Of a stretch of 42,197 bases of DNA, positions 1-42,197 are shown in pieces. Positions within the stretch are counted from its first letter, which is position 1; each line of letters begins with the position of its first letter. This DNA is from a virus, in the IMG/VR virus record IMGVR_UViG_3300018080_000290, positions 1 to 42,197 of that record. One strand, 5' to 3'. Under the pieces are notes generated by a model. That model did no database searches. It was not told the origin of the DNA and saw only the letters and a program-made list of their open reading frames with translations. The translations under genes were made by a program, and so were the position numbers.

Positions 1-31
1 ACCGTGGAGCAGGCAGAGAAGGAGATAGGAT

Positions 32-262
32 ATGGCGAGTAAGGAAGCGGAAAAGAAAGCGGAAGAGGTAAGACAAGAATTACAGAGATTTACAGAGGAA
101 AGAATAAAGCAGAACAAATTATCTATTCCACTAAACAGCAACCTGGAGGCTATCATTGCCACCGCCCTGGACGAGTTCGCGGCGCAGATTCTCTGTAACA
201 CGATAGAATTGGGGAGGCTCCCACCCTGCAAGCCGCCGTGGAGAAGGCGGAGGAGGAGGTAG
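32..262 (+). CDS. Hypothetical charged small protein
   Basis: A 76-residue protein of unknown function. The first half is rich in Lys and Glu and probably forms a helix or coiled coil; the end is an Arg-rich tail (PPWRRRRRR). The start follows AGAAGGAGATA about 8 bases upstream. If the genome is circular, this gene directly follows the hairpin at the right end of the window. The next gene begins five bases after the stop. Composition is more AT-rich than in the structural genes. I recognise no family. Confidence 0.55.
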   Translation: MASKEAEKKAEEVRQELQRFTEERIKQNKLSIPLNSNLEAIIATALDEFAAQILCNTIELGRLPPCKPPWRRRRRR

Positions 263-266
263 GGAA

Positions 267-497
267 GTGAAGTTTGAATTAGCAGACACAACCAATACTC
301 TTTTGCGGGAGATAGCAGACCCTAAGTTGTATCGGGATGATATAGCAAGGACGTATGCCTTAGCGTTAAATTCATCTTATGTTACAGACTGGAAAAGGGT
401 AAATGAAGCCATTATTAAGCGGTGGAGTTTATCTGCCTTGAAGTATATCAAAGAACGTGCGTGGAGTGGGAAGTGTTTTAAGGAGTCCCAAGAATGA
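267..497 (+). CDS. Hypothetical protein, GTG start
   Basis: A 76-residue protein of unknown function with no recognisable motif. It starts at GTG just downstream of an AGGAGGAGGT stretch that also encodes the end of the previous gene, so translation is probably coupled. The coding sequence is clearly more AT-rich than the genome average, as in the neighbouring genes up to about 1000, which may indicate recent acquisition. It overlaps the next start by four bases. Confidence 0.5.
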   Translation: MKFELADTTNTLLREIADPKLYRDDIARTYALALNSSYVTDWKRVNEAIIKRWSLSALKYIKERAWSGKCFKESQE

Positions 498-760
498 AGC
501 TGGAAAAGTGTGCGTGCGTGGGAGAGGCTAAAAGAGAAAGCATTTGTGGGTGTGAATATTTACGAGTTTGTCAAAAATGCGGGCTTACTACCCTTGAGGA
601 TAACTGGAACGAACGCCAGAAGGCGATACGCATGGTGGAGGAGTGGAGAGGAAGAAAAGGAACGCTAGGGACGCAGATACTTATTGAAGAAACCGAATTA
701 AAGGCTCTACTCGGCCTCCTGAAAAACGAAACGCCTCCCGCCGAAGCGGGGAAAGGATAG
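494..760 (+). CDS. Small zinc-binding protein (paired Cys motifs)
   Basis: An 88-residue protein with three Cys pairs in its first 30 residues: C6-x-C8, C18-x-C20 and C26-xx-C29. These are typical of a compact zinc-binding fold. The second half is predicted helix. ATG overlaps the stop of the previous gene, and AAGGAGTCCC lies upstream. It belongs to a run of small CxxC proteins at the left end. The zinc role is inferred from Cys spacing only; no specific family is recognised. Confidence 0.55.
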   Translation: MKLEKCACVGEAKRESICGCEYLRVCQKCGLTTLEDNWNERQKAIRMVEEWRGRKGTLGTQILIEETELKALLGLLKNETPPAEAGKG

Positions 761-762
761 GA

Positions 763-1005
763 ATGATGATAGAGTGCCCGAATTGTAAACACATAATATT
801 AGCGTCAAAAGCCTTTGAAATGATAGGTCATAACGCCTACCGTCAAGACCTCCTGCGCGTGGCGGCGAAAGGATGGGCGGAGGTGATAAGTGATGAGGCA
901 AGGCGTGGAAGGTTTCTAAACATAAGAAATATAGATGAAATTTTAACAAAGAGAGCCGCCTCTCTCATCGAAGCGGTTGGTAAGTTTGTGGAGAAGAAGG
1001 AATGA
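763..1005 (+). CDS. Hypothetical protein with N-terminal CPNC
   Basis: An 80-residue protein starting at one of two adjacent ATGs (763 or 766), placed behind GGATAGGA. It has one CxxC pair (C5, C8), followed by a mostly helical body. A single pair could form half of a zinc site in a dimer or be vestigial. Its stop overlaps the next start (ATGA), so expression is probably coupled. No family recognised. Confidence 0.5.
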   Translation: MMIECPNCKHIILASKAFEMIGHNAYRQDLLRVAAKGWAEVISDEARRGRFLNIRNIDEILTKRAASLIEAVGKFVEKKE

Positions 1006-1265
1006 AAGAACTGGTCAAGTGTGCCTGTCGGTTTTGTGGAAAGAAGATAATTTGGGGGACACGGGAAGGGGAGAAAATTCCTCTCGACCCGGCCCCGCCA
1101 GTTTACCAATTTGTAAATGACTGGTTCGGCACGGTGGAGGTTAAACTGATGCCGAAGGATCAATTTTTTGTCAGCCACTGGGCGACTTGCCCGAAGGCGG
1201 CAGAGGTAAAAAAGAGCAAGGAGAAAAAAGATGACAGCATGGACGAAGGCGGGAAACTGCCCTAA
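1002..1265 (+). CDS. Small zinc-ribbon-like protein
   Basis: An 87-residue protein with a Cys-rich N terminus (C7-x-C9-xx-C12) and a later WATCPKAA segment that could supply another ligand. The middle contains the pattern IPLDPAPPVY, seen in small phage proteins that begin with a Cys pair. The C-terminal tail is Lys/Asp-rich and overlaps the next gene by 35 bases, so the last residues may be unstructured. The start uses GAAGGA directly before ATG. Function unknown. Confidence 0.55.
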   Translation: MKELVKCACRFCGKKIIWGTREGEKIPLDPAPPVYQFVNDWFGTVEVKLMPKDQFFVSHWATCPKAAEVKKSKEKKDDSMDEGGKLP

Positions 1266-1530
1266 ATGTGGAGCGCCGATTTTTGGAAACGAAAACGAAC
1301 TGGGCGGCGACATTGATCCCCGAGTAAAATTTACCTGCGACTGCAAGGAACGATGCCAGCAGAAGTCGGACGAGTTGGGAAAAGGACTGCGGTCGATTGG
1401 AAAACAAATCGGAGACCTTCTTGGCATGGGAGCGAAGGCCGCCGCCGTAAGTGTTATCCGGGAGGGAGCCGCCCGCAAGAAAGAAGAGGCGGACCCGGCG
1501 GCAACACCGTCCGGGGGCCAGAACAACTAA
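1231..1530 (+). CDS. Small zinc-ribbon protein with Ala-rich helix
   Basis: A 99-residue protein. CPKCG near residues 10-14 and CDCKERC near residues 36-42 suggest a zinc ribbon. After these comes a helix rich in Gly and Ala (GMGAKAAAVSVIREGAA) and a low-complexity tail. AAGGAG lies upstream of the ATG. The 3' end of the gene, including its TAA, forms most of a strong hairpin (1502-1544). Function unknown. Confidence 0.55.
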   Translation: MTAWTKAGNCPKCGAPIFGNENELGGDIDPRVKFTCDCKERCQQKSDELGKGLRSIGKQIGDLLGMGAKAAAVSVIREGAARKKEEADPAATPSGGQNN

Positions 1531-1544
1531 CCCCGGCGGTGTTG
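1502..1544 (+). terminator. Strong hairpin spanning a stop codon
   Basis: CAACACCG-T-CCGGGG (1502-1516) pairs with CCCCGGCGGTGTTG (1531-1544), giving 14 base pairs interrupted by one bulged T. The 14-base loop holds the TAA of the upstream gene. No T-run follows, so this may be an mRNA end or stability element rather than a complete intrinsic terminator. It lies 20 bases upstream of an AAAGGAGTGAATT ribosome binding site. Confidence 0.5.
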
Positions 1545-1576
1545 AAAACACGGAAACCAAGAAAGGAGTGAATTAA

Positions 1577-1885
1577 ATGACACGGAAACAAATCGGCGAA
1601 CTGGGCGAGGGGTTAAAGAAAGGACACCTCCTCTGCGACGTGTGCGGACACGAAGAAATCTTCGACCTTTCGGAACGGGTTGGCGCGGAAGGACTCGCGG
1701 AGGAATTTGAATCCCGCGATTGGTTTGTGTTCGACAACAAAGACCACTGCCCCAAATGTTCGGACGTGAAACTGGGGAGGCCGGTCCGGGCCGACCAAGA
1801 GCTTCTCGAAGTTGATGCGGAACTGTACCAGGATCACTTGCGGGACTTGCCGCCAGGCGATCCGGAAAAAGAGTTAGGACTGTAA
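1577..1885 (+). CDS. Acidic two-CxxC zinc protein
   Basis: A 102-residue acidic protein. It has two Cys pairs, CDVC near residue 20 and CPKC near residue 57, likely forming one zinc ribbon around an acidic helical insert. The C terminus is rich in Asp, Glu, Leu and Pro. The start is set by the extended leader AAAGGAGTGAATT ending two bases before ATG, a leader shared with several other genes here. Function unknown; a protein- or nucleic-acid-binding adaptor is plausible. Confidence 0.6.
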   Translation: MTRKQIGELGEGLKKGHLLCDVCGHEEIFDLSERVGAEGLAEEFESRDWFVFDNKDHCPKCSDVKLGRPVRADQELLEVDAELYQDHLRDLPPGDPEKELGL

Positions 1886-1907
1886 ACTAAAAGAAAAGGA
1901 GTGAATC

Positions 1908-2120
1908 ATGAAATCAATGAGTGTTGTCGGGCGGCTTGCCAAAATCACAACGAAGGCCGGAAAAGAACTGAAGGACGGGACTTGGCAAAAGGGGTGTTAC
2001 GTTATTCAGATCCACATACCAAAGCCGATGAAGTCAAAGCAACTGGAAATCTTGGACAACTTCAGCGAACGGGAATCCATTACCATTGCCCTCGAAGAAC
2101 ATCAATTAGAAGTAGAGTAA
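1908..2120 (+). CDS. Hypothetical 70-residue protein
   Basis: A small protein of unknown function with alternating hydrophobic residues that suggest a small beta fold (VVGRLAKIT, GCYVIQIHI, ESITIALEEHQLEVE). The start is unambiguous: AAAAGGAGTGAATC abuts the ATG. A longer reading frame over the same bases (1901-2326) is a shadow. It is followed by about 220 bases of structured non-coding sequence. Confidence 0.6.
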   Translation: MKSMSVVGRLAKITTKAGKELKDGTWQKGCYVIQIHIPKPMKSKQLEILDNFSERESITIALEEHQLEVE

Positions 2121-2343
2121 CCCGTGGGGGCCGTGTTTCCCGTCGAAGTTTCTTTTTACTCAAAGCTCTTTCTTCGACGAACCAATCAACCGCACACGGC
2201 CCCCCGTTAAACCGGGGACGGGGGACAAGGACCGCCGCCAGACCATACGGAAGGATCCCGCTGATCGGCGCTGGTTCAAACGGGGGCTGGCATCCCCCGC
2301 AACTGCCGCCCCCGTCCCCTTTGTAAAACAAAAAGGAGACGAC
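2121..2343 (+). ncRNA. Structured leader or RNA candidate before the ATPase gene
   Basis: A non-coding stretch with two tandem nested structures. Domain 1: GGGGGCCGTGT (2126-2136) pairs with ACACGGCCCCC (2194-2204), 11 perfect pairs; inside it CGTCGAAG (2141-2148) pairs with CTTCGACG (2172-2179). Domain 2: GGGGACGGGGG (2214-2224) pairs with CCCCCGTCCCC (2309-2319), 11 pairs; inside it CGGGGG (2281-2286) pairs with CCCCCG (2294-2299). A small TTTGT/ACAAA hairpin and AAAAGGAGACG follow, leading to the ATG at 2344. It may be a terminator plus leader, or a structured RNA. Confidence 0.4.
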
Positions 2344-3594
2344 ATGAAAATCATCGAACTGTACGCGGAAAACGTGAAACGAATCAAGGCCGTTCGAATT
2401 AAACCGGACGGCTCCCTCATCGTCATCGGCGGGGAAAACGCCCAGGGAAAGACTTCGGTCTTGGATGCAATTATGGCGGGCCTCGGCGGGAAGGGAAACT
2501 GCCCGGACAAGCCCCTCCGCGAAGGCGCGGAAAAGGGAACCGTTGAAATCGACCTGGACCGGTTCAAAGTGAAAAGGACTTTCACTCCGACCGGCGGGGG
2601 CCAACTGACCGTCGCCAACAAAGACGGGTCCCGGTTCCCGTCGCCCCAGTCCATGTTGGACGACCTGCTCGGGGAGTTAACCTTTGACCCCCTCGCCTTT
2701 GCCAAGTCGAAGGAAAAGGAACAAATCGAGATGCTCCAGAAAATTGTCGGCATCGACTTCGACGATTTCAACAAACGATTCAAGGAGGACTTCGACGGGC
2801 GGACCGACGCGAATCGGGAAATCAAAAAGCTTACCGTGGCCATCGAGGAACTGGAGAGGCAAGTCCCGAAGGACGCGCCGCTGGAGGCGGTGTCGGTGTC
2901 GGGGTTGATTGAAAAACTCCAAGAGGCGCAACGGCATAATGAGAAAGTCCGGGAAGCGGTCGACCGGGTCAGCGGTTCCAAGTTGTCCTTGAACACCGCC
3001 GCCGGTGAAGTTGCCCACTTAGAAAAACGATTGAAACAGGCACGGATGCGACACGCCATGGCCCTGAAGTCTTTGAAAACGAACCAGGTAAACCTGGCCT
3101 CGATGCAGAAAATTAACACCGACCACATCGAGGAACAAATCAAAGAAAGCGAATCGAAAAATATCCTGTTCCGGAAGGCGGAATCGTTGAAACAACTGAC
3201 CCAGGAACGGCGCGGCTGGTACGGCACCGCCCGCGACCTGTCCGCGAAGTTGGAGGGCATCCAAAAGGAAAAGGCGGATGCGATTGCGGCCGCCCATCTT
3301 CCGGTGTCGGGTTTGAGTTTTGACGACGACGGCATAACGTACAACGGGCAACCGTTCAGCCAGGCCTCCGACGCGGAACAGTTGCGGGTGTCCGTGGCCT
3401 TGGGGATCGCCGCGAATCCGGAGTTGAAGGTTTTGTTGATTCGCAACGGTTCCCTCCTGGACAAGAAGAACCTGGCGCTCGTTGCGAAGATGGCGGAAGA
3501 GGCCGGAGCGCAGGTTTGGATGGAACGGGTCGGCGAGGACGAGGCAACAACGATAGTCATGGAGGATGGGGAGGTGCGCGATGCCAGTAATTAA
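2344..3594 (+). CDS. RecF/SbcC-like AAA ATPase with degenerate Walker B
   Basis: A 416-residue ATPase of the SMC/RecF/Rad50 type, probably working in phage recombination or DNA end processing. The N terminus has the usual 'ENVKRIKAV' strand and a Walker A, GENAQGKTS, near residue 30. The middle is a coiled coil (roughly 150-320). The C-terminal head has a weak signature (SDAEQLRVSVALG), and where Walker B is expected it reads LKVLLIRNGSLLD, lacking the usual consecutive acidic residues. It ends with VWMERV and EDGEV strands. The protein is short for SbcC, with little room for a long arm. AAAAGGAGACGAC precedes the ATG. Confidence 0.75.
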   Translation: MKIIELYAENVKRIKAVRIKPDGSLIVIGGENAQGKTSVLDAIMAGLGGKGNCPDKPLREGAEKGTVEIDLDRFKVKRTFTPTGGGQLTVANKDGSRFPSPQSMLDDLLGELTFDPLAFAKSKEKEQIEMLQKIVGIDFDDFNKRFKEDFDGRTDANREIKKLTVAIEELERQVPKDAPLEAVSVSGLIEKLQEAQRHNEKVREAVDRVSGSKLSLNTAAGEVAHLEKRLKQARMRHAMALKSLKTNQVNLASMQKINTDHIEEQIKESESKNILFRKAESLKQLTQERRGWYGTARDLSAKLEGIQKEKADAIAAAHLPVSGLSFDDDGITYNGQPFSQASDAEQLRVSVALGIAANPELKVLLIRNGSLLDKKNLALVAKMAEEAGAQVWMERVGEDEATTIVMEDGEVRDASN

Positions 3595-3922
3595 AGCCAA
3601 GGACTGCCTGTGCAGGGATTGGGCAAGGGTAGAATCAAATATCTTATCCGAACACCATCCGAACTGTGATTTTTTCAGGGATGAAATTGAAGAACGATTC
3701 GCCGGGTTCAACAAGGCCCAGGTGATGGTTGCGGCGATGGTTGCCCAGGCCTACGAAAACGACCGGGACCGGGTCGACATCCCGCTGGCCTCGGCGGAAC
3801 GACTGCTACGAATTTTAACAGGAGAGGAGGTGGTCACATGGAATACCGCAAACGGCTCGCCCTGCGGATCCTGTTTTTCATTGCCCGGTTCCTTCTCGGC
3901 GAAGTCAAAGAAACCGGAATAA
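3581..3922 (+). CDS. Hypothetical protein with Cys/His N terminus
   Basis: A 113-residue protein starting inside the end of the ATPase gene, behind GGGGAGGTGCGCG. The N terminus, CLCRDW then HHPNC, could bind a metal. The middle is helical with repeated Ala/Val (QVMVAAMVAQAYE). The last 28 residues overlap the small gene at 3838 and become Ser/Gly/Pro-rich, so the true functional end may be near that overlap. Function unknown. Confidence 0.55.
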   Translation: MPVIKAKDCLCRDWARVESNILSEHHPNCDFFRDEIEERFAGFNKAQVMVAAMVAQAYENDRDRVDIPLASAERLLRILTGEEVVTWNTANGSPCGSCFSLPGSFSAKSKKPE

Positions 3923-3984
3923 GCAACGAACTTTATGACCTAGGAAAGTTGATTGAAAAATACGGGAAGGAGGAGGCCGAGTGA
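3838..3984 (+). CDS. Small amphipathic protein (48 residues)
   Basis: A short gene whose N terminus is basic then hydrophobic (YRKRLALRILFFIARFLLG), followed by an acidic helical tail. It may be a membrane-associated peptide. A good GGAGG lies about 8 bases before the ATG, and its stop overlaps the GTG of the sulfotransferase gene, as real coupled genes do. The first half overlaps the upstream gene in another frame, so a shadow reading cannot be excluded. Confidence 0.45.
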   Translation: MEYRKRLALRILFFIARFLLGEVKETGISNELYDLGKLIEKYGKEEAE

Positions 3985-4598
3985 ACTGTGTCCTGGACCT
4001 GCCAAACAAGAAAGTTATTTTCATGCACGTCCCCAAGAACGGCGGCATCTCCATTCGGCGCGGGGTCTTCCGCGTGAAAGAAAAATTCTTCGGACCGGAA
4101 CGACTCACGACCGGCGAATTCAAAGGGTTTTTTAAATTCGGATTCGTCCGCAACTCGTACGCCCGGATGGTGTCGTGCCTACACTGGGCGCGGAAACGGT
4201 TCCCGGATCATTTCAAATGGAAAAATCTTTCTGAACTACTGGACATCGTCGAAGACCGGGTAATCCCCTACACCTTCGAAGGTGGGGAGGAGTGGAAAAA
4301 GCGCGGCCCGGACTTTTACGCCCTCGCCCGGATCCGGCACCACGGGATCCCTCAATGGCACCCATACAACTGCCTCCAACATGCGGACCTGGTCGGCCGG
4401 GTCGAAAACTTCCAGGAAGATTTTGACCGGGTCATGCGGATTCTTGATTTGCCCAGGAAAAAGGCGCCTCACCTCAACAGGACGAAGCACGGGCATTACT
4501 CTCAATACTTTTCCGACTCCACCAGGGAACGAGTCGCCCGGTTGTGTGCCGGGGAAATTAAAATCTTTGGTTTTAAATTCGAGGAGAAAAGTGGATGA
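3981..4598 (+). CDS. Sulfotransferase (carbohydrate-type family 2)
   Basis: A 205-residue enzyme predicted to move sulfate from PAPS to an acceptor, most often a sugar hydroxyl. The PAPS 5'-phosphosulfate motif HVPKNGGIS lies at residues 16-24, and the 3'-phosphate motif FVRNSYARMVS at 55-65 with R57 and S65. Later segments also fit the family: VGRVENFQEDFDRVMRIL, then RERVARLCAGEIKIFGFKF near the end. It starts at GTG behind AAGGAGGAGG. With the glycosyltransferase downstream it may modify a surface glycan of host or virion; the acceptor is unknown. Such genes are uncommon in phages as far as I know. Confidence 0.85.
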   Translation: MNCVLDLPNKKVIFMHVPKNGGISIRRGVFRVKEKFFGPERLTTGEFKGFFKFGFVRNSYARMVSCLHWARKRFPDHFKWKNLSELLDIVEDRVIPYTFEGGEEWKKRGPDFYALARIRHHGIPQWHPYNCLQHADLVGRVENFQEDFDRVMRILDLPRKKAPHLNRTKHGHYSQYFSDSTRERVARLCAGEIKIFGFKFEEKSG

Positions 4599-4878
4599 CG
4601 CAAAAGAACGGGAACAAAGGATACAAGGACACATTCGGCGGATACGAGAAGCTGAACAATCGGAAAAAGCCAAGGAACGGAAACGAAAATTAAATACCAT
4701 TGCGGCGCGAAGATATCGTGCCCGACACCGGGATCGGGTGAAGGAAATTCAGAAACGATTTCGGGAACGGAACCGGGAACGATTAAAAAAGTACCAGAGG
4801 GAATGGTACCGGAAAAATGCCAAGTCCCGAAGTGCGGAGGCGCGAGCGCGATACTGGAAACGGAAGGAGGAAAAATGA
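4591..4878 (+). CDS. Highly basic Arg/Lys/Glu helical protein
   Basis: A 95-residue protein made almost wholly of Arg, Lys, Glu and Gln, with repeated blocks such as RFRERNRERLKKYQREWYRK. It should be a long charged helix; related-looking repeats occur in phage proteins next to nuclease genes and probably bind nucleic acid. GTG at 4591 lies behind GAGGAGAAAA and overlaps the sulfotransferase stop. The longer frame upstream (from 4282) is a shadow of the sulfotransferase gene. Confidence 0.6.
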   Translation: MDDAKEREQRIQGHIRRIREAEQSEKAKERKRKLNTIAARRYRARHRDRVKEIQKRFRERNRERLKKYQREWYRKNAKSRSAEARARYWKRKEEK

Positions 4879-5156
4879 TTCCAACACGACTGGAAGAAGA
4901 AGAAGAGGAGGAGGGAATCCCCTGGTGGGAGCCGTGGCCGATTTGGTTTGAACAAAGAGAGGACGTTATGAGAATTGAATTGAAAGAAGAAGGGATCGCG
5001 ATTGTTCCGGAAAACGACCAGGACAAAGCTTACATTAAGGACACTCTCGGAATGACGGAGCACGGGTCATGCAGAACGTTGATGCTGCACAAACGAGGAA
5101 ACCTAATCGAGGACGTGCACCTCGAGACAGTTGCAGACGTGAAGGAGGAAAAATGA
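4875..5156 (+). CDS. Hypothetical acidic protein
   Basis: A 93-residue protein starting behind GGAAGGAGGAAAA and overlapping the previous stop. The first 30 residues contain seven consecutive Glu, then WWEPWPIWF, an odd mix of acidic and aromatic residues. A second ATG at 4968, behind GAGAGGACG, begins a compact domain (MRIELKEEGIAIVPE). Either both starts are used or the N-terminal part is an appendage. Function unknown. Its stop overlaps the glycosyltransferase start. Confidence 0.55.
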   Translation: MIPTRLEEEEEEEGIPWWEPWPIWFEQREDVMRIELKEEGIAIVPENDQDKAYIKDTLGMTEHGSCRTLMLHKRGNLIEDVHLETVADVKEEK

Positions 5157-5926
5157 AATTCACTACCCTTTTCGTTCGGGACAAGTACCCGGACTACTAC
5201 CCTAAGATGTTGGCGAAAAGTCTGCTCCCCTTCAACGTGGAAGTCGACTGCTACACCGACAACCCTCGCCTCCCCATGGAGGAAAACTTAAACTACATTC
5301 TTTTCAACCCGGCCCTCGTTCCGGAAGTCGTCCGGGACGCGGAGCAGGGCTGGTGGTATTTGATGTTGTTCTTCAATCCGGAATTCACCGAGGAGAAAGA
5401 AGTCTGGTTCGTGGATGTGGATGTGTTGTTCACCGCGCCCCCGGCGCAGGTGTTTGCCTGGTGCCAGGGATTTCCCAACTGCACGATGGCTTTTCAACGT
5501 GCCTTCTTCCCGGATCGGATGTTGGCGGAAACGTCCCTGTTTTACTTGAATCACAATTCCCTGATCCCCGAATCCCTCTGGAACGAATTCCAAGAAACCT
5601 TTAACTGCACCGCCCAACTTAAGAAAGCTTTCGGGCCGCAGAAGTTTGTCCGGGAACGGGTCCGAGAGTTTTCCAACGTTCCTTTCTTCCCGGACCATTT
5701 CCAGGTGTCGGTCCCCCACTGGTTCGGGTACCGGGTCGACTCCCTCTACCAAACGGGAAAGCGGAACGTGCAATCGGAAGATTCCATCGTGTCGTTTTCG
5801 TTCCTCGGAAAGGAAAACCCCCACTGGGTCGCGGTGCAGGACGACCGCGCCGGGAAGTTCTTCCGGGACCGGTTCCCGTGGCTGGTGCCGATGGTGGAAG
5901 GGAAAGACAATGAAAAAGAACCTTAA
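5153..5926 (+). CDS. Glycosyltransferase, GT-A type with DxD motif
   Basis: A 257-residue enzyme likely to transfer a sugar from a nucleotide sugar. The N terminus looks like the first beta-alpha unit of a GT-A fold. The hallmark is VWFVDVDVLF with the metal-binding DxD at residues 88-90, followed by conserved-looking segments around YLNH and NVPFFPDHFQ. ATG lies behind GAAGGAGGAAAA. It shares its operon with the sulfotransferase, so the pair may build a sulfated or glycosylated structure. Donor and acceptor are unknown. Confidence 0.7.
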   Translation: MKFTTLFVRDKYPDYYPKMLAKSLLPFNVEVDCYTDNPRLPMEENLNYILFNPALVPEVVRDAEQGWWYLMLFFNPEFTEEKEVWFVDVDVLFTAPPAQVFAWCQGFPNCTMAFQRAFFPDRMLAETSLFYLNHNSLIPESLWNEFQETFNCTAQLKKAFGPQKFVRERVREFSNVPFFPDHFQVSVPHWFGYRVDSLYQTGKRNVQSEDSIVSFSFLGKENPHWVAVQDDRAGKFFRDRFPWLVPMVEGKDNEKEP

Positions 5927-6248
5927 GATTGAACAAATCATTCCTGCAAATGGCCTGGTCGCTGTTTACGAAGACACCTCGAAGGAACCGGACCTCACCT
6001 TTTTGAAGCCGATTGTTTGTTTCGGTCTTCGGAGTTACGAAGAGGACGGAGAATCTTATCAGGAGGTGGTCACCTTTTGCCCTGGTGGCGGCCGCGAGGA
6101 ATATCTTCCCGCAGAGGACGAGGGAAATTTCATCACCGTTTGGGAAAAAGACAAGCCCTTCCCAGGGGCAAAAGAAATGCTCGACTGGGGATGGTTGGAA
6201 AGCGAAGAGAACATTAGGTATGTTTTGAACCTCTTGGACCACTTTTGA
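5910..6248 (+). CDS. Hypothetical protein, 112 residues
   Basis: Starts inside the end of the glycosyltransferase gene; GGAAGGG and GGAAAG lie just upstream. The protein is acidic, with probable beta strands (GLVAVYEDTS, PIVCFGLRSYEE, EEYLPAEDEGNFITVWEK) and a helical end. I do not recognise the family. It is followed by a 157-base gap containing a terminator-like stem. Confidence 0.6.
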   Translation: MKKNLKIEQIIPANGLVAVYEDTSKEPDLTFLKPIVCFGLRSYEEDGESYQEVVTFCPGGGREEYLPAEDEGNFITVWEKDKPFPGAKEMLDWGWLESEENIRYVLNLLDHF

Positions 6249-6324
6249 ACCTTCCTGGTTTTAAACCGGACAAGGTTTATCTGGTTTGCCAACGTGTGAT
6301 CTCCAAGGAGTTTAAATTAACCAA

Positions 6325-6388
6325 GCGGGGCCGGTGCCTTGAGAGGTTTCTGGTATTTTCCGTGTTGTACCGACCGGCCCCGCGTTTT
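6325..6388 (+). terminator. Long-loop intrinsic terminator or leader stem
   Basis: GCGGGGCCGGT (6325-6335) pairs perfectly with ACCGGCCCCGC (6373-6383), enclosing 37 bases, and is followed by GTTTTTC. It sits eight bases upstream of the AAAGGAGTGAATC leader of the next gene. A weak promoter could lie just upstream (TTGCCA at 6286-6291 and TTTAAA at 6311-6316), but the 19-base spacing is poor. The rest of the 6249-6405 gap shows nothing else. Confidence 0.55.
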
Positions 6389-6405
6389 TCAAAGGAGTGA
6401 ATCAA

Positions 6406-6675
6406 ATGGCGGTAAGACTGAAACAAACGATGAACTGGACGTGCGATGCCTGTGGCGAAAAACACCAGGACATTCTCGAAGTCGGCTTCGAGGAAGAGTG
6501 GAGTGAAGCCCTGGCGCCAGAGGGATGGCACCCGGTCCAAAGGGGCGACGGGGAATGGATGTTCTTTTGCCCGGCGCACACGTTGATTCTTCAGGCCTCG
6601 ACCAAAGGGCCTCCGGTCGTGTTTGAGTTGAAGCGGGGGGTTAAGAAAATTTCCTTGAAGGGAGGAAAGTCATGA
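6406..6675 (+). CDS. Small zinc-motif protein
   Basis: An 89-residue protein with WTCDACGEKH near residue 12 and FFCPAHTLIL near residue 53, together a possible CxxC...CxxH zinc site. AAAGGAGTGAATC, two bases before ATG, fixes the start. It directly follows a terminator-like stem, so it may start a separate transcription unit. Its stop overlaps the next ATG. Function unknown. Confidence 0.6.
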   Translation: MAVRLKQTMNWTCDACGEKHQDILEVGFEEEWSEALAPEGWHPVQRGDGEWMFFCPAHTLILQASTKGPPVVFELKRGVKKISLKGGKS

Positions 6676-7016
6676 CGGAACACAAAACCGACGACGGCCT
6701 TGGCAAAGTCCTGCGGGACGGATGCGCGGAAACCGACGCGGTCTACTTTTGCCCCCACTGCCACGAGCGAATCGTGATGGAAGTGAACCTGGTCGCCCCC
6801 ATGTTTTCTAAGAAATTGAATCGGTTCGGCGAATGGGCGCGGGACGTGACCTGCCCCTGGTGCCACAGCGGCCGGGTCTTTTACGACCGGAACGAACCGA
6901 CCCTCCGCAGGTGCGGGCGGTGCCATGCGGAATGGGATCACGCCGCCCTGGAGGCAACAGCCATTCCGCCCGTAAAAACACCGGCGGAACCTGCCAACGG
7001 CGCAAAGAAGGAATGA
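6672..7016 (+). CDS. Triple CxxC zinc protein
   Basis: A 114-residue protein with three Cys pairs: CPHC, CPWC and CGRC, each followed by His or a polar residue (CPHCHE, CPWCHS, CGRCHA). Two could complete a zinc ribbon while the third pairs with His. The tail is Pro/Ala-rich. GGAGGAAAG precedes the ATG. It is the most Cys-rich of the small early zinc proteins; a nucleic-acid- or protein-binding role is likely but not shown. Confidence 0.6.
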   Translation: MTEHKTDDGLGKVLRDGCAETDAVYFCPHCHERIVMEVNLVAPMFSKKLNRFGEWARDVTCPWCHSGRVFYDRNEPTLRRCGRCHAEWDHAALEATAIPPVKTPAEPANGAKKE

Positions 7017-7099
7017 CAAAACCGACGGAAAAAGAATCGCGGCCCCCCGTTCCGGGACGGCTGCAGACCTCTTGGAAAGGAGACACAGATAATTCATGA
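7013..7099 (+). CDS. Possible 28-residue peptide
   Basis: A very short frame whose ATG overlaps the previous stop (ATGA) and whose TGA overlaps the ATG of the next gene in the same way. This chain suggests translational re-initiation, but the peptide is low-complexity and polar. The downstream gene has its own AAAGGAG inside this frame, so the frame could be only a leader. Low confidence. Confidence 0.3.
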   Translation: MTKPTEKESRPPVPGRLQTSWKGDTDNS

Positions 7100-8577
7100 C
7101 GACTTACCTCCTTTTGGCAATCGTGGCGGGGGTCGCGGTCGCCCGGATCGTTCTCCGGAGGCCGCTGTGGCCGTGGCTCCCTGCTTTCGATTCGCCTGGT
7201 AAAATCAACCCGGATGAAACGATTCCCGATCCGCCGGCCGATGGGCGCGGCGGGTACCGGGCTGCAGAGGGGGAGGCGGCCCCTCGCGGCGGTGGCTGGC
7301 TCCCGGTCGTCTTTGTCGACGAGGACGACATGACGACGGGGGTTGAATCTTTGGACCCCGCCGATGTGGAAGTGTCCTACTGGAACCACGGATCCCTGGT
7401 CCGGCGGAACGTGGAAACCTTCGGATGGAAAGAGCTTACAAACGGACACTACCGGATCGGGTTGCCCGGTGAAGTTTTTACAAACGAGGGACCGTTGGGA
7501 TTCTCTGTGTCGGCCCCAGGCTGTTTGCCCTTCGTGGACACCGTCTTGGATGCCGAGCCGGTACGGCTTCGGGATTCCGAGGGACGTTTCACGACCCCGG
7601 AAAAACTCGAGGCAGCCCGGTTCCCGGAATGCGACGGCACGGAAGAAGGCCCGGCCCCCTGGCTACTTTCCAGGGAAACTATCGCGGCGCAGGCGGGATT
7701 GGACTGGGACGAAGAGAAGGGCCGAGTCCGGACGGAACCTCCGCAGAATAATATCTTTACAAAGGTTTACCTTGGGGCCTCGTCCGTCGACCTGGAAGGG
7801 TACAAGGGGAAACTGGTTCTGGACCGCGACGGGGAAACCCCCATCGGCGTGGTAACGGACTGCGACGCCCACGGCAACGCGACCATCGCCCTGACCGGGA
7901 ACCTTCAATTCGACGCCGGGGACGACATCGGGATCGGTGGTTTCCGCGACCCGGACGACGGCTCCCTCTCCACGGAAGAAAAGGCGGCCCTGGCTGGCGT
8001 TATACGGGATTGGATGGGCGACACGCCCAAGGACACCGGTCCCCACGTCGAAGCCCCGGAAATCGAACCAGAGGCCGCTCAAACGAGCCAGGAATCGGAC
8101 GACGATGAAGGGGACGACGACCCGCCGACACGGCTGGAAGTAATTTCCCGGTGCCTGGTCGCCGCCGCGAATGCCGGGATTTCCGTCCGGGAAGCCTCAA
8201 ACGCCTTGTTATCAATGGTTTCCGTGTTGAACGGCCGCGGGGATCCGGACCCACGGAACGACTGGCCCACGGAGGAACAGGCACGAGCCGAAGTCCGGAA
8301 GTGGGGACACGATGCCGGGAAGGCCGCTGCAGAAGAGTTGAATCGGGCGGTGTTTGAATCCCTCGCCCCGCCGGAACCAGGGACCGTGACCATCGAGGCC
8401 GATGGGACACGGGTCACCGCCTCGATTTCCCTCGATACCGACACCGAACAACGATTTCAACAAACGATTCAAGTCTACGAAGCCATCGACAAACTGGGAA
8501 TGGCCGGGGAAGTCAACCCGCAAACCATCACCTTTCACTCCCCGGACGAAGGCGGCGGAACGTACGGTAGGCGATGA
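7096..8577 (+). CDS. Membrane-anchored protein with tail-type beta domain
   Basis: A 493-residue protein. Residues 4-20 form an N-terminal hydrophobic segment (LLLAIVAGVAVARIVL). Residues about 68-152 resemble residues 13-105 of the fibre encoded at 30875: WLPVVFVDEDD against WIPIILIDDTD, WKELTNGHYRI against WEEVGLGVYRI, and GPLGFSVS against LGLFIAHV. A second beta-rich part follows (230-290), then an Asp/Glu-rich linker (about 330-350) and a helical/beta end. Tail-type domains usually occur in virion proteins, so a membrane anchor in an early gene is odd. It may be a display or exclusion protein; this is inference. Confidence 0.55.
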   Translation: MTTYLLLAIVAGVAVARIVLRRPLWPWLPAFDSPGKINPDETIPDPPADGRGGYRAAEGEAAPRGGGWLPVVFVDEDDMTTGVESLDPADVEVSYWNHGSLVRRNVETFGWKELTNGHYRIGLPGEVFTNEGPLGFSVSAPGCLPFVDTVLDAEPVRLRDSEGRFTTPEKLEAARFPECDGTEEGPAPWLLSRETIAAQAGLDWDEEKGRVRTEPPQNNIFTKVYLGASSVDLEGYKGKLVLDRDGETPIGVVTDCDAHGNATIALTGNLQFDAGDDIGIGGFRDPDDGSLSTEEKAALAGVIRDWMGDTPKDTGPHVEAPEIEPEAAQTSQESDDDEGDDDPPTRLEVISRCLVAAANAGISVREASNALLSMVSVLNGRGDPDPRNDWPTEEQARAEVRKWGHDAGKAAAEELNRAVFESLAPPEPGTVTIEADGTRVTASISLDTDTEQRFQQTIQVYEAIDKLGMAGEVNPQTITFHSPDEGGGTYGRR

Positions 8578-8596
8578 AATTTCAGCGCTTTTTTCC

Positions 8597-8626
8597 TTGA
8601 CAGCCCCCCACGGTCCCCGGTACGGT
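8597..8626 (+). promoter_or_regulatory. Weak sigma70-like promoter candidate
   Basis: TTGACA at 8597-8602 is a perfect -35 box. The best -10 is TACGGT at 8621-8626 with an 18-base spacer, a poor match. It lies 20 bases after the stop of the 7096 gene and upstream of the stem at 8653-8710. Confidence 0.25.
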
Positions 8627-8652
8627 GTCGGACGTGCAGCGCCATTGTACAT

Positions 8653-8710
8653 AGGGGCGACGGCTCGAGAGGTGCTAGACGCCCGCCAGACGTGGCCGGG
8701 CCTCGCCCCT
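8653..8710 (+). terminator. Stem with long loop
   Basis: AGGGGCGA (8653-8660) pairs with TCGCCCCT (8703-8710), eight pairs enclosing 42 bases; TAAAATG follows rather than a T-run. It resembles the other long-loop stems of this genome and may end transcription of the early operon. Confidence 0.35.
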
Positions 8711-8964
8711 TAAAATGTGAATGCGAATGTGAATACAAAGGGCGGCAGTAAGTCGTTCAGTCGGCGCGGGCCGTGTGACTGACTGCAAAGCAGAGGCGAA
8801 CGGGCGCAACCCCTGCCGCCCCAAAATCCCAAGGGACCCGCCGGGGGACGCGGAGAGAGTTCAACCCCCAAAGCGCCCCCGGCATCCCTCCCCAATTCTC
8901 CCTCGATTCTCCCTCGCACAGAAAGCACTACCCAAGACCCCCTTCCAAAAAACAACAAACCCAC

Positions 8965-9136
8965 TAACCCCGCGCCTTTCAAAGCCAATTCCGGACAGCC
9001 CTGTCCACAACCGGACACAGATGGCCGCCCCCTCCAAAAATCAAAGGATCCCATAACCCCGCACCTTTCAAAAGGAAAAACGGACACGCATGACCAAAAC
9101 CGGACACGCATGGCCGCCTCCGGACATCCCTGTCCG
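8965..9136 (+). repeat. Two-unit iteron array (second origin candidate)
   Basis: Two units 89 bases apart. Each begins with a 19-base box, TAACCCCGCGCCTTTCAAA (8965-8983) and its copy with one change (9054-9072). Nine bases after each box start 16-base sites beginning CGGACA: 8992 and 9012 in unit 1; 9081, 9101 and 9121 in unit 2, all spaced exactly 20 bases. Site 9121 (CGGACATCCCTGTCCG) is the exact reverse complement of the main iteron in the replication gene at 38218; site 8992 matches the fourth iteron inverted at 15 of 16; the others match at 12 or 13 of 16. Probably bound by the same initiator. Confidence 0.75.
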
Positions 9137-9154
9137 CTTTTACGCCTCGGGAGA

Positions 9155-9190
9155 GGGGAAAGGGGGGGGACTATAGGGGGGGGATTGGGG
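9155..9190 (+). other. G-quadruplex-type sequence
   Basis: Four G-runs on the + strand: 4 G (9155-9158), 8 G (9162-9169), 8 G (9176-9183) and 4 G (9187-9190), with loops of 3, 6 and 3 bases. It begins 19 bases after the last iteron. This meets the usual G4 pattern; formation in the cell is not shown. Confidence 0.55.
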
Positions 9191-9332
9191 TGAGGGTCTT
9201 CGAAGGTTCCTACTGATCCCCTCTTGAAAAGGTTTACTCTTAGGAGATCGCACACTGGCGACGCGACCCCCTCAAAAGGACTCCCGACAACTCCTGAGCA
9301 ACAACGGACAACAACGGGCAGAAAAAAACTTC

Positions 9333-9361
9333 TTGACAAAAATCAGAGCATCGTGGTAACA
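9333..9361 (+). promoter_or_regulatory. Possible late promoter before TerS
   Basis: TTGACA at 9333-9338 with an A-rich flank, and GTAACA at 9356-9361 after 17 bases as a poor -10. It lies about 110 bases before the TerS start and downstream of the iteron array. It is the best candidate for starting the packaging and head operon, but only the -35 is convincing. Confidence 0.3.
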
Positions 9362-9469
9362 CGGAAAACCAGATTACCCGTACCGAGTACTCGAAAACTC
9401 ACACATCAATCCACACACCACAGGCCCCTACCCCACGATCCGAAAACACAAGGACAACTCACTAAATCC

Positions 9470-10012
9470 ATGGGCGAAAAAAAACGACGACCACCAAATA
9501 CCAAATTCACCAAGGCAAACGTCGACCGCATCCTGCAACTGGCAAAACTCTTAACGCCTAAAGAATTCATCGCAAAGGCCGTCGGCATCACCCCAAAAAC
9601 CCTTAACAAATGGCTCAACGACCACAAACGGCTGCCATGGAAAATGAAGGTGGCAGAAACTGAGCACGGGGAGCCAATCATGGGTCGGCCTTTGTTCGAC
9701 GTGGTCTACAAAAAAGCGGAGGCCGAGGGGGTAGGCTACAACCTTGGGCTCGTCCAGCAGGCCGGGAAGCGCTCCTGGCAGGCGGCCTGTTGGCTACTGG
9801 AAAGGAGGCACCCGGTATACTTTGGGAAGGTGGAGAGGGGGGCTGTGGCCGGAGGTCAAAAGAAGGACAGGCCCCAACTACCCCCCGATGCGGTACGCGC
9901 CCTGGAGGGATTGGACCCCAATGCCCTGCGTAGGTTCCGGGAATTCGTGAAGCAGTCCAAGGTGCGGGCAACACAACCTGGGCAGGGGCAACAGCTTAGG
10001 AAAGTGACTTAA
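9470..10012 (+). CDS. Terminase small subunit (probable)
   Basis: A 180-residue protein placed directly before TerL. Residues about 15-50 form a helix-turn-helix (RILQLAKLLTPKEFIAKAV, then ITPKTLNKWLND), fitting a DNA-recognition TerS. The C-terminal half is basic with a Gly-rich tail. ATG at 9470 starts MGEKKRRPP; AAGGA lies rather far upstream (about 15 bases). The frame is open back to 9224, but that part has the biased composition of the non-coding region. Base use flips inside the gene: C-rich before about 9620, G-rich after. Assignment rests on HTH plus position. Confidence 0.7.
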   Translation: MGEKKRRPPNTKFTKANVDRILQLAKLLTPKEFIAKAVGITPKTLNKWLNDHKRLPWKMKVAETEHGEPIMGRPLFDVVYKKAEAEGVGYNLGLVQQAGKRSWQAACWLLERRHPVYFGKVERGAVAGGQKKDRPQLPPDAVRALEGLDPNALRRFREFVKQSKVRATQPGQGQQLRKVT

Positions 10013-10090
10013 CTACAACGTCCGATAATATACATTATGTAGAACTGCCACTTGTCGTAACTAGGGAAGGCTGAAAGAGTTATGCAAGAC

Positions 10091-10139
10091 ACCCTAACAA
10101 ACGCTATGCCCTTGAATATTCGGGCAACCCTAACAAACG
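10091..10139 (+). repeat. 13-base direct repeats
   Basis: ACCCTAACAAACG occurs at 10091-10103 and 10127-10139, 36 bases apart. Between them lies GCCC-TTGAATATTC-GGGC. They may be protein-binding sites, for example for TerS, but nothing in the sequence identifies the protein. Confidence 0.6.
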
Positions 10140-10243
10140 AAAAACCCCCTCGCTTCCTGGCACACACACAGGGGACCGTACCCCATGGCCAAGGGGGCCG
10201 CGGGGAGCGCGAGGGGCCAGTCGTTCCCTGGCTCCCTGGCCAC

Positions 10244-10272
10244 GGGGACGGGGGACCGGGGCCGGAGGGGGG
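10244..10272 (+). other. Second G-quadruplex-type sequence
   Basis: G-runs of 4, 5, 4 and 6 at 10244-10247, 10250-10254, 10258-10261 and 10267-10272, with loops of 2, 3 and 5 bases. It lies in the G-rich part of the TerS-TerL gap. Confidence 0.5.
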
Positions 10273-10566
10273 CAACAAGAGAGCAGGAGGAGGTGGGCAA
10301 AGGATGACCCCCCATACAGCACTAACATTGGAATGTATACCATCTTACTGTACTACTTTGGCGACGGCGGGCCGCCCGGCGAACACAAAACAAAAGCCAT
10401 CCGGGGGGTCCAGGTCGATTTTGATACAACTCCATTTTTTGGCCCTTGGGGAGATCCGGGGAGGGGCAGGGTCCTTTCTTGGTCTTAAGATTTGGGCACC
10501 TCCCCGTTGGTGGCGGGAAAAATATTATTTGGATTTTGGGGGGGTATCTTAGGGATGGGACGAGAC

Positions 10567-12378
10567 ATGACGAAGGCGCTTCGGGACAGTAAGGGGAAGT
10601 TCCGTAAGAAGCGTGGGAGGCCCTCTCGGGAGGATTTGATTCGTCAGGGGCGTTTGCCGAAGGCGGGTACGGCGGTCGGCGGGATGCCTTGGGAGGATCC
10701 GTTGATTCGTGCCTTGGAGGGGTTGAGTGTAGAGCAGATGGACGTGGGCCTGGAGATGGCCTTGCCCAGCATTTGGGCAGAGCGGAACCGTTGGATTGGG
10801 GGTCGTCCTTGGAGTTTTGCTGGTCGGGAGTATTTGATTGGGATGATGGACTGCCGGAAGGGGGATGTGGTTTTTAAATGTGGTCGTCAGGTGGGGAAGA
10901 CTCAGGGGTGGATGAATTTGATTTTTCATCTGCTCGATTTTAGGGCATGGAGTGTATTGATTGTTTTTCCGACCGGCGACGAGGTGAGCGTATTTTCGAA
11001 GGACCGGTTCACTCCGGCCTACGAGGAGAGCCCGCGGCTGCAGGAGTTGTTTTCGTCGGTGGACAACGTGCATCACAAGCAGACGGCGGCGCGGGTAGGG
11101 CGCCAGGCGGCGAATGTGTATTTGCGGGGGAGTCTTTCGCGGAGCAAGTTACAGAGTATCTCTGTGCAGAAGTTGGTCATTGATGAACTGGACTTTTGCA
11201 ACGAGGACAATTTGAAGTCAGCGGAAGAATGCATGAGCGGGCACCTGGAGCGGGGGACGTGCAAGGTTTCGACGCCGACGGAGCCGGAGATTGGGATTGA
11301 AGCGGAATGGGACCGGAGCGACCAGAGCCACTACTTTTTGAAGTGCCCTCGGTGCAGTGAGGTTCAGTTTATGGACTGGCCAGACTCGGTGGAGTGGAGG
11401 GAGGGGCGGGCGGACACGGCTCGCTACCGGTGCAAGAAATGCAAACGGCCTTGGGAATGGCAATCGGTCCGGGCGATGGTGGCCCGTGCGGCGGACGAGG
11501 ACGGCCTCGGATGGGTGCCTGCGTACCCTGGCCGGGACATTGGGGGCTTTTGGTTGCCGCAGCTGTACAGCCCAACGGTGTTGCCCTCGAAGGTGGTCCA
11601 GGACTTTGAACTGGCGCAGGGCAATGCCTCTGCGGAGGCGGACTTTCACCGGTTTAAGATTGGGAAGGGCTTCGTATCGGCCGGATCGCACATTACCCGC
11701 GAGATGGTGGAGGCGGCCAAGCACCGTGGCGGGGGTCAAATGAAGCACAGTTCCATCGGGGCCTTTATGGGGATCGATGTTGGGGTGCCGGTGAAGCACG
11801 TCGACATTTCGGAGTACCCGAATGGGGTCTTGGGGAACAAGCACCTTCTTTGGGCGGGGGAGGTCACAGATTGGGCAGAGTTGGGCATGTTGATGCGGCA
11901 GTACTCAGTGGCGGCCTGTGTGATTGACGCCAATCCGGAGCGGTCGAAGGTGGAGGAGTTTCGGGACGAATTCATGGGGCGGGTGTTCATGGCGTTTTAC
12001 CCGAACGACACCTACCTGCAGCGGAAGGAGAACTGGAACCTGGAGATGGGGATCGTCACGATGCACCGGACTTACTACCTGGACCAGGTGACGGGGCGCT
12101 ACCGGATTGGGACGGTCCTTCTTCCGCGGGACGTGCCGGAGGACTACGGGAACCATCACCTGAACATCGTCCGGGTCGAGAAGGAAGACCAATACGGGAA
12201 TCCGGTCGCTCGTTGGGCGAAGCGGGGAGCGGATCACTTTGCGCATGCGGCGGCCTACTGCGAGGCGGCGGCCCGCTACTTTGGGGGCAGCATGGAGGAA
12301 GACTTGTTACCCGAGGACACCGCTCCCATCGAGGAGTTCGTACAAATGGAGGAGTTACATGGACAGCCCTTCTTTTAG
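10567..12378 (+). CDS. Terminase large subunit, GpA type
   Basis: The packaging motor and nuclease, 603 residues from this start. The ATPase part has GRQVGKT at 106-112 and Walker B LVIDEL at 203-208. A zinc ribbon (CPRC near 264 and CKKC near 290) separates it from the nuclease domain, where GIDVGV, VIDANPE and a late DHFAHAAAYCE supply the expected acidic residues. This is the lambda GpA-like family, so cos-type ends are possible. ATG at 10555 is an alternative start; GGGACGAGAC favours 10567. Codons are unusually rich in G and T early in the gene. Confidence 0.92.
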   Translation: MTKALRDSKGKFRKKRGRPSREDLIRQGRLPKAGTAVGGMPWEDPLIRALEGLSVEQMDVGLEMALPSIWAERNRWIGGRPWSFAGREYLIGMMDCRKGDVVFKCGRQVGKTQGWMNLIFHLLDFRAWSVLIVFPTGDEVSVFSKDRFTPAYEESPRLQELFSSVDNVHHKQTAARVGRQAANVYLRGSLSRSKLQSISVQKLVIDELDFCNEDNLKSAEECMSGHLERGTCKVSTPTEPEIGIEAEWDRSDQSHYFLKCPRCSEVQFMDWPDSVEWREGRADTARYRCKKCKRPWEWQSVRAMVARAADEDGLGWVPAYPGRDIGGFWLPQLYSPTVLPSKVVQDFELAQGNASAEADFHRFKIGKGFVSAGSHITREMVEAAKHRGGGQMKHSSIGAFMGIDVGVPVKHVDISEYPNGVLGNKHLLWAGEVTDWAELGMLMRQYSVAACVIDANPERSKVEEFRDEFMGRVFMAFYPNDTYLQRKENWNLEMGIVTMHRTYYLDQVTGRYRIGTVLLPRDVPEDYGNHHLNIVRVEKEDQYGNPVARWAKRGADHFAHAAAYCEAAARYFGGSMEEDLLPEDTAPIEEFVQMEELHGQPFF

Positions 12379-13798
12379 GGACCGCGTAGAGAGCGGGGCC
12401 TTTGATAAGATGGTTTTAGGCATCGGCCTGGGGGCGGGGTCAGCTTTTGAGCAGGACGTTATGATGAATTTGCTCGAGTCGCAAGCGGTCCGGGAGGCGG
12501 AAACCATCGCCTCGATTGGCGCAGAGGACAGTAAATGGGTCGCCTGGAGCGGGGGCGGGGATTACGGGAACATCGACCTTCCCCAGATTCAGCAGATGTG
12601 CTGGTGGTACTACCGCAACTCTCCCTTCGGGAAAAACATAATCGAGAACTACACCTTCCTGACCGTCGGGGAAGGATTCGATGCGGAGTTCGACAAGGAC
12701 GCGGACGCGAAGCGGTGGAAAGATCGGGCCGAGGAAATCGGCTGGTACAACGAGCACAGGACATGGGTCCGTTCCACTTTCGGCTTCGGGGAGGTGCCCT
12801 TGGTGTTGTTTCCGCTCACGGGGCGGATGAACGGGAAGCCGGGAAAGAAGACGGCGGTCCGGATGTACAACCCCTGGCAGATTTCGGACGTGGTCACGAA
12901 GGCGGGCGACCCGAAAGCGATCCGGTACTACAAGAAAGTCGACGGGTCAAAGATTAACCCCCGCGACGTGATTCACATGAGAATCAACTACATGGGGAAC
13001 TACAAACGGGGGCTTCCGGTTTTGTTGCCGGTGTTGAAGCCGTTGTATTATGCGCAAAAGTTTCTCACGAACCGCCACTGGATAAACCATGTCCGGGCGC
13101 GGATCCCCGCGATTCGGAAGGTGCAGGGGGGCCGGACACAAGTCCAGGCGGAAAAGGCCCGGCTCCAGGTGTTACCGAAGCCGGGAACGTATGCCATCGA
13201 AAACAAAACAACGGAATGGCAATACCCCGACTACAAAATCCACGCCGCCGATGCCAAGGACGACTACCGGCACAACATCCTGGCGGCCGCCTCCGGGGTC
13301 AACCTTCCAGAGTTCTTGGTTCACTCCACGGCGGAAAACTCCGCTTACGCCTCCCTGTTGGCGCAGGAGTCGCCGACGGTTCGGATGTTCCAGGACTTTC
13401 AAAAGTTGTTTGCGAATTGGTTCCGGCCGATCATCGCCGCCTTTTCGGAAACAGAAAACTTCGTGATGAAGATTCCCTTGGTCGTGCCGCGTAACTTGAA
13501 AGAGGCGGGGGAAGCTTACGGCCGCGCCGAGATTCAGGGGGCATGTTCCAAGCGCACCTACGCGGAGAAGTTGGGATTAACTTGGACCGGGAAGGACGGG
13601 GAACTGGAACGGATGGCCGAGGAGGGATTTTCCCCGGTCACGAGCCAGGGCGACTTCCCCGGCGCGGCGGATGCCGACGAGCCGGAGGAATGTCTGATCC
13701 AAAGACTAGAATCGGACCCGGCCTTTTTGAATCGAATTAAAGCAGTGCTCAACAATGGAGCACCGAAGAAAGGAGGCGCGCATGCCCGCCGGACTTAA
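12359..13798 (+). CDS. Portal protein, lambda family
   Basis: A 479-residue protein forming the dodecameric DNA portal of the head. It follows TerL and overlaps its end; ATGGAGGAGTTAC precedes ATG. Family-like features: the PQIQQMCWWYYRNSPFGKN stretch near residue 75, RMYNPWQISDVV, an IHMRINYMGNYKRGLPVLLPVLKP segment (the typical 'R.GQ.RG.P' region), and a Ser-rich NLPEFLVHSTAENSAYASL. Length fits lambda-type portals. Confidence 0.9.
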   Translation: MDSPSFRDRVESGAFDKMVLGIGLGAGSAFEQDVMMNLLESQAVREAETIASIGAEDSKWVAWSGGGDYGNIDLPQIQQMCWWYYRNSPFGKNIIENYTFLTVGEGFDAEFDKDADAKRWKDRAEEIGWYNEHRTWVRSTFGFGEVPLVLFPLTGRMNGKPGKKTAVRMYNPWQISDVVTKAGDPKAIRYYKKVDGSKINPRDVIHMRINYMGNYKRGLPVLLPVLKPLYYAQKFLTNRHWINHVRARIPAIRKVQGGRTQVQAEKARLQVLPKPGTYAIENKTTEWQYPDYKIHAADAKDDYRHNILAAASGVNLPEFLVHSTAENSAYASLLAQESPTVRMFQDFQKLFANWFRPIIAAFSETENFVMKIPLVVPRNLKEAGEAYGRAEIQGACSKRTYAEKLGLTWTGKDGELERMAEEGFSPVTSQGDFPGAADADEPEECLIQRLESDPAFLNRIKAVLNNGAPKKGGAHARRT

Positions 13799-13994
13799 CT
13801 ACGTTGACCTCGACATCTACACAACGGGGGACGATGTCCACGAGACGCAGAAGGCCCGTGTGTCGACCGTCGAAGAAGATGGAACGAACATTAAAAAAAT
13901 CGCTTTTGAAATTGTGAATGACGATGGCTCGGTAGTGGCAACTAAGAAGGTTGCTTACCAGGCCATCGCGGTTGCGATAGGAATATTCGAATGA
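13782..13994 (+). CDS. Small hypothetical head-region protein
   Basis: A 70-residue protein behind AGGAGGCGCGC, overlapping the end of the portal gene. It looks like a small beta fold (YVDLDIYTTGDDV, KKIAFEIVNDDGSVVATKK). Position resembles the small head-tail joining gene W of lambda, but the sequence does not clearly show that. Its stop overlaps the next start. Confidence 0.6.
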   Translation: MPAGLNYVDLDIYTTGDDVHETQKARVSTVEEDGTNIKKIAFEIVNDDGSVVATKKVAYQAIAVAIGIFE

Positions 13995-14587
13995 GAACAA
14001 ACCGAAGAATCGTTGTCCTGGGGAACGGGATCAGCCGGAAGGGCCTCCCGTTACAAAGGATTCAAGCGGAGTTGCCGGTGTACGCATGCAATTTTGCCTA
14101 CCGGGAACAACATGAGGACGGATCCCCTTTTCATCCCGATAAGCTTTTCGCGTATGCCCCGGTCGTGTTGCGGAACATCCGAAAGGACGGATACGCCTCT
14201 AAGTTTCCTGTCTACTCCGTTGGGAAGTTGAACACACAACAGCGGGCATGCCCAGAGGCGACCTTCGAGCGCCGGGTCGGATTGTCGACCGGGGGCCAGG
14301 CGGTCTTCCATGCCTGTCACCAGGAGGGGGTGAAACAAGTTTTCCTTTGCGGGTTTGACTTCCATCCGAAGGGCTTCCCGCATCACATGCACGGCAACAC
14401 CGGCGGCTACAGCGACGGGGCCTGCACAAGATGGGCTCACCAGTTACGGGGGTTCTGCATGACTTTTACGGGGATTAAGTTTTTCCGGGTCGACAATGAA
14501 CCGATGGACGTGTTCAAAGATTTACCTAACTTAATCCACATCTCCAGGCAGCAATTTTTAAACCGGACGATTTATGGGGGCGAATGA
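13991..14587 (+). CDS. MptE/DUF115- or GT42-like transferase
   Basis: A 198-residue protein probably related to the sialyltransferase-like (GT42) and MptE/DUF115 group. It begins with a Rossmann-type strand and Gly loop, VVLGNGISRKGL, then VYACNFAYRE, matching the 'GNGPS...N' pattern. Later STGGQAVFHACHQEGVKQ leads to VFLCGFDFHP, matching the family's second nucleotide-binding block. The enzyme is reduced in size and lies inside the head module, where a glycan-modifying gene is unexpected. It could glycosylate a virion protein. The start overlaps the previous stop (ATGA). Family assignment is by pattern only. Confidence 0.6.
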   Translation: MRTNRRIVVLGNGISRKGLPLQRIQAELPVYACNFAYREQHEDGSPFHPDKLFAYAPVVLRNIRKDGYASKFPVYSVGKLNTQQRACPEATFERRVGLSTGGQAVFHACHQEGVKQVFLCGFDFHPKGFPHHMHGNTGGYSDGACTRWAHQLRGFCMTFTGIKFFRVDNEPMDVFKDLPNLIHISRQQFLNRTIYGGE

Positions 14588-15665
14588 CAAAATCTGGGAC
14601 CGGATAATTAAGACCCGTGCCGGTCACATCCGCTACGAGCGGAAGACGGCCAGGCGGATCCGCCGGACGTTCCGATCCGTACGGGATGAAATCCTGGGGT
14701 ACTTCAACAACCAGGCGAATGACATTGTTTCGACGTATTCCGCCGCCCGCCGTCGGTACCTGGTAGACACCATCGACGGGTACCTCGAGCGGGGCCGCCA
14801 CGAGAGTTCGTGGGAAGTTTATGACGCGATGACCGGGACCGCCCGCCGGGAGGCCGAGGAAACCTACGATGCCTTCCGGTCCGAAATCCCGAGCGAAATA
14901 GGGCTCAGTTTTTACGCAGTCCCGGAGGACTTTTTAATCGCCATCGCGGATCAGCCGGTGATGGGGAACTACACCATGGGCCTGGTCAACTACGGCGACA
15001 AGTGGAGCCGGGACGCGGCGACCCTCCTGGACAAGGCGCTCATGCAGTCCGTGGTCAACGGGGAAAACGTCGGCCAGTTGGCCCGGCGGATGGCCCTGGC
15101 CGTGGGGGTCCAAAACTACGCAATGCAGGCCTTCGCCCGGACCGCGATTCAAACGGCGGCGCACAGGGCGCAGATGGAATTCTTCCGGCGAAACAAAGAA
15201 GTAATTAAGGGGGTGCAATGGGTTGCCATTTTGGACGATGCCTGCTGTGACACCTGCGCCGGGTACGACGGCCGGATTTTTAAACGGAGCGAGGCCGTCC
15301 ATCAACCGGTGCACGTTAAATGCCGATGCACCTATTCGGCGGTCACGAAGTCCTGGAAGGAACTTGGGCTCAAGGGAGACGAGGCGCCTCCGTGGATGCG
15401 CCGGACGATGGATGGAGAGGTACCAGAGACAATGACCTTCAAAGATTGGATTGATAAAAAGATGAATTCCAAGACCGGGCGCTCGTGGGTCCGGGACTGG
15501 ATGGGGCCGGGGAAGTTTGAGCTTTTTAGCAACGGCCTCATAACCCTTGACGACATGGCCATTCGGACACGGCGAAAGAACCGGGTCCGCTCCTTGGGCG
15601 ACCTTCGAAGGATCGCAACAAGGAGGAGACGAAAAAAGGAGGAAAGTTTATGCCTGATGAATTAA
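14574..15665 (+). CDS. Mu F / SPP1 gp7-like minor head protein
   Basis: A 363-residue minor capsid protein, thought to enter the procapsid with or near the portal. The diagnostic block is near residues 218-258: WVAILDDACCDTCAGYDGR, then PVHVKCRCTY, the conserved D-x3-C-x2-C ... H-x2-CRC pattern. The N-terminal half is helical. The C-terminal 100 residues are basic, ending in an Arg/Lys-rich stretch that may touch DNA. The start lies inside the preceding gene. Confidence 0.85.
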   Translation: MGANDKIWDRIIKTRAGHIRYERKTARRIRRTFRSVRDEILGYFNNQANDIVSTYSAARRRYLVDTIDGYLERGRHESSWEVYDAMTGTARREAEETYDAFRSEIPSEIGLSFYAVPEDFLIAIADQPVMGNYTMGLVNYGDKWSRDAATLLDKALMQSVVNGENVGQLARRMALAVGVQNYAMQAFARTAIQTAAHRAQMEFFRRNKEVIKGVQWVAILDDACCDTCAGYDGRIFKRSEAVHQPVHVKCRCTYSAVTKSWKELGLKGDEAPPWMRRTMDGEVPETMTFKDWIDKKMNSKTGRSWVRDWMGPGKFELFSNGLITLDDMAIRTRRKNRVRSLGDLRRIATRRRRKKEESLCLMN

Positions 15666-15949
15666 GAAGACCGGAAAACCTGGCAAAGCGGATCGTTCTT
15701 TGGAGGCGCGAACTGGACCAGTTGCGATCCGAAGCGGGAGTGATTTTTCGTAAGGCGCGGGACTTGACCCTGGCGCTCGAAAACACGCAACGGGAAGAGA
15801 CCCTTCGCCCGTTGGTACAAGCGCTCCCGACTGAATCCGATGAATGGTTGTACCGGAACGAACCGGATCCCCGTGGGGCCAGCGCCGAAGGGCAACCCCG
15901 CCAAGGAGGAAAGTTTGCGAAGAAAGAAAAAGAACCAAGCAAAGAGTGA
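15650..15949 (+). CDS. Hypothetical head-region protein
   Basis: A 99-residue helical, charged protein of unknown function. It starts behind GGAGGAAAGTTT within the end of the minor head gene. The tail is Gly/Gln/Lys-rich (QPRQGGKFAKKEKEPSKE), much like a flexible capsid-binding tail. It is followed by a terminator-like stem. Confidence 0.55.
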   Translation: MPDELRRPENLAKRIVLWRRELDQLRSEAGVIFRKARDLTLALENTQREETLRPLVQALPTESDEWLYRNEPDPRGASAEGQPRQGGKFAKKEKEPSKE

Positions 15950-15963
15950 AGGCGCTCTTTCAA

Positions 15964-16000
15964 ACCGGCCTCGCCCCGCACGACCGGCGGGGCCGGTCTT
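15964..16000 (+). terminator. GC-rich hairpin
   Basis: CCCCGC (15974-15979) pairs with GCGGGG (15987-15992) around a short loop, extended by ACCGG (15964-15968) pairing with CCGGT (15993-15997) across a five-base bulge. TCTTTC follows. It lies between two head genes and about 40 bases before the protease start. Confidence 0.5.
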
Positions 16001-16040
16001 TCATTCGTTTAGTGAGTTGGCAACAGCCAAGGAAGAAACC

Positions 16041-17408
16041 ATGAAATCAAGGGAACCGAAAATGAAAGACGACATGGGGAGGCGGTACCCTTCCCATGCC
16101 TATGCGTACACCCCAACGGATGACCCTCGAACGTGGGAGTTCAGGGTAAAGAATTACATCCGGGGGAAGTTGACTCTCGACCTTCCGCAGGTGAAAAAAG
16201 CAACGGACACCTTTCAAGGGAAGAAGTTGGCCGAGCGGAAGGCAGCGCTTATCAAAGCGAACCTCCGCGGGTGTTACACCCGCCTCGGGGAAGAGCCCCC
16301 CGCCGTCCTGGGAGGAGGCCGTGTGCATGACCCGGTCAACCAGGAAAAAGAGTTCATGGGTGCCTTCGTGCAACAGTACATGCAACTGCTTACAGAAAGA
16401 GCACCTGCAGGGAAGGATGTAACAGTCCTGATTGAAAACTTAAATTTTCAAACGGACGATTTGATTCTGGAGCGGGACGCCAAGGGCGCCCTGAAAGTAA
16501 TCCGGAACGTTGTATTCCTGGGGAGTACTTCTCTGAACCAGCGGCGGTACCTGGAAAGGGCCATGGAGCAAGCCGTCCCGTTGTACGAGGGGGCGAAGTT
16601 GTACTTGAACCATTCCTTTTTTCCGACCGGCCGACCAATCCAAGAATTATGGGGACGGGCTAAAAATGTTCGGTACGACAGGGAGGCGCGGAAAATCAAA
16701 GGCGATGCCGTGGTCATCGACCACGAAGACCGCATCGAGAAATACGTCGAACGCGCCTCTGACCTTGTCGGGTTTTCCCATACCATCAAAGCGCAAATGA
16801 GCGACCCCGACGATAACGGATGGGTCGACGTGGAAGAAATTCAGAAGGTGTACTCCGTGGATTTAGTCACAGACCCGGCCACGACGAAGGGGATTTTTGA
16901 AACCAACAAACGAAAGGAAGAAGAACGTATGAATCTGGAAGAACTTCGTTCCAAGTATCCTGAGCTGGTGTCCGCGATTGCCAACGAAGCCATCGAGGCG
17001 GCGGGGGACGCGGCATCTCTGGATGCGCTTTCGAAGAAAGTCGAAGCGCTCGAGGAAGCGAACAGGAAAAAGGACGCAACAATCAAGACCATGGAGGATG
17101 CTCAGAAAGCGGTCACTACCACAAAGACCCTTGAGATACTCCTGGCCGCCAGTAATCTTCCCGACGCCTCCAAGGACCGCCTCCGGAAAGCCATCGAGGG
17201 GCAGGTGATTCCCGAAGACAAGTTAAAGGAGGCCATCAAAGCCGAAGAGGATTACATCGTAAAACTCAAAGGCGACACGGTGACCGGAGTCGACGAGACA
17301 CAAACCGGGACCGGCGAAGGGAAGACCATGGAATCCGTCTCCAATCTGATTTTCGGATGGGCGGGTGCGCAGAAGGAGAGCAAGGAGGAAAACACCGCGA
17401 AGGCATAA
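16041..17408 (+). CDS. Prohead protease with scaffold domain
   Basis: A 455-residue head maturation protease fused to a scaffold, as in Mu I or lambda C. The protease part (about 130-300) contains FLGSTSLNQRRYLERAM, LYLNHS, VVIDHEDRIEKYVE, GFSHTIKA with a likely catalytic His and Ser region, and YSVDLVTDPAT at its end. The rest is an acidic, coiled scaffold (about 297-455). ATG at 16041 follows AAGGAAGAAACC; the frame is open further upstream, across the hairpin, and is not likely coding there. Confidence 0.8.
   Translation: MKSREPKMKDDMGRRYPSHAYAYTPTDDPRTWEFRVKNYIRGKLTLDLPQVKKATDTFQGKKLAERKAALIKANLRGCYTRLGEEPPAVLGGGRVHDPVNQEKEFMGAFVQQYMQLLTERAPAGKDVTVLIENLNFQTDDLILERDAKGALKVIRNVVFLGSTSLNQRRYLERAMEQAVPLYEGAKLYLNHSFFPTGRPIQELWGRAKNVRYDREARKIKGDAVVIDHEDRIEKYVERASDLVGFSHTIKAQMSDPDDNGWVDVEEIQKVYSVDLVTDPATTKGIFETNKRKEEERMNLEELRSKYPELVSAIANEAIEAAGDAASLDALSKKVEALEEANRKKDATIKTMEDAQKAVTTTKTLEILLAASNLPDASKDRLRKAIEGQVIPEDKLKEAIKAEEDYIVKLKGDTVTGVDETQTGTGEGKTMESVSNLIFGWAGAQKESKEENTAKA
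16929..17408 (+). CDS. Nested scaffold protein (internal start)
   Basis: An in-frame internal ATG at 16929 lies behind AAAGGAAGAAGAACGT and begins exactly where the protease domain ends. It would yield a separate 159-residue scaffold with a coiled coil (SKKVEALEEANRKKDATIK) and a C-terminal capsid-binding end, as lambda C/Nu3 and Mu I/Z do. The internal ribosome site is visible; its use is inferred. Confidence 0.55.
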   Translation: MNLEELRSKYPELVSAIANEAIEAAGDAASLDALSKKVEALEEANRKKDATIKTMEDAQKAVTTTKTLEILLAASNLPDASKDRLRKAIEGQVIPEDKLKEAIKAEEDYIVKLKGDTVTGVDETQTGTGEGKTMESVSNLIFGWAGAQKESKEENTAKA

Positions 17409-17457
17409 AGAGCCGACCGGTTCCTTGCGGTAACAACTCAACAAAGGAGAAACGTAA

Positions 17458-17907
17458 ATGGCTGATAAAGTTTGGGCTCCCGAGAGGGGGCTCGCGGATG
17501 GTGACCTTCGTCCGCGAAAGTACTGGAACCGCTCCGGGGCCGCAATCCCCAAAGGCATGCTGGTGGAGTTCGACACAACGAACCACGGCATCAAGAAAAT
17601 CACGGACGGCGGCCAGGCACTCGGCATTACCAAAAACGCCCTCGCCGACGACGAACAGGGCATCGTTTGGACGGCCGGACAGTTCCGGGGTGTAGCGGCC
17701 GTGGCAACCGGAGAAACCGTTCATGAAGGCGACCGCATCTGCTCGGCCTCGACCGATGGGACCGTGGAGGTGCAGGCGACCGGCGGCGGGTACGCCATCG
17801 GCACCGGCGCCTGTGTGGACTCTTCTGCCACGGCGACGGGCTCCGTAGCAGGAGCCGACTGCGTCATGGATTTGATTTCGTCCCTGGACTTCCCCTCCAC
17901 GGTGTAA
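17458..17907 (+). CDS. Head decoration protein candidate (DUF2190-like)
   Basis: A 149-residue beta-rich protein between scaffold and major capsid, the normal place for a capsid-decorating protein. Segments such as IPKGMLVEFDTTNHGIKKI, GITKNAL and GDRICSASTDGTVEV alternate strand and turn, as in the trimeric decoration fold. AAAGGAGAAACGTAA precedes ATG. Confidence 0.65.
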   Translation: MADKVWAPERGLADGDLRPRKYWNRSGAAIPKGMLVEFDTTNHGIKKITDGGQALGITKNALADDEQGIVWTAGQFRGVAAVATGETVHEGDRICSASTDGTVEVQATGGGYAIGTGACVDSSATATGSVAGADCVMDLISSLDFPSTV

Positions 17908-17958
17908 TCCAGTAGTCGGGGTCAATAATTAAACACCCTACGAAAGGAGTAAAAATAG

Positions 17959-18996
17959 ATGGACTTCAAAACCGTCATCAGAGAAGCACTCGCGAGGGGA
18001 GTGGATCTTTCCAAGGATCCCATTTTCCGCGAGGCCATGGGGGGCATGTCTGTCCGGGACGTGACCGAAGCGCTCGGGTCCGACTACTTCCCCAAGGTGA
18101 CTCTCGACGCCGCGCACAACCGCCTGATGCAGGGGTATGCAGCGGTGCCGGAAGACTGGAGGAAGGTGGTCAACGTTGACACAGCCTCCGATTTCAAATG
18201 GCAATACGTGACCGCCCTCAACGGGTACGGGAATCTCCCCAAGGTTCTGCCTGGGGAAAAGTATCCTTTCTTAACGCCTGGCGACGGGCAGGAAAGGTGG
18301 AAACTGGATAAATACGGCCGGATTTTCTCCATCGACATGGAGGCCCAGGCCAACGACCAAATCGGCGCCTTCGGAAAATGGTCCTTCAACGAAGGCAAGG
18401 CGGCGCAACGGTCCCTGAATTATCTGGTGTTCCGTACTCTCATGCACGACAACCCGACGATGTACGGCGATTCGACGGCGCTCTTCGATGCCTCGAGCCA
18501 CGGGAACCTGCTCACAAGCAGGACACTCAACTACGCCAACATCAAGGCCGGATACGAAGCCATGGCCGCCCAGACCGGGCGCGGTTTGGAAACCATCCGG
18601 ATCATCCCCCGGTTCCTCCTGGTCGACCCGACCAACTGGCTCGAAGCCCTGCGACTCACGCAGAGCAACGAATTATACCAGTACATGCAGCCGGGCGCGA
18701 CGGAAGGAGAAACGGTCAACTACGGGACGTTTAATGTTTTCGGCAGAGGTGGTCTAGGATTGATCCCCGTCCTGTGCGAGGACATTCCCAACGGCTACTG
18801 GTACATGGTCGCGGACCCCGCAACCTGTCCTACCTGGACCCTTGGCTTTTACAAAGGGAAACAGGAGCCTGAAATGTTCCGGGAAGCCCCGAACACCGGC
18901 GGCGAATTCTACCAGGATTCGATGTCTTTCAAAACCCGGCTCATCGCGGGCGGGGTCGTGGAAGATTATCGCGGCATCGTTCGGATGGAAGAGTAA
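17959..18996 (+). CDS. Major capsid protein, Mu T-like
   Basis: A 345-residue capsid protein with an HK97-type fold inferred from family pattern and position. Recognisable blocks: EDWRKVVNVDTASDFKW, YGRIFSIDMEAQANDQIGAF near residue 120, FDASSHGNLLTS near 180, and IIPRFLLVDPTNWLEALR near 220, typical of gpT-like capsid proteins. GAAAGGAGTAAAAATAG precedes the ATG. There is no N-terminal delta domain, consistent with the separate scaffold. Confidence 0.85.
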   Translation: MDFKTVIREALARGVDLSKDPIFREAMGGMSVRDVTEALGSDYFPKVTLDAAHNRLMQGYAAVPEDWRKVVNVDTASDFKWQYVTALNGYGNLPKVLPGEKYPFLTPGDGQERWKLDKYGRIFSIDMEAQANDQIGAFGKWSFNEGKAAQRSLNYLVFRTLMHDNPTMYGDSTALFDASSHGNLLTSRTLNYANIKAGYEAMAAQTGRGLETIRIIPRFLLVDPTNWLEALRLTQSNELYQYMQPGATEGETVNYGTFNVFGRGGLGLIPVLCEDIPNGYWYMVADPATCPTWTLGFYKGKQEPEMFREAPNTGGEFYQDSMSFKTRLIAGGVVEDYRGIVRMEE

Positions 18997-19118
18997 AACC
19001 TGGGGACTGAAAAAAAGAATGCCGGGGTTGTTTTGGGCGAAGAGTCTGCTGTCTTCCCCAGGGACATCAACTCCCAATCTCCTTTTTCGGCCCCGGCATT
19101 TTAGCAGGAGAGAAACGA
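18997..19118 (+). terminator. Terminator-like region with crossing pairings
   Basis: AATGCCGGGG (19018-19027) pairs with CCCCGGCATT (19091-19100), ten pairs, followed by TTAGCAGGAG. A second pairing, CCTGGGGA (18999-19006) with TCCCCAGG (19055-19062), crosses the first, so the two are alternatives or form a pseudoknot. It may lower transcription after the abundant capsid gene. Confidence 0.5.
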
Positions 19119-19472
19119 ATGAACGATTACCAAGGCAACACGACCGGCACGGGCCGCATCGGCGAACACGGATCCGGGGAAGACCTGGAACTGGACACCG
19201 ACGATGTCCTGTTGATTAAAGACGGCCCGGCCATCGTTTGGCTGACGTCCCTGTTTGGGACTTGGGAACTGCACGACATCAGCGAGGCGGATTTAACTCA
19301 CGCAACCGCCCCGGTAGCGCCGAGCGCCGCCACGTTGAAGATGGGCTTTCCCGCCTCGGGAACGATCCCGACGAATGTCCCCTTCCCGGAGGGGCTCCAC
19401 TTCGACGAGGGACTGGTCATAAAGAGGACATCGTCTGCCTCGGCCGACCGGGCCAGCCTGAACTACTCTTAG
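19119..19472 (+). CDS. Hypothetical neck/head protein, paralogue of next gene
   Basis: A 117-residue beta-rich protein behind GCAGGAGAGAAACGA. Its C-terminal part (VPFPEGLHFDEGLVIKRT) matches that of the following gene (FEFPKGLHLHTGLAIVCT), so the two seem to have arisen by duplication. The first 40 residues are unique and acidic. Likely a structural protein; no family recognised. Confidence 0.6.
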   Translation: MNDYQGNTTGTGRIGEHGSGEDLELDTDDVLLIKDGPAIVWLTSLFGTWELHDISEADLTHATAPVAPSAATLKMGFPASGTIPTNVPFPEGLHFDEGLVIKRTSSASADRASLNYS

Positions 19473-19481
19473 GAGGCGACT

Positions 19482-19766
19482 GTGAACGGACCATTTAAAG
19501 GGACAGCCGTCATCTCGGCCCCCGGTAGCGCCATCAAGGCATCAAGCCCCGCCATCGTGCAGGTGATTGTCGCCAAGGGGACGAGCGCAACTGTTCAAAA
19601 TAACTTAGTCACGATTACCGAAGGCGCGGGCGGGGCAACGGTCTGGAAATCGTGCGGCCTTTCGAATGCCATCAACCAGGTCTTCGAATTTCCAAAGGGT
19701 CTACATTTGCACACGGGCCTCGCCATCGTCTGCACGAATGCGGTCGCATCTGTTTGCTACCAGTAA
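19482..19766 (+). CDS. Hypothetical structural protein, GTG start
   Basis: A 94-residue beta-rich protein. GTG follows AGGAGGCGACT. It shares the 'FPxGLHxxxGLxI' block near its C terminus with the preceding gene. Both resemble the small trimeric domains common in decoration or fibre proteins, but I cannot name a family. Confidence 0.55.
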   Translation: MNGPFKGTAVISAPGSAIKASSPAIVQVIVAKGTSATVQNNLVTITEGAGGATVWKSCGLSNAINQVFEFPKGLHLHTGLAIVCTNAVASVCYQ

Positions 19767-19778
19767 GGAGCGCGGGAA

Positions 19779-20180
19779 ATGTCGAACAAAGTCACAATCG
19801 ATTACTCGACCGACGTAGGCAAGGTTCGCCTCTTAATCAAAGACGACATCGAGGACGATCCCCTCTTTACCGATGCACAGATTCAGGCCTTCGTTGATTT
19901 TGAAGGCTCCATCCGGGAGGCGGCCGCCTGTGCCTGTGAGGCGCTTGCCGTGGAATTCGCCAGCGCCGGGAAGCTGAACATGGAACGGGGGAACATGGTC
20001 ATTGATAGAGCAGCCGCCTCGGTGAAGTACCGGATGATGGCGGAACTGTTCCGGAAGGTGGAAGGCGAGCAGCCTTATTCCGAGTACCAGCGCCTGGCGG
20101 ATGAAACTCTCGAATGGCGGGACGGCATCACCGGGTACCACGAAAAGGATCCGCAGGACGTAATTGGAGAGGACGACTAA
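19779..20180 (+). CDS. Head-tail connector (gp6/gp15-like)
   Basis: A 133-residue helical protein of the adaptor type that binds below the portal. The N-terminal segment VGKVRLLIKDDIEDDPLFTDAQIQAFVD is the typical start of these adaptors ('R.LI.D......l.D..I...l'), followed by Ala-rich helices. AAGGAGCGCGGGAA precedes ATG. Confidence 0.75.
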   Translation: MSNKVTIDYSTDVGKVRLLIKDDIEDDPLFTDAQIQAFVDFEGSIREAAACACEALAVEFASAGKLNMERGNMVIDRAAASVKYRMMAELFRKVEGEQPYSEYQRLADETLEWRDGITGYHEKDPQDVIGEDD

Positions 20181-20593
20181 TGGGGCGGGCAAGGTTTAAA
20201 CCACTGACCAGGCGGGAGCTTAGTTTTTACCGTCAGGACATCAAAGACGTTTTAACGGATCCCAATCTTCGGGTGCCCATCAAGTTTATTTCCCAGAACC
20301 GCCCGACGGCTTCCGGGTCGACTTTCACGGAGGACACCCTCGAGATTTACACCTTCGGAGTCTGGCTCGAAGTCAACGTGGAAGAAAACAATATGAACCG
20401 GGACTACGGCGGGGAAGTCGGTCAGAAGGTGTTTTACATCTACGCCCGCGACTTGTCCAAGTATGGCCGCCAGCCGCAGGCCGGGGACACCATCACCTAC
20501 ACGACCGGCGGGACGGAATATAAATTTCACGTCCGCCGGTTTTCTGGGCCGGTGTTTGATTTGTTCTGGCGGTGCATTGTGGATGCCCAGTAA
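20180..20593 (+). CDS. Head closure/stopper candidate
   Basis: A 137-residue protein, starting at the overlapping TAATG. The second half is beta-rich (YTFGVWLEVNVEEN, GQKVFYIYARDLS, DTITYTTGGTEYKFHVRRFSGP). Position between connector and tail completion gene matches the stopper (gp16 or gpFII-like), though no signature is clear. Confidence 0.5.
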   Translation: MGRARFKPLTRRELSFYRQDIKDVLTDPNLRVPIKFISQNRPTASGSTFTEDTLEIYTFGVWLEVNVEENNMNRDYGGEVGQKVFYIYARDLSKYGRQPQAGDTITYTTGGTEYKFHVRRFSGPVFDLFWRCIVDAQ

Positions 20594-21144
20594 TGGCTTT
20601 TAACCCGTACCGAGGCGCGATGCGCAGGCGCAATCTTAGAGCACAGGCGCGGGGTGCCCTGATTTGGGCAAAAATAGACATGGAGCATTATAACGCATGG
20701 TACAGACACTACCTGCGACTCAAGAAAATCAACTCCGAAAAGGCCAACAAAAAAGAGGGCCTCGAGTTGACCAAGAACATCCAGAAAACCTGCCGGGTCC
20801 GTTCCGGCCGGTACCGGATGGGCTGGACGGGGGTCAACCAAATGGAAGGGGTACAGCCCCCGCGAGTCCGGCCAAAGGTTCGAAGGGTGCACAGCCTTTT
20901 TCGGCCGGGGAAAAGCATCTCGGCGGCCCGTGCACAAAGAGAGGGTAGACGACTCGCCAAGGCGAAAGAGTTTCGCCAGGGGGAGTCGTTTCATGGTTTG
21001 CAAATTGTTAACGCGGTTTCTTACGGCCCGGTAGAAGAAGCCCGGTATGGAAACGTCCGGCGGGCGATCAAGTTTAGGACACAACACTACATGAAAGCCG
21101 TCGCCAGGATGATGGAAAAAGTAGGAAAGGACTCACAAAGATGA
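20593..21144 (+). CDS. Tail completion/neck protein candidate
   Basis: A 183-residue very basic protein beginning at a TAATG overlap. The pattern SGRYRMGWTGVN, then ...YGPVEEARYGNVRRAI and a final helix with VARMMEKV, resembles HK97 gp10-like neck proteins ('tGnlr.si...yA..vE.G'). It is longer than usual because of a basic insertion (about residues 95-135). Confidence 0.6.
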   Translation: MAFNPYRGAMRRRNLRAQARGALIWAKIDMEHYNAWYRHYLRLKKINSEKANKKEGLELTKNIQKTCRVRSGRYRMGWTGVNQMEGVQPPRVRPKVRRVHSLFRPGKSISAARAQREGRRLAKAKEFRQGESFHGLQIVNAVSYGPVEEARYGNVRRAIKFRTQHYMKAVARMMEKVGKDSQR

Positions 21145-22193
21145 GCGATGCTTTTTTATTCGAAGCCCTGAGCACAACCCTCCGGGCAACGAACTTAAAC
21201 AAAATCCTTGAAGGGTCCGCCGTGAATCTTTGCCGGAACGGTTCCTTTGAATTTTGGGATTCATCCACGGAACCATACGGATGGGATTTTGACGACGGGG
21301 GATCCGACACGTTGGCTTCGAGCACAAACCTGAACTACGTTTATGACGGAGCGAAATGTGCTCGGGTTACTAAAGACGTTACCGGAACAGCGCACCTGAA
21401 GCGGTCCATCGCGGAAGTGGCAACGGTATTTGCAAAGAGTAAATACTGGTCAGCCTGTGCGAAGGTGAAAGGGGACTACGACGATTCCTCTGTTCGGTTG
21501 TGGATTTCTTTCGACGGCGGATCGACGAAAACTTACTCTTCCTACGCGGCGGGCGGCGCGAGCCATAACGCGCTAAGCGTACGAGCGGAATGCGGCGCGG
21601 CTCCATCCAATAAGCCGATGGTCGGGATCGAAATGGCCGCCGGGAGTTACGACTGCTACATCGACGCCGTGGGATTTTTCCGGGGCGAAATCGCCTGGCC
21701 CTGGACAGAGTGTATTTGGGATCCGTCCGGGAACATCACCGACGACCTGGATCCGTTGATGCCCCATGTTTGGGTTTGGGATCCGTACGGCGCAACCATC
21801 AATCTGGTTGCCAATGCTGGAACCTCGTCCGCTTGGACCTCGAAGGATGTCCCGGTAACAGTCGGTACCTGGTGCTACGATAATGCCAAGGCGATTCTTT
21901 GTCGGGCCGTGGTCGGCGATGCCAACTACCGCCCTTCCTGGGACGGCTCCCCGGCGGATGCCTTTATGAAATTCCGAACCAAGGGCGACACCGACGCCAG
22001 CAACGAAATCATCGTCAGGCCGTTGGCCGGTGGAAGCGGGGCCAACGGGGACAACCCGACCCATTCCCATTCGCAAATCGTAGTGATCGGTTTGGACACC
22101 GGCGGCGAATTTGAATACTGGATCCAATCGGGGAACGGGACGAATGGATTCTATGCGGACCTTTTCCCGTTGGCGCACCTGCGGCCGATTTAG
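21141..22193 (+). CDS. Carbohydrate-binding-module-like structural protein
   Basis: A 350-residue beta-rich protein. Residues about 28-50 read NLCRNGSFEFWDSSTEPYGW, the classic start of CBM4/9- or CBM-type jelly rolls ('N..NG.FE.......gW'), followed by strands ending near residue 180 (YDCYIDAVGFFRGE). The second half is another beta domain with NPTHSHSQIVVIGLD, an HxH element. The start overlaps the previous stop (ATGA). A glycan-binding virion decoration is likely; its place between neck and tail terminator genes is unusual. Confidence 0.6.
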   Translation: MSDAFLFEALSTTLRATNLNKILEGSAVNLCRNGSFEFWDSSTEPYGWDFDDGGSDTLASSTNLNYVYDGAKCARVTKDVTGTAHLKRSIAEVATVFAKSKYWSACAKVKGDYDDSSVRLWISFDGGSTKTYSSYAAGGASHNALSVRAECGAAPSNKPMVGIEMAAGSYDCYIDAVGFFRGEIAWPWTECIWDPSGNITDDLDPLMPHVWVWDPYGATINLVANAGTSSAWTSKDVPVTVGTWCYDNAKAILCRAVVGDANYRPSWDGSPADAFMKFRTKGDTDASNEIIVRPLAGGSGANGDNPTHSHSQIVVIGLDTGGEFEYWIQSGNGTNGFYADLFPLAHLRPI

Positions 22194-22202
22194 GAGGGCG
22201 AC

Positions 22203-22652
22203 ATGGGCATTCCTTTTCACGATGTCGAAAGCACAATTATGAGGCACCTGGAAGACAAACAGGCGACCGGGGAAGCGCTCGAAGATGTAAATATCAACTT
22301 TCCGGGATACCCGTACAAAACTAAGGGCCTGGAGCATTGGTGTGTTCCCAACGTGGAGGAAAACCGCGACCCGTACAGCCGCCAGATGCAGGGGGACGGG
22401 ACTCTTCTGGTTTTGATTTACGTTCAACTCACAACGATGAAGCGATTCGAGCGCGGCCGCCTGTGCGAGTTGTTCAGTTCAGTGCTCAAAGAAACAACAC
22501 TCACCATCAAGGATTACGAAAGCGGAAACGGGTCCAACGAACTGGGGAAGGTTCGTTTCCGTGTCGGCACCTTTGGCCAGCTTCCCGAGCCAGAGGACGG
22601 ACTTTATATCGGTGATTTAACTATTCCCTTTTCTGTGACAGGAGGAACGTAA
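22203..22652 (+). CDS. Tail terminator candidate
   Basis: A 149-residue protein directly before the tail tube genes. Strands such as TLLVLIYVQLTTMKRFERGRL fit tail terminators, which form a ring that ends tube growth. GGAGGGCGAC precedes the ATG. Assigned mostly from gene order. Confidence 0.55.
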   Translation: MGIPFHDVESTIMRHLEDKQATGEALEDVNINFPGYPYKTKGLEHWCVPNVEENRDPYSRQMQGDGTLLVLIYVQLTTMKRFERGRLCELFSSVLKETTLTIKDYESGNGSNELGKVRFRVGTFGQLPEPEDGLYIGDLTIPFSVTGGT

Positions 22653-22654
22653 AC

Positions 22655-23158
22655 ATGGCCTACGATAAAATCACCAGAAACCTCACCGACGGGAAACTGA
22701 CGATTTACGACTACAACGAAACCAATAACGTAGTAGTTGCAATCGATGAGGGGGATCTAAATGTGGTCATCCACAAGCCCCGCCGGATCGTCGTCGCCAG
22801 AGGTACCATCAAACACATCCGATCCGGAGACGAAGTCCCGTGTGATGTTTCTTTTACCATGCAGTTTTCGGAGTTCTACACGGCTTCGGATTGCACCCCG
22901 TACGAAATTCTTATGAGGGAAGGAAATGCATCCGCGTACCTGGGAACGAAATCCCCGGACGGATTGAAACAAGGCCCGCAGGACTACACGACCAAAATCA
23001 AATTCTTGTTAACAGACCCCGGCGGCGGCAACGATGAAAAGCTGGAGTTTAATCATTTTGCCGTCGAAGAAATCAACTTTTCAGAAGGCGAGGAGTACAG
23101 TTCCCTGGCGATTTCCGGCCGCGCCATGGTAACGGCTCCCTCCATCGCCAAGGTGTAG
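22655..23158 (+). CDS. Tail tube protein, copy 1
   Basis: A 167-residue beta-rich protein that should polymerise to form the tail tube. It shares MAYDxITRNLTDG at the N terminus, FSEFYT..x..TPYE.LM near the middle, and F.VEEI.F.EG.EY..LA.SGRAM near the end with the next gene. AGGAGGAACGTAAAC precedes the ATG. Sits between the terminator and the chaperone genes, as expected for a tube gene. Confidence 0.7.
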   Translation: MAYDKITRNLTDGKLTIYDYNETNNVVVAIDEGDLNVVIHKPRRIVVARGTIKHIRSGDEVPCDVSFTMQFSEFYTASDCTPYEILMREGNASAYLGTKSPDGLKQGPQDYTTKIKFLLTDPGGGNDEKLEFNHFAVEEINFSEGEEYSSLAISGRAMVTAPSIAKV

Positions 23159-23169
23159 GAGGCACGCAA

Positions 23170-23682
23170 ATGGCATACGACCCGATTACCAGAAACCTGA
23201 CCGACGGGCAAATCGTAATCAAAGACGGTACGACGACCCCGCTCTCGGTCACCATCGATTGCGACGAGGGCGACCTTTCCATCGTCGTGCACAAAGACCG
23301 AAAAGTCATAATGAACCGGGGCGACTTGGACCATGTCCGGGAGGGAGTTTCCGTGCCGGTCGATTTGTCTTTTACGGTCATGTTTTCTGAGTTTTACACC
23401 GACGAGGCATCGAGCTACACCCCCTACGAATTACTCATGCAGCAGGGGGATGCGACCTCGGCGGCTTCGACCCGCGCCGATTCAGCAGAGGCGTATTGTG
23501 TCGATGTCGAATTCACAATCACAAACCCAGACGCCGACACCGGCGAGAAAGACGAACTGATTAAAGTCGACGATTTCTTTGTCGAAGAAATCACCTTCAC
23601 AGAAGGCGACGAGTACAACACCCTCGCGGTAAGCGGGCGGGCGATGATTACCAGCCCGACAATTACCAAAGAGGCAAGGTAA
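23170..23682 (+). CDS. Tail tube protein, copy 2
   Basis: A 170-residue paralogue of the preceding gene, clearly a tandem duplication that has diverged: about half the residues look alike by eye, with conserved ends and a different middle (the stretch around residues 95-120). GGAGGCACGCAA precedes ATG. The two could form a mixed tube, or one could serve at the tail tip or completion stage. Confidence 0.7.
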   Translation: MAYDPITRNLTDGQIVIKDGTTTPLSVTIDCDEGDLSIVVHKDRKVIMNRGDLDHVREGVSVPVDLSFTVMFSEFYTDEASSYTPYELLMQQGDATSAASTRADSAEAYCVDVEFTITNPDADTGEKDELIKVDDFFVEEITFTEGDEYNTLAVSGRAMITSPTITKEAR

Positions 23683-23700
23683 AAAGGAGAGCAGCAGAAA

Positions 23701-24255
23701 ATGAAGATGAAAGTAAAAGGAGAGAAAGGAAAAGCGAAGTCGATTTCTGATTTCAAGGACCGGACGGAGTTCACTTTGAAAACGGTCCATGGCCCGGTGA
23801 AATTAAAAATCACTTCGCTCCCGCTTGGTTTCCAACAGCAGATGGGAGAACAGTTGCCGATTCCACAACCGCCCAAGAAGCCGGTAAAGGTGGATGGGAA
23901 GGTACGCAAAGACCATAAGGGAAACGTGCAAATGGCCCCGGACCGGGAAGACCCGGAATGGAAAGAAGTCGCGGAACGGATGAACCGGTTGCATCAGGTG
24001 GCGGCGGTGTACCACTGCCTCGAGGACAACAAAGACCTGGAATGGGATACGAAGGTTGAAGACTACACAAAACCAGGAAAGGGATTTGATGCCGAGAAGT
24101 TTTACACCGCCATTGAGGAGGAATTTGCGAGGGCAAAATTCCAGTCCGGCTCGTTCATGGAAATTTTTAAGCTTTCGTTTCAGGTGAGCGGATTCGACCT
24201 GGACGAAATGAAAGAACTACAATCTTTTTTCTTGTCGGCGAGGTTGGGAGTCTAA
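23701..24255 (+). CDS. Tail assembly chaperone, gpG-like
   Basis: A 184-residue protein between tube and tape measure genes. The position, and the frameshift into the following frame, identify it as the short tail chaperone that coats the tape measure before tube assembly. It is charged, with a Pro/Lys-rich insert around residues 60-80 and helices after. AAAAGGAGAGCAGCAGAAA precedes the ATG. Confidence 0.75.
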   Translation: MKMKVKGEKGKAKSISDFKDRTEFTLKTVHGPVKLKITSLPLGFQQQMGEQLPIPQPPKKPVKVDGKVRKDHKGNVQMAPDREDPEWKEVAERMNRLHQVAAVYHCLEDNKDLEWDTKVEDYTKPGKGFDAEKFYTAIEEEFARAKFQSGSFMEIFKLSFQVSGFDLDEMKELQSFFLSARLGV

Positions 24256-24488
24256 AAAAGTACACCAGCCTCTATGTTGTTTTCCGTTTGTGTGAACGGA
24301 TGAAGAAATGGGATCACGAGTTCTACGAGCTTTCCCCGCACCGCCAGAAGTTGTGGCTGGCGTATGAACTGATGCGCGAGGACGAAGAGACGGAGGCGAT
24401 TCGAAGGCTGCGCCACGGTTCCGGCGCCAAGCCCCCTCCGGGTCCGCCGAAAAAGAAAAAGCAAAGAAAACTGGGGAGAAGGAAATAG
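23701..24488 (+). CDS. Frameshifted tail chaperone, gpGT-like
   Basis: A -1 shift at TTTTTTC (24225-24231) would join the chaperone at codon 177 to the overlapping frame, giving 262 residues. The added part reads LVGEVGSLKKYTSL, then CERMKKWDHEFYELSPHRQK and a Lys-rich end. The downstream frame has no good start of its own and ends five bases before the tape measure gene. This is the arrangement of lambda G/GT. Confidence 0.75.
24225..24231 (+). promoter_or_regulatory. -1 ribosomal frameshift site
   Basis: T-TTT-TTC in the 0 frame (codons TCT TTT TTC) is a perfect X-XXY-YYZ slippery heptamer, 22 bases before the 0-frame stop at 24253. The shifted frame is open for 85 residues. Confidence 0.75.
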
Positions 24489-24492
24489 CCGA

Positions 24493-26277
24493 ATGCGAAT
24501 GGGTGGCCATGCGCTCATGTTGAAGGTGGGCGCAGACTTTACGCAGTTTGATCGACAGATGTCTGGCGTGAAAAGTCGCATGGGCGGTGTCGGTTCTTTG
24601 CTTACGAATCCATGGGTACTCGCCGGGGCGGCTGCTGCCGCCGCTGGTTATATTTTCGTTAACGCGGCAAAAGGCCTCGTGACCGAAGGGGTCCGCGCCG
24701 CGATGAAGTTTGAACATGCCTGGGCGGAAGTCAACACCATCATCAACAAAACCAGATGGGACGTTGGGAAAGCCCACTTCGACATCTTAAAACAGAGCCG
24801 GGAAATCGGCCTGTCATCCGTTGACACCATCAATGCAATGTATCAGGCGGTGTCCGCCGGTTTTACTGAACAGGCCGAGGCAACAAAGGTAGTTCAGGCC
24901 TCCGCGAAGGCATCCATCGGTGGATTAACTTCGCAAGCCGTAGCCGTCGACGCCATAACGACAGGGCTCAACTCGTATCGCATGTCGGCGGATCAAAGTG
25001 AGGCGGTCGCCGATAAATTGTTCCAAACCGTGAAGCTCGGGAAGGTGCGCTTCGAGGGGTTGAGCAGTTCGATTGGGCGTATAATGCCGATCAGTTCCCG
25101 GTTCGGAATTTCCATGGAAGAAACCTTGGCCGGTGTTGCAATGTTGACCAAGAGCGGTCTGTCCGCAGATGAGGCGGTGACCGCTTTAAGGGCAGCCATG
25201 AATTCGATTGCCTCGCCGTCGGAGAAGGCGGCCGAGGCGGCCAAACAATTAGGGATCGGATTCGACTTAACCGCTCTGCAAAGTAAGGGACTGCTCGGGA
25301 CGTTGGGCGACATCGTAAATGCCGCACAAGGAAACGAGCAGGTTCTGGTTGACTTGTTCGGAAACATCCGGGGCTTGACCGGGATCATGACCATCGCCGG
25401 GGAGGGTTACTACGATTACGCGGATGCGATTTACGAAATCGAAAACGCCTCCGGCGCGGCGCAAGAAGCCCAGGATGAAATGTTGAATACAACCGAGGGG
25501 CAGTACAACCGGTTCAAAGAAACGATGGGCCAGTTGGTTAAAAAGTTGGGCGACCAGTTCCTCCCGGCCATCAAAGGTTTCTTCGAGGGCTTTGCCGACG
25601 AGGCGGACAAATACCTTTCGGGCGAGGGCGGGGTCGTTTCCATGTTGAAGGAGGCGGTCGGTGTTACGGAGGAGAGCGGGAAGTCCATCGGCGCGGCCGT
25701 GGCGACTTGGATCGTAGATGCTTTTAAGAAGATGTACGAATGGGCGGACAAGGCAATAACCTGGGTCGTAGAGCACGGGCCGGAAGTCATCGAAACGATT
25801 TCAAATATCGGGAACGGTTTTAAAAAGCTCTTCGAGTTCGTGGAGAAGGTTGTCAACGCGGTCATCCGGTTCCACAAGGCCCTGGCCGACATCGGGATCG
25901 TCAAGGAAGTCGGCGGTTCGGGAATCGTGAATGAATATTTCAAGAGTCGCGGCGGGAAAAAGGGATGGCCGGGTCGACACGAAGGGGGCTTGGTCGGCGG
26001 CCTGGGCGGGCGTGACCAAAACATGACCCGCACCTCTCGCGGGGAGTTCGTGCTGAACAGTGATGCCACGGCAGCCCTGTGGCCTTTGCCAGCCGTCATG
26101 AATGACGCCTATCCGCAACGAGGGATTTACAACGACCGCTCCCGGATCGAAGTCCACAACCACTTTCCGAATGCGGGCGGGCCGGTCGACCGTGGATTTG
26201 TGCACCGCTTCATCAAGCCGGAATTGGAGCGGGCAATTGAAATGAAAATCAATCCGAGGAAGAGAGGACTGCGCTAA
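24493..26277 (+). CDS. Tail tape measure protein
   Basis: A 594-residue protein that sets tail length. Residues about 80-280 match the TP901-type tape measure core: FEHAWAEVNTIINKT, then GLSSVDTINAMYQAVSAGF, ITTGLNSYRMSADQSEAVAD, KVRFEGLSSSIGRIMPISS and MEETLAGVAMLTKSG. Hydrophobic segments lie near residues 40-60 and 290-310. The C-terminal part contains helices and a Gly-rich stretch. By the usual 1.5 angstrom per residue the tail would be around 90 nm. Confidence 0.9.
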   Translation: MRMGGHALMLKVGADFTQFDRQMSGVKSRMGGVGSLLTNPWVLAGAAAAAAGYIFVNAAKGLVTEGVRAAMKFEHAWAEVNTIINKTRWDVGKAHFDILKQSREIGLSSVDTINAMYQAVSAGFTEQAEATKVVQASAKASIGGLTSQAVAVDAITTGLNSYRMSADQSEAVADKLFQTVKLGKVRFEGLSSSIGRIMPISSRFGISMEETLAGVAMLTKSGLSADEAVTALRAAMNSIASPSEKAAEAAKQLGIGFDLTALQSKGLLGTLGDIVNAAQGNEQVLVDLFGNIRGLTGIMTIAGEGYYDYADAIYEIENASGAAQEAQDEMLNTTEGQYNRFKETMGQLVKKLGDQFLPAIKGFFEGFADEADKYLSGEGGVVSMLKEAVGVTEESGKSIGAAVATWIVDAFKKMYEWADKAITWVVEHGPEVIETISNIGNGFKKLFEFVEKVVNAVIRFHKALADIGIVKEVGGSGIVNEYFKSRGGKKGWPGRHEGGLVGGLGGRDQNMTRTSRGEFVLNSDATAALWPLPAVMNDAYPQRGIYNDRSRIEVHNHFPNAGGPVDRGFVHRFIKPELERAIEMKINPRKRGLR

Positions 26278-26819
26278 TGGCGGACAAAGGATACACCCGT
26301 TTTTATTTAACGAGCGACACGTCCCAGACCGTCGATTTCAAGGTGCCGGAATTCGGAAACCTCGACGAGTTGGATTTCAACCAGGCCTGGGGGAAGACCG
26401 AAGGGGGCCAGGTGTTTGTGGAAGACCCCGGATTTGTTACGCAACAATTAAAACTCGACTTCCGGAACGTGAAGGACACGCAACGATTCAACTTCGAAGA
26501 GTTCTTTGAAAACGTTCTGCTCCGGGGACGAATGAAATGCGACCTGCGGATCGCCGGGTACTACCCGAAGCGGACCCGGCGCATGGTGCACTGCGGGATG
26601 ACCGTTACACAAACCGACGGGAGCGAGGACGAGTTAACGGCCGACCTTGAATACGACGGCTCCTACATCACCTGTGACCAGTTACTTCCGCCGACGTACA
26701 TCTACCTGGTGGGGTACCGGATCATGGATGGGGTCTTACGTTGGGCAGATGCCCAGGACGGGTACTGGGACATTTCTTTAAACTTAACGAGGGACGCAAC
26801 GGGATGGGAGAACAGGTAA
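26277..26819 (+). CDS. Distal tail protein candidate
   Basis: A 180-residue beta-rich protein starting on the overlapping TAATG after the tape measure. Its position, before the hub gene, suggests a distal tail or baseplate component. No family signature seen; segments FYLTSDTSQTVDFKVPEFG and LTADLEYDGSYITCDQLLPP are typical of strands in such proteins. The last 16 bases overlap the next gene. Confidence 0.5.
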   Translation: MADKGYTRFYLTSDTSQTVDFKVPEFGNLDELDFNQAWGKTEGGQVFVEDPGFVTQQLKLDFRNVKDTQRFNFEEFFENVLLRGRMKCDLRIAGYYPKRTRRMVHCGMTVTQTDGSEDELTADLEYDGSYITCDQLLPPTYIYLVGYRIMDGVLRWADAQDGYWDISLNLTRDATGWENR

Positions 26820-29596
26820 TCGACAAAGCCGGGACGCGGTTCGGGGCCGTGTTCACTTTTCCTTTCGGGACCGTGGCGGTTTCCGATCATCCGTTCGATG
26901 TGTACGAGGGGCGGGTGTTGAACTGGCAGCCGGTTATCAACCAGCTACAGGGGGGACAAGACAACATCACTTTTACCTTGGACAACTCGGCCGGGTTTCC
27001 CGAGGCCCCGCAGAAAAGGTTTTCAGAGTATTGGGATTTCACGAATCCCCCGGAGGGGTCCGAAGTCAAACTGCGGCTCCACGATGTCGGCGAGGATCCC
27101 GTCGATCTTTGGGAGGGGTTTGTCGCGGAAATCGAAAGCGAATCCGAATCGGAAATCGTGATTCATGTCCGGAGCATTGACTCCCTCCTGGACCGGCGAA
27201 TCGGGAAAGTAATCGACCTGGACGACTGGCCGAATGCCCCGGCGGAATCCGTCGGGAAGATGCAACCCCGGATCATCGGGGAGGTGTCCTTGTTTAAACC
27301 AGTCCTGGTCGACGATAACCAGGTGACAAAACTAACCGCCTCGGTGTTGGAAGACGACCTGACTATCAACGTGGAAGATGCCTCCCTCTACCCGGATCCG
27401 TCTGGAACCAGCAAAATCAAAATCGACGAGGAGATAATTAAGTACACCGGGAAAACCGCGACGACCTTCACCTGCTCGAGTGTTGCGGATCGGGGGGTCG
27501 ATGGGACCGTGGCACAGAGCCACGTTAATGGAACCGACGTTCATGAATACGCGGGCCTTGTTTTCTTGGTCGACGAAAAAGCGATTTCCTCTGTGACCAA
27601 CATCCGGAAGGTAAACAGCCAGGGCGTTCATCTGCCAGCCGATGCAAGTGAATACACGATTGTTAAAACCGGGCCTACGACGATTTCCTTCGCCGGGACT
27701 CCGGAGGTGCCGGTTACGGTAAGCGGAAGTATTTTTAAGGATGTCGATGTGGAGGAGGCCGGGAGCGGTGACGCGGCCTTAAACAGTACAAACGCCTGCC
27801 TGGGGAAAAAGGTCGACGACGGCGGAACGGCCACGGAGTACAACTTCGCAACCCTGCAAAATGGCAACAGCCCCTTCGTTGTGGAGCGCACCAGTGATGT
27901 CCGCCGTCCGGGGGCGGCCCCGATGAAGCGGGCCTTCTTGGTCATCGAACATTACAACGTGAAAAATCTGGTAGGAAATGGCTGTGTTCCAACCGTTGAT
28001 GTTTACCTGGACTCGGATTACATCGGGGTTTTAACGGAGGACACGAACACCCCGGCGGACGTGCAAGAGGACAACACCATCCACCAGGAGGGAAAGGGCT
28101 TTCAAGATTCGCACACACACACCATCACCGGCGCAAATCACAATCACACGGTAAAAGACCCTGTTCTAATTAAGCCCACGGCGGAACGGACGAACCCCTA
28201 CTACGCGGGAAACGGCTGGAAAGCCATCGACGATGATTTTTTTACCTTGTGCGATATTATTGACGGGTATGCAGACTGGGACGATGTCGGCTTTTCTTTC
28301 TTGGAAGTCCCTGATCCGACCGCGTACATCGACGAGGTTAAGCTTTACGTTTGCCACGGGGATGCGGGAGAAACCTACACGGGATCGACTGGTGCGCGTT
28401 TGTACATCAACGGAGTTGACAGGGCCAATTTTACTTTTTCAAGTAGCTCAACCCCCGTTACTTCGTACAGCGGCTGGACCGACATCTCCTCTTTGAACAT
28501 CCAGGTTTCCGCCCTGATGAATTCCACGAGCTACCTTAAGGTTTATGTCGGCGGAACTACTGGGCAGGTTTTGCGCTTAATCGAAGTCTGGATTGAGGTA
28601 AGGCTCCGGGCCACGTCGGGCAATACAACCGTGGGGCCGAATGCCACGGCGACCCCGCTCGAGACATCTAGCCTTACCTGGTTTGATGTTACGGCCAAAC
28701 TCACCGGCGCGACCGAGGAGGAAAAGTGGCAGGACATGAAGAACAAACTGATCAAGGCTTACGAGATGAACTTCCACGCAACGAGTGATTTCGTGTACTT
28801 CTTGCGGGCCTTCTTCTGTGTAGAGTTTGTGAACTGGCAATACGAATTTACGAAAACAATTCTCTGTGATTGCACCGGTCCCCAGGCGGCGGGGAACGGA
28901 GCCCTGGTCCTTTCCCAAATCGTGACCGACGTATGCAACGTGCCTCTTGCCCGTGTCCATGCCGGGGTCTGGTTGACAGCCATGAGCGCCGCCAGTAGCG
29001 GGTACGCCATCGCCCTTACGAAGTTTGAGAACGGGCGGGAGTTGATTGACCGGGTCGCCCAGCAGGTGCGGATCTCCGTGTTTTCAGAAGTGGGATACCT
29101 TTACGCAGTCTACAAGCCGTTGATTTCGGAGATGAGTTCTGTCGATTGGGGGTTCACTGACGCCGACTTGATAACCCCGGTCGTTAAGAAACGACTGCCC
29201 TACCACGAAGTTTACAATTCGATCCGGGTCAATTACAACAAGAACTACCTGGCCGACGGGGAATGGCGGGGGGTGTACCCGAAGGAGAACACGACTTCCC
29301 AGGACCGGTACGGCCACATCGGCGATGCGGAAATAGAAGGGGACGCGATCCCTTCGGAAACCCTCGCGGAAGAACTGGCCGACCAGTTGGACGAGTACAA
29401 TGGCTGGCTGGTCGATCTTTTGGAGTTCACCGTACACCGAAAATTTATGGACGTAATGCGGACCGACCTGGCGAAGTTGGCTTGCCGGTTCGGGACGTGG
29501 GACATCATCGAGGTACTGGAAACTGTCCTTGTCCCCAAGAAAGGGAAGACCCCGACGGGGATCAAAATTAGAGCAATCGAAAGGCGGATTACTTAA
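26804..29596 (+). CDS. Tail tip/hub protein with insertion domains
   Basis: A 930-residue protein. The first 150 residues and the last 250 read like one hub-type protein (LLDRRIGKVIDLDDWPNAP; later FENGRELIDRVAQQVRISVF, YHEVYNSIRVNYNKNYL, and a final tail-tip-like block). A central insertion of beta domains contains a His-rich HTHTITGANHNHT near residues 440-455, like the HxH metal sites of trimeric fibres. ATG at 26804 lies inside the previous gene; the longer frame upstream is a shadow. Likely contacts the host. Confidence 0.65.
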   Translation: MGEQVIDKAGTRFGAVFTFPFGTVAVSDHPFDVYEGRVLNWQPVINQLQGGQDNITFTLDNSAGFPEAPQKRFSEYWDFTNPPEGSEVKLRLHDVGEDPVDLWEGFVAEIESESESEIVIHVRSIDSLLDRRIGKVIDLDDWPNAPAESVGKMQPRIIGEVSLFKPVLVDDNQVTKLTASVLEDDLTINVEDASLYPDPSGTSKIKIDEEIIKYTGKTATTFTCSSVADRGVDGTVAQSHVNGTDVHEYAGLVFLVDEKAISSVTNIRKVNSQGVHLPADASEYTIVKTGPTTISFAGTPEVPVTVSGSIFKDVDVEEAGSGDAALNSTNACLGKKVDDGGTATEYNFATLQNGNSPFVVERTSDVRRPGAAPMKRAFLVIEHYNVKNLVGNGCVPTVDVYLDSDYIGVLTEDTNTPADVQEDNTIHQEGKGFQDSHTHTITGANHNHTVKDPVLIKPTAERTNPYYAGNGWKAIDDDFFTLCDIIDGYADWDDVGFSFLEVPDPTAYIDEVKLYVCHGDAGETYTGSTGARLYINGVDRANFTFSSSSTPVTSYSGWTDISSLNIQVSALMNSTSYLKVYVGGTTGQVLRLIEVWIEVRLRATSGNTTVGPNATATPLETSSLTWFDVTAKLTGATEEEKWQDMKNKLIKAYEMNFHATSDFVYFLRAFFCVEFVNWQYEFTKTILCDCTGPQAAGNGALVLSQIVTDVCNVPLARVHAGVWLTAMSAASSGYAIALTKFENGRELIDRVAQQVRISVFSEVGYLYAVYKPLISEMSSVDWGFTDADLITPVVKKRLPYHEVYNSIRVNYNKNYLADGEWRGVYPKENTTSQDRYGHIGDAEIEGDAIPSETLAEELADQLDEYNGWLVDLLEFTVHRKFMDVMRTDLAKLACRFGTWDIIEVLETVLVPKKGKTPTGIKIRAIERRIT

Positions 29597-30123
29597 TGAG
29601 CGATGAGGATTTTGAATTTATCGCAGATTCGACCTTCGTCGACAACCTGGTGGCTGGATACAATGCAAAGTATACCGGGAAGGTTGTCACGATGGGGACA
29701 ACGTCTGTTGCAGACGATGGGACAATTCTCCACGGCCTCCTGGACGTTCCAGACGACGTTTTTCTAACGCCCACGAAGTCGGGCCGAATGATTGGGGTGC
29801 CGGACAAGGGAACGACGACATTCGACGTGGCACTAAAAGAAGTCGCCTTCGGAGTGGAAACGATAACCAACGGCGCGGGGACCGTTGCACACGGGATGGA
29901 CAATACGCCGACCACGGTCATCTTGACTTCGACGGTTGCGGACCGTTCCTGGCGGGTGCACACCATCGGATCGTCGACGTTTTCCATCGCGGCCCTGGTT
30001 GCCTCGACGGGCGGCGCGATTACCGGGGATGAAGATTGGCATTGGGTTGCGTATGCGGACTGCGCCGCCGAGGACATTCACTGGATGGCCTTCGGTGACC
30101 GGGACGGGGAAAGTGGGCCTTAA
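29596..30123 (+). CDS. Receptor-binding-like protein with two similar beta domains
   Basis: A 175-residue protein. Two similar segments, GTILHGLLDVPDDVFLTPT and GTVAHGMDNTPTTVILTST, about 55 residues apart, carry the 'gt..HGl...P..v.lTpt' pattern of small phage fibre domains. The end is aromatic-rich (DWHWVAYADCAAEDIHWMAF). ATG overlaps the preceding stop. Confidence 0.6.
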   Translation: MSDEDFEFIADSTFVDNLVAGYNAKYTGKVVTMGTTSVADDGTILHGLLDVPDDVFLTPTKSGRMIGVPDKGTTTFDVALKEVAFGVETITNGAGTVAHGMDNTPTTVILTSTVADRSWRVHTIGSSTFSIAALVASTGGAITGDEDWHWVAYADCAAEDIHWMAFGDRDGESGP

Positions 30124-30125
30124 CG

Positions 30126-30875
30126 ATGGCAACTGCAGAGGCGACTTTTATCCAGGCAGTGTCGGCCCCGTGGGGCGGCGGGAATTATTACGGGAACGAA
30201 GATGCAACAATTCTCTCGGCCTTCCCCACGATGAACACAGGGAGCAACACAACCATGCGGGTTGACAGCGCCGGGAGCGGGATGAACCTTTGGATCTGTT
30301 TCGATATTTACGGGAAACTTCCGGACACCGCGATAGTTTTAGATGCCCGGTTACAGCTTACGGTTTCATCCGTGGCGACAAACAATGCAGGGAGTTGCGG
30401 AATTTACCGGTGCCTAAAGGAGCCGGTTGAAAGCCAGACTACCTGGAACATTTCCAAAACAGGAATCAACTGGAAAACAGCGGGAGCCAAATCTGAGAGC
30501 ACAACAGAAAACGACAATGACGATGCAACCAAGGCGGACCGGCGGACCGAAGCATTCCCGTCCGTTCCCCCATCGTACACCTGGACATTCAGCGGGTCCA
30601 GCGGGTTGACCACGATTATCCCGTTGGGAAATTCCTGGTTTCAGGGACTGGTTCAAGGTTGGATCGATGGGAATGTCGGCAGCAAACGGGGATTGATTTT
30701 TGACGGGCGGGATCACATGTCGCCCAAAGCCATCGATTGTACGTTTCACTCGAGCGAGGCATCGTCCTGGGCAAACCGCCCCCGGTTGTATGTAAAGTAC
30801 CGGGTGCCGTCGACGACCGGATGCGCGAGGGTCGGAACCTGGAACAGAATTATTTACCCGAGGGGGTACAACTAA
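30126..30875 (+). CDS. DNRLRE-type carbohydrate-binding tail protein
   Basis: A 249-residue protein matching the DNRLRE (CBM96-like) jelly roll: DTAIVLDARLQLTVSS, GIYRCLKEPVESQTTWN, then IPLGNSWFQGLVQGWIDG, FHSSEASSWANRPRLYVKY. Such domains occur on surface proteins that bind polysaccharides. It lies between two fibre genes, so it is probably a glycan-binding part of the tail tip. ATG follows the previous gene by two bases. Confidence 0.75.
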   Translation: MATAEATFIQAVSAPWGGGNYYGNEDATILSAFPTMNTGSNTTMRVDSAGSGMNLWICFDIYGKLPDTAIVLDARLQLTVSSVATNNAGSCGIYRCLKEPVESQTTWNISKTGINWKTAGAKSESTTENDNDDATKADRRTEAFPSVPPSYTWTFSGSSGLTTIIPLGNSWFQGLVQGWIDGNVGSKRGLIFDGRDHMSPKAIDCTFHSSEASSWANRPRLYVKYRVPSTTGCARVGTWNRIIYPRGYN

Positions 30876-32581
30876 TGAGCGCTCCAATTCGTGTTAAACA
30901 AGAGGACACCTGGATCCCTATTATTTTAATCGACGATACGGATTTCAAGTCCGAGGAAACGGGGAAACTGGTCGGGGATTTCACGGTCAAATACTGCGCC
31001 TCGGACCAGTCCAGTTTTTCACCGTTGACCCTTTACGATACCGGATCGAATAAGAACTGGGAAGAAGTCGGCCTCGGGGTGTACCGGATCATGTTCACGT
31101 CGACGGAAATGGACGAGTTGGGTTTATTCATCGCGCATGTGGACGTGGCCGGCGCCTTGCCGTATTTCATCCTTTTGGAGGTAACCGAGCGGACGACGGA
31201 GGAAGACTCGGACAACATCGCCTCGGTGTTGGACGACACCGGGACTGACGGGGTTAAGTTGGCTGCAACGGCTATCGATGAAATCTGGGACGAGTTAACG
31301 AGCGGCCACGACGATACAGGCTCCTTTGGTGAGCTTTTTCTGGACAACATCGACGCGGCGATTTCTTCGCGGTCAAGCCATACGGCCGCCGCCGTGGCTA
31401 CCGCGGTATGGGATGAACTAATCGCAACCGGCCGGGTTACCGATTCATATGGGGAGTGGATTCAAACCATGCTCGATGCAGCCGTGTCGACCCGGTCCAG
31501 CCACGATGCCGATGCGGTCTGGTCCGTGTCGACCAGAGCCCTTACCGACAAGGCGGGATTCACAATCTCCGGAACGTTGACAACCCTCGATGCCTTACTT
31601 ACACAAATGGAAACGACCCATGGCGCGGGGTCGTGGGAGACGGCGACCGGTTTCTCAACACACGATGCAGATGCCGTTTGGGCGGTTGCAACCAGGGCGC
31701 TAACGGATAAGGCTGGGTTTACAATTTCCGGGACGATTCAAACCCTGGACGCCTTGAAGACGGACTTTGAAGCGACACACGGAGCCGGGTCTTGGGAAAC
31801 CGCGACGGGATTCTCGACCCATGATGCGGCGGCGGTTTGGTCGTACGTTTCCAGGAGCCTTACAGACAAAGCCGGTTTTACAATTTCTGGAACAACACAA
31901 ACCCTCGATGCTTTAAAAACCCTCCTGGACACCGACCACGGCCCAGGGTCCTGGGAAACGGCCACGGGGTTTAGTACTCACTCGGCGGCGGAAGTCGCCA
32001 CGGCGGTCTGGGACGAGTTGATTGCAACCGGCCGGGTTACAGGTTCCTACGGGGAATGGATCCAAACGATTCTCGATGCGGCGATTTCAACCCGCGCCTC
32101 GTCGGCGGAACTGTCAGCCTTGGAGACACACGGGGATGGGGCCTGGGCGACAGCTACGGGGTTTAGTACCCATTCCGAAGCCGACGTGGCGGATGCGGTC
32201 TGGGACGAGTTGATTTCCGGACACACGGACACCGGCTCCTTCGGAGAGTTTGTCCAGTCCATCACCGGTTTTTCGACACACACGGCGGCCGACGTTTGGG
32301 CTGTGGCGACCCGGACGATAACCGGGGGGTATTTGGAATGGATCCGGGAGCGCTTCCTGCAGCGCCACAGCGACGACCAGGACGCCGCCGGACACATGAC
32401 CGAGGGCCGGGAGCGGTGGTACGACTCCGAGGCAAACCTGGACGCGGATGACTGGTCTGAGGTTGACCCCTCCTACGTTACCGGATGCATCGCGGAGTAC
32501 TTTGTGAAAGTCACCTGGTCAGCGGCGACACAGGCCGGGCATTTTGTTAATCAGAAAAGGACGAAGGTATGGGAGGCGTAG
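30875..32581 (+). CDS. Long tail fibre with 53-residue repeats
   Basis: A 568-residue fibre, starting at a TAATG overlap. Residues about 10-105 form the beta domain shared with the 7096 gene. The rest is repetitive: three units of exactly 53 residues (31499-31975) of the type HDADAVWAVATRALTDKAGF, and four copies of a shorter WDELxxxGxxxxSxGE block (around 31287, 31408, 32010 and 32206). It ends in a non-repeated tip (about residues 490-568). The repeats should form a trimeric shaft. Confidence 0.75.
   Translation: MSAPIRVKQEDTWIPIILIDDTDFKSEETGKLVGDFTVKYCASDQSSFSPLTLYDTGSNKNWEEVGLGVYRIMFTSTEMDELGLFIAHVDVAGALPYFILLEVTERTTEEDSDNIASVLDDTGTDGVKLAATAIDEIWDELTSGHDDTGSFGELFLDNIDAAISSRSSHTAAAVATAVWDELIATGRVTDSYGEWIQTMLDAAVSTRSSHDADAVWSVSTRALTDKAGFTISGTLTTLDALLTQMETTHGAGSWETATGFSTHDADAVWAVATRALTDKAGFTISGTIQTLDALKTDFEATHGAGSWETATGFSTHDAAAVWSYVSRSLTDKAGFTISGTTQTLDALKTLLDTDHGPGSWETATGFSTHSAAEVATAVWDELIATGRVTGSYGEWIQTILDAAISTRASSAELSALETHGDGAWATATGFSTHSEADVADAVWDELISGHTDTGSFGEFVQSITGFSTHTAADVWAVATRTITGGYLEWIRERFLQRHSDDQDAAGHMTEGRERWYDSEANLDADDWSEVDPSYVTGCIAEYFVKVTWSAATQAGHFVNQKRTKVWEA
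31499..31975 (+). repeat. Three 159-bp tandem repeats in fibre gene
   Basis: Units at 31499-31657, 31658-31816 and 31817-31975 encode near-identical 53-residue segments (common text TDKAGFTISGT, TLDAL, GSWETATGFS). Nucleotides differ mostly at third codon positions, so the duplication is not recent or the repeats have been held by selection at protein level. Confidence 0.85.
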
Positions 32582-32826
32582 GACTTTTTACAAAGGGATG
32601 GGCGCATGATCCGCCCTATGGGCCAGTGGCTGGCTCCACGGAATACACCCTTTCAAAGAACCTGGAAATCAAGGCGGCGGAAACTCGCCTGGTCAACATC
32701 GTAGTTAACTCGTCCGCCCATCTTTCGGTACAAGAAACCGGGGCCAAAATCAAAATTACACAATCGGGCCAGGTGGAAATCAAGACAACGAGCGACCCGG
32801 TGAAAATTTTAGGAAAGGACGAATAA
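32569..32826 (+). CDS. Small tail-associated beta protein
   Basis: An 85-residue protein whose start lies within the end of the fibre gene; AAGGTATGGGAGGCG surrounds it. The second half is beta-rich (NIVVNSSAHLSVQETGAKIKI). Unknown function; the position suggests a fibre accessory or capping protein. Confidence 0.5.
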   Translation: MGGVGLFTKGWAHDPPYGPVAGSTEYTLSKNLEIKAAETRLVNIVVNSSAHLSVQETGAKIKITQSGQVEIKTTSDPVKILGKDE

Positions 32827-32828
32827 CG

Positions 32829-33215
32829 ATGCAGGAACATGAACTAGTTCCCCTGGTGGACTCGAGAGGAAACCGGGTTGAGTTGTTCACGGGGAATACC
32901 GTTGACCTGGATTTTCTAGTAACTGATCTTGACGGGAACGAGATTGATCTGTCAACATGGGCTTCGGGCGGTATCCGATGTGTCGCTAAACAGAGCGAGG
33001 ACGATACCTCGGCGGTGTTTGATAAAGACGCAACCTTCCCCGACGGACACGACGGGGCCAATGGAATCTTTCGGATTTCCCTGACGGCCGACGACCTGGA
33101 TACAGGGTACAAAAAAATCATTGTGGAGTTTTACAAGAAGAAGGCCGGGCCGACTTACGAAAACATCGGGATCCCCGGCAAGTGGTACACTCGAATCCGG
33201 AAAAGCCTTTTATAA
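32829..33215 (+). CDS. BppU-like baseplate/fibre beta-domain protein
   Basis: A 128-residue protein with the pattern of Ig-like upper-baseplate domains: GNTVDLDFLVTDLDGNEIDL, then DGANGIFRISLTADDLDTG and KKIIVEFYKK. Such domains link receptor-binding parts to the tail. It ends the tail gene cluster. A separate ATG at 32829 with AAAGGACGAATAACG supports a distinct gene. Confidence 0.55.
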   Translation: MQEHELVPLVDSRGNRVELFTGNTVDLDFLVTDLDGNEIDLSTWASGGIRCVAKQSEDDTSAVFDKDATFPDGHDGANGIFRISLTADDLDTGYKKIIVEFYKKKAGPTYENIGIPGKWYTRIRKSLL

Positions 33216-33294
33216 AAGTGAACTGTTATTAACCCCCTTGGCATTGTGCCTGTGGTTGGTTTCTTGTTCGGCGCAAAGCTAAGGAGGCGAAAGG

Positions 33295-33600
33295 ATGGAG
33301 CCATTGGAATATCTAAGACTGGCCGCAGAGGTTATTGTACTGCTTGGAATGTTGGCGGGGCTGGCAAAGTTTTTTTTCTCGATGCAAAAAGCAATCGACC
33401 TTTTAAAGCTCGAAACGAAGGGACATGTTGCAGGGCTCAAGAAGGACATTAAGCGGTTGGAAGAAAACGGGCTCACGACCATCAAGGAAAACCAGTCCAG
33501 GTGCATTAACAAAAGAGAAGAAATTGAAAGTAAGCTTTTTGACCTTACGAGATCGGTTTCAGATGAAGTTATCGCAATCAAAGCAAAACTCGAAAACTAA
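33295..33600 (+). CDS. Membrane-anchored coiled-coil protein (holin-like?)
   Basis: A 101-residue protein with one hydrophobic segment (about 10-29, VIVLLGMLAGLAKFFF) followed by a long coiled coil. AAGGAGGCGAAAGG precedes ATG. It could be an Rz-like or holin-accessory protein because it starts the small membrane-gene cluster; no family is recognised. Downstream lies a clear terminator-type stem. Confidence 0.55.
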   Translation: MEPLEYLRLAAEVIVLLGMLAGLAKFFFSMQKAIDLLKLETKGHVAGLKKDIKRLEENGLTTIKENQSRCINKREEIESKLFDLTRSVSDEVIAIKAKLEN

Positions 33601-33604
33601 GAAA

Positions 33605-33678
33605 ACGGCCCGAGGTTGATTGTGTGGATCGAGGTTTTGTATTCGGGTATGGGCCTCGCCTCGGGCCGTAGTTTTTTT
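33605..33678 (+). terminator. Long-loop intrinsic terminator
   Basis: ACGGCCCGAGG (33605-33615) pairs perfectly with CCTCGGGCCGT (33659-33669) around 43 bases, and is followed by AG and eight T. An alternative shorter pairing, CGAGG (33630-33634) with CCTCG (33654-33658), lies inside. It sits just before AAAAGGAGATACCG of the lipoprotein gene. Confidence 0.65.
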
Positions 33679-33693
33679 TAAAAGGAGATACCG

Positions 33694-34074
33694 ATGAAAA
33701 GAGCCGTCTTTGTGACTTTGGTATTGTGCCTCTTTGTAGGTGCCTGTGCAAGCACAAAAGAGGAGTTGCTTTTAAAAGGCATCGGCGCGATGGCGAAGGA
33801 GGATGCGTACAAAACCCAGGTTTTAATCGGCGGAAAAAACCCGGCCGGGGATTACCAGGAAGGGATTTTACAATTCGCCATCCGGCAAAACCCCGGCAAC
33901 CCGGACTTGCTCCATTTAAAGAGTAAGGTGGAGGAATCCGCCGCCCGATGTTTGGAAGTCGCCGAGCGGATGGCTGCCCTGGTTAAGGAGTCCCCGAAGT
34001 TGTCCCAGGAGCAGAAGGTGTTCATTTTAAATGCGCTCCAGGAGGCAATGAAAATATGGAAGGGAGGTGATTAA
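33694..34074 (+). CDS. Putative lipoprotein
   Basis: A 126-residue protein with a type II signal peptide: MKRAVFVTLVLCLF then the lipobox VGAC with Cys at about residue 18. After processing, the mature part is a polar helix-rich domain (about 108 residues). Outer- or inner-membrane attachment suggests a lysis (spanin-like) or superinfection-exclusion role; the length exceeds typical Rz1. AAAAGGAGATACCG precedes the ATG. Confidence 0.65.
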   Translation: MKRAVFVTLVLCLFVGACASTKEELLLKGIGAMAKEDAYKTQVLIGGKNPAGDYQEGILQFAIRQNPGNPDLLHLKSKVEESAARCLEVAERMAALVKESPKLSQEQKVFILNALQEAMKIWKGGD

Positions 34075-34076
34075 AG

Positions 34077-34310
34077 ATGCCCCGAATGCCAGACTTGTCT
34101 TTCATGGAAAAGCTGAACCTGGTCCTGGACGACGAAGGGAAGAAGACGGTTGCAGAGTTGAGTGCCCTTAAGTCGACCATGAGCCAGATGGAATTCGACA
34201 ACTTAATCACCGACCTTAAGGATCTGATTGCCGAGCAGGAGTGGAAACAAGAGGCCGTTGACATCGCCCTGTTGATTTTAAAGGTGGGGTTGATGGTGGC
34301 GGTTGCGTAA
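34077..34310 (+). CDS. Hypothetical helical protein
   Basis: A 77-residue protein, mostly helical, with a hydrophobic C-terminal segment (DIALLILKVGLMVAVA) that may insert in a membrane. GGGAGGTGATTAAAG lies upstream. Possibly part of the lysis cluster; function unknown. Confidence 0.55.
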   Translation: MPRMPDLSFMEKLNLVLDDEGKKTVAELSALKSTMSQMEFDNLITDLKDLIAEQEWKQEAVDIALLILKVGLMVAVA

Positions 34311-34322
34311 GGAGTTTGAAAA

Positions 34323-34505
34323 ATGGAAAACGGAATTACAAAACTCCTGGGGTCAAAGAAGGGAGTCGTTTGCCTGTTGGCATGTGTCGCGGCCTTCTTC
34401 CTGATTAGGTATGCGGGGTTGACAGAGGCCCAGGTGGGTCTTATACTTTCCCCCGTTGTCCCGTTCCAACTCGCGCAGGGCTGGGCGGACAAAGCCAAAA
34501 AGTAG
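34323..34505 (+). CDS. Small membrane protein (holin candidate)
   Basis: A 60-residue protein with a strong hydrophobic stretch (VVCLLACVAAFFLIRYAGL) and a weaker second one (VGLILSPVVPFQLA), ending in a basic tail. Size and topology fit a small holin or similar pore former, but no family match can be claimed. GTAAGGAGTTTGAAAA precedes ATG. Confidence 0.5.
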   Translation: MENGITKLLGSKKGVVCLLACVAAFFLIRYAGLTEAQVGLILSPVVPFQLAQGWADKAKK

Positions 34506-34765
34506 AGCAGTAATCCGGGGGGCCGGAATCCAAATCCATAGAAGGGGCTACGTCTTAGCCGTCCGTACCGCCTTCCTCAAATGTACAGATTCACTCCAAC
34601 GGCCCCCCTCCCCCTTCCCCTCCTTTCCCCGGTTTCCTTGCCGTATTTGCCCCCCAAAAAAACCGCTTATTTTTTCAAGATTTATCTTGCTACTGCCGAC
34701 CCCAAGAGCGAACATGCGCTCAGTTAAACAAAACACTAAAACATAGTTTTAAAAGGAGTGAGCGA
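34506..34765 (+). other. Intergenic region with stem and two palindromes
   Basis: GGGGGGCCG (34517-34525) pairs with CGGCCCCCC (34600-34608), a nine-pair long-loop stem. Downstream are a C-rich tract and two perfect palindromic sites, CAAGATTTATCTTG (34676-34689) and TAAAACATAGTTTTA (34737-34751), which could be operators. The latter abuts the AAAAGGAGTGAGCGA leader of the next gene. No convincing promoter boxes. Confidence 0.45.
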
Positions 34766-34981
34766 ATGGCCGTGAGGAATGCGAAGTGTGATATTTGTGG
34801 AGAGAACATTCCCCTCGCCGTGCCGAGGAGGCATCCGGAGACAGGAGTGGACTGGATTATTTGCGAAGGTTGCTTTAACCCGAAGGGCCATTTTTTTGCA
34901 GGGCATTCCGGCCCATGGGGCGACGGGACAGATCCTTCATTCGAAAATGTAGAACGCTATTATGAAGATACAAATTACTAG
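34766..34981 (+). CDS. Small zinc-ribbon protein
   Basis: A 71-residue protein with CDICGEN near residue 9 and IICEGCFN near residue 32, a well-spaced CxxC...CxxC zinc ribbon. The rest is acidic and aromatic. AAAAGGAGTGAGCGA precedes ATG. It resembles the early zinc proteins at the left end more than its membrane-protein neighbours. Confidence 0.6.
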   Translation: MAVRNAKCDICGENIPLAVPRRHPETGVDWIICEGCFNPKGHFFAGHSGPWGDGTDPSFENVERYYEDTNY

Positions 34982-34991
34982 GGAGGGAACC

Positions 34992-35093
34992 ATGAAAGAC
35001 GGTTACTTAAAAGAAGCCCTTGCGGTTGTTTTGGTTTGCGCCCTGGCGGGCGCGGTAATTTTCATCGGGTTCCTGTTCAGCGGGAACCTCTAA
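34992..35093 (+). CDS. 33-residue membrane peptide
   Basis: Short gene behind GGGAGGGAACC. The product has a charged N terminus and one transmembrane segment (EALAVVLVCALAGAVIFIGF). It is followed at once by another ribosome site. Probably part of the membrane-gene cluster; role unknown. Confidence 0.5.
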   Translation: MKDGYLKEALAVVLVCALAGAVIFIGFLFSGNL

Positions 35094-35107
35094 GAAAGGA
35101 GTAGGTT

Positions 35108-35185
35108 ATGACGGCGCAAAAGGCGATTAATGGATTCGCGTTTTTCAAGTTGGGGAAGGGTCCGAAGAGGGGAGGCAAAAAATGA
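35108..35185 (+). CDS. 25-residue basic peptide
   Basis: ATG behind AAGAAAGGAGTAGGTT starts a short frame with a basic end (KLGKGPKRGGKK), and its stop overlaps the next ATG. The ribosome site and overlap support translation, but this could be only a leader for the downstream membrane gene. Confidence 0.35.
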   Translation: MTAQKAINGFAFFKLGKGPKRGGKK

Positions 35186-35349
35186 AACGTTCCGAAGCCG
35201 ACGTTACAATCTACGACATCCGGATCCCGTTCCTGCGCCTGGTGATAATTCTTTTTACCATCGGCCTCGCCGCGATCCCCGCGGGTGTTTTGCTAAGCCT
35301 TGTCGTTCTTTTTTGTCACGCCATCCTGGCTGGAATTCTTTTATCTTAG
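35182..35349 (+). CDS. Small two-helix membrane protein
   Basis: A 55-residue protein with two hydrophobic segments around residues 17-34 (RLVIILFTIGLAAIPAGV) and 36-54 (LSLVVLFCHAILAGILLS). The start uses GGGAGGCAAAAA. It could be a pore-forming or exclusion protein. Unknown family. Confidence 0.5.
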   Translation: MKRSEADVTIYDIRIPFLRLVIILFTIGLAAIPAGVLLSLVVLFCHAILAGILLS

Positions 35350-35361
35350 GGGAGGTGTAAA

Positions 35362-35583
35362 ATGATCCGGAGATCAGTAATTTCCCTTCGTCGGTTGTTC
35401 CGGACCAGCGGCCTCACGCAACAGGGATTTGCGGACCTGTTCGGGGTGCACCTTTCCACGGTGCGCCGTTGGCTCCACGGCCACGGCCGCCCGTCCTTTT
35501 TGGCCTGGTGCCGCATCGACCAAGTCCTGAACGGGGAATGGGTTGCACCCGTAACTAAGCGGGACACGAACCAGGCCGCGTAA
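35362..35583 (+). CDS. Cro/CI-like helix-turn-helix regulator
   Basis: A 73-residue DNA-binding protein. The HTH is SGLTQQGFADLFGVHLSTVRRWLHG (residues about 16-40), with Q/R positions typical of Cro-type factors. GGGGAGGTGTAAA precedes ATG. It is placed just before the early promoter (35637), with a terminator between, so it likely represses or tunes that promoter. No cI partner is seen. Confidence 0.75.
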   Translation: MIRRSVISLRRLFRTSGLTQQGFADLFGVHLSTVRRWLHGHGRPSFLAWCRIDQVLNGEWVAPVTKRDTNQAA

Positions 35584-35588
35584 CAACC

Positions 35589-35634
35589 CATCTTTCAAGA
35601 TGGGGATCGGATTTTCCCGGTCCCCATTTTTTTT
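35589..35634 (+). terminator. Intrinsic terminator after HTH gene
   Basis: ATGGGGATCGG (35600-35610) pairs with CCGGTCCCCAT (35617-35627) with one G-U, loop ATTTTC, and is followed by eight T. It overlaps the palindrome CATCTTTCAAGATG (35589-35602), which cannot form at the same time. Confidence 0.85.
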
Positions 35635-35636
35635 AT

Positions 35637-35664
35637 TTGACAAACCGGAACCAGTGATTAAAAT
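35637..35664 (+). promoter_or_regulatory. Early promoter, sigma70 type
   Basis: TTGACA (35637-35642), 16-base spacer, TAAAAT (35659-35664). Transcription should start near 35671, immediately before a long-loop stem. This is the best promoter in the window and drives the recombination and replication genes. Confidence 0.75.
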
Positions 35665-35675
35665 GCGCCCGTGGT

Positions 35676-35781
35676 CGTGGTCGGGTCTTGCCATCCCCCT
35701 TTCTTCCATAAAGCGACGGCAAATCTGTTAACCAATAGATCAACCCGACCACGCCCCCCCCCCTTTTTTTTTTGTTTTTTT
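35676..35781 (+). promoter_or_regulatory. Leader stem with C10-T10-G-T7 tract (attenuator candidate)
   Basis: CGTGGTCGGGT (35676-35686) pairs perfectly with ACCCGACCACG (35743-35753), 56-base loop. Ten C (35754-35763), ten T (35764-35773), G and seven T follow, then GAGGAGTGAATC and the ATG at 35794. The 5' arm begins about five bases after the predicted transcription start, so the stem would close the very end of the mRNA. Confidence 0.6.
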
Positions 35782-35793
35782 GAGGAGTGAATC

Positions 35794-36744
35794 ATGGAAC
35801 ACGACCAAGCCAATCCCGAAGCCGTACAGGCAACCCCCATGGAACCGGCCCCGGTGCCTGCCACTACGTCGGGGCACATGCCGACACGACTGACCCCGGA
35901 AAACCTGGCGGCCGTGGAGGAGAACATTCGGATGTTGCAAGAGTTGAAGTTGATGGCGATTTCCGGAACGAATCCCCAGGACTGGATTTTAATCGCGGAC
36001 CGCCCCTACCCGCTCGATGCGGCGCGGTCGAAGATGGCCTCGTTGTTCGGGGTGTCCTTCACCGACATCCGATACGAGGCGGACAACTACGAGGACGAGC
36101 GCGGCCCGGTCAAGGGGTACATCGTTCTGTTGAAGGCCCACTTCCGGGGAAACGTCATCGAGGAAACCGGCTCCGCTTATTCGTGTGAACAGTTTTTCAA
36201 CCGGCGGGCGGAATGCGATTGTAAGAAAAACAAGGACTGCCCCAAGTGCCACGGGCGCGGCCGGTACACCAAGCGCCTCCCCCTTTCCGAGATTCCCGTG
36301 GGGAACGTCCGGAAGAAGGCGGTCACGAATGCGAAGGGCCGGGCCTTCCGAACCATCCTGGGAATCAATTTCACAAAGGAGGACTTACACATTGGGCTCC
36401 AAAAGGGCGGCAAGGATCCTAGTAAGCTTACCGGGTACAGTTTCAAAGCCCCGGCCGGAAAGAAGAAGGCACCGGCGAAGAAGAAACCGGCGGCCCCCTT
36501 CGACCAGGCACCCGACGAGTTGACCCCGGAAGAGTACCGCCAGGAAATTCACAACATGGCGATGCAGTTTGCCAACGGGGACGAGTCGCAGGTGCCGGGG
36601 ATCATCGACTACTTTACTTCGTGGGAGAAGGACGGGAAACAAATGCCTGGCAAAGATAAAGTCCAAGACATCTCCGACAAACAGGCACCGGTCACCTACC
36701 GGGAAATGCGGAAGGTTGCCAAGGAGAAAGGATTTATCGAATGA
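35794..36744 (+). CDS. Putative single-strand annealing protein
   Basis: A 316-residue early protein directly before the exonuclease gene, the usual place for a phage recombinase or annealing protein. The N-terminal 200 residues form the main domain (DWILIADRPYPLDAARSKMA, EDERGPVKGYIVLLKAHFRG, ending with RTILGINF). Inside it is CDCKKNKDCPKCHGRGRY (residues 146-163), like one DnaJ-type zinc module. A Lys/Ala/Pro linker (about 221-235) leads to a small helical end. The annealing role is inferred from position and layout; no signature proves it. Confidence 0.5.
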   Translation: MEHDQANPEAVQATPMEPAPVPATTSGHMPTRLTPENLAAVEENIRMLQELKLMAISGTNPQDWILIADRPYPLDAARSKMASLFGVSFTDIRYEADNYEDERGPVKGYIVLLKAHFRGNVIEETGSAYSCEQFFNRRAECDCKKNKDCPKCHGRGRYTKRLPLSEIPVGNVRKKAVTNAKGRAFRTILGINFTKEDLHIGLQKGGKDPSKLTGYSFKAPAGKKKAPAKKKPAAPFDQAPDELTPEEYRQEIHNMAMQFANGDESQVPGIIDYFTSWEKDGKQMPGKDKVQDISDKQAPVTYREMRKVAKEKGFIE

Positions 36745-37769
36745 AAACGTATCCGAATTTTGTCCAGCGGTTGTACGATGCGGCGGCCCGGCGGCGGAAG
36801 GTGTTCCCCGCGTACACCTGCCGGGCGAGTGAAATTGGCGGGGACTGCATTCGACAAATGGCGTATGGGATTTTGCATCCGGAGTTGGCGGTCCTTCACT
36901 CGGTCGACCTTCAACTGATTTTTGACGAAGGCAACCTCCACGAGGAAGACGTGAAAATCAAACTGGCGATGGCCGGGGTGTACATCCACGAACAGCAAAG
37001 GGCTCTGTCCTGGAAGACCGACACCTTTCACATCACCGGCCACGTTGATGGGGTGTTCCCCCTCGAGGAAGGAGAGCGGGTCGTCGCGGTGCCGTTGGAA
37101 ATCAAATCGATGAGCGAACATATCTGGAATTCGATTTTCTTCCGGGGTCCGGCGGTGTACGCCTGGGACGAAGTAAAAGGCGGTTTTCAAACGAAGCCCT
37201 GGTTAAGGAAGTACTTCGGACAGATTTCCTGTTACATCAAACAGAAGGACACGGATCGCGGGGTGTTTCTTTGTAAGAACAAAACCACGGGGGCCATCGG
37301 CCAGGTTAACGTGGAACGGGACGAGGCCTACCTTGGGCAGTTGGTTTCCGTGGCGGAAGAGTTGACCCGGTACATCCGGCGCGAGGAGTTACCCCCGAAG
37401 ATTGCCTTCGATCCCGACGTGTGCGGCCGGTGTAGGTTTGCGGATTCATGTGTCCCGGATCAAATCGCCGAGCCGGTTGCGTACACCGCCGAACCGGTCA
37501 TCGTTGGATGGGCGGAACAACGATGGCAGAATGCCGATGCCCGGAAGTTGTACGAGGAGGCCGACAAAAAACTCAAAGCCTGGGCGAAGGCAAACGACTG
37601 GATCAAGTTCCAGGTGCCCGGCTGGTTTTTTGAAAAGAAAAAGCACGGCAAAGGAATCCGCGTAGACATCAAACCCGCCGCCGGGGGTATGGAAACCCTC
37701 GAAAAGGCGGAACAAGCCACGAGGTGGAACGATGAAAAAAACAAAGATGATGACAGTGCCGCAAGTTAG
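36741..37769 (+). CDS. Cas4-like PD-(D/E)XK Fe-S exonuclease
   Basis: A 342-residue nuclease with all core Cas4/AddB-type elements: Cys36 in GGDCIRQ, H67 in EGNLHEED, D103 in GHVDGVF, E120-x-K122 in PLEIKSM, a following QxxxY (GQISCY), and C-terminal cysteines C228, C231 and C237. The four Cys should hold a 4Fe-4S cluster. It probably resects DNA for the annealing protein upstream; the genes overlap (ATGA). The last 100 residues are extra, helical and charged. Confidence 0.85.
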   Translation: MKTYPNFVQRLYDAAARRRKVFPAYTCRASEIGGDCIRQMAYGILHPELAVLHSVDLQLIFDEGNLHEEDVKIKLAMAGVYIHEQQRALSWKTDTFHITGHVDGVFPLEEGERVVAVPLEIKSMSEHIWNSIFFRGPAVYAWDEVKGGFQTKPWLRKYFGQISCYIKQKDTDRGVFLCKNKTTGAIGQVNVERDEAYLGQLVSVAEELTRYIRREELPPKIAFDPDVCGRCRFADSCVPDQIAEPVAYTAEPVIVGWAEQRWQNADARKLYEEADKKLKAWAKANDWIKFQVPGWFFEKKKHGKGIRVDIKPAAGGMETLEKAEQATRWNDEKNKDDDSAAS

Positions 37770-37935
37770 GAAACAACTCGGGATTTCCCGGTCGCAGTTT
37801 GAGTACCTTTTCACCGTGGGCCTTTTGAAGGACGACTTCCCGCGCCTTGGGTATTACAGGATGGTTTCCAAGGACCGAGTCGCGGAAATCAAGCGGGCCT
37901 TGAAACAGGTAAGGAGTTGGACCAGGCGAAAGTAA
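37732..37935 (+). CDS. Small MerR/excisionase-like HTH protein
   Basis: A 67-residue basic protein with a helix-turn-helix: TVPQVRKQLGISRSQFEYLF, then a wing-like GYYRMVSKDRVAEIKRAL. The start lies inside the end of the nuclease gene, behind GAGGTGGAACG. It may regulate this operon or assist in origin opening; no integrase is present for an excisionase role. Confidence 0.65.
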   Translation: MKKTKMMTVPQVRKQLGISRSQFEYLFTVGLLKDDFPRLGYYRMVSKDRVAEIKRALKQVRSWTRRK

Positions 37936-37947
37936 AGGGAGGGGGTT

Positions 37948-38706
37948 TTGATTTTAAACTTGGCGGACGTGAAACGACTCGCGGCAAAGAAACTGACGGC
38001 GGCCGAAGCCCTGTTGTATTTGTATTTGCGGTGCCTGGAAAACAAAGGCCGGGCCTGGCCCGCCATGGGGACGATGAAGGAGGACTTAATCCTTTCGGAA
38101 CGGACCCTGCGGCGGTGCCTTTCTTCCCTCGAAAAGAAGGGGGCGATTTCCCAGGCGCCAACTGGTCTAAACAAGGGCAGAATGGTGATTTTAGAAAGCG
38201 GCTTTTTCGACCAAAAACGGACAGGGATGTCCGGACAGGGATGTCCGACGGCGGACAGGGATGTCCGGAAAACGGACAGGGCTGTCCGCCCGGCATTACA
38301 TAATAATGACTTAATTTATCCTAAAGAGAAGAACAGCGGCGCAACGAAATTGGAAACCGTCCCCCCCGTCCCAAAGGAATTGGTCGGTTTGGAACTGTAC
38401 GAAAAGGACTTAAAAGCTTGCAAACGGCTCCCGGAAATGTTGCCGGTTTGGAAGTCGACTTATCCGGCGGTGAACATCCCGGATTTGATTCGGCGACTTC
38501 ACGCCTGGGAGATGGCGGTGCCGGTCCAGGAACGGAAGAAGGATCGGATTCGGTTTTTCCACAACCGCATCGCGGCGGAACAGGAACGGGCGGATCGCCG
38601 GGGGACTTGGAAACCGCCCTGGGAAAAGAACCAGGACGATTATGAAAAGCGGTTGATTAAAAAGATGGGAGAGTTGGATGGACATACCAGCGCAAAAAAA
38701 GCTTGA
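37948..38706 (+). CDS. Replication initiator, lambda O-like
   Basis: A 252-residue protein with TTG start behind GGGAGGGGG. Residues about 10-85 form a winged helix (LTAAEALLYLYLRCLENKG, MKEDLILSERTLRRCLSSLEKKGAI), the usual DNA-binding domain of phage initiators. Residues 91-114 are a linker whose DNA is the iteron array. A helical C-terminal domain (about 140-215) probably contacts the helicase loader encoded next. Layout equals lambda O, with origin inside its own gene, followed by a P-like gene. Confidence 0.8.
   Translation: MILNLADVKRLAAKKLTAAEALLYLYLRCLENKGRAWPAMGTMKEDLILSERTLRRCLSSLEKKGAISQAPTGLNKGRMVILESGFFDQKRTGMSGQGCPTADRDVRKTDRAVRPALHNNDLIYPKEKNSGATKLETVPPVPKELVGLELYEKDLKACKRLPEMLPVWKSTYPAVNIPDLIRRLHAWEMAVPVQERKKDRIRFFHNRIAAEQERADRRGTWKPPWEKNQDDYEKRLIKKMGELDGHTSAKKA
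38218..38335 (+). repeat. Replication origin: four iterons and AT-rich stretch
   Basis: CGGACAGGGATGTCCG occurs at 38218-38233, 38232-38247 and 38252-38267, and with one change (GGGCTG) at 38273-38288. Each is a near-palindrome. Steps are 14, 20 and 21 bases. An AT-rich stretch follows (38293-38335), suitable for strand opening. Arrangement as in lambda ori. Confidence 0.85.
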
Positions 38707-39253
38707 GCGATTTTTGGTTCTGTACAAAGCCTACTTCGGGCCGTTCCCGAAAATCGACGACGATGGCCTGGACGTTTGGCGGCGGTTCCTCTCGGAGGTG
38801 TCCTTCGAGCGGATCGACGAGTTGATGGAAAAGACTGCCAACGAATGGGCCTTCGCAAAGTCGCCCCGGTTGAAAGCCTTCCGGGATTCCTGGTTCCGGA
38901 TGCGGAAGGCAACTGGACAACGAGAGCGCCGGGGGTGTAACCTTTGCGGGAAGACCGGATGGATGGGATTCCCCGGCGGGAAGAACACGGAAACCGGCGC
39001 GGTCTTTCTCGACCGGGAGAGCAAGTACTCTTGGGCCGTCCCGTGTGAATGCGATGCCGGGCAACAAAAGCCCCTTGGGTTTAGCCGGGCGCTTCAGAGG
39101 GAGGTGCGGGCGTACCGCATCGAGCGGTACGAAGAGTTGAAGGAATGGAAACAGGCACTTGGGGAAAACGTCCTGGATGGAGCGAAGCAAGTTTTAAGAG
39201 ACACGAATCTCCTTGCGCAGGGATCCCCGCCGGTCAGGAGGTGGACGCCATGA
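38678..39253 (+). CDS. Helicase loader candidate with zinc module
   Basis: A 191-residue protein following the initiator, as P follows O. The N-terminal 70 residues resemble loader proteins of the G39P/P kind (VLYKAYFGPFPKI, then DVWRRFLSEVSFERID and a KAFRDSWFRM helix). Next comes CNLCGKTGWMG and CECDAG (residues about 87-130), a CxxC...CxC zinc module seen in phage primosomal proteins. No DnaB or primase is encoded, so host helicase is probably recruited. The start lies inside the initiator gene, behind GGGAGAGTTGG. Confidence 0.6.
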   Translation: MDIPAQKKLERFLVLYKAYFGPFPKIDDDGLDVWRRFLSEVSFERIDELMEKTANEWAFAKSPRLKAFRDSWFRMRKATGQRERRGCNLCGKTGWMGFPGGKNTETGAVFLDRESKYSWAVPCECDAGQQKPLGFSRALQREVRAYRIERYEELKEWKQALGENVLDGAKQVLRDTNLLAQGSPPVRRWTP

Positions 39254-39516
39254 AAATTGGCATTTGTTTGAACCTAGATTTAGAACCACCCCCTATCAAA
39301 AAACGTTGGCTCCGAGTAGGTGGAAAACTTTGTGTCATTTTAAAAATGTGGATTATCCAAGTGGAAGAGGGCCGGGAGTGGTTAAAAAAAAACAGATACA
39401 ATGAAGTGTGTGATAATTTAAGGACATTAACAATTGGCGTTTCTGAAATATTGTCTGAATACAGTGCTGTTCCTAAATGGACAATAGTTCGATTGTTTGG
39501 AGTTAAAAAAACGTGA
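39250..39516 (+). CDS. AT-rich hypothetical protein
   Basis: An 88-residue protein of unknown function behind CAGGAGGTGGACGCC. Its codon and base use are clearly AT-richer than those of both neighbours (many TTT, ATT, AAA), which suggests recent acquisition. It has a run of nine A (near 39386-39394). Mostly helical by pattern (LRTLTIGVSEILSEYSAV). Its stop overlaps the GTG of the resolvase gene. Confidence 0.55.
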   Translation: MKIGICLNLDLEPPPIKKRWLRVGGKLCVILKMWIIQVEEGREWLKKNRYNEVCDNLRTLTIGVSEILSEYSAVPKWTIVRLFGVKKT

Positions 39517-40046
39517 AACTACTTTCTTTCGACCCCGGAACGGTGAACATGGGATGGGCGGCCTTGGACATTTACATCACCAAGAAAAACCCGACCCGGT
39601 ACACCTGGGACTACGGGACAATCCAGACCCCGTCCGGATGGAAGATTCAAAGCCGGTTGTGGCGGCTGTACGTTGAGGCCCAGCGCCTGGTCGTCGTGCA
39701 CGACCCGACGATGATCCTGGTAGAGGAGGTTTACACAAAACCCTCGAAGGGATTTAAGACTGGGGCAACCGTGGCCATGGCAAAGGCCCTGGTGTACCTG
39801 TTGGCCGGACAACTTCAAAAGCCGATTGACGTGTTACAATCTTCGACGGTCAAGAAATGGGCGGTCGGTTCCGGCCGGGCCTCGAAGGAACAAGTAGCAA
39901 AAGGGATGAAAGATTTGTTGTTGGTTCATCGACAAGGAGAGGATCCCTTTTGGGAGTTGCCGGACCAGGACGGCGCGGATGCCATGGCGGTTTGTTGGGC
40001 CTGGTGGAACCGGTACGACGAAGAAAGAAAGGCGGTTGAAAAATGA
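39513..40046 (+). CDS. RuvC-type Holliday junction resolvase
   Basis: A 177-residue resolvase of the RNase H fold. Catalytic acids are visible: D7 in LLSFDPGTVNMGWA, E71/E72 in ILVEEVY, and D153 with D156 in DQDGADAMAVCWA near the end. GTG start overlaps the previous stop. It probably resolves replication or recombination branches before packaging. Confidence 0.85.
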   Translation: MKLLSFDPGTVNMGWAALDIYITKKNPTRYTWDYGTIQTPSGWKIQSRLWRLYVEAQRLVVVHDPTMILVEEVYTKPSKGFKTGATVAMAKALVYLLAGQLQKPIDVLQSSTVKKWAVGSGRASKEQVAKGMKDLLLVHRQGEDPFWELPDQDGADAMAVCWAWWNRYDEERKAVEK

Positions 40047-40261
40047 AAACACGAGCGGCGCTACGGGAACTGCTCAAGCGCGGGTACCAGGTAATCAAAA
40101 TCAGAGAGAAAACCGGCCTCGCCTCGAAGGGCCAGGGACCGGCGAAGTCTTTCATCGCGGAGATGCGGGACGGTACTTTTTTTGAAATCGGAATTTACTG
40201 GCGGGTAAAACAACTCAAGGGCAAGGTGACCCTCCCGCCTCGTTGGAAGAAAAGAAAATGA
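40043..40261 (+). CDS. Small basic hypothetical protein
   Basis: A 72-residue basic protein (many Lys and Arg), possibly nucleic-acid-binding; strands around GTFFEIGIYWRVKQL. ATG overlaps the resolvase stop (ATGA), and its own stop overlaps the next start in the same manner. Function unknown. Confidence 0.55.
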   Translation: MKTRAALRELLKRGYQVIKIREKTGLASKGQGPAKSFIAEMRDGTFFEIGIYWRVKQLKGKVTLPPRWKKRK

Positions 40262-40665
40262 AAGTTTCAACGTTTCAAGAATACCGGGCGACGTTGACCC
40301 CGGACCAGGACAAGGCCGACGAGCGAATCATTGCTCTCGGTTCCGCCTTTAAACAACGGGGCTTGAATTTAGAGCCGGTCGTCGTGAAAGGGCTAATCGC
40401 CTGGGGGGAAGAATCCCTCCGGGACCGGGAGGAACTGGAACGGCGGAACCAATTCCAGACGGCTGCAGAAATCGCGGAACGAAGGAAGACGGAACTGTAC
40501 GACCAGGGCATTCCGTTCAAATCAAAACCGTTGACCGGCAATAAGGAATTGTCTGAAAAGACGTTAAAGGAGGCGGTGGACAAATTCACCGACGCGGTTA
40601 AGAAAATAAAGAACCTGGGCTGGTACGACGGCGGGCCGTTGAAGCCCCCGGATCCGGCTCTGTGA
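40258..40665 (+). CDS. Hypothetical helical protein
   Basis: A 135-residue, highly charged helical protein of unknown function. Start at 40258 overlaps the upstream stop; the earlier ATG at 40243 in the same frame lies further inside the preceding gene. The end (NLGWYDGGPLKPPDPAL) is Pro-rich. It ends a run of coupled early genes before a 110-base gap. Confidence 0.55.
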   Translation: MKVSTFQEYRATLTPDQDKADERIIALGSAFKQRGLNLEPVVVKGLIAWGEESLRDREELERRNQFQTAAEIAERRKTELYDQGIPFKSKPLTGNKELSEKTLKEAVDKFTDAVKKIKNLGWYDGGPLKPPDPAL

Positions 40666-40682
40666 GCGCCGCATTTGGCCAG

Positions 40683-40724
40683 TCCGGGGATTTGCCGGAA
40701 TAGTTGGGGATGTTACACCCCGGA
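40683..40724 (+). terminator. Short GC stem between early genes
   Basis: TCCGGGG (40683-40689) pairs with CCCCGGA (40718-40724), 28-base loop; an alternative GGGG/CCCC pairing lies within. No T-run. It precedes the extended AGGAGTGAATC leader of the methyltransferase gene. Confidence 0.35.
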
Positions 40725-40775
40725 TCGCGCTACGGGGCTGCTAGGGGCCTCAAACGAGAAAGGAGTGAATCGAAA

Positions 40776-41225
40776 ATGTGTTATGTTCATGCAGTTGCCA
40801 ATCCATTAACTTGGAGAAGTTTTATCGGACGAATCGGGGGGTTGCGGATCGGTTCCCTTCTGGATGTGGGGACCGGGGACGGGGCCTTTCCCCTTTGGGT
40901 CCATCGGCGGTTTCCCAATGCGGACCCGCTGATGGGGATCGATGTGGTTTCCCCAAACGGGAATCAGCGGACCGGACGACCGGACGATGTCCGGGTCCAC
41001 GATGCCACGGACCTACCTTTCAAGTCGAAAGTTTTCGACTGGGTAACCGCCTTCAATCTTTTGGAGGATTTGTTGCCGGACGAAGTCGACCCGGTCCTGA
41101 AGGACTTTGAACGGGTCGCCGTGAAAGGGATGGTTCTTCTTGTCGACCCGGAAAAGGTTCAGCCGGACGTTTCTTCTTTCGGCCGTGTCGAAAAAAGCGG
41201 CGGGTTTTACATTGTGCGATTTTGA
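40776..41225 (+). CDS. SAM-dependent methyltransferase, class I
   Basis: A 149-residue enzyme with motif I SLLDVGTGDGAF (residues 27-38), an acidic loop after the second strand (GIDVV near 61), the VHDATDLPF segment (motif III-like), and DWVTAFNLLEDL (motif IV region). It is short and lacks an obvious target-recognition domain, so the substrate (DNA, RNA, protein or small molecule) is unknown. AAAGGAGTGAATCGAAA precedes ATG. Confidence 0.75.
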   Translation: MCYVHAVANPLTWRSFIGRIGGLRIGSLLDVGTGDGAFPLWVHRRFPNADPLMGIDVVSPNGNQRTGRPDDVRVHDATDLPFKSKVFDWVTAFNLLEDLLPDEVDPVLKDFERVAVKGMVLLVDPEKVQPDVSSFGRVEKSGGFYIVRF

Positions 41226-41278
41226 ATGCGCGGGAACTGTTTCCGCAAAATCCTATTTTTTTACTGGGAGGTTTTATC

Positions 41279-42130
41279 ATGCAAGAGAAGTTTTATTTGC
41301 CGTGGGCGGAAATCGATCCGGACCTTAAACACGGCGGCATCCCCGGCGAGTTGGAGCCCCACTACGTCGGCCCCGACCTGGGGGATAACCCTAAGACCCG
41401 CAACCGGGATCTGTATTACATCTTCGGAGTCGCCAGGGATGGCGCGGCGGGCCTTTCGATGCGCCCGGCCGCCGACCTCGAGGGACCGCCGAACCAGAAT
41501 GCCATGAGCGAAGTTTTGAAGGCCCTCAACTGGTACTTCGAGCGGGTATTGGACCGGACGAAAGTCTGCTCTACTCCGGAGCACGAATGGTGCCATGCGA
41601 TTCCGCCTTACGAGACGTTCAAGATTCGGCCCATCAAATACCCTCTGCGCAATGAGTTCATGGACAACGTGATCTTCTACTGGATCGGGACGTTGGTCGA
41701 AATCGCGGAGTTGAACCGGAACGGGAATCACTCTTACCTGGACCCGTCTTCTTCGCTCCGGATTTTGAGCGCCCTGTTTCACCTGAAAAAAACCATCATC
41801 AAAGACTGGTTCGATCAGGAAGTCGCCAACGAAATCTCCCTCGCGGAGCTACAGGAACTGTTTGCCGGTCTGGTACAGCCTGGCCCGGTCATCGTCCCGG
41901 CGGGCGAGAGCGCTCCGAAGCCGGAAGGGGAATCCGTAAAGGCGGCGCTAACCGGAGTGGACACCCTGCAATGGTTCCCGGACGAAAGCGACTGGGCCAT
42001 CTTCGGAAAGAAGCATACCGAGATGTGGAAACCGGAGCGCCTGTTTCAACCGGAAGGGGCGATCCCGGCGACCGAGGATGTCGCAAGCGAGGATACGATC
42101 CCGGCAACCAACACCTTGGAACCTGGCTAA
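41279..42130 (+). CDS. Hypothetical 283-residue protein
   Basis: Unrecognised protein. ATG at 41279 follows CTGGGAGGTTTTATC; the frame opens earlier, inside the methyltransferase gene, but that is less likely. Residues about 20-190 form a compact domain with many aromatic and charged residues (NRDLYYIFGVARDGAAG, NAMSEVLKALNWYFERVL, EWCHAIPPYETFKIRPIKYP). Residues about 205-283 are Pro/Glu/Ala-rich and probably flexible. Function unknown. Confidence 0.6.
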   Translation: MQEKFYLPWAEIDPDLKHGGIPGELEPHYVGPDLGDNPKTRNRDLYYIFGVARDGAAGLSMRPAADLEGPPNQNAMSEVLKALNWYFERVLDRTKVCSTPEHEWCHAIPPYETFKIRPIKYPLRNEFMDNVIFYWIGTLVEIAELNRNGNHSYLDPSSSLRILSALFHLKKTIIKDWFDQEVANEISLAELQELFAGLVQPGPVIVPAGESAPKPEGESVKAALTGVDTLQWFPDESDWAIFGKKHTEMWKPERLFQPEGAIPATEDVASEDTIPATNTLEPG

Positions 42131-42159
42131 AAGTTCTTTGGTAAGAAGGATTCCAACAC

Positions 42160-42187
42160 GGCGGGGGAGGGGCCAGGCTCCCCCGCC
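42160..42187 (+). terminator. Strong hairpin at right end
   Basis: GGCGGGGGAG (42160-42169) pairs with CTCCCCCGCC (42178-42187), ten perfect pairs, loop GGGCCAGG. ATTGGGAAGG follows, without a T-run before the window ends. If the genome is circular it would sit just before the first gene. Confidence 0.6.
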
Positions 42188-42197
42188 ATTGGGAAGG

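Follow-up and report, generated by a model that had tools for sequence, protein, structure and literature searches.

Two separated arrays of the same palindromic iteron are present in the phage genome analyzed here, IMG/VR record IMGVR_UViG_3300018080_000290, of which the window (the whole stretch of DNA that we examined) covers 42,197 nucleotides. Array A consists of four perfect iterons within the gene for an O-like replication initiator, and array B of five iteron-like sites in non-coding DNA upstream of the gene for the terminase small subunit, terS. On the basis of the sites that the two arrays have in common, we propose that the phage's own initiator, the product of the gene at 37948-38706, probably binds array B as well as array A. 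More tentatively, we suggest that B may act as an auxiliary initiator site comparable to oriR of the Bacillus phage SPP1. The switch from circle replication to concatemer synthesis in phages is still largely a model, and it is chiefly for SPP1 that a second initiator site has been credited with a part in it. An SPP1-like layout built on other iterons, in a phage for which no close relatives were detected, would point to the remote initiator site as a solution that can be used more than once.

Array A and its AT-rich neighbor have the typical look of a replication origin. The four iterons begin at 38218, 38232, 38252 and 38273 on the plus strand (array 38218-38288, with steps of 14, 20 and 21 bp), and all four match CGGACA-N4-TGTCCG with no mismatch in the 12 defined bases. 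They lie within a plus-strand gene (37948-38706) encoding a 252-residue protein with an N-terminal winged helix-turn-helix (wHTH), as identified by PHROG and Pfam matches and by a wHTH profile described below. The protein matches replication initiation families in PHROG (E 2e-6 to 9e-4) and HTH_36 in Pfam above the cut-off, and it resembles lambda O only by way of the PHROG O-like family (E 5.3e-5). Adjoining the array is an AT-rich, thermodynamically unstable stretch at 38294-38334, a candidate DNA unwinding element that falls at the 0.02 percentile of 40-bp stability and is among the two least stable stretches in the window. A lambda-type origin is built in the same way, with iterons in the initiator gene and an AT-rich stretch after them; lambda itself is not known to carry a further iteron array at a distance.

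The replication region around array A encodes several further proteins on the plus strand: a Cas4-domain exonuclease (36741-37769; phrog_1990, E 2.4e-23), a protein without a family match whose gene lies directly 3' of the initiator gene, in the helicase-loader position (38678-39253), and a RuvC-like Holliday junction resolvase (39513-40046; Pfam RuvC, E 1.8e-12; phrog_159, E 1.9e-21). The predicted structure of the 38678-39253 product has a mean pLDDT of 37.8, too poor for use. Neither a single-strand annealing protein nor a helicase was identified in the window. A small helix-turn-helix regulator gene is located at 35362-35583.

Array B occupies positions 8992-9136, in the non-coding DNA where the early genes give way to the terminase genes, and ends 334 bp before the start codon of terS (9470-10012, plus strand; phrog_4102, E 2.2e-9); the terminase large subunit gene lies at 10558-12378 (plus strand; phrog_675, E 5.6e-73). 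Its first and last sites, both on the minus strand, are palindromes with intact five-base arms. Site 1 (8992-9007), with one mismatch to the iteron, is the reverse complement of the 38273 iteron at 15 of 16 positions, while site 5 (9121-9136) is perfect and, when reverse-complemented, identical to the iterons at 38218, 38232 and 38252. Read on the opposite strand, the cores of these two sites are the two N4 cores found in array A. That B carries both of these cores on the opposite strand is not required by the sharing of a palindrome alone, and it supports B as a second locus of the same initiator. The three inner sites, all on the plus strand, retain the left half CGGACA and have a degenerate right half: TGGCCG in site 2 (9012-9027; one mismatch) and site 4 (9101-9116; one mismatch), and TGACCA in site 3 (9081-9096; two mismatches).

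The coordinates given for both arrays in the initial annotation were all confirmed, and parts of its description can now be refined. It had reported one site as an exact reverse complement of the main iteron, which holds for the site at 9121, and the site at 8992 is a second of this kind at 15 of its 16 positions. It had described all steps as 20 bp; this is true within the units (20 bp in the first, 20 and 20 bp in the second), and the step between 9012 and 9081 is 69 bp. Its separation of about 29 kb between the arrays corresponds to 29.2 kb on the linear record, and shrinks to 13.0 kb when measured across the ends of the record, should the genome be circular or circularly permuted. No terminal repeat was found in the virus record. 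Finally, the two units said to lie 89 bp apart, each with a 19-bp box, are the two copies of a single, uninterrupted tandem duplication of 89 bp (8939-9027 and 9028-9116, both plus strand), identical at 67 of 89 positions (75%) with no gap between them. The boxes are present as described, at 8965-8983 and 9054-9072 on the plus strand, with 18 of 19 bases identical, and they occur nowhere else in the window. Since box and spacing were copied together by one duplication, their repetition in both units is not independent evidence.

The pattern of identity between the two copies is nevertheless uneven, at 18 of 19 positions in the box, 12 of 12 in the left half-sites and 2 of 8 in the spacer (P about 0.02-0.03 each). 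The box and left half-sites are better kept than the spacer, which hints at constraint. Thirteen base pairs past site 5 begins a block of G runs (9149-9196, plus strand) that includes two runs of eight G and a G-quadruplex motif.

The case for array B rests on the clustering of its sites, their exact steps and the N4 cores that they have in common with A. Five sites with at most two mismatches fall within 150 bp at B, compared with a maximum of two in 150 shuffles of the whole window and, as a local control, a maximum of two in 3000 shuffles of the surrounding 870 bp. Over the whole window, 23 sites have at most three mismatches against 26.3 expected; as this count is not enriched, the signal lies in clustering and site quality. 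A scan of the window with the consensus of array A found nothing within one mismatch except the four A sites and two of the B sites; behind these, at three mismatches, came two further B sites and one site at 15087. When a matrix was built from the iterons of other phages, the eight top-scoring positions all fell inside A or B. Block-shuffled controls for this matrix had maxima that averaged 11.1 bits and in one case reached 17.2, and because they attain such scores the weaker B sites do not reach significance by the matrix alone. The whole-genome scan called for in the initial annotation, run here in these two forms, where the worry was many equally good sites elsewhere, placed comparable sites in A or B only.

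Beyond this genome, our survey defines a widespread pairing of iteron and initiator in which second sites can be sought. Tandem GGACA-N4-TGTCC pairs occur in at least 119 stretches of viral contigs, distributed over more than 100 contigs. Among the matches listed, most arrays lie inside an open frame, commonly some 90-130 residues from its start, and 52 of the 84 distinct frames of at least 150 residues carry a recognition-helix-like motif ahead of the array, compared to 1.5 in shuffled controls. We built a wHTH profile from those 52 frames, leaving out the window's own protein, and searched it against the 517 frames of the window: the O-like product ranks first (E 4.5e-11), followed by a small HTH protein (7e-4). 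At the level of sequence, this result ties the iteron to the winged helix, as an association rather than a proof of binding. The idea that one initiator acts at two loci fits these observations, in that the same palindrome and cores recur at A and B, no other comparable site exists in the window, and the initiator belongs to the matching winged-helix class.

A second array is uncommon in the records that we surveyed. Searching the whole records of 72 contigs, we found the array covered by a profile-matching frame in 46, of which 34 are at least 25 kb long; the profile was partly built from loci also among these 46. In none of these 46 records, which may be fragments, did two or more sites form a further cluster. 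Two arrays about 0.8-2 kb apart were seen in two other records, outside the 46. In one of these (L185), palindrome pairs at 3054, 3088, 3898 and 3933 flank a repressor-like helix-turn-helix gene in an operator-like arrangement. In record L186, a palindrome cluster at 2925, 2946 and 3019 lies just upstream of a small frame and a 730-residue frame and does not fall within an initiator gene. The same palindrome core is also common in assemblies of Verrucomicrobiota, Acidobacteriota and Planctomycetota, where it is dispersed, mostly as inverted pairs, and REP-like; these bacterial palindromes (loci L210-L325, from genome contigs) in some cases number several per assembly. Because it is so common in this form in bacteria, the palindrome alone is not diagnostic of an initiator site.

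The closest parallel to the layout of the two arrays is SPP1. In this phage the initiator G38P binds at two places, oriL within gene 38 and oriR, which lies about 13 kb away on the circle in a long intergenic region, and oriR-bound G38P has been proposed to stall a replication fork, leading to concatemer synthesis through an exonuclease, an annealing recombinase and a resolvase (PMC6316719, PMC3485210). Here too, one array lies in the initiator gene and a remote intergenic array contains the same kind of repeat, the distance between them on a circle would be alike, and the genome encodes an exonuclease and a resolvase, in this case Cas4-domain and RuvC-like. The systems differ in the sequence of the repeats and in the placement of the remote array, which is inside the late region in SPP1 and directly upstream of terS here. 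They differ further in that SPP1 oriR has an AT-rich unwinding element, whereas B has none adjoining: no unstable stretch lies inside or beside B, which falls at the 9-11 percentile of stability at 40 bp, and the nearest is about 185 bp downstream, at 9320.

Since an unwinding-type stretch is found at A and none at B, B looks like an auxiliary site rather than a complete origin, and its resemblance in layout to the oriL/oriR pair leads us to read it as an oriR-like auxiliary site, a reading that we hold as quite possible without favoring it outright. An unwinding element was sought at both arrays and found at A only, and for this reason we do not file B as a member of the SPP1 type. Against the oriR-like reading stand the lack of a second cluster in the 46 other records, the degenerate right half in three of the five B sites, and the failure to identify an annealing protein or a helicase in the window. 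A dual layout is known experimentally from SPP1; what differs here is the use of other iterons, the lack of an adjoining unwinding element at B, and the position before terS. As the origin part seems to be missing from B, a system of this kind could allow the roles of barrier and origin to be told apart. A proposal of one replication protein acting at two separate loci also has a counterpart in satellite phage P4, whose alpha protein binds both ori1 and crr. Replication of P4 requires both loci, which are a few kb from each other, and its initiator is a primase-helicase fusion.

By analogy with SPP1, we propose that early replication would start at array A and its adjoining AT-rich stretch, and that initiator bound at B would hinder an incoming fork or mark a late-replication site, perhaps with help from the neighboring G-run block. 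The exonuclease and the RuvC-like resolvase could then turn circle replication into the concatemers needed for packaging. A role of B in fork arrest or in the late-replication switch is possible but tentative, and we consider a fork barrier or late-replication site more likely than a primary origin.

Several other explanations of array B have to be weighed against an oriR-like auxiliary site. The initiator might regulate the late (terminase) operon from B, activating or repressing it with rising initiator levels. The location of B in non-coding DNA, 334 bp before the terS start codon, is what such a regulator would occupy, and a TTGACA hexamer at 9333 lies between the two; however, a promoter scan of 8500-9600 returned no sigma-70-like promoter, and B would be about 200 bp upstream of the possible one, far for direct contact, making this account unlikely. 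For the coupling to late transcription or packaging that the initial annotation envisaged, the evidence is the position of B. Its other suggestion, a second independent origin at which melting and helicase loading take place, is weakened by the 9-11 percentile stability of B against 0.02 at A, with the closest soft spot some 185 bp away, and by a GC skew without a clear B-specific turning point. Although B has the same initiator sites as A, and SPP1 oriR is termed a (late) origin in the literature, we judge this distinctly unlikely. It is slightly less probable again that B is bound by another protein, whether the HTH regulator encoded at 35362-35583, a host regulator, or the terminase small subunit at a packaging site. 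The window does encode such a small regulator, B adjoins terS, and in L185 the palindrome flanks a repressor-like gene; yet the intact B sites have the N4 cores of A, and A itself lies inside an initiator gene of a class that widely carries the iteron. Lower still in probability is a version of the auxiliary-site proposal in which initiator bound beside terS would arrest the fork at B, so that broken or concatemeric DNA would arise right beside the packaging genes and site, and the close of circle replication would be physically joined to the onset of packaging.

Extra iteron clusters are also known from plasmids, where P1 incA and F incC adjoin the rep gene and serve to control copy number. 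By comparison, B might titrate or pair the initiator and limit initiation at A, and an array without an adjoining unwinding element would suit this purpose. B resembles these clusters in being a second iteron cluster outside the core origin but, in contrast to them, it lies far from the initiator gene and beside packaging genes; copy-number control would moreover be of little value if the phage is virulent, and we consider titration very unlikely. The least probable account is that B has no function and is a decaying tandem repeat or a set of REP-like intergenic repeats of the sort present in some host groups. Very similar palindromes are indeed dispersed in assemblies of Verrucomicrobiota, Acidobacteriota and Planctomycetota, and three B sites are degenerate. 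Those bacterial elements, however, are mostly inverted pairs with flanks of the GTAA, GTAG or GGAG type, whereas the B sites are direct, without such conserved tetranucleotide flanks, stand at exact 20-bp steps, carry the cores of A and have kept their half-sites after duplication.

Searches for relatives covered viral contigs, genome contigs and annotated phages. No relative was found in scans of viral contigs with TerS, TerL and the O-like protein or of genome contigs with TerL, and the O-like protein, the portal and array-B DNA had no match among annotated phages. Matches of TerL, capsid and ATPase to annotated phages were all below 60% identity, and Rhodobacter phage RcKemmy and Microcystis phage Mae-JY22, considered as comparison relatives, proved too distant. 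Across all three collections, we found no relative that has a region comparable to B. Triple CGGACA at 20-bp steps occurs at 56 other loci, mostly simple repeats or coding sequence, and none of these matches B. The last 18 bases of the 19-bp box recur exactly in one other contig, in apparently coding sequence without iterons, which we take to be chance. A literature search for the iteron sequence returned nothing relevant.

Some further features of the window were noted. Around array B (8820-9145), the plus strand is 41% C and 13% T, and this strong strand bias gives rise to long chance frames on the minus strand; we rejected a 209-residue minus-strand ORF across B as a gene, as it matches no family and fits the base bias. 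No Rfam family was found in the window, and ARAGORN identified no tRNA in it, the tRNA-like stretch at 8740-8821 included; this stretch has a long closing stem, and its fold is mildly better than that of shuffled sequences (z -1.98). The gene at 2344-3594 encodes an AAA-ATPase/DNA-repair-like protein (phrog_1499, E 1.3e-97) with about 41% identity to proteins of Arthrobacter phages, and a small protein encoded at 6672-7016 weakly matches the cytochrome c and zinc-ribbon families.
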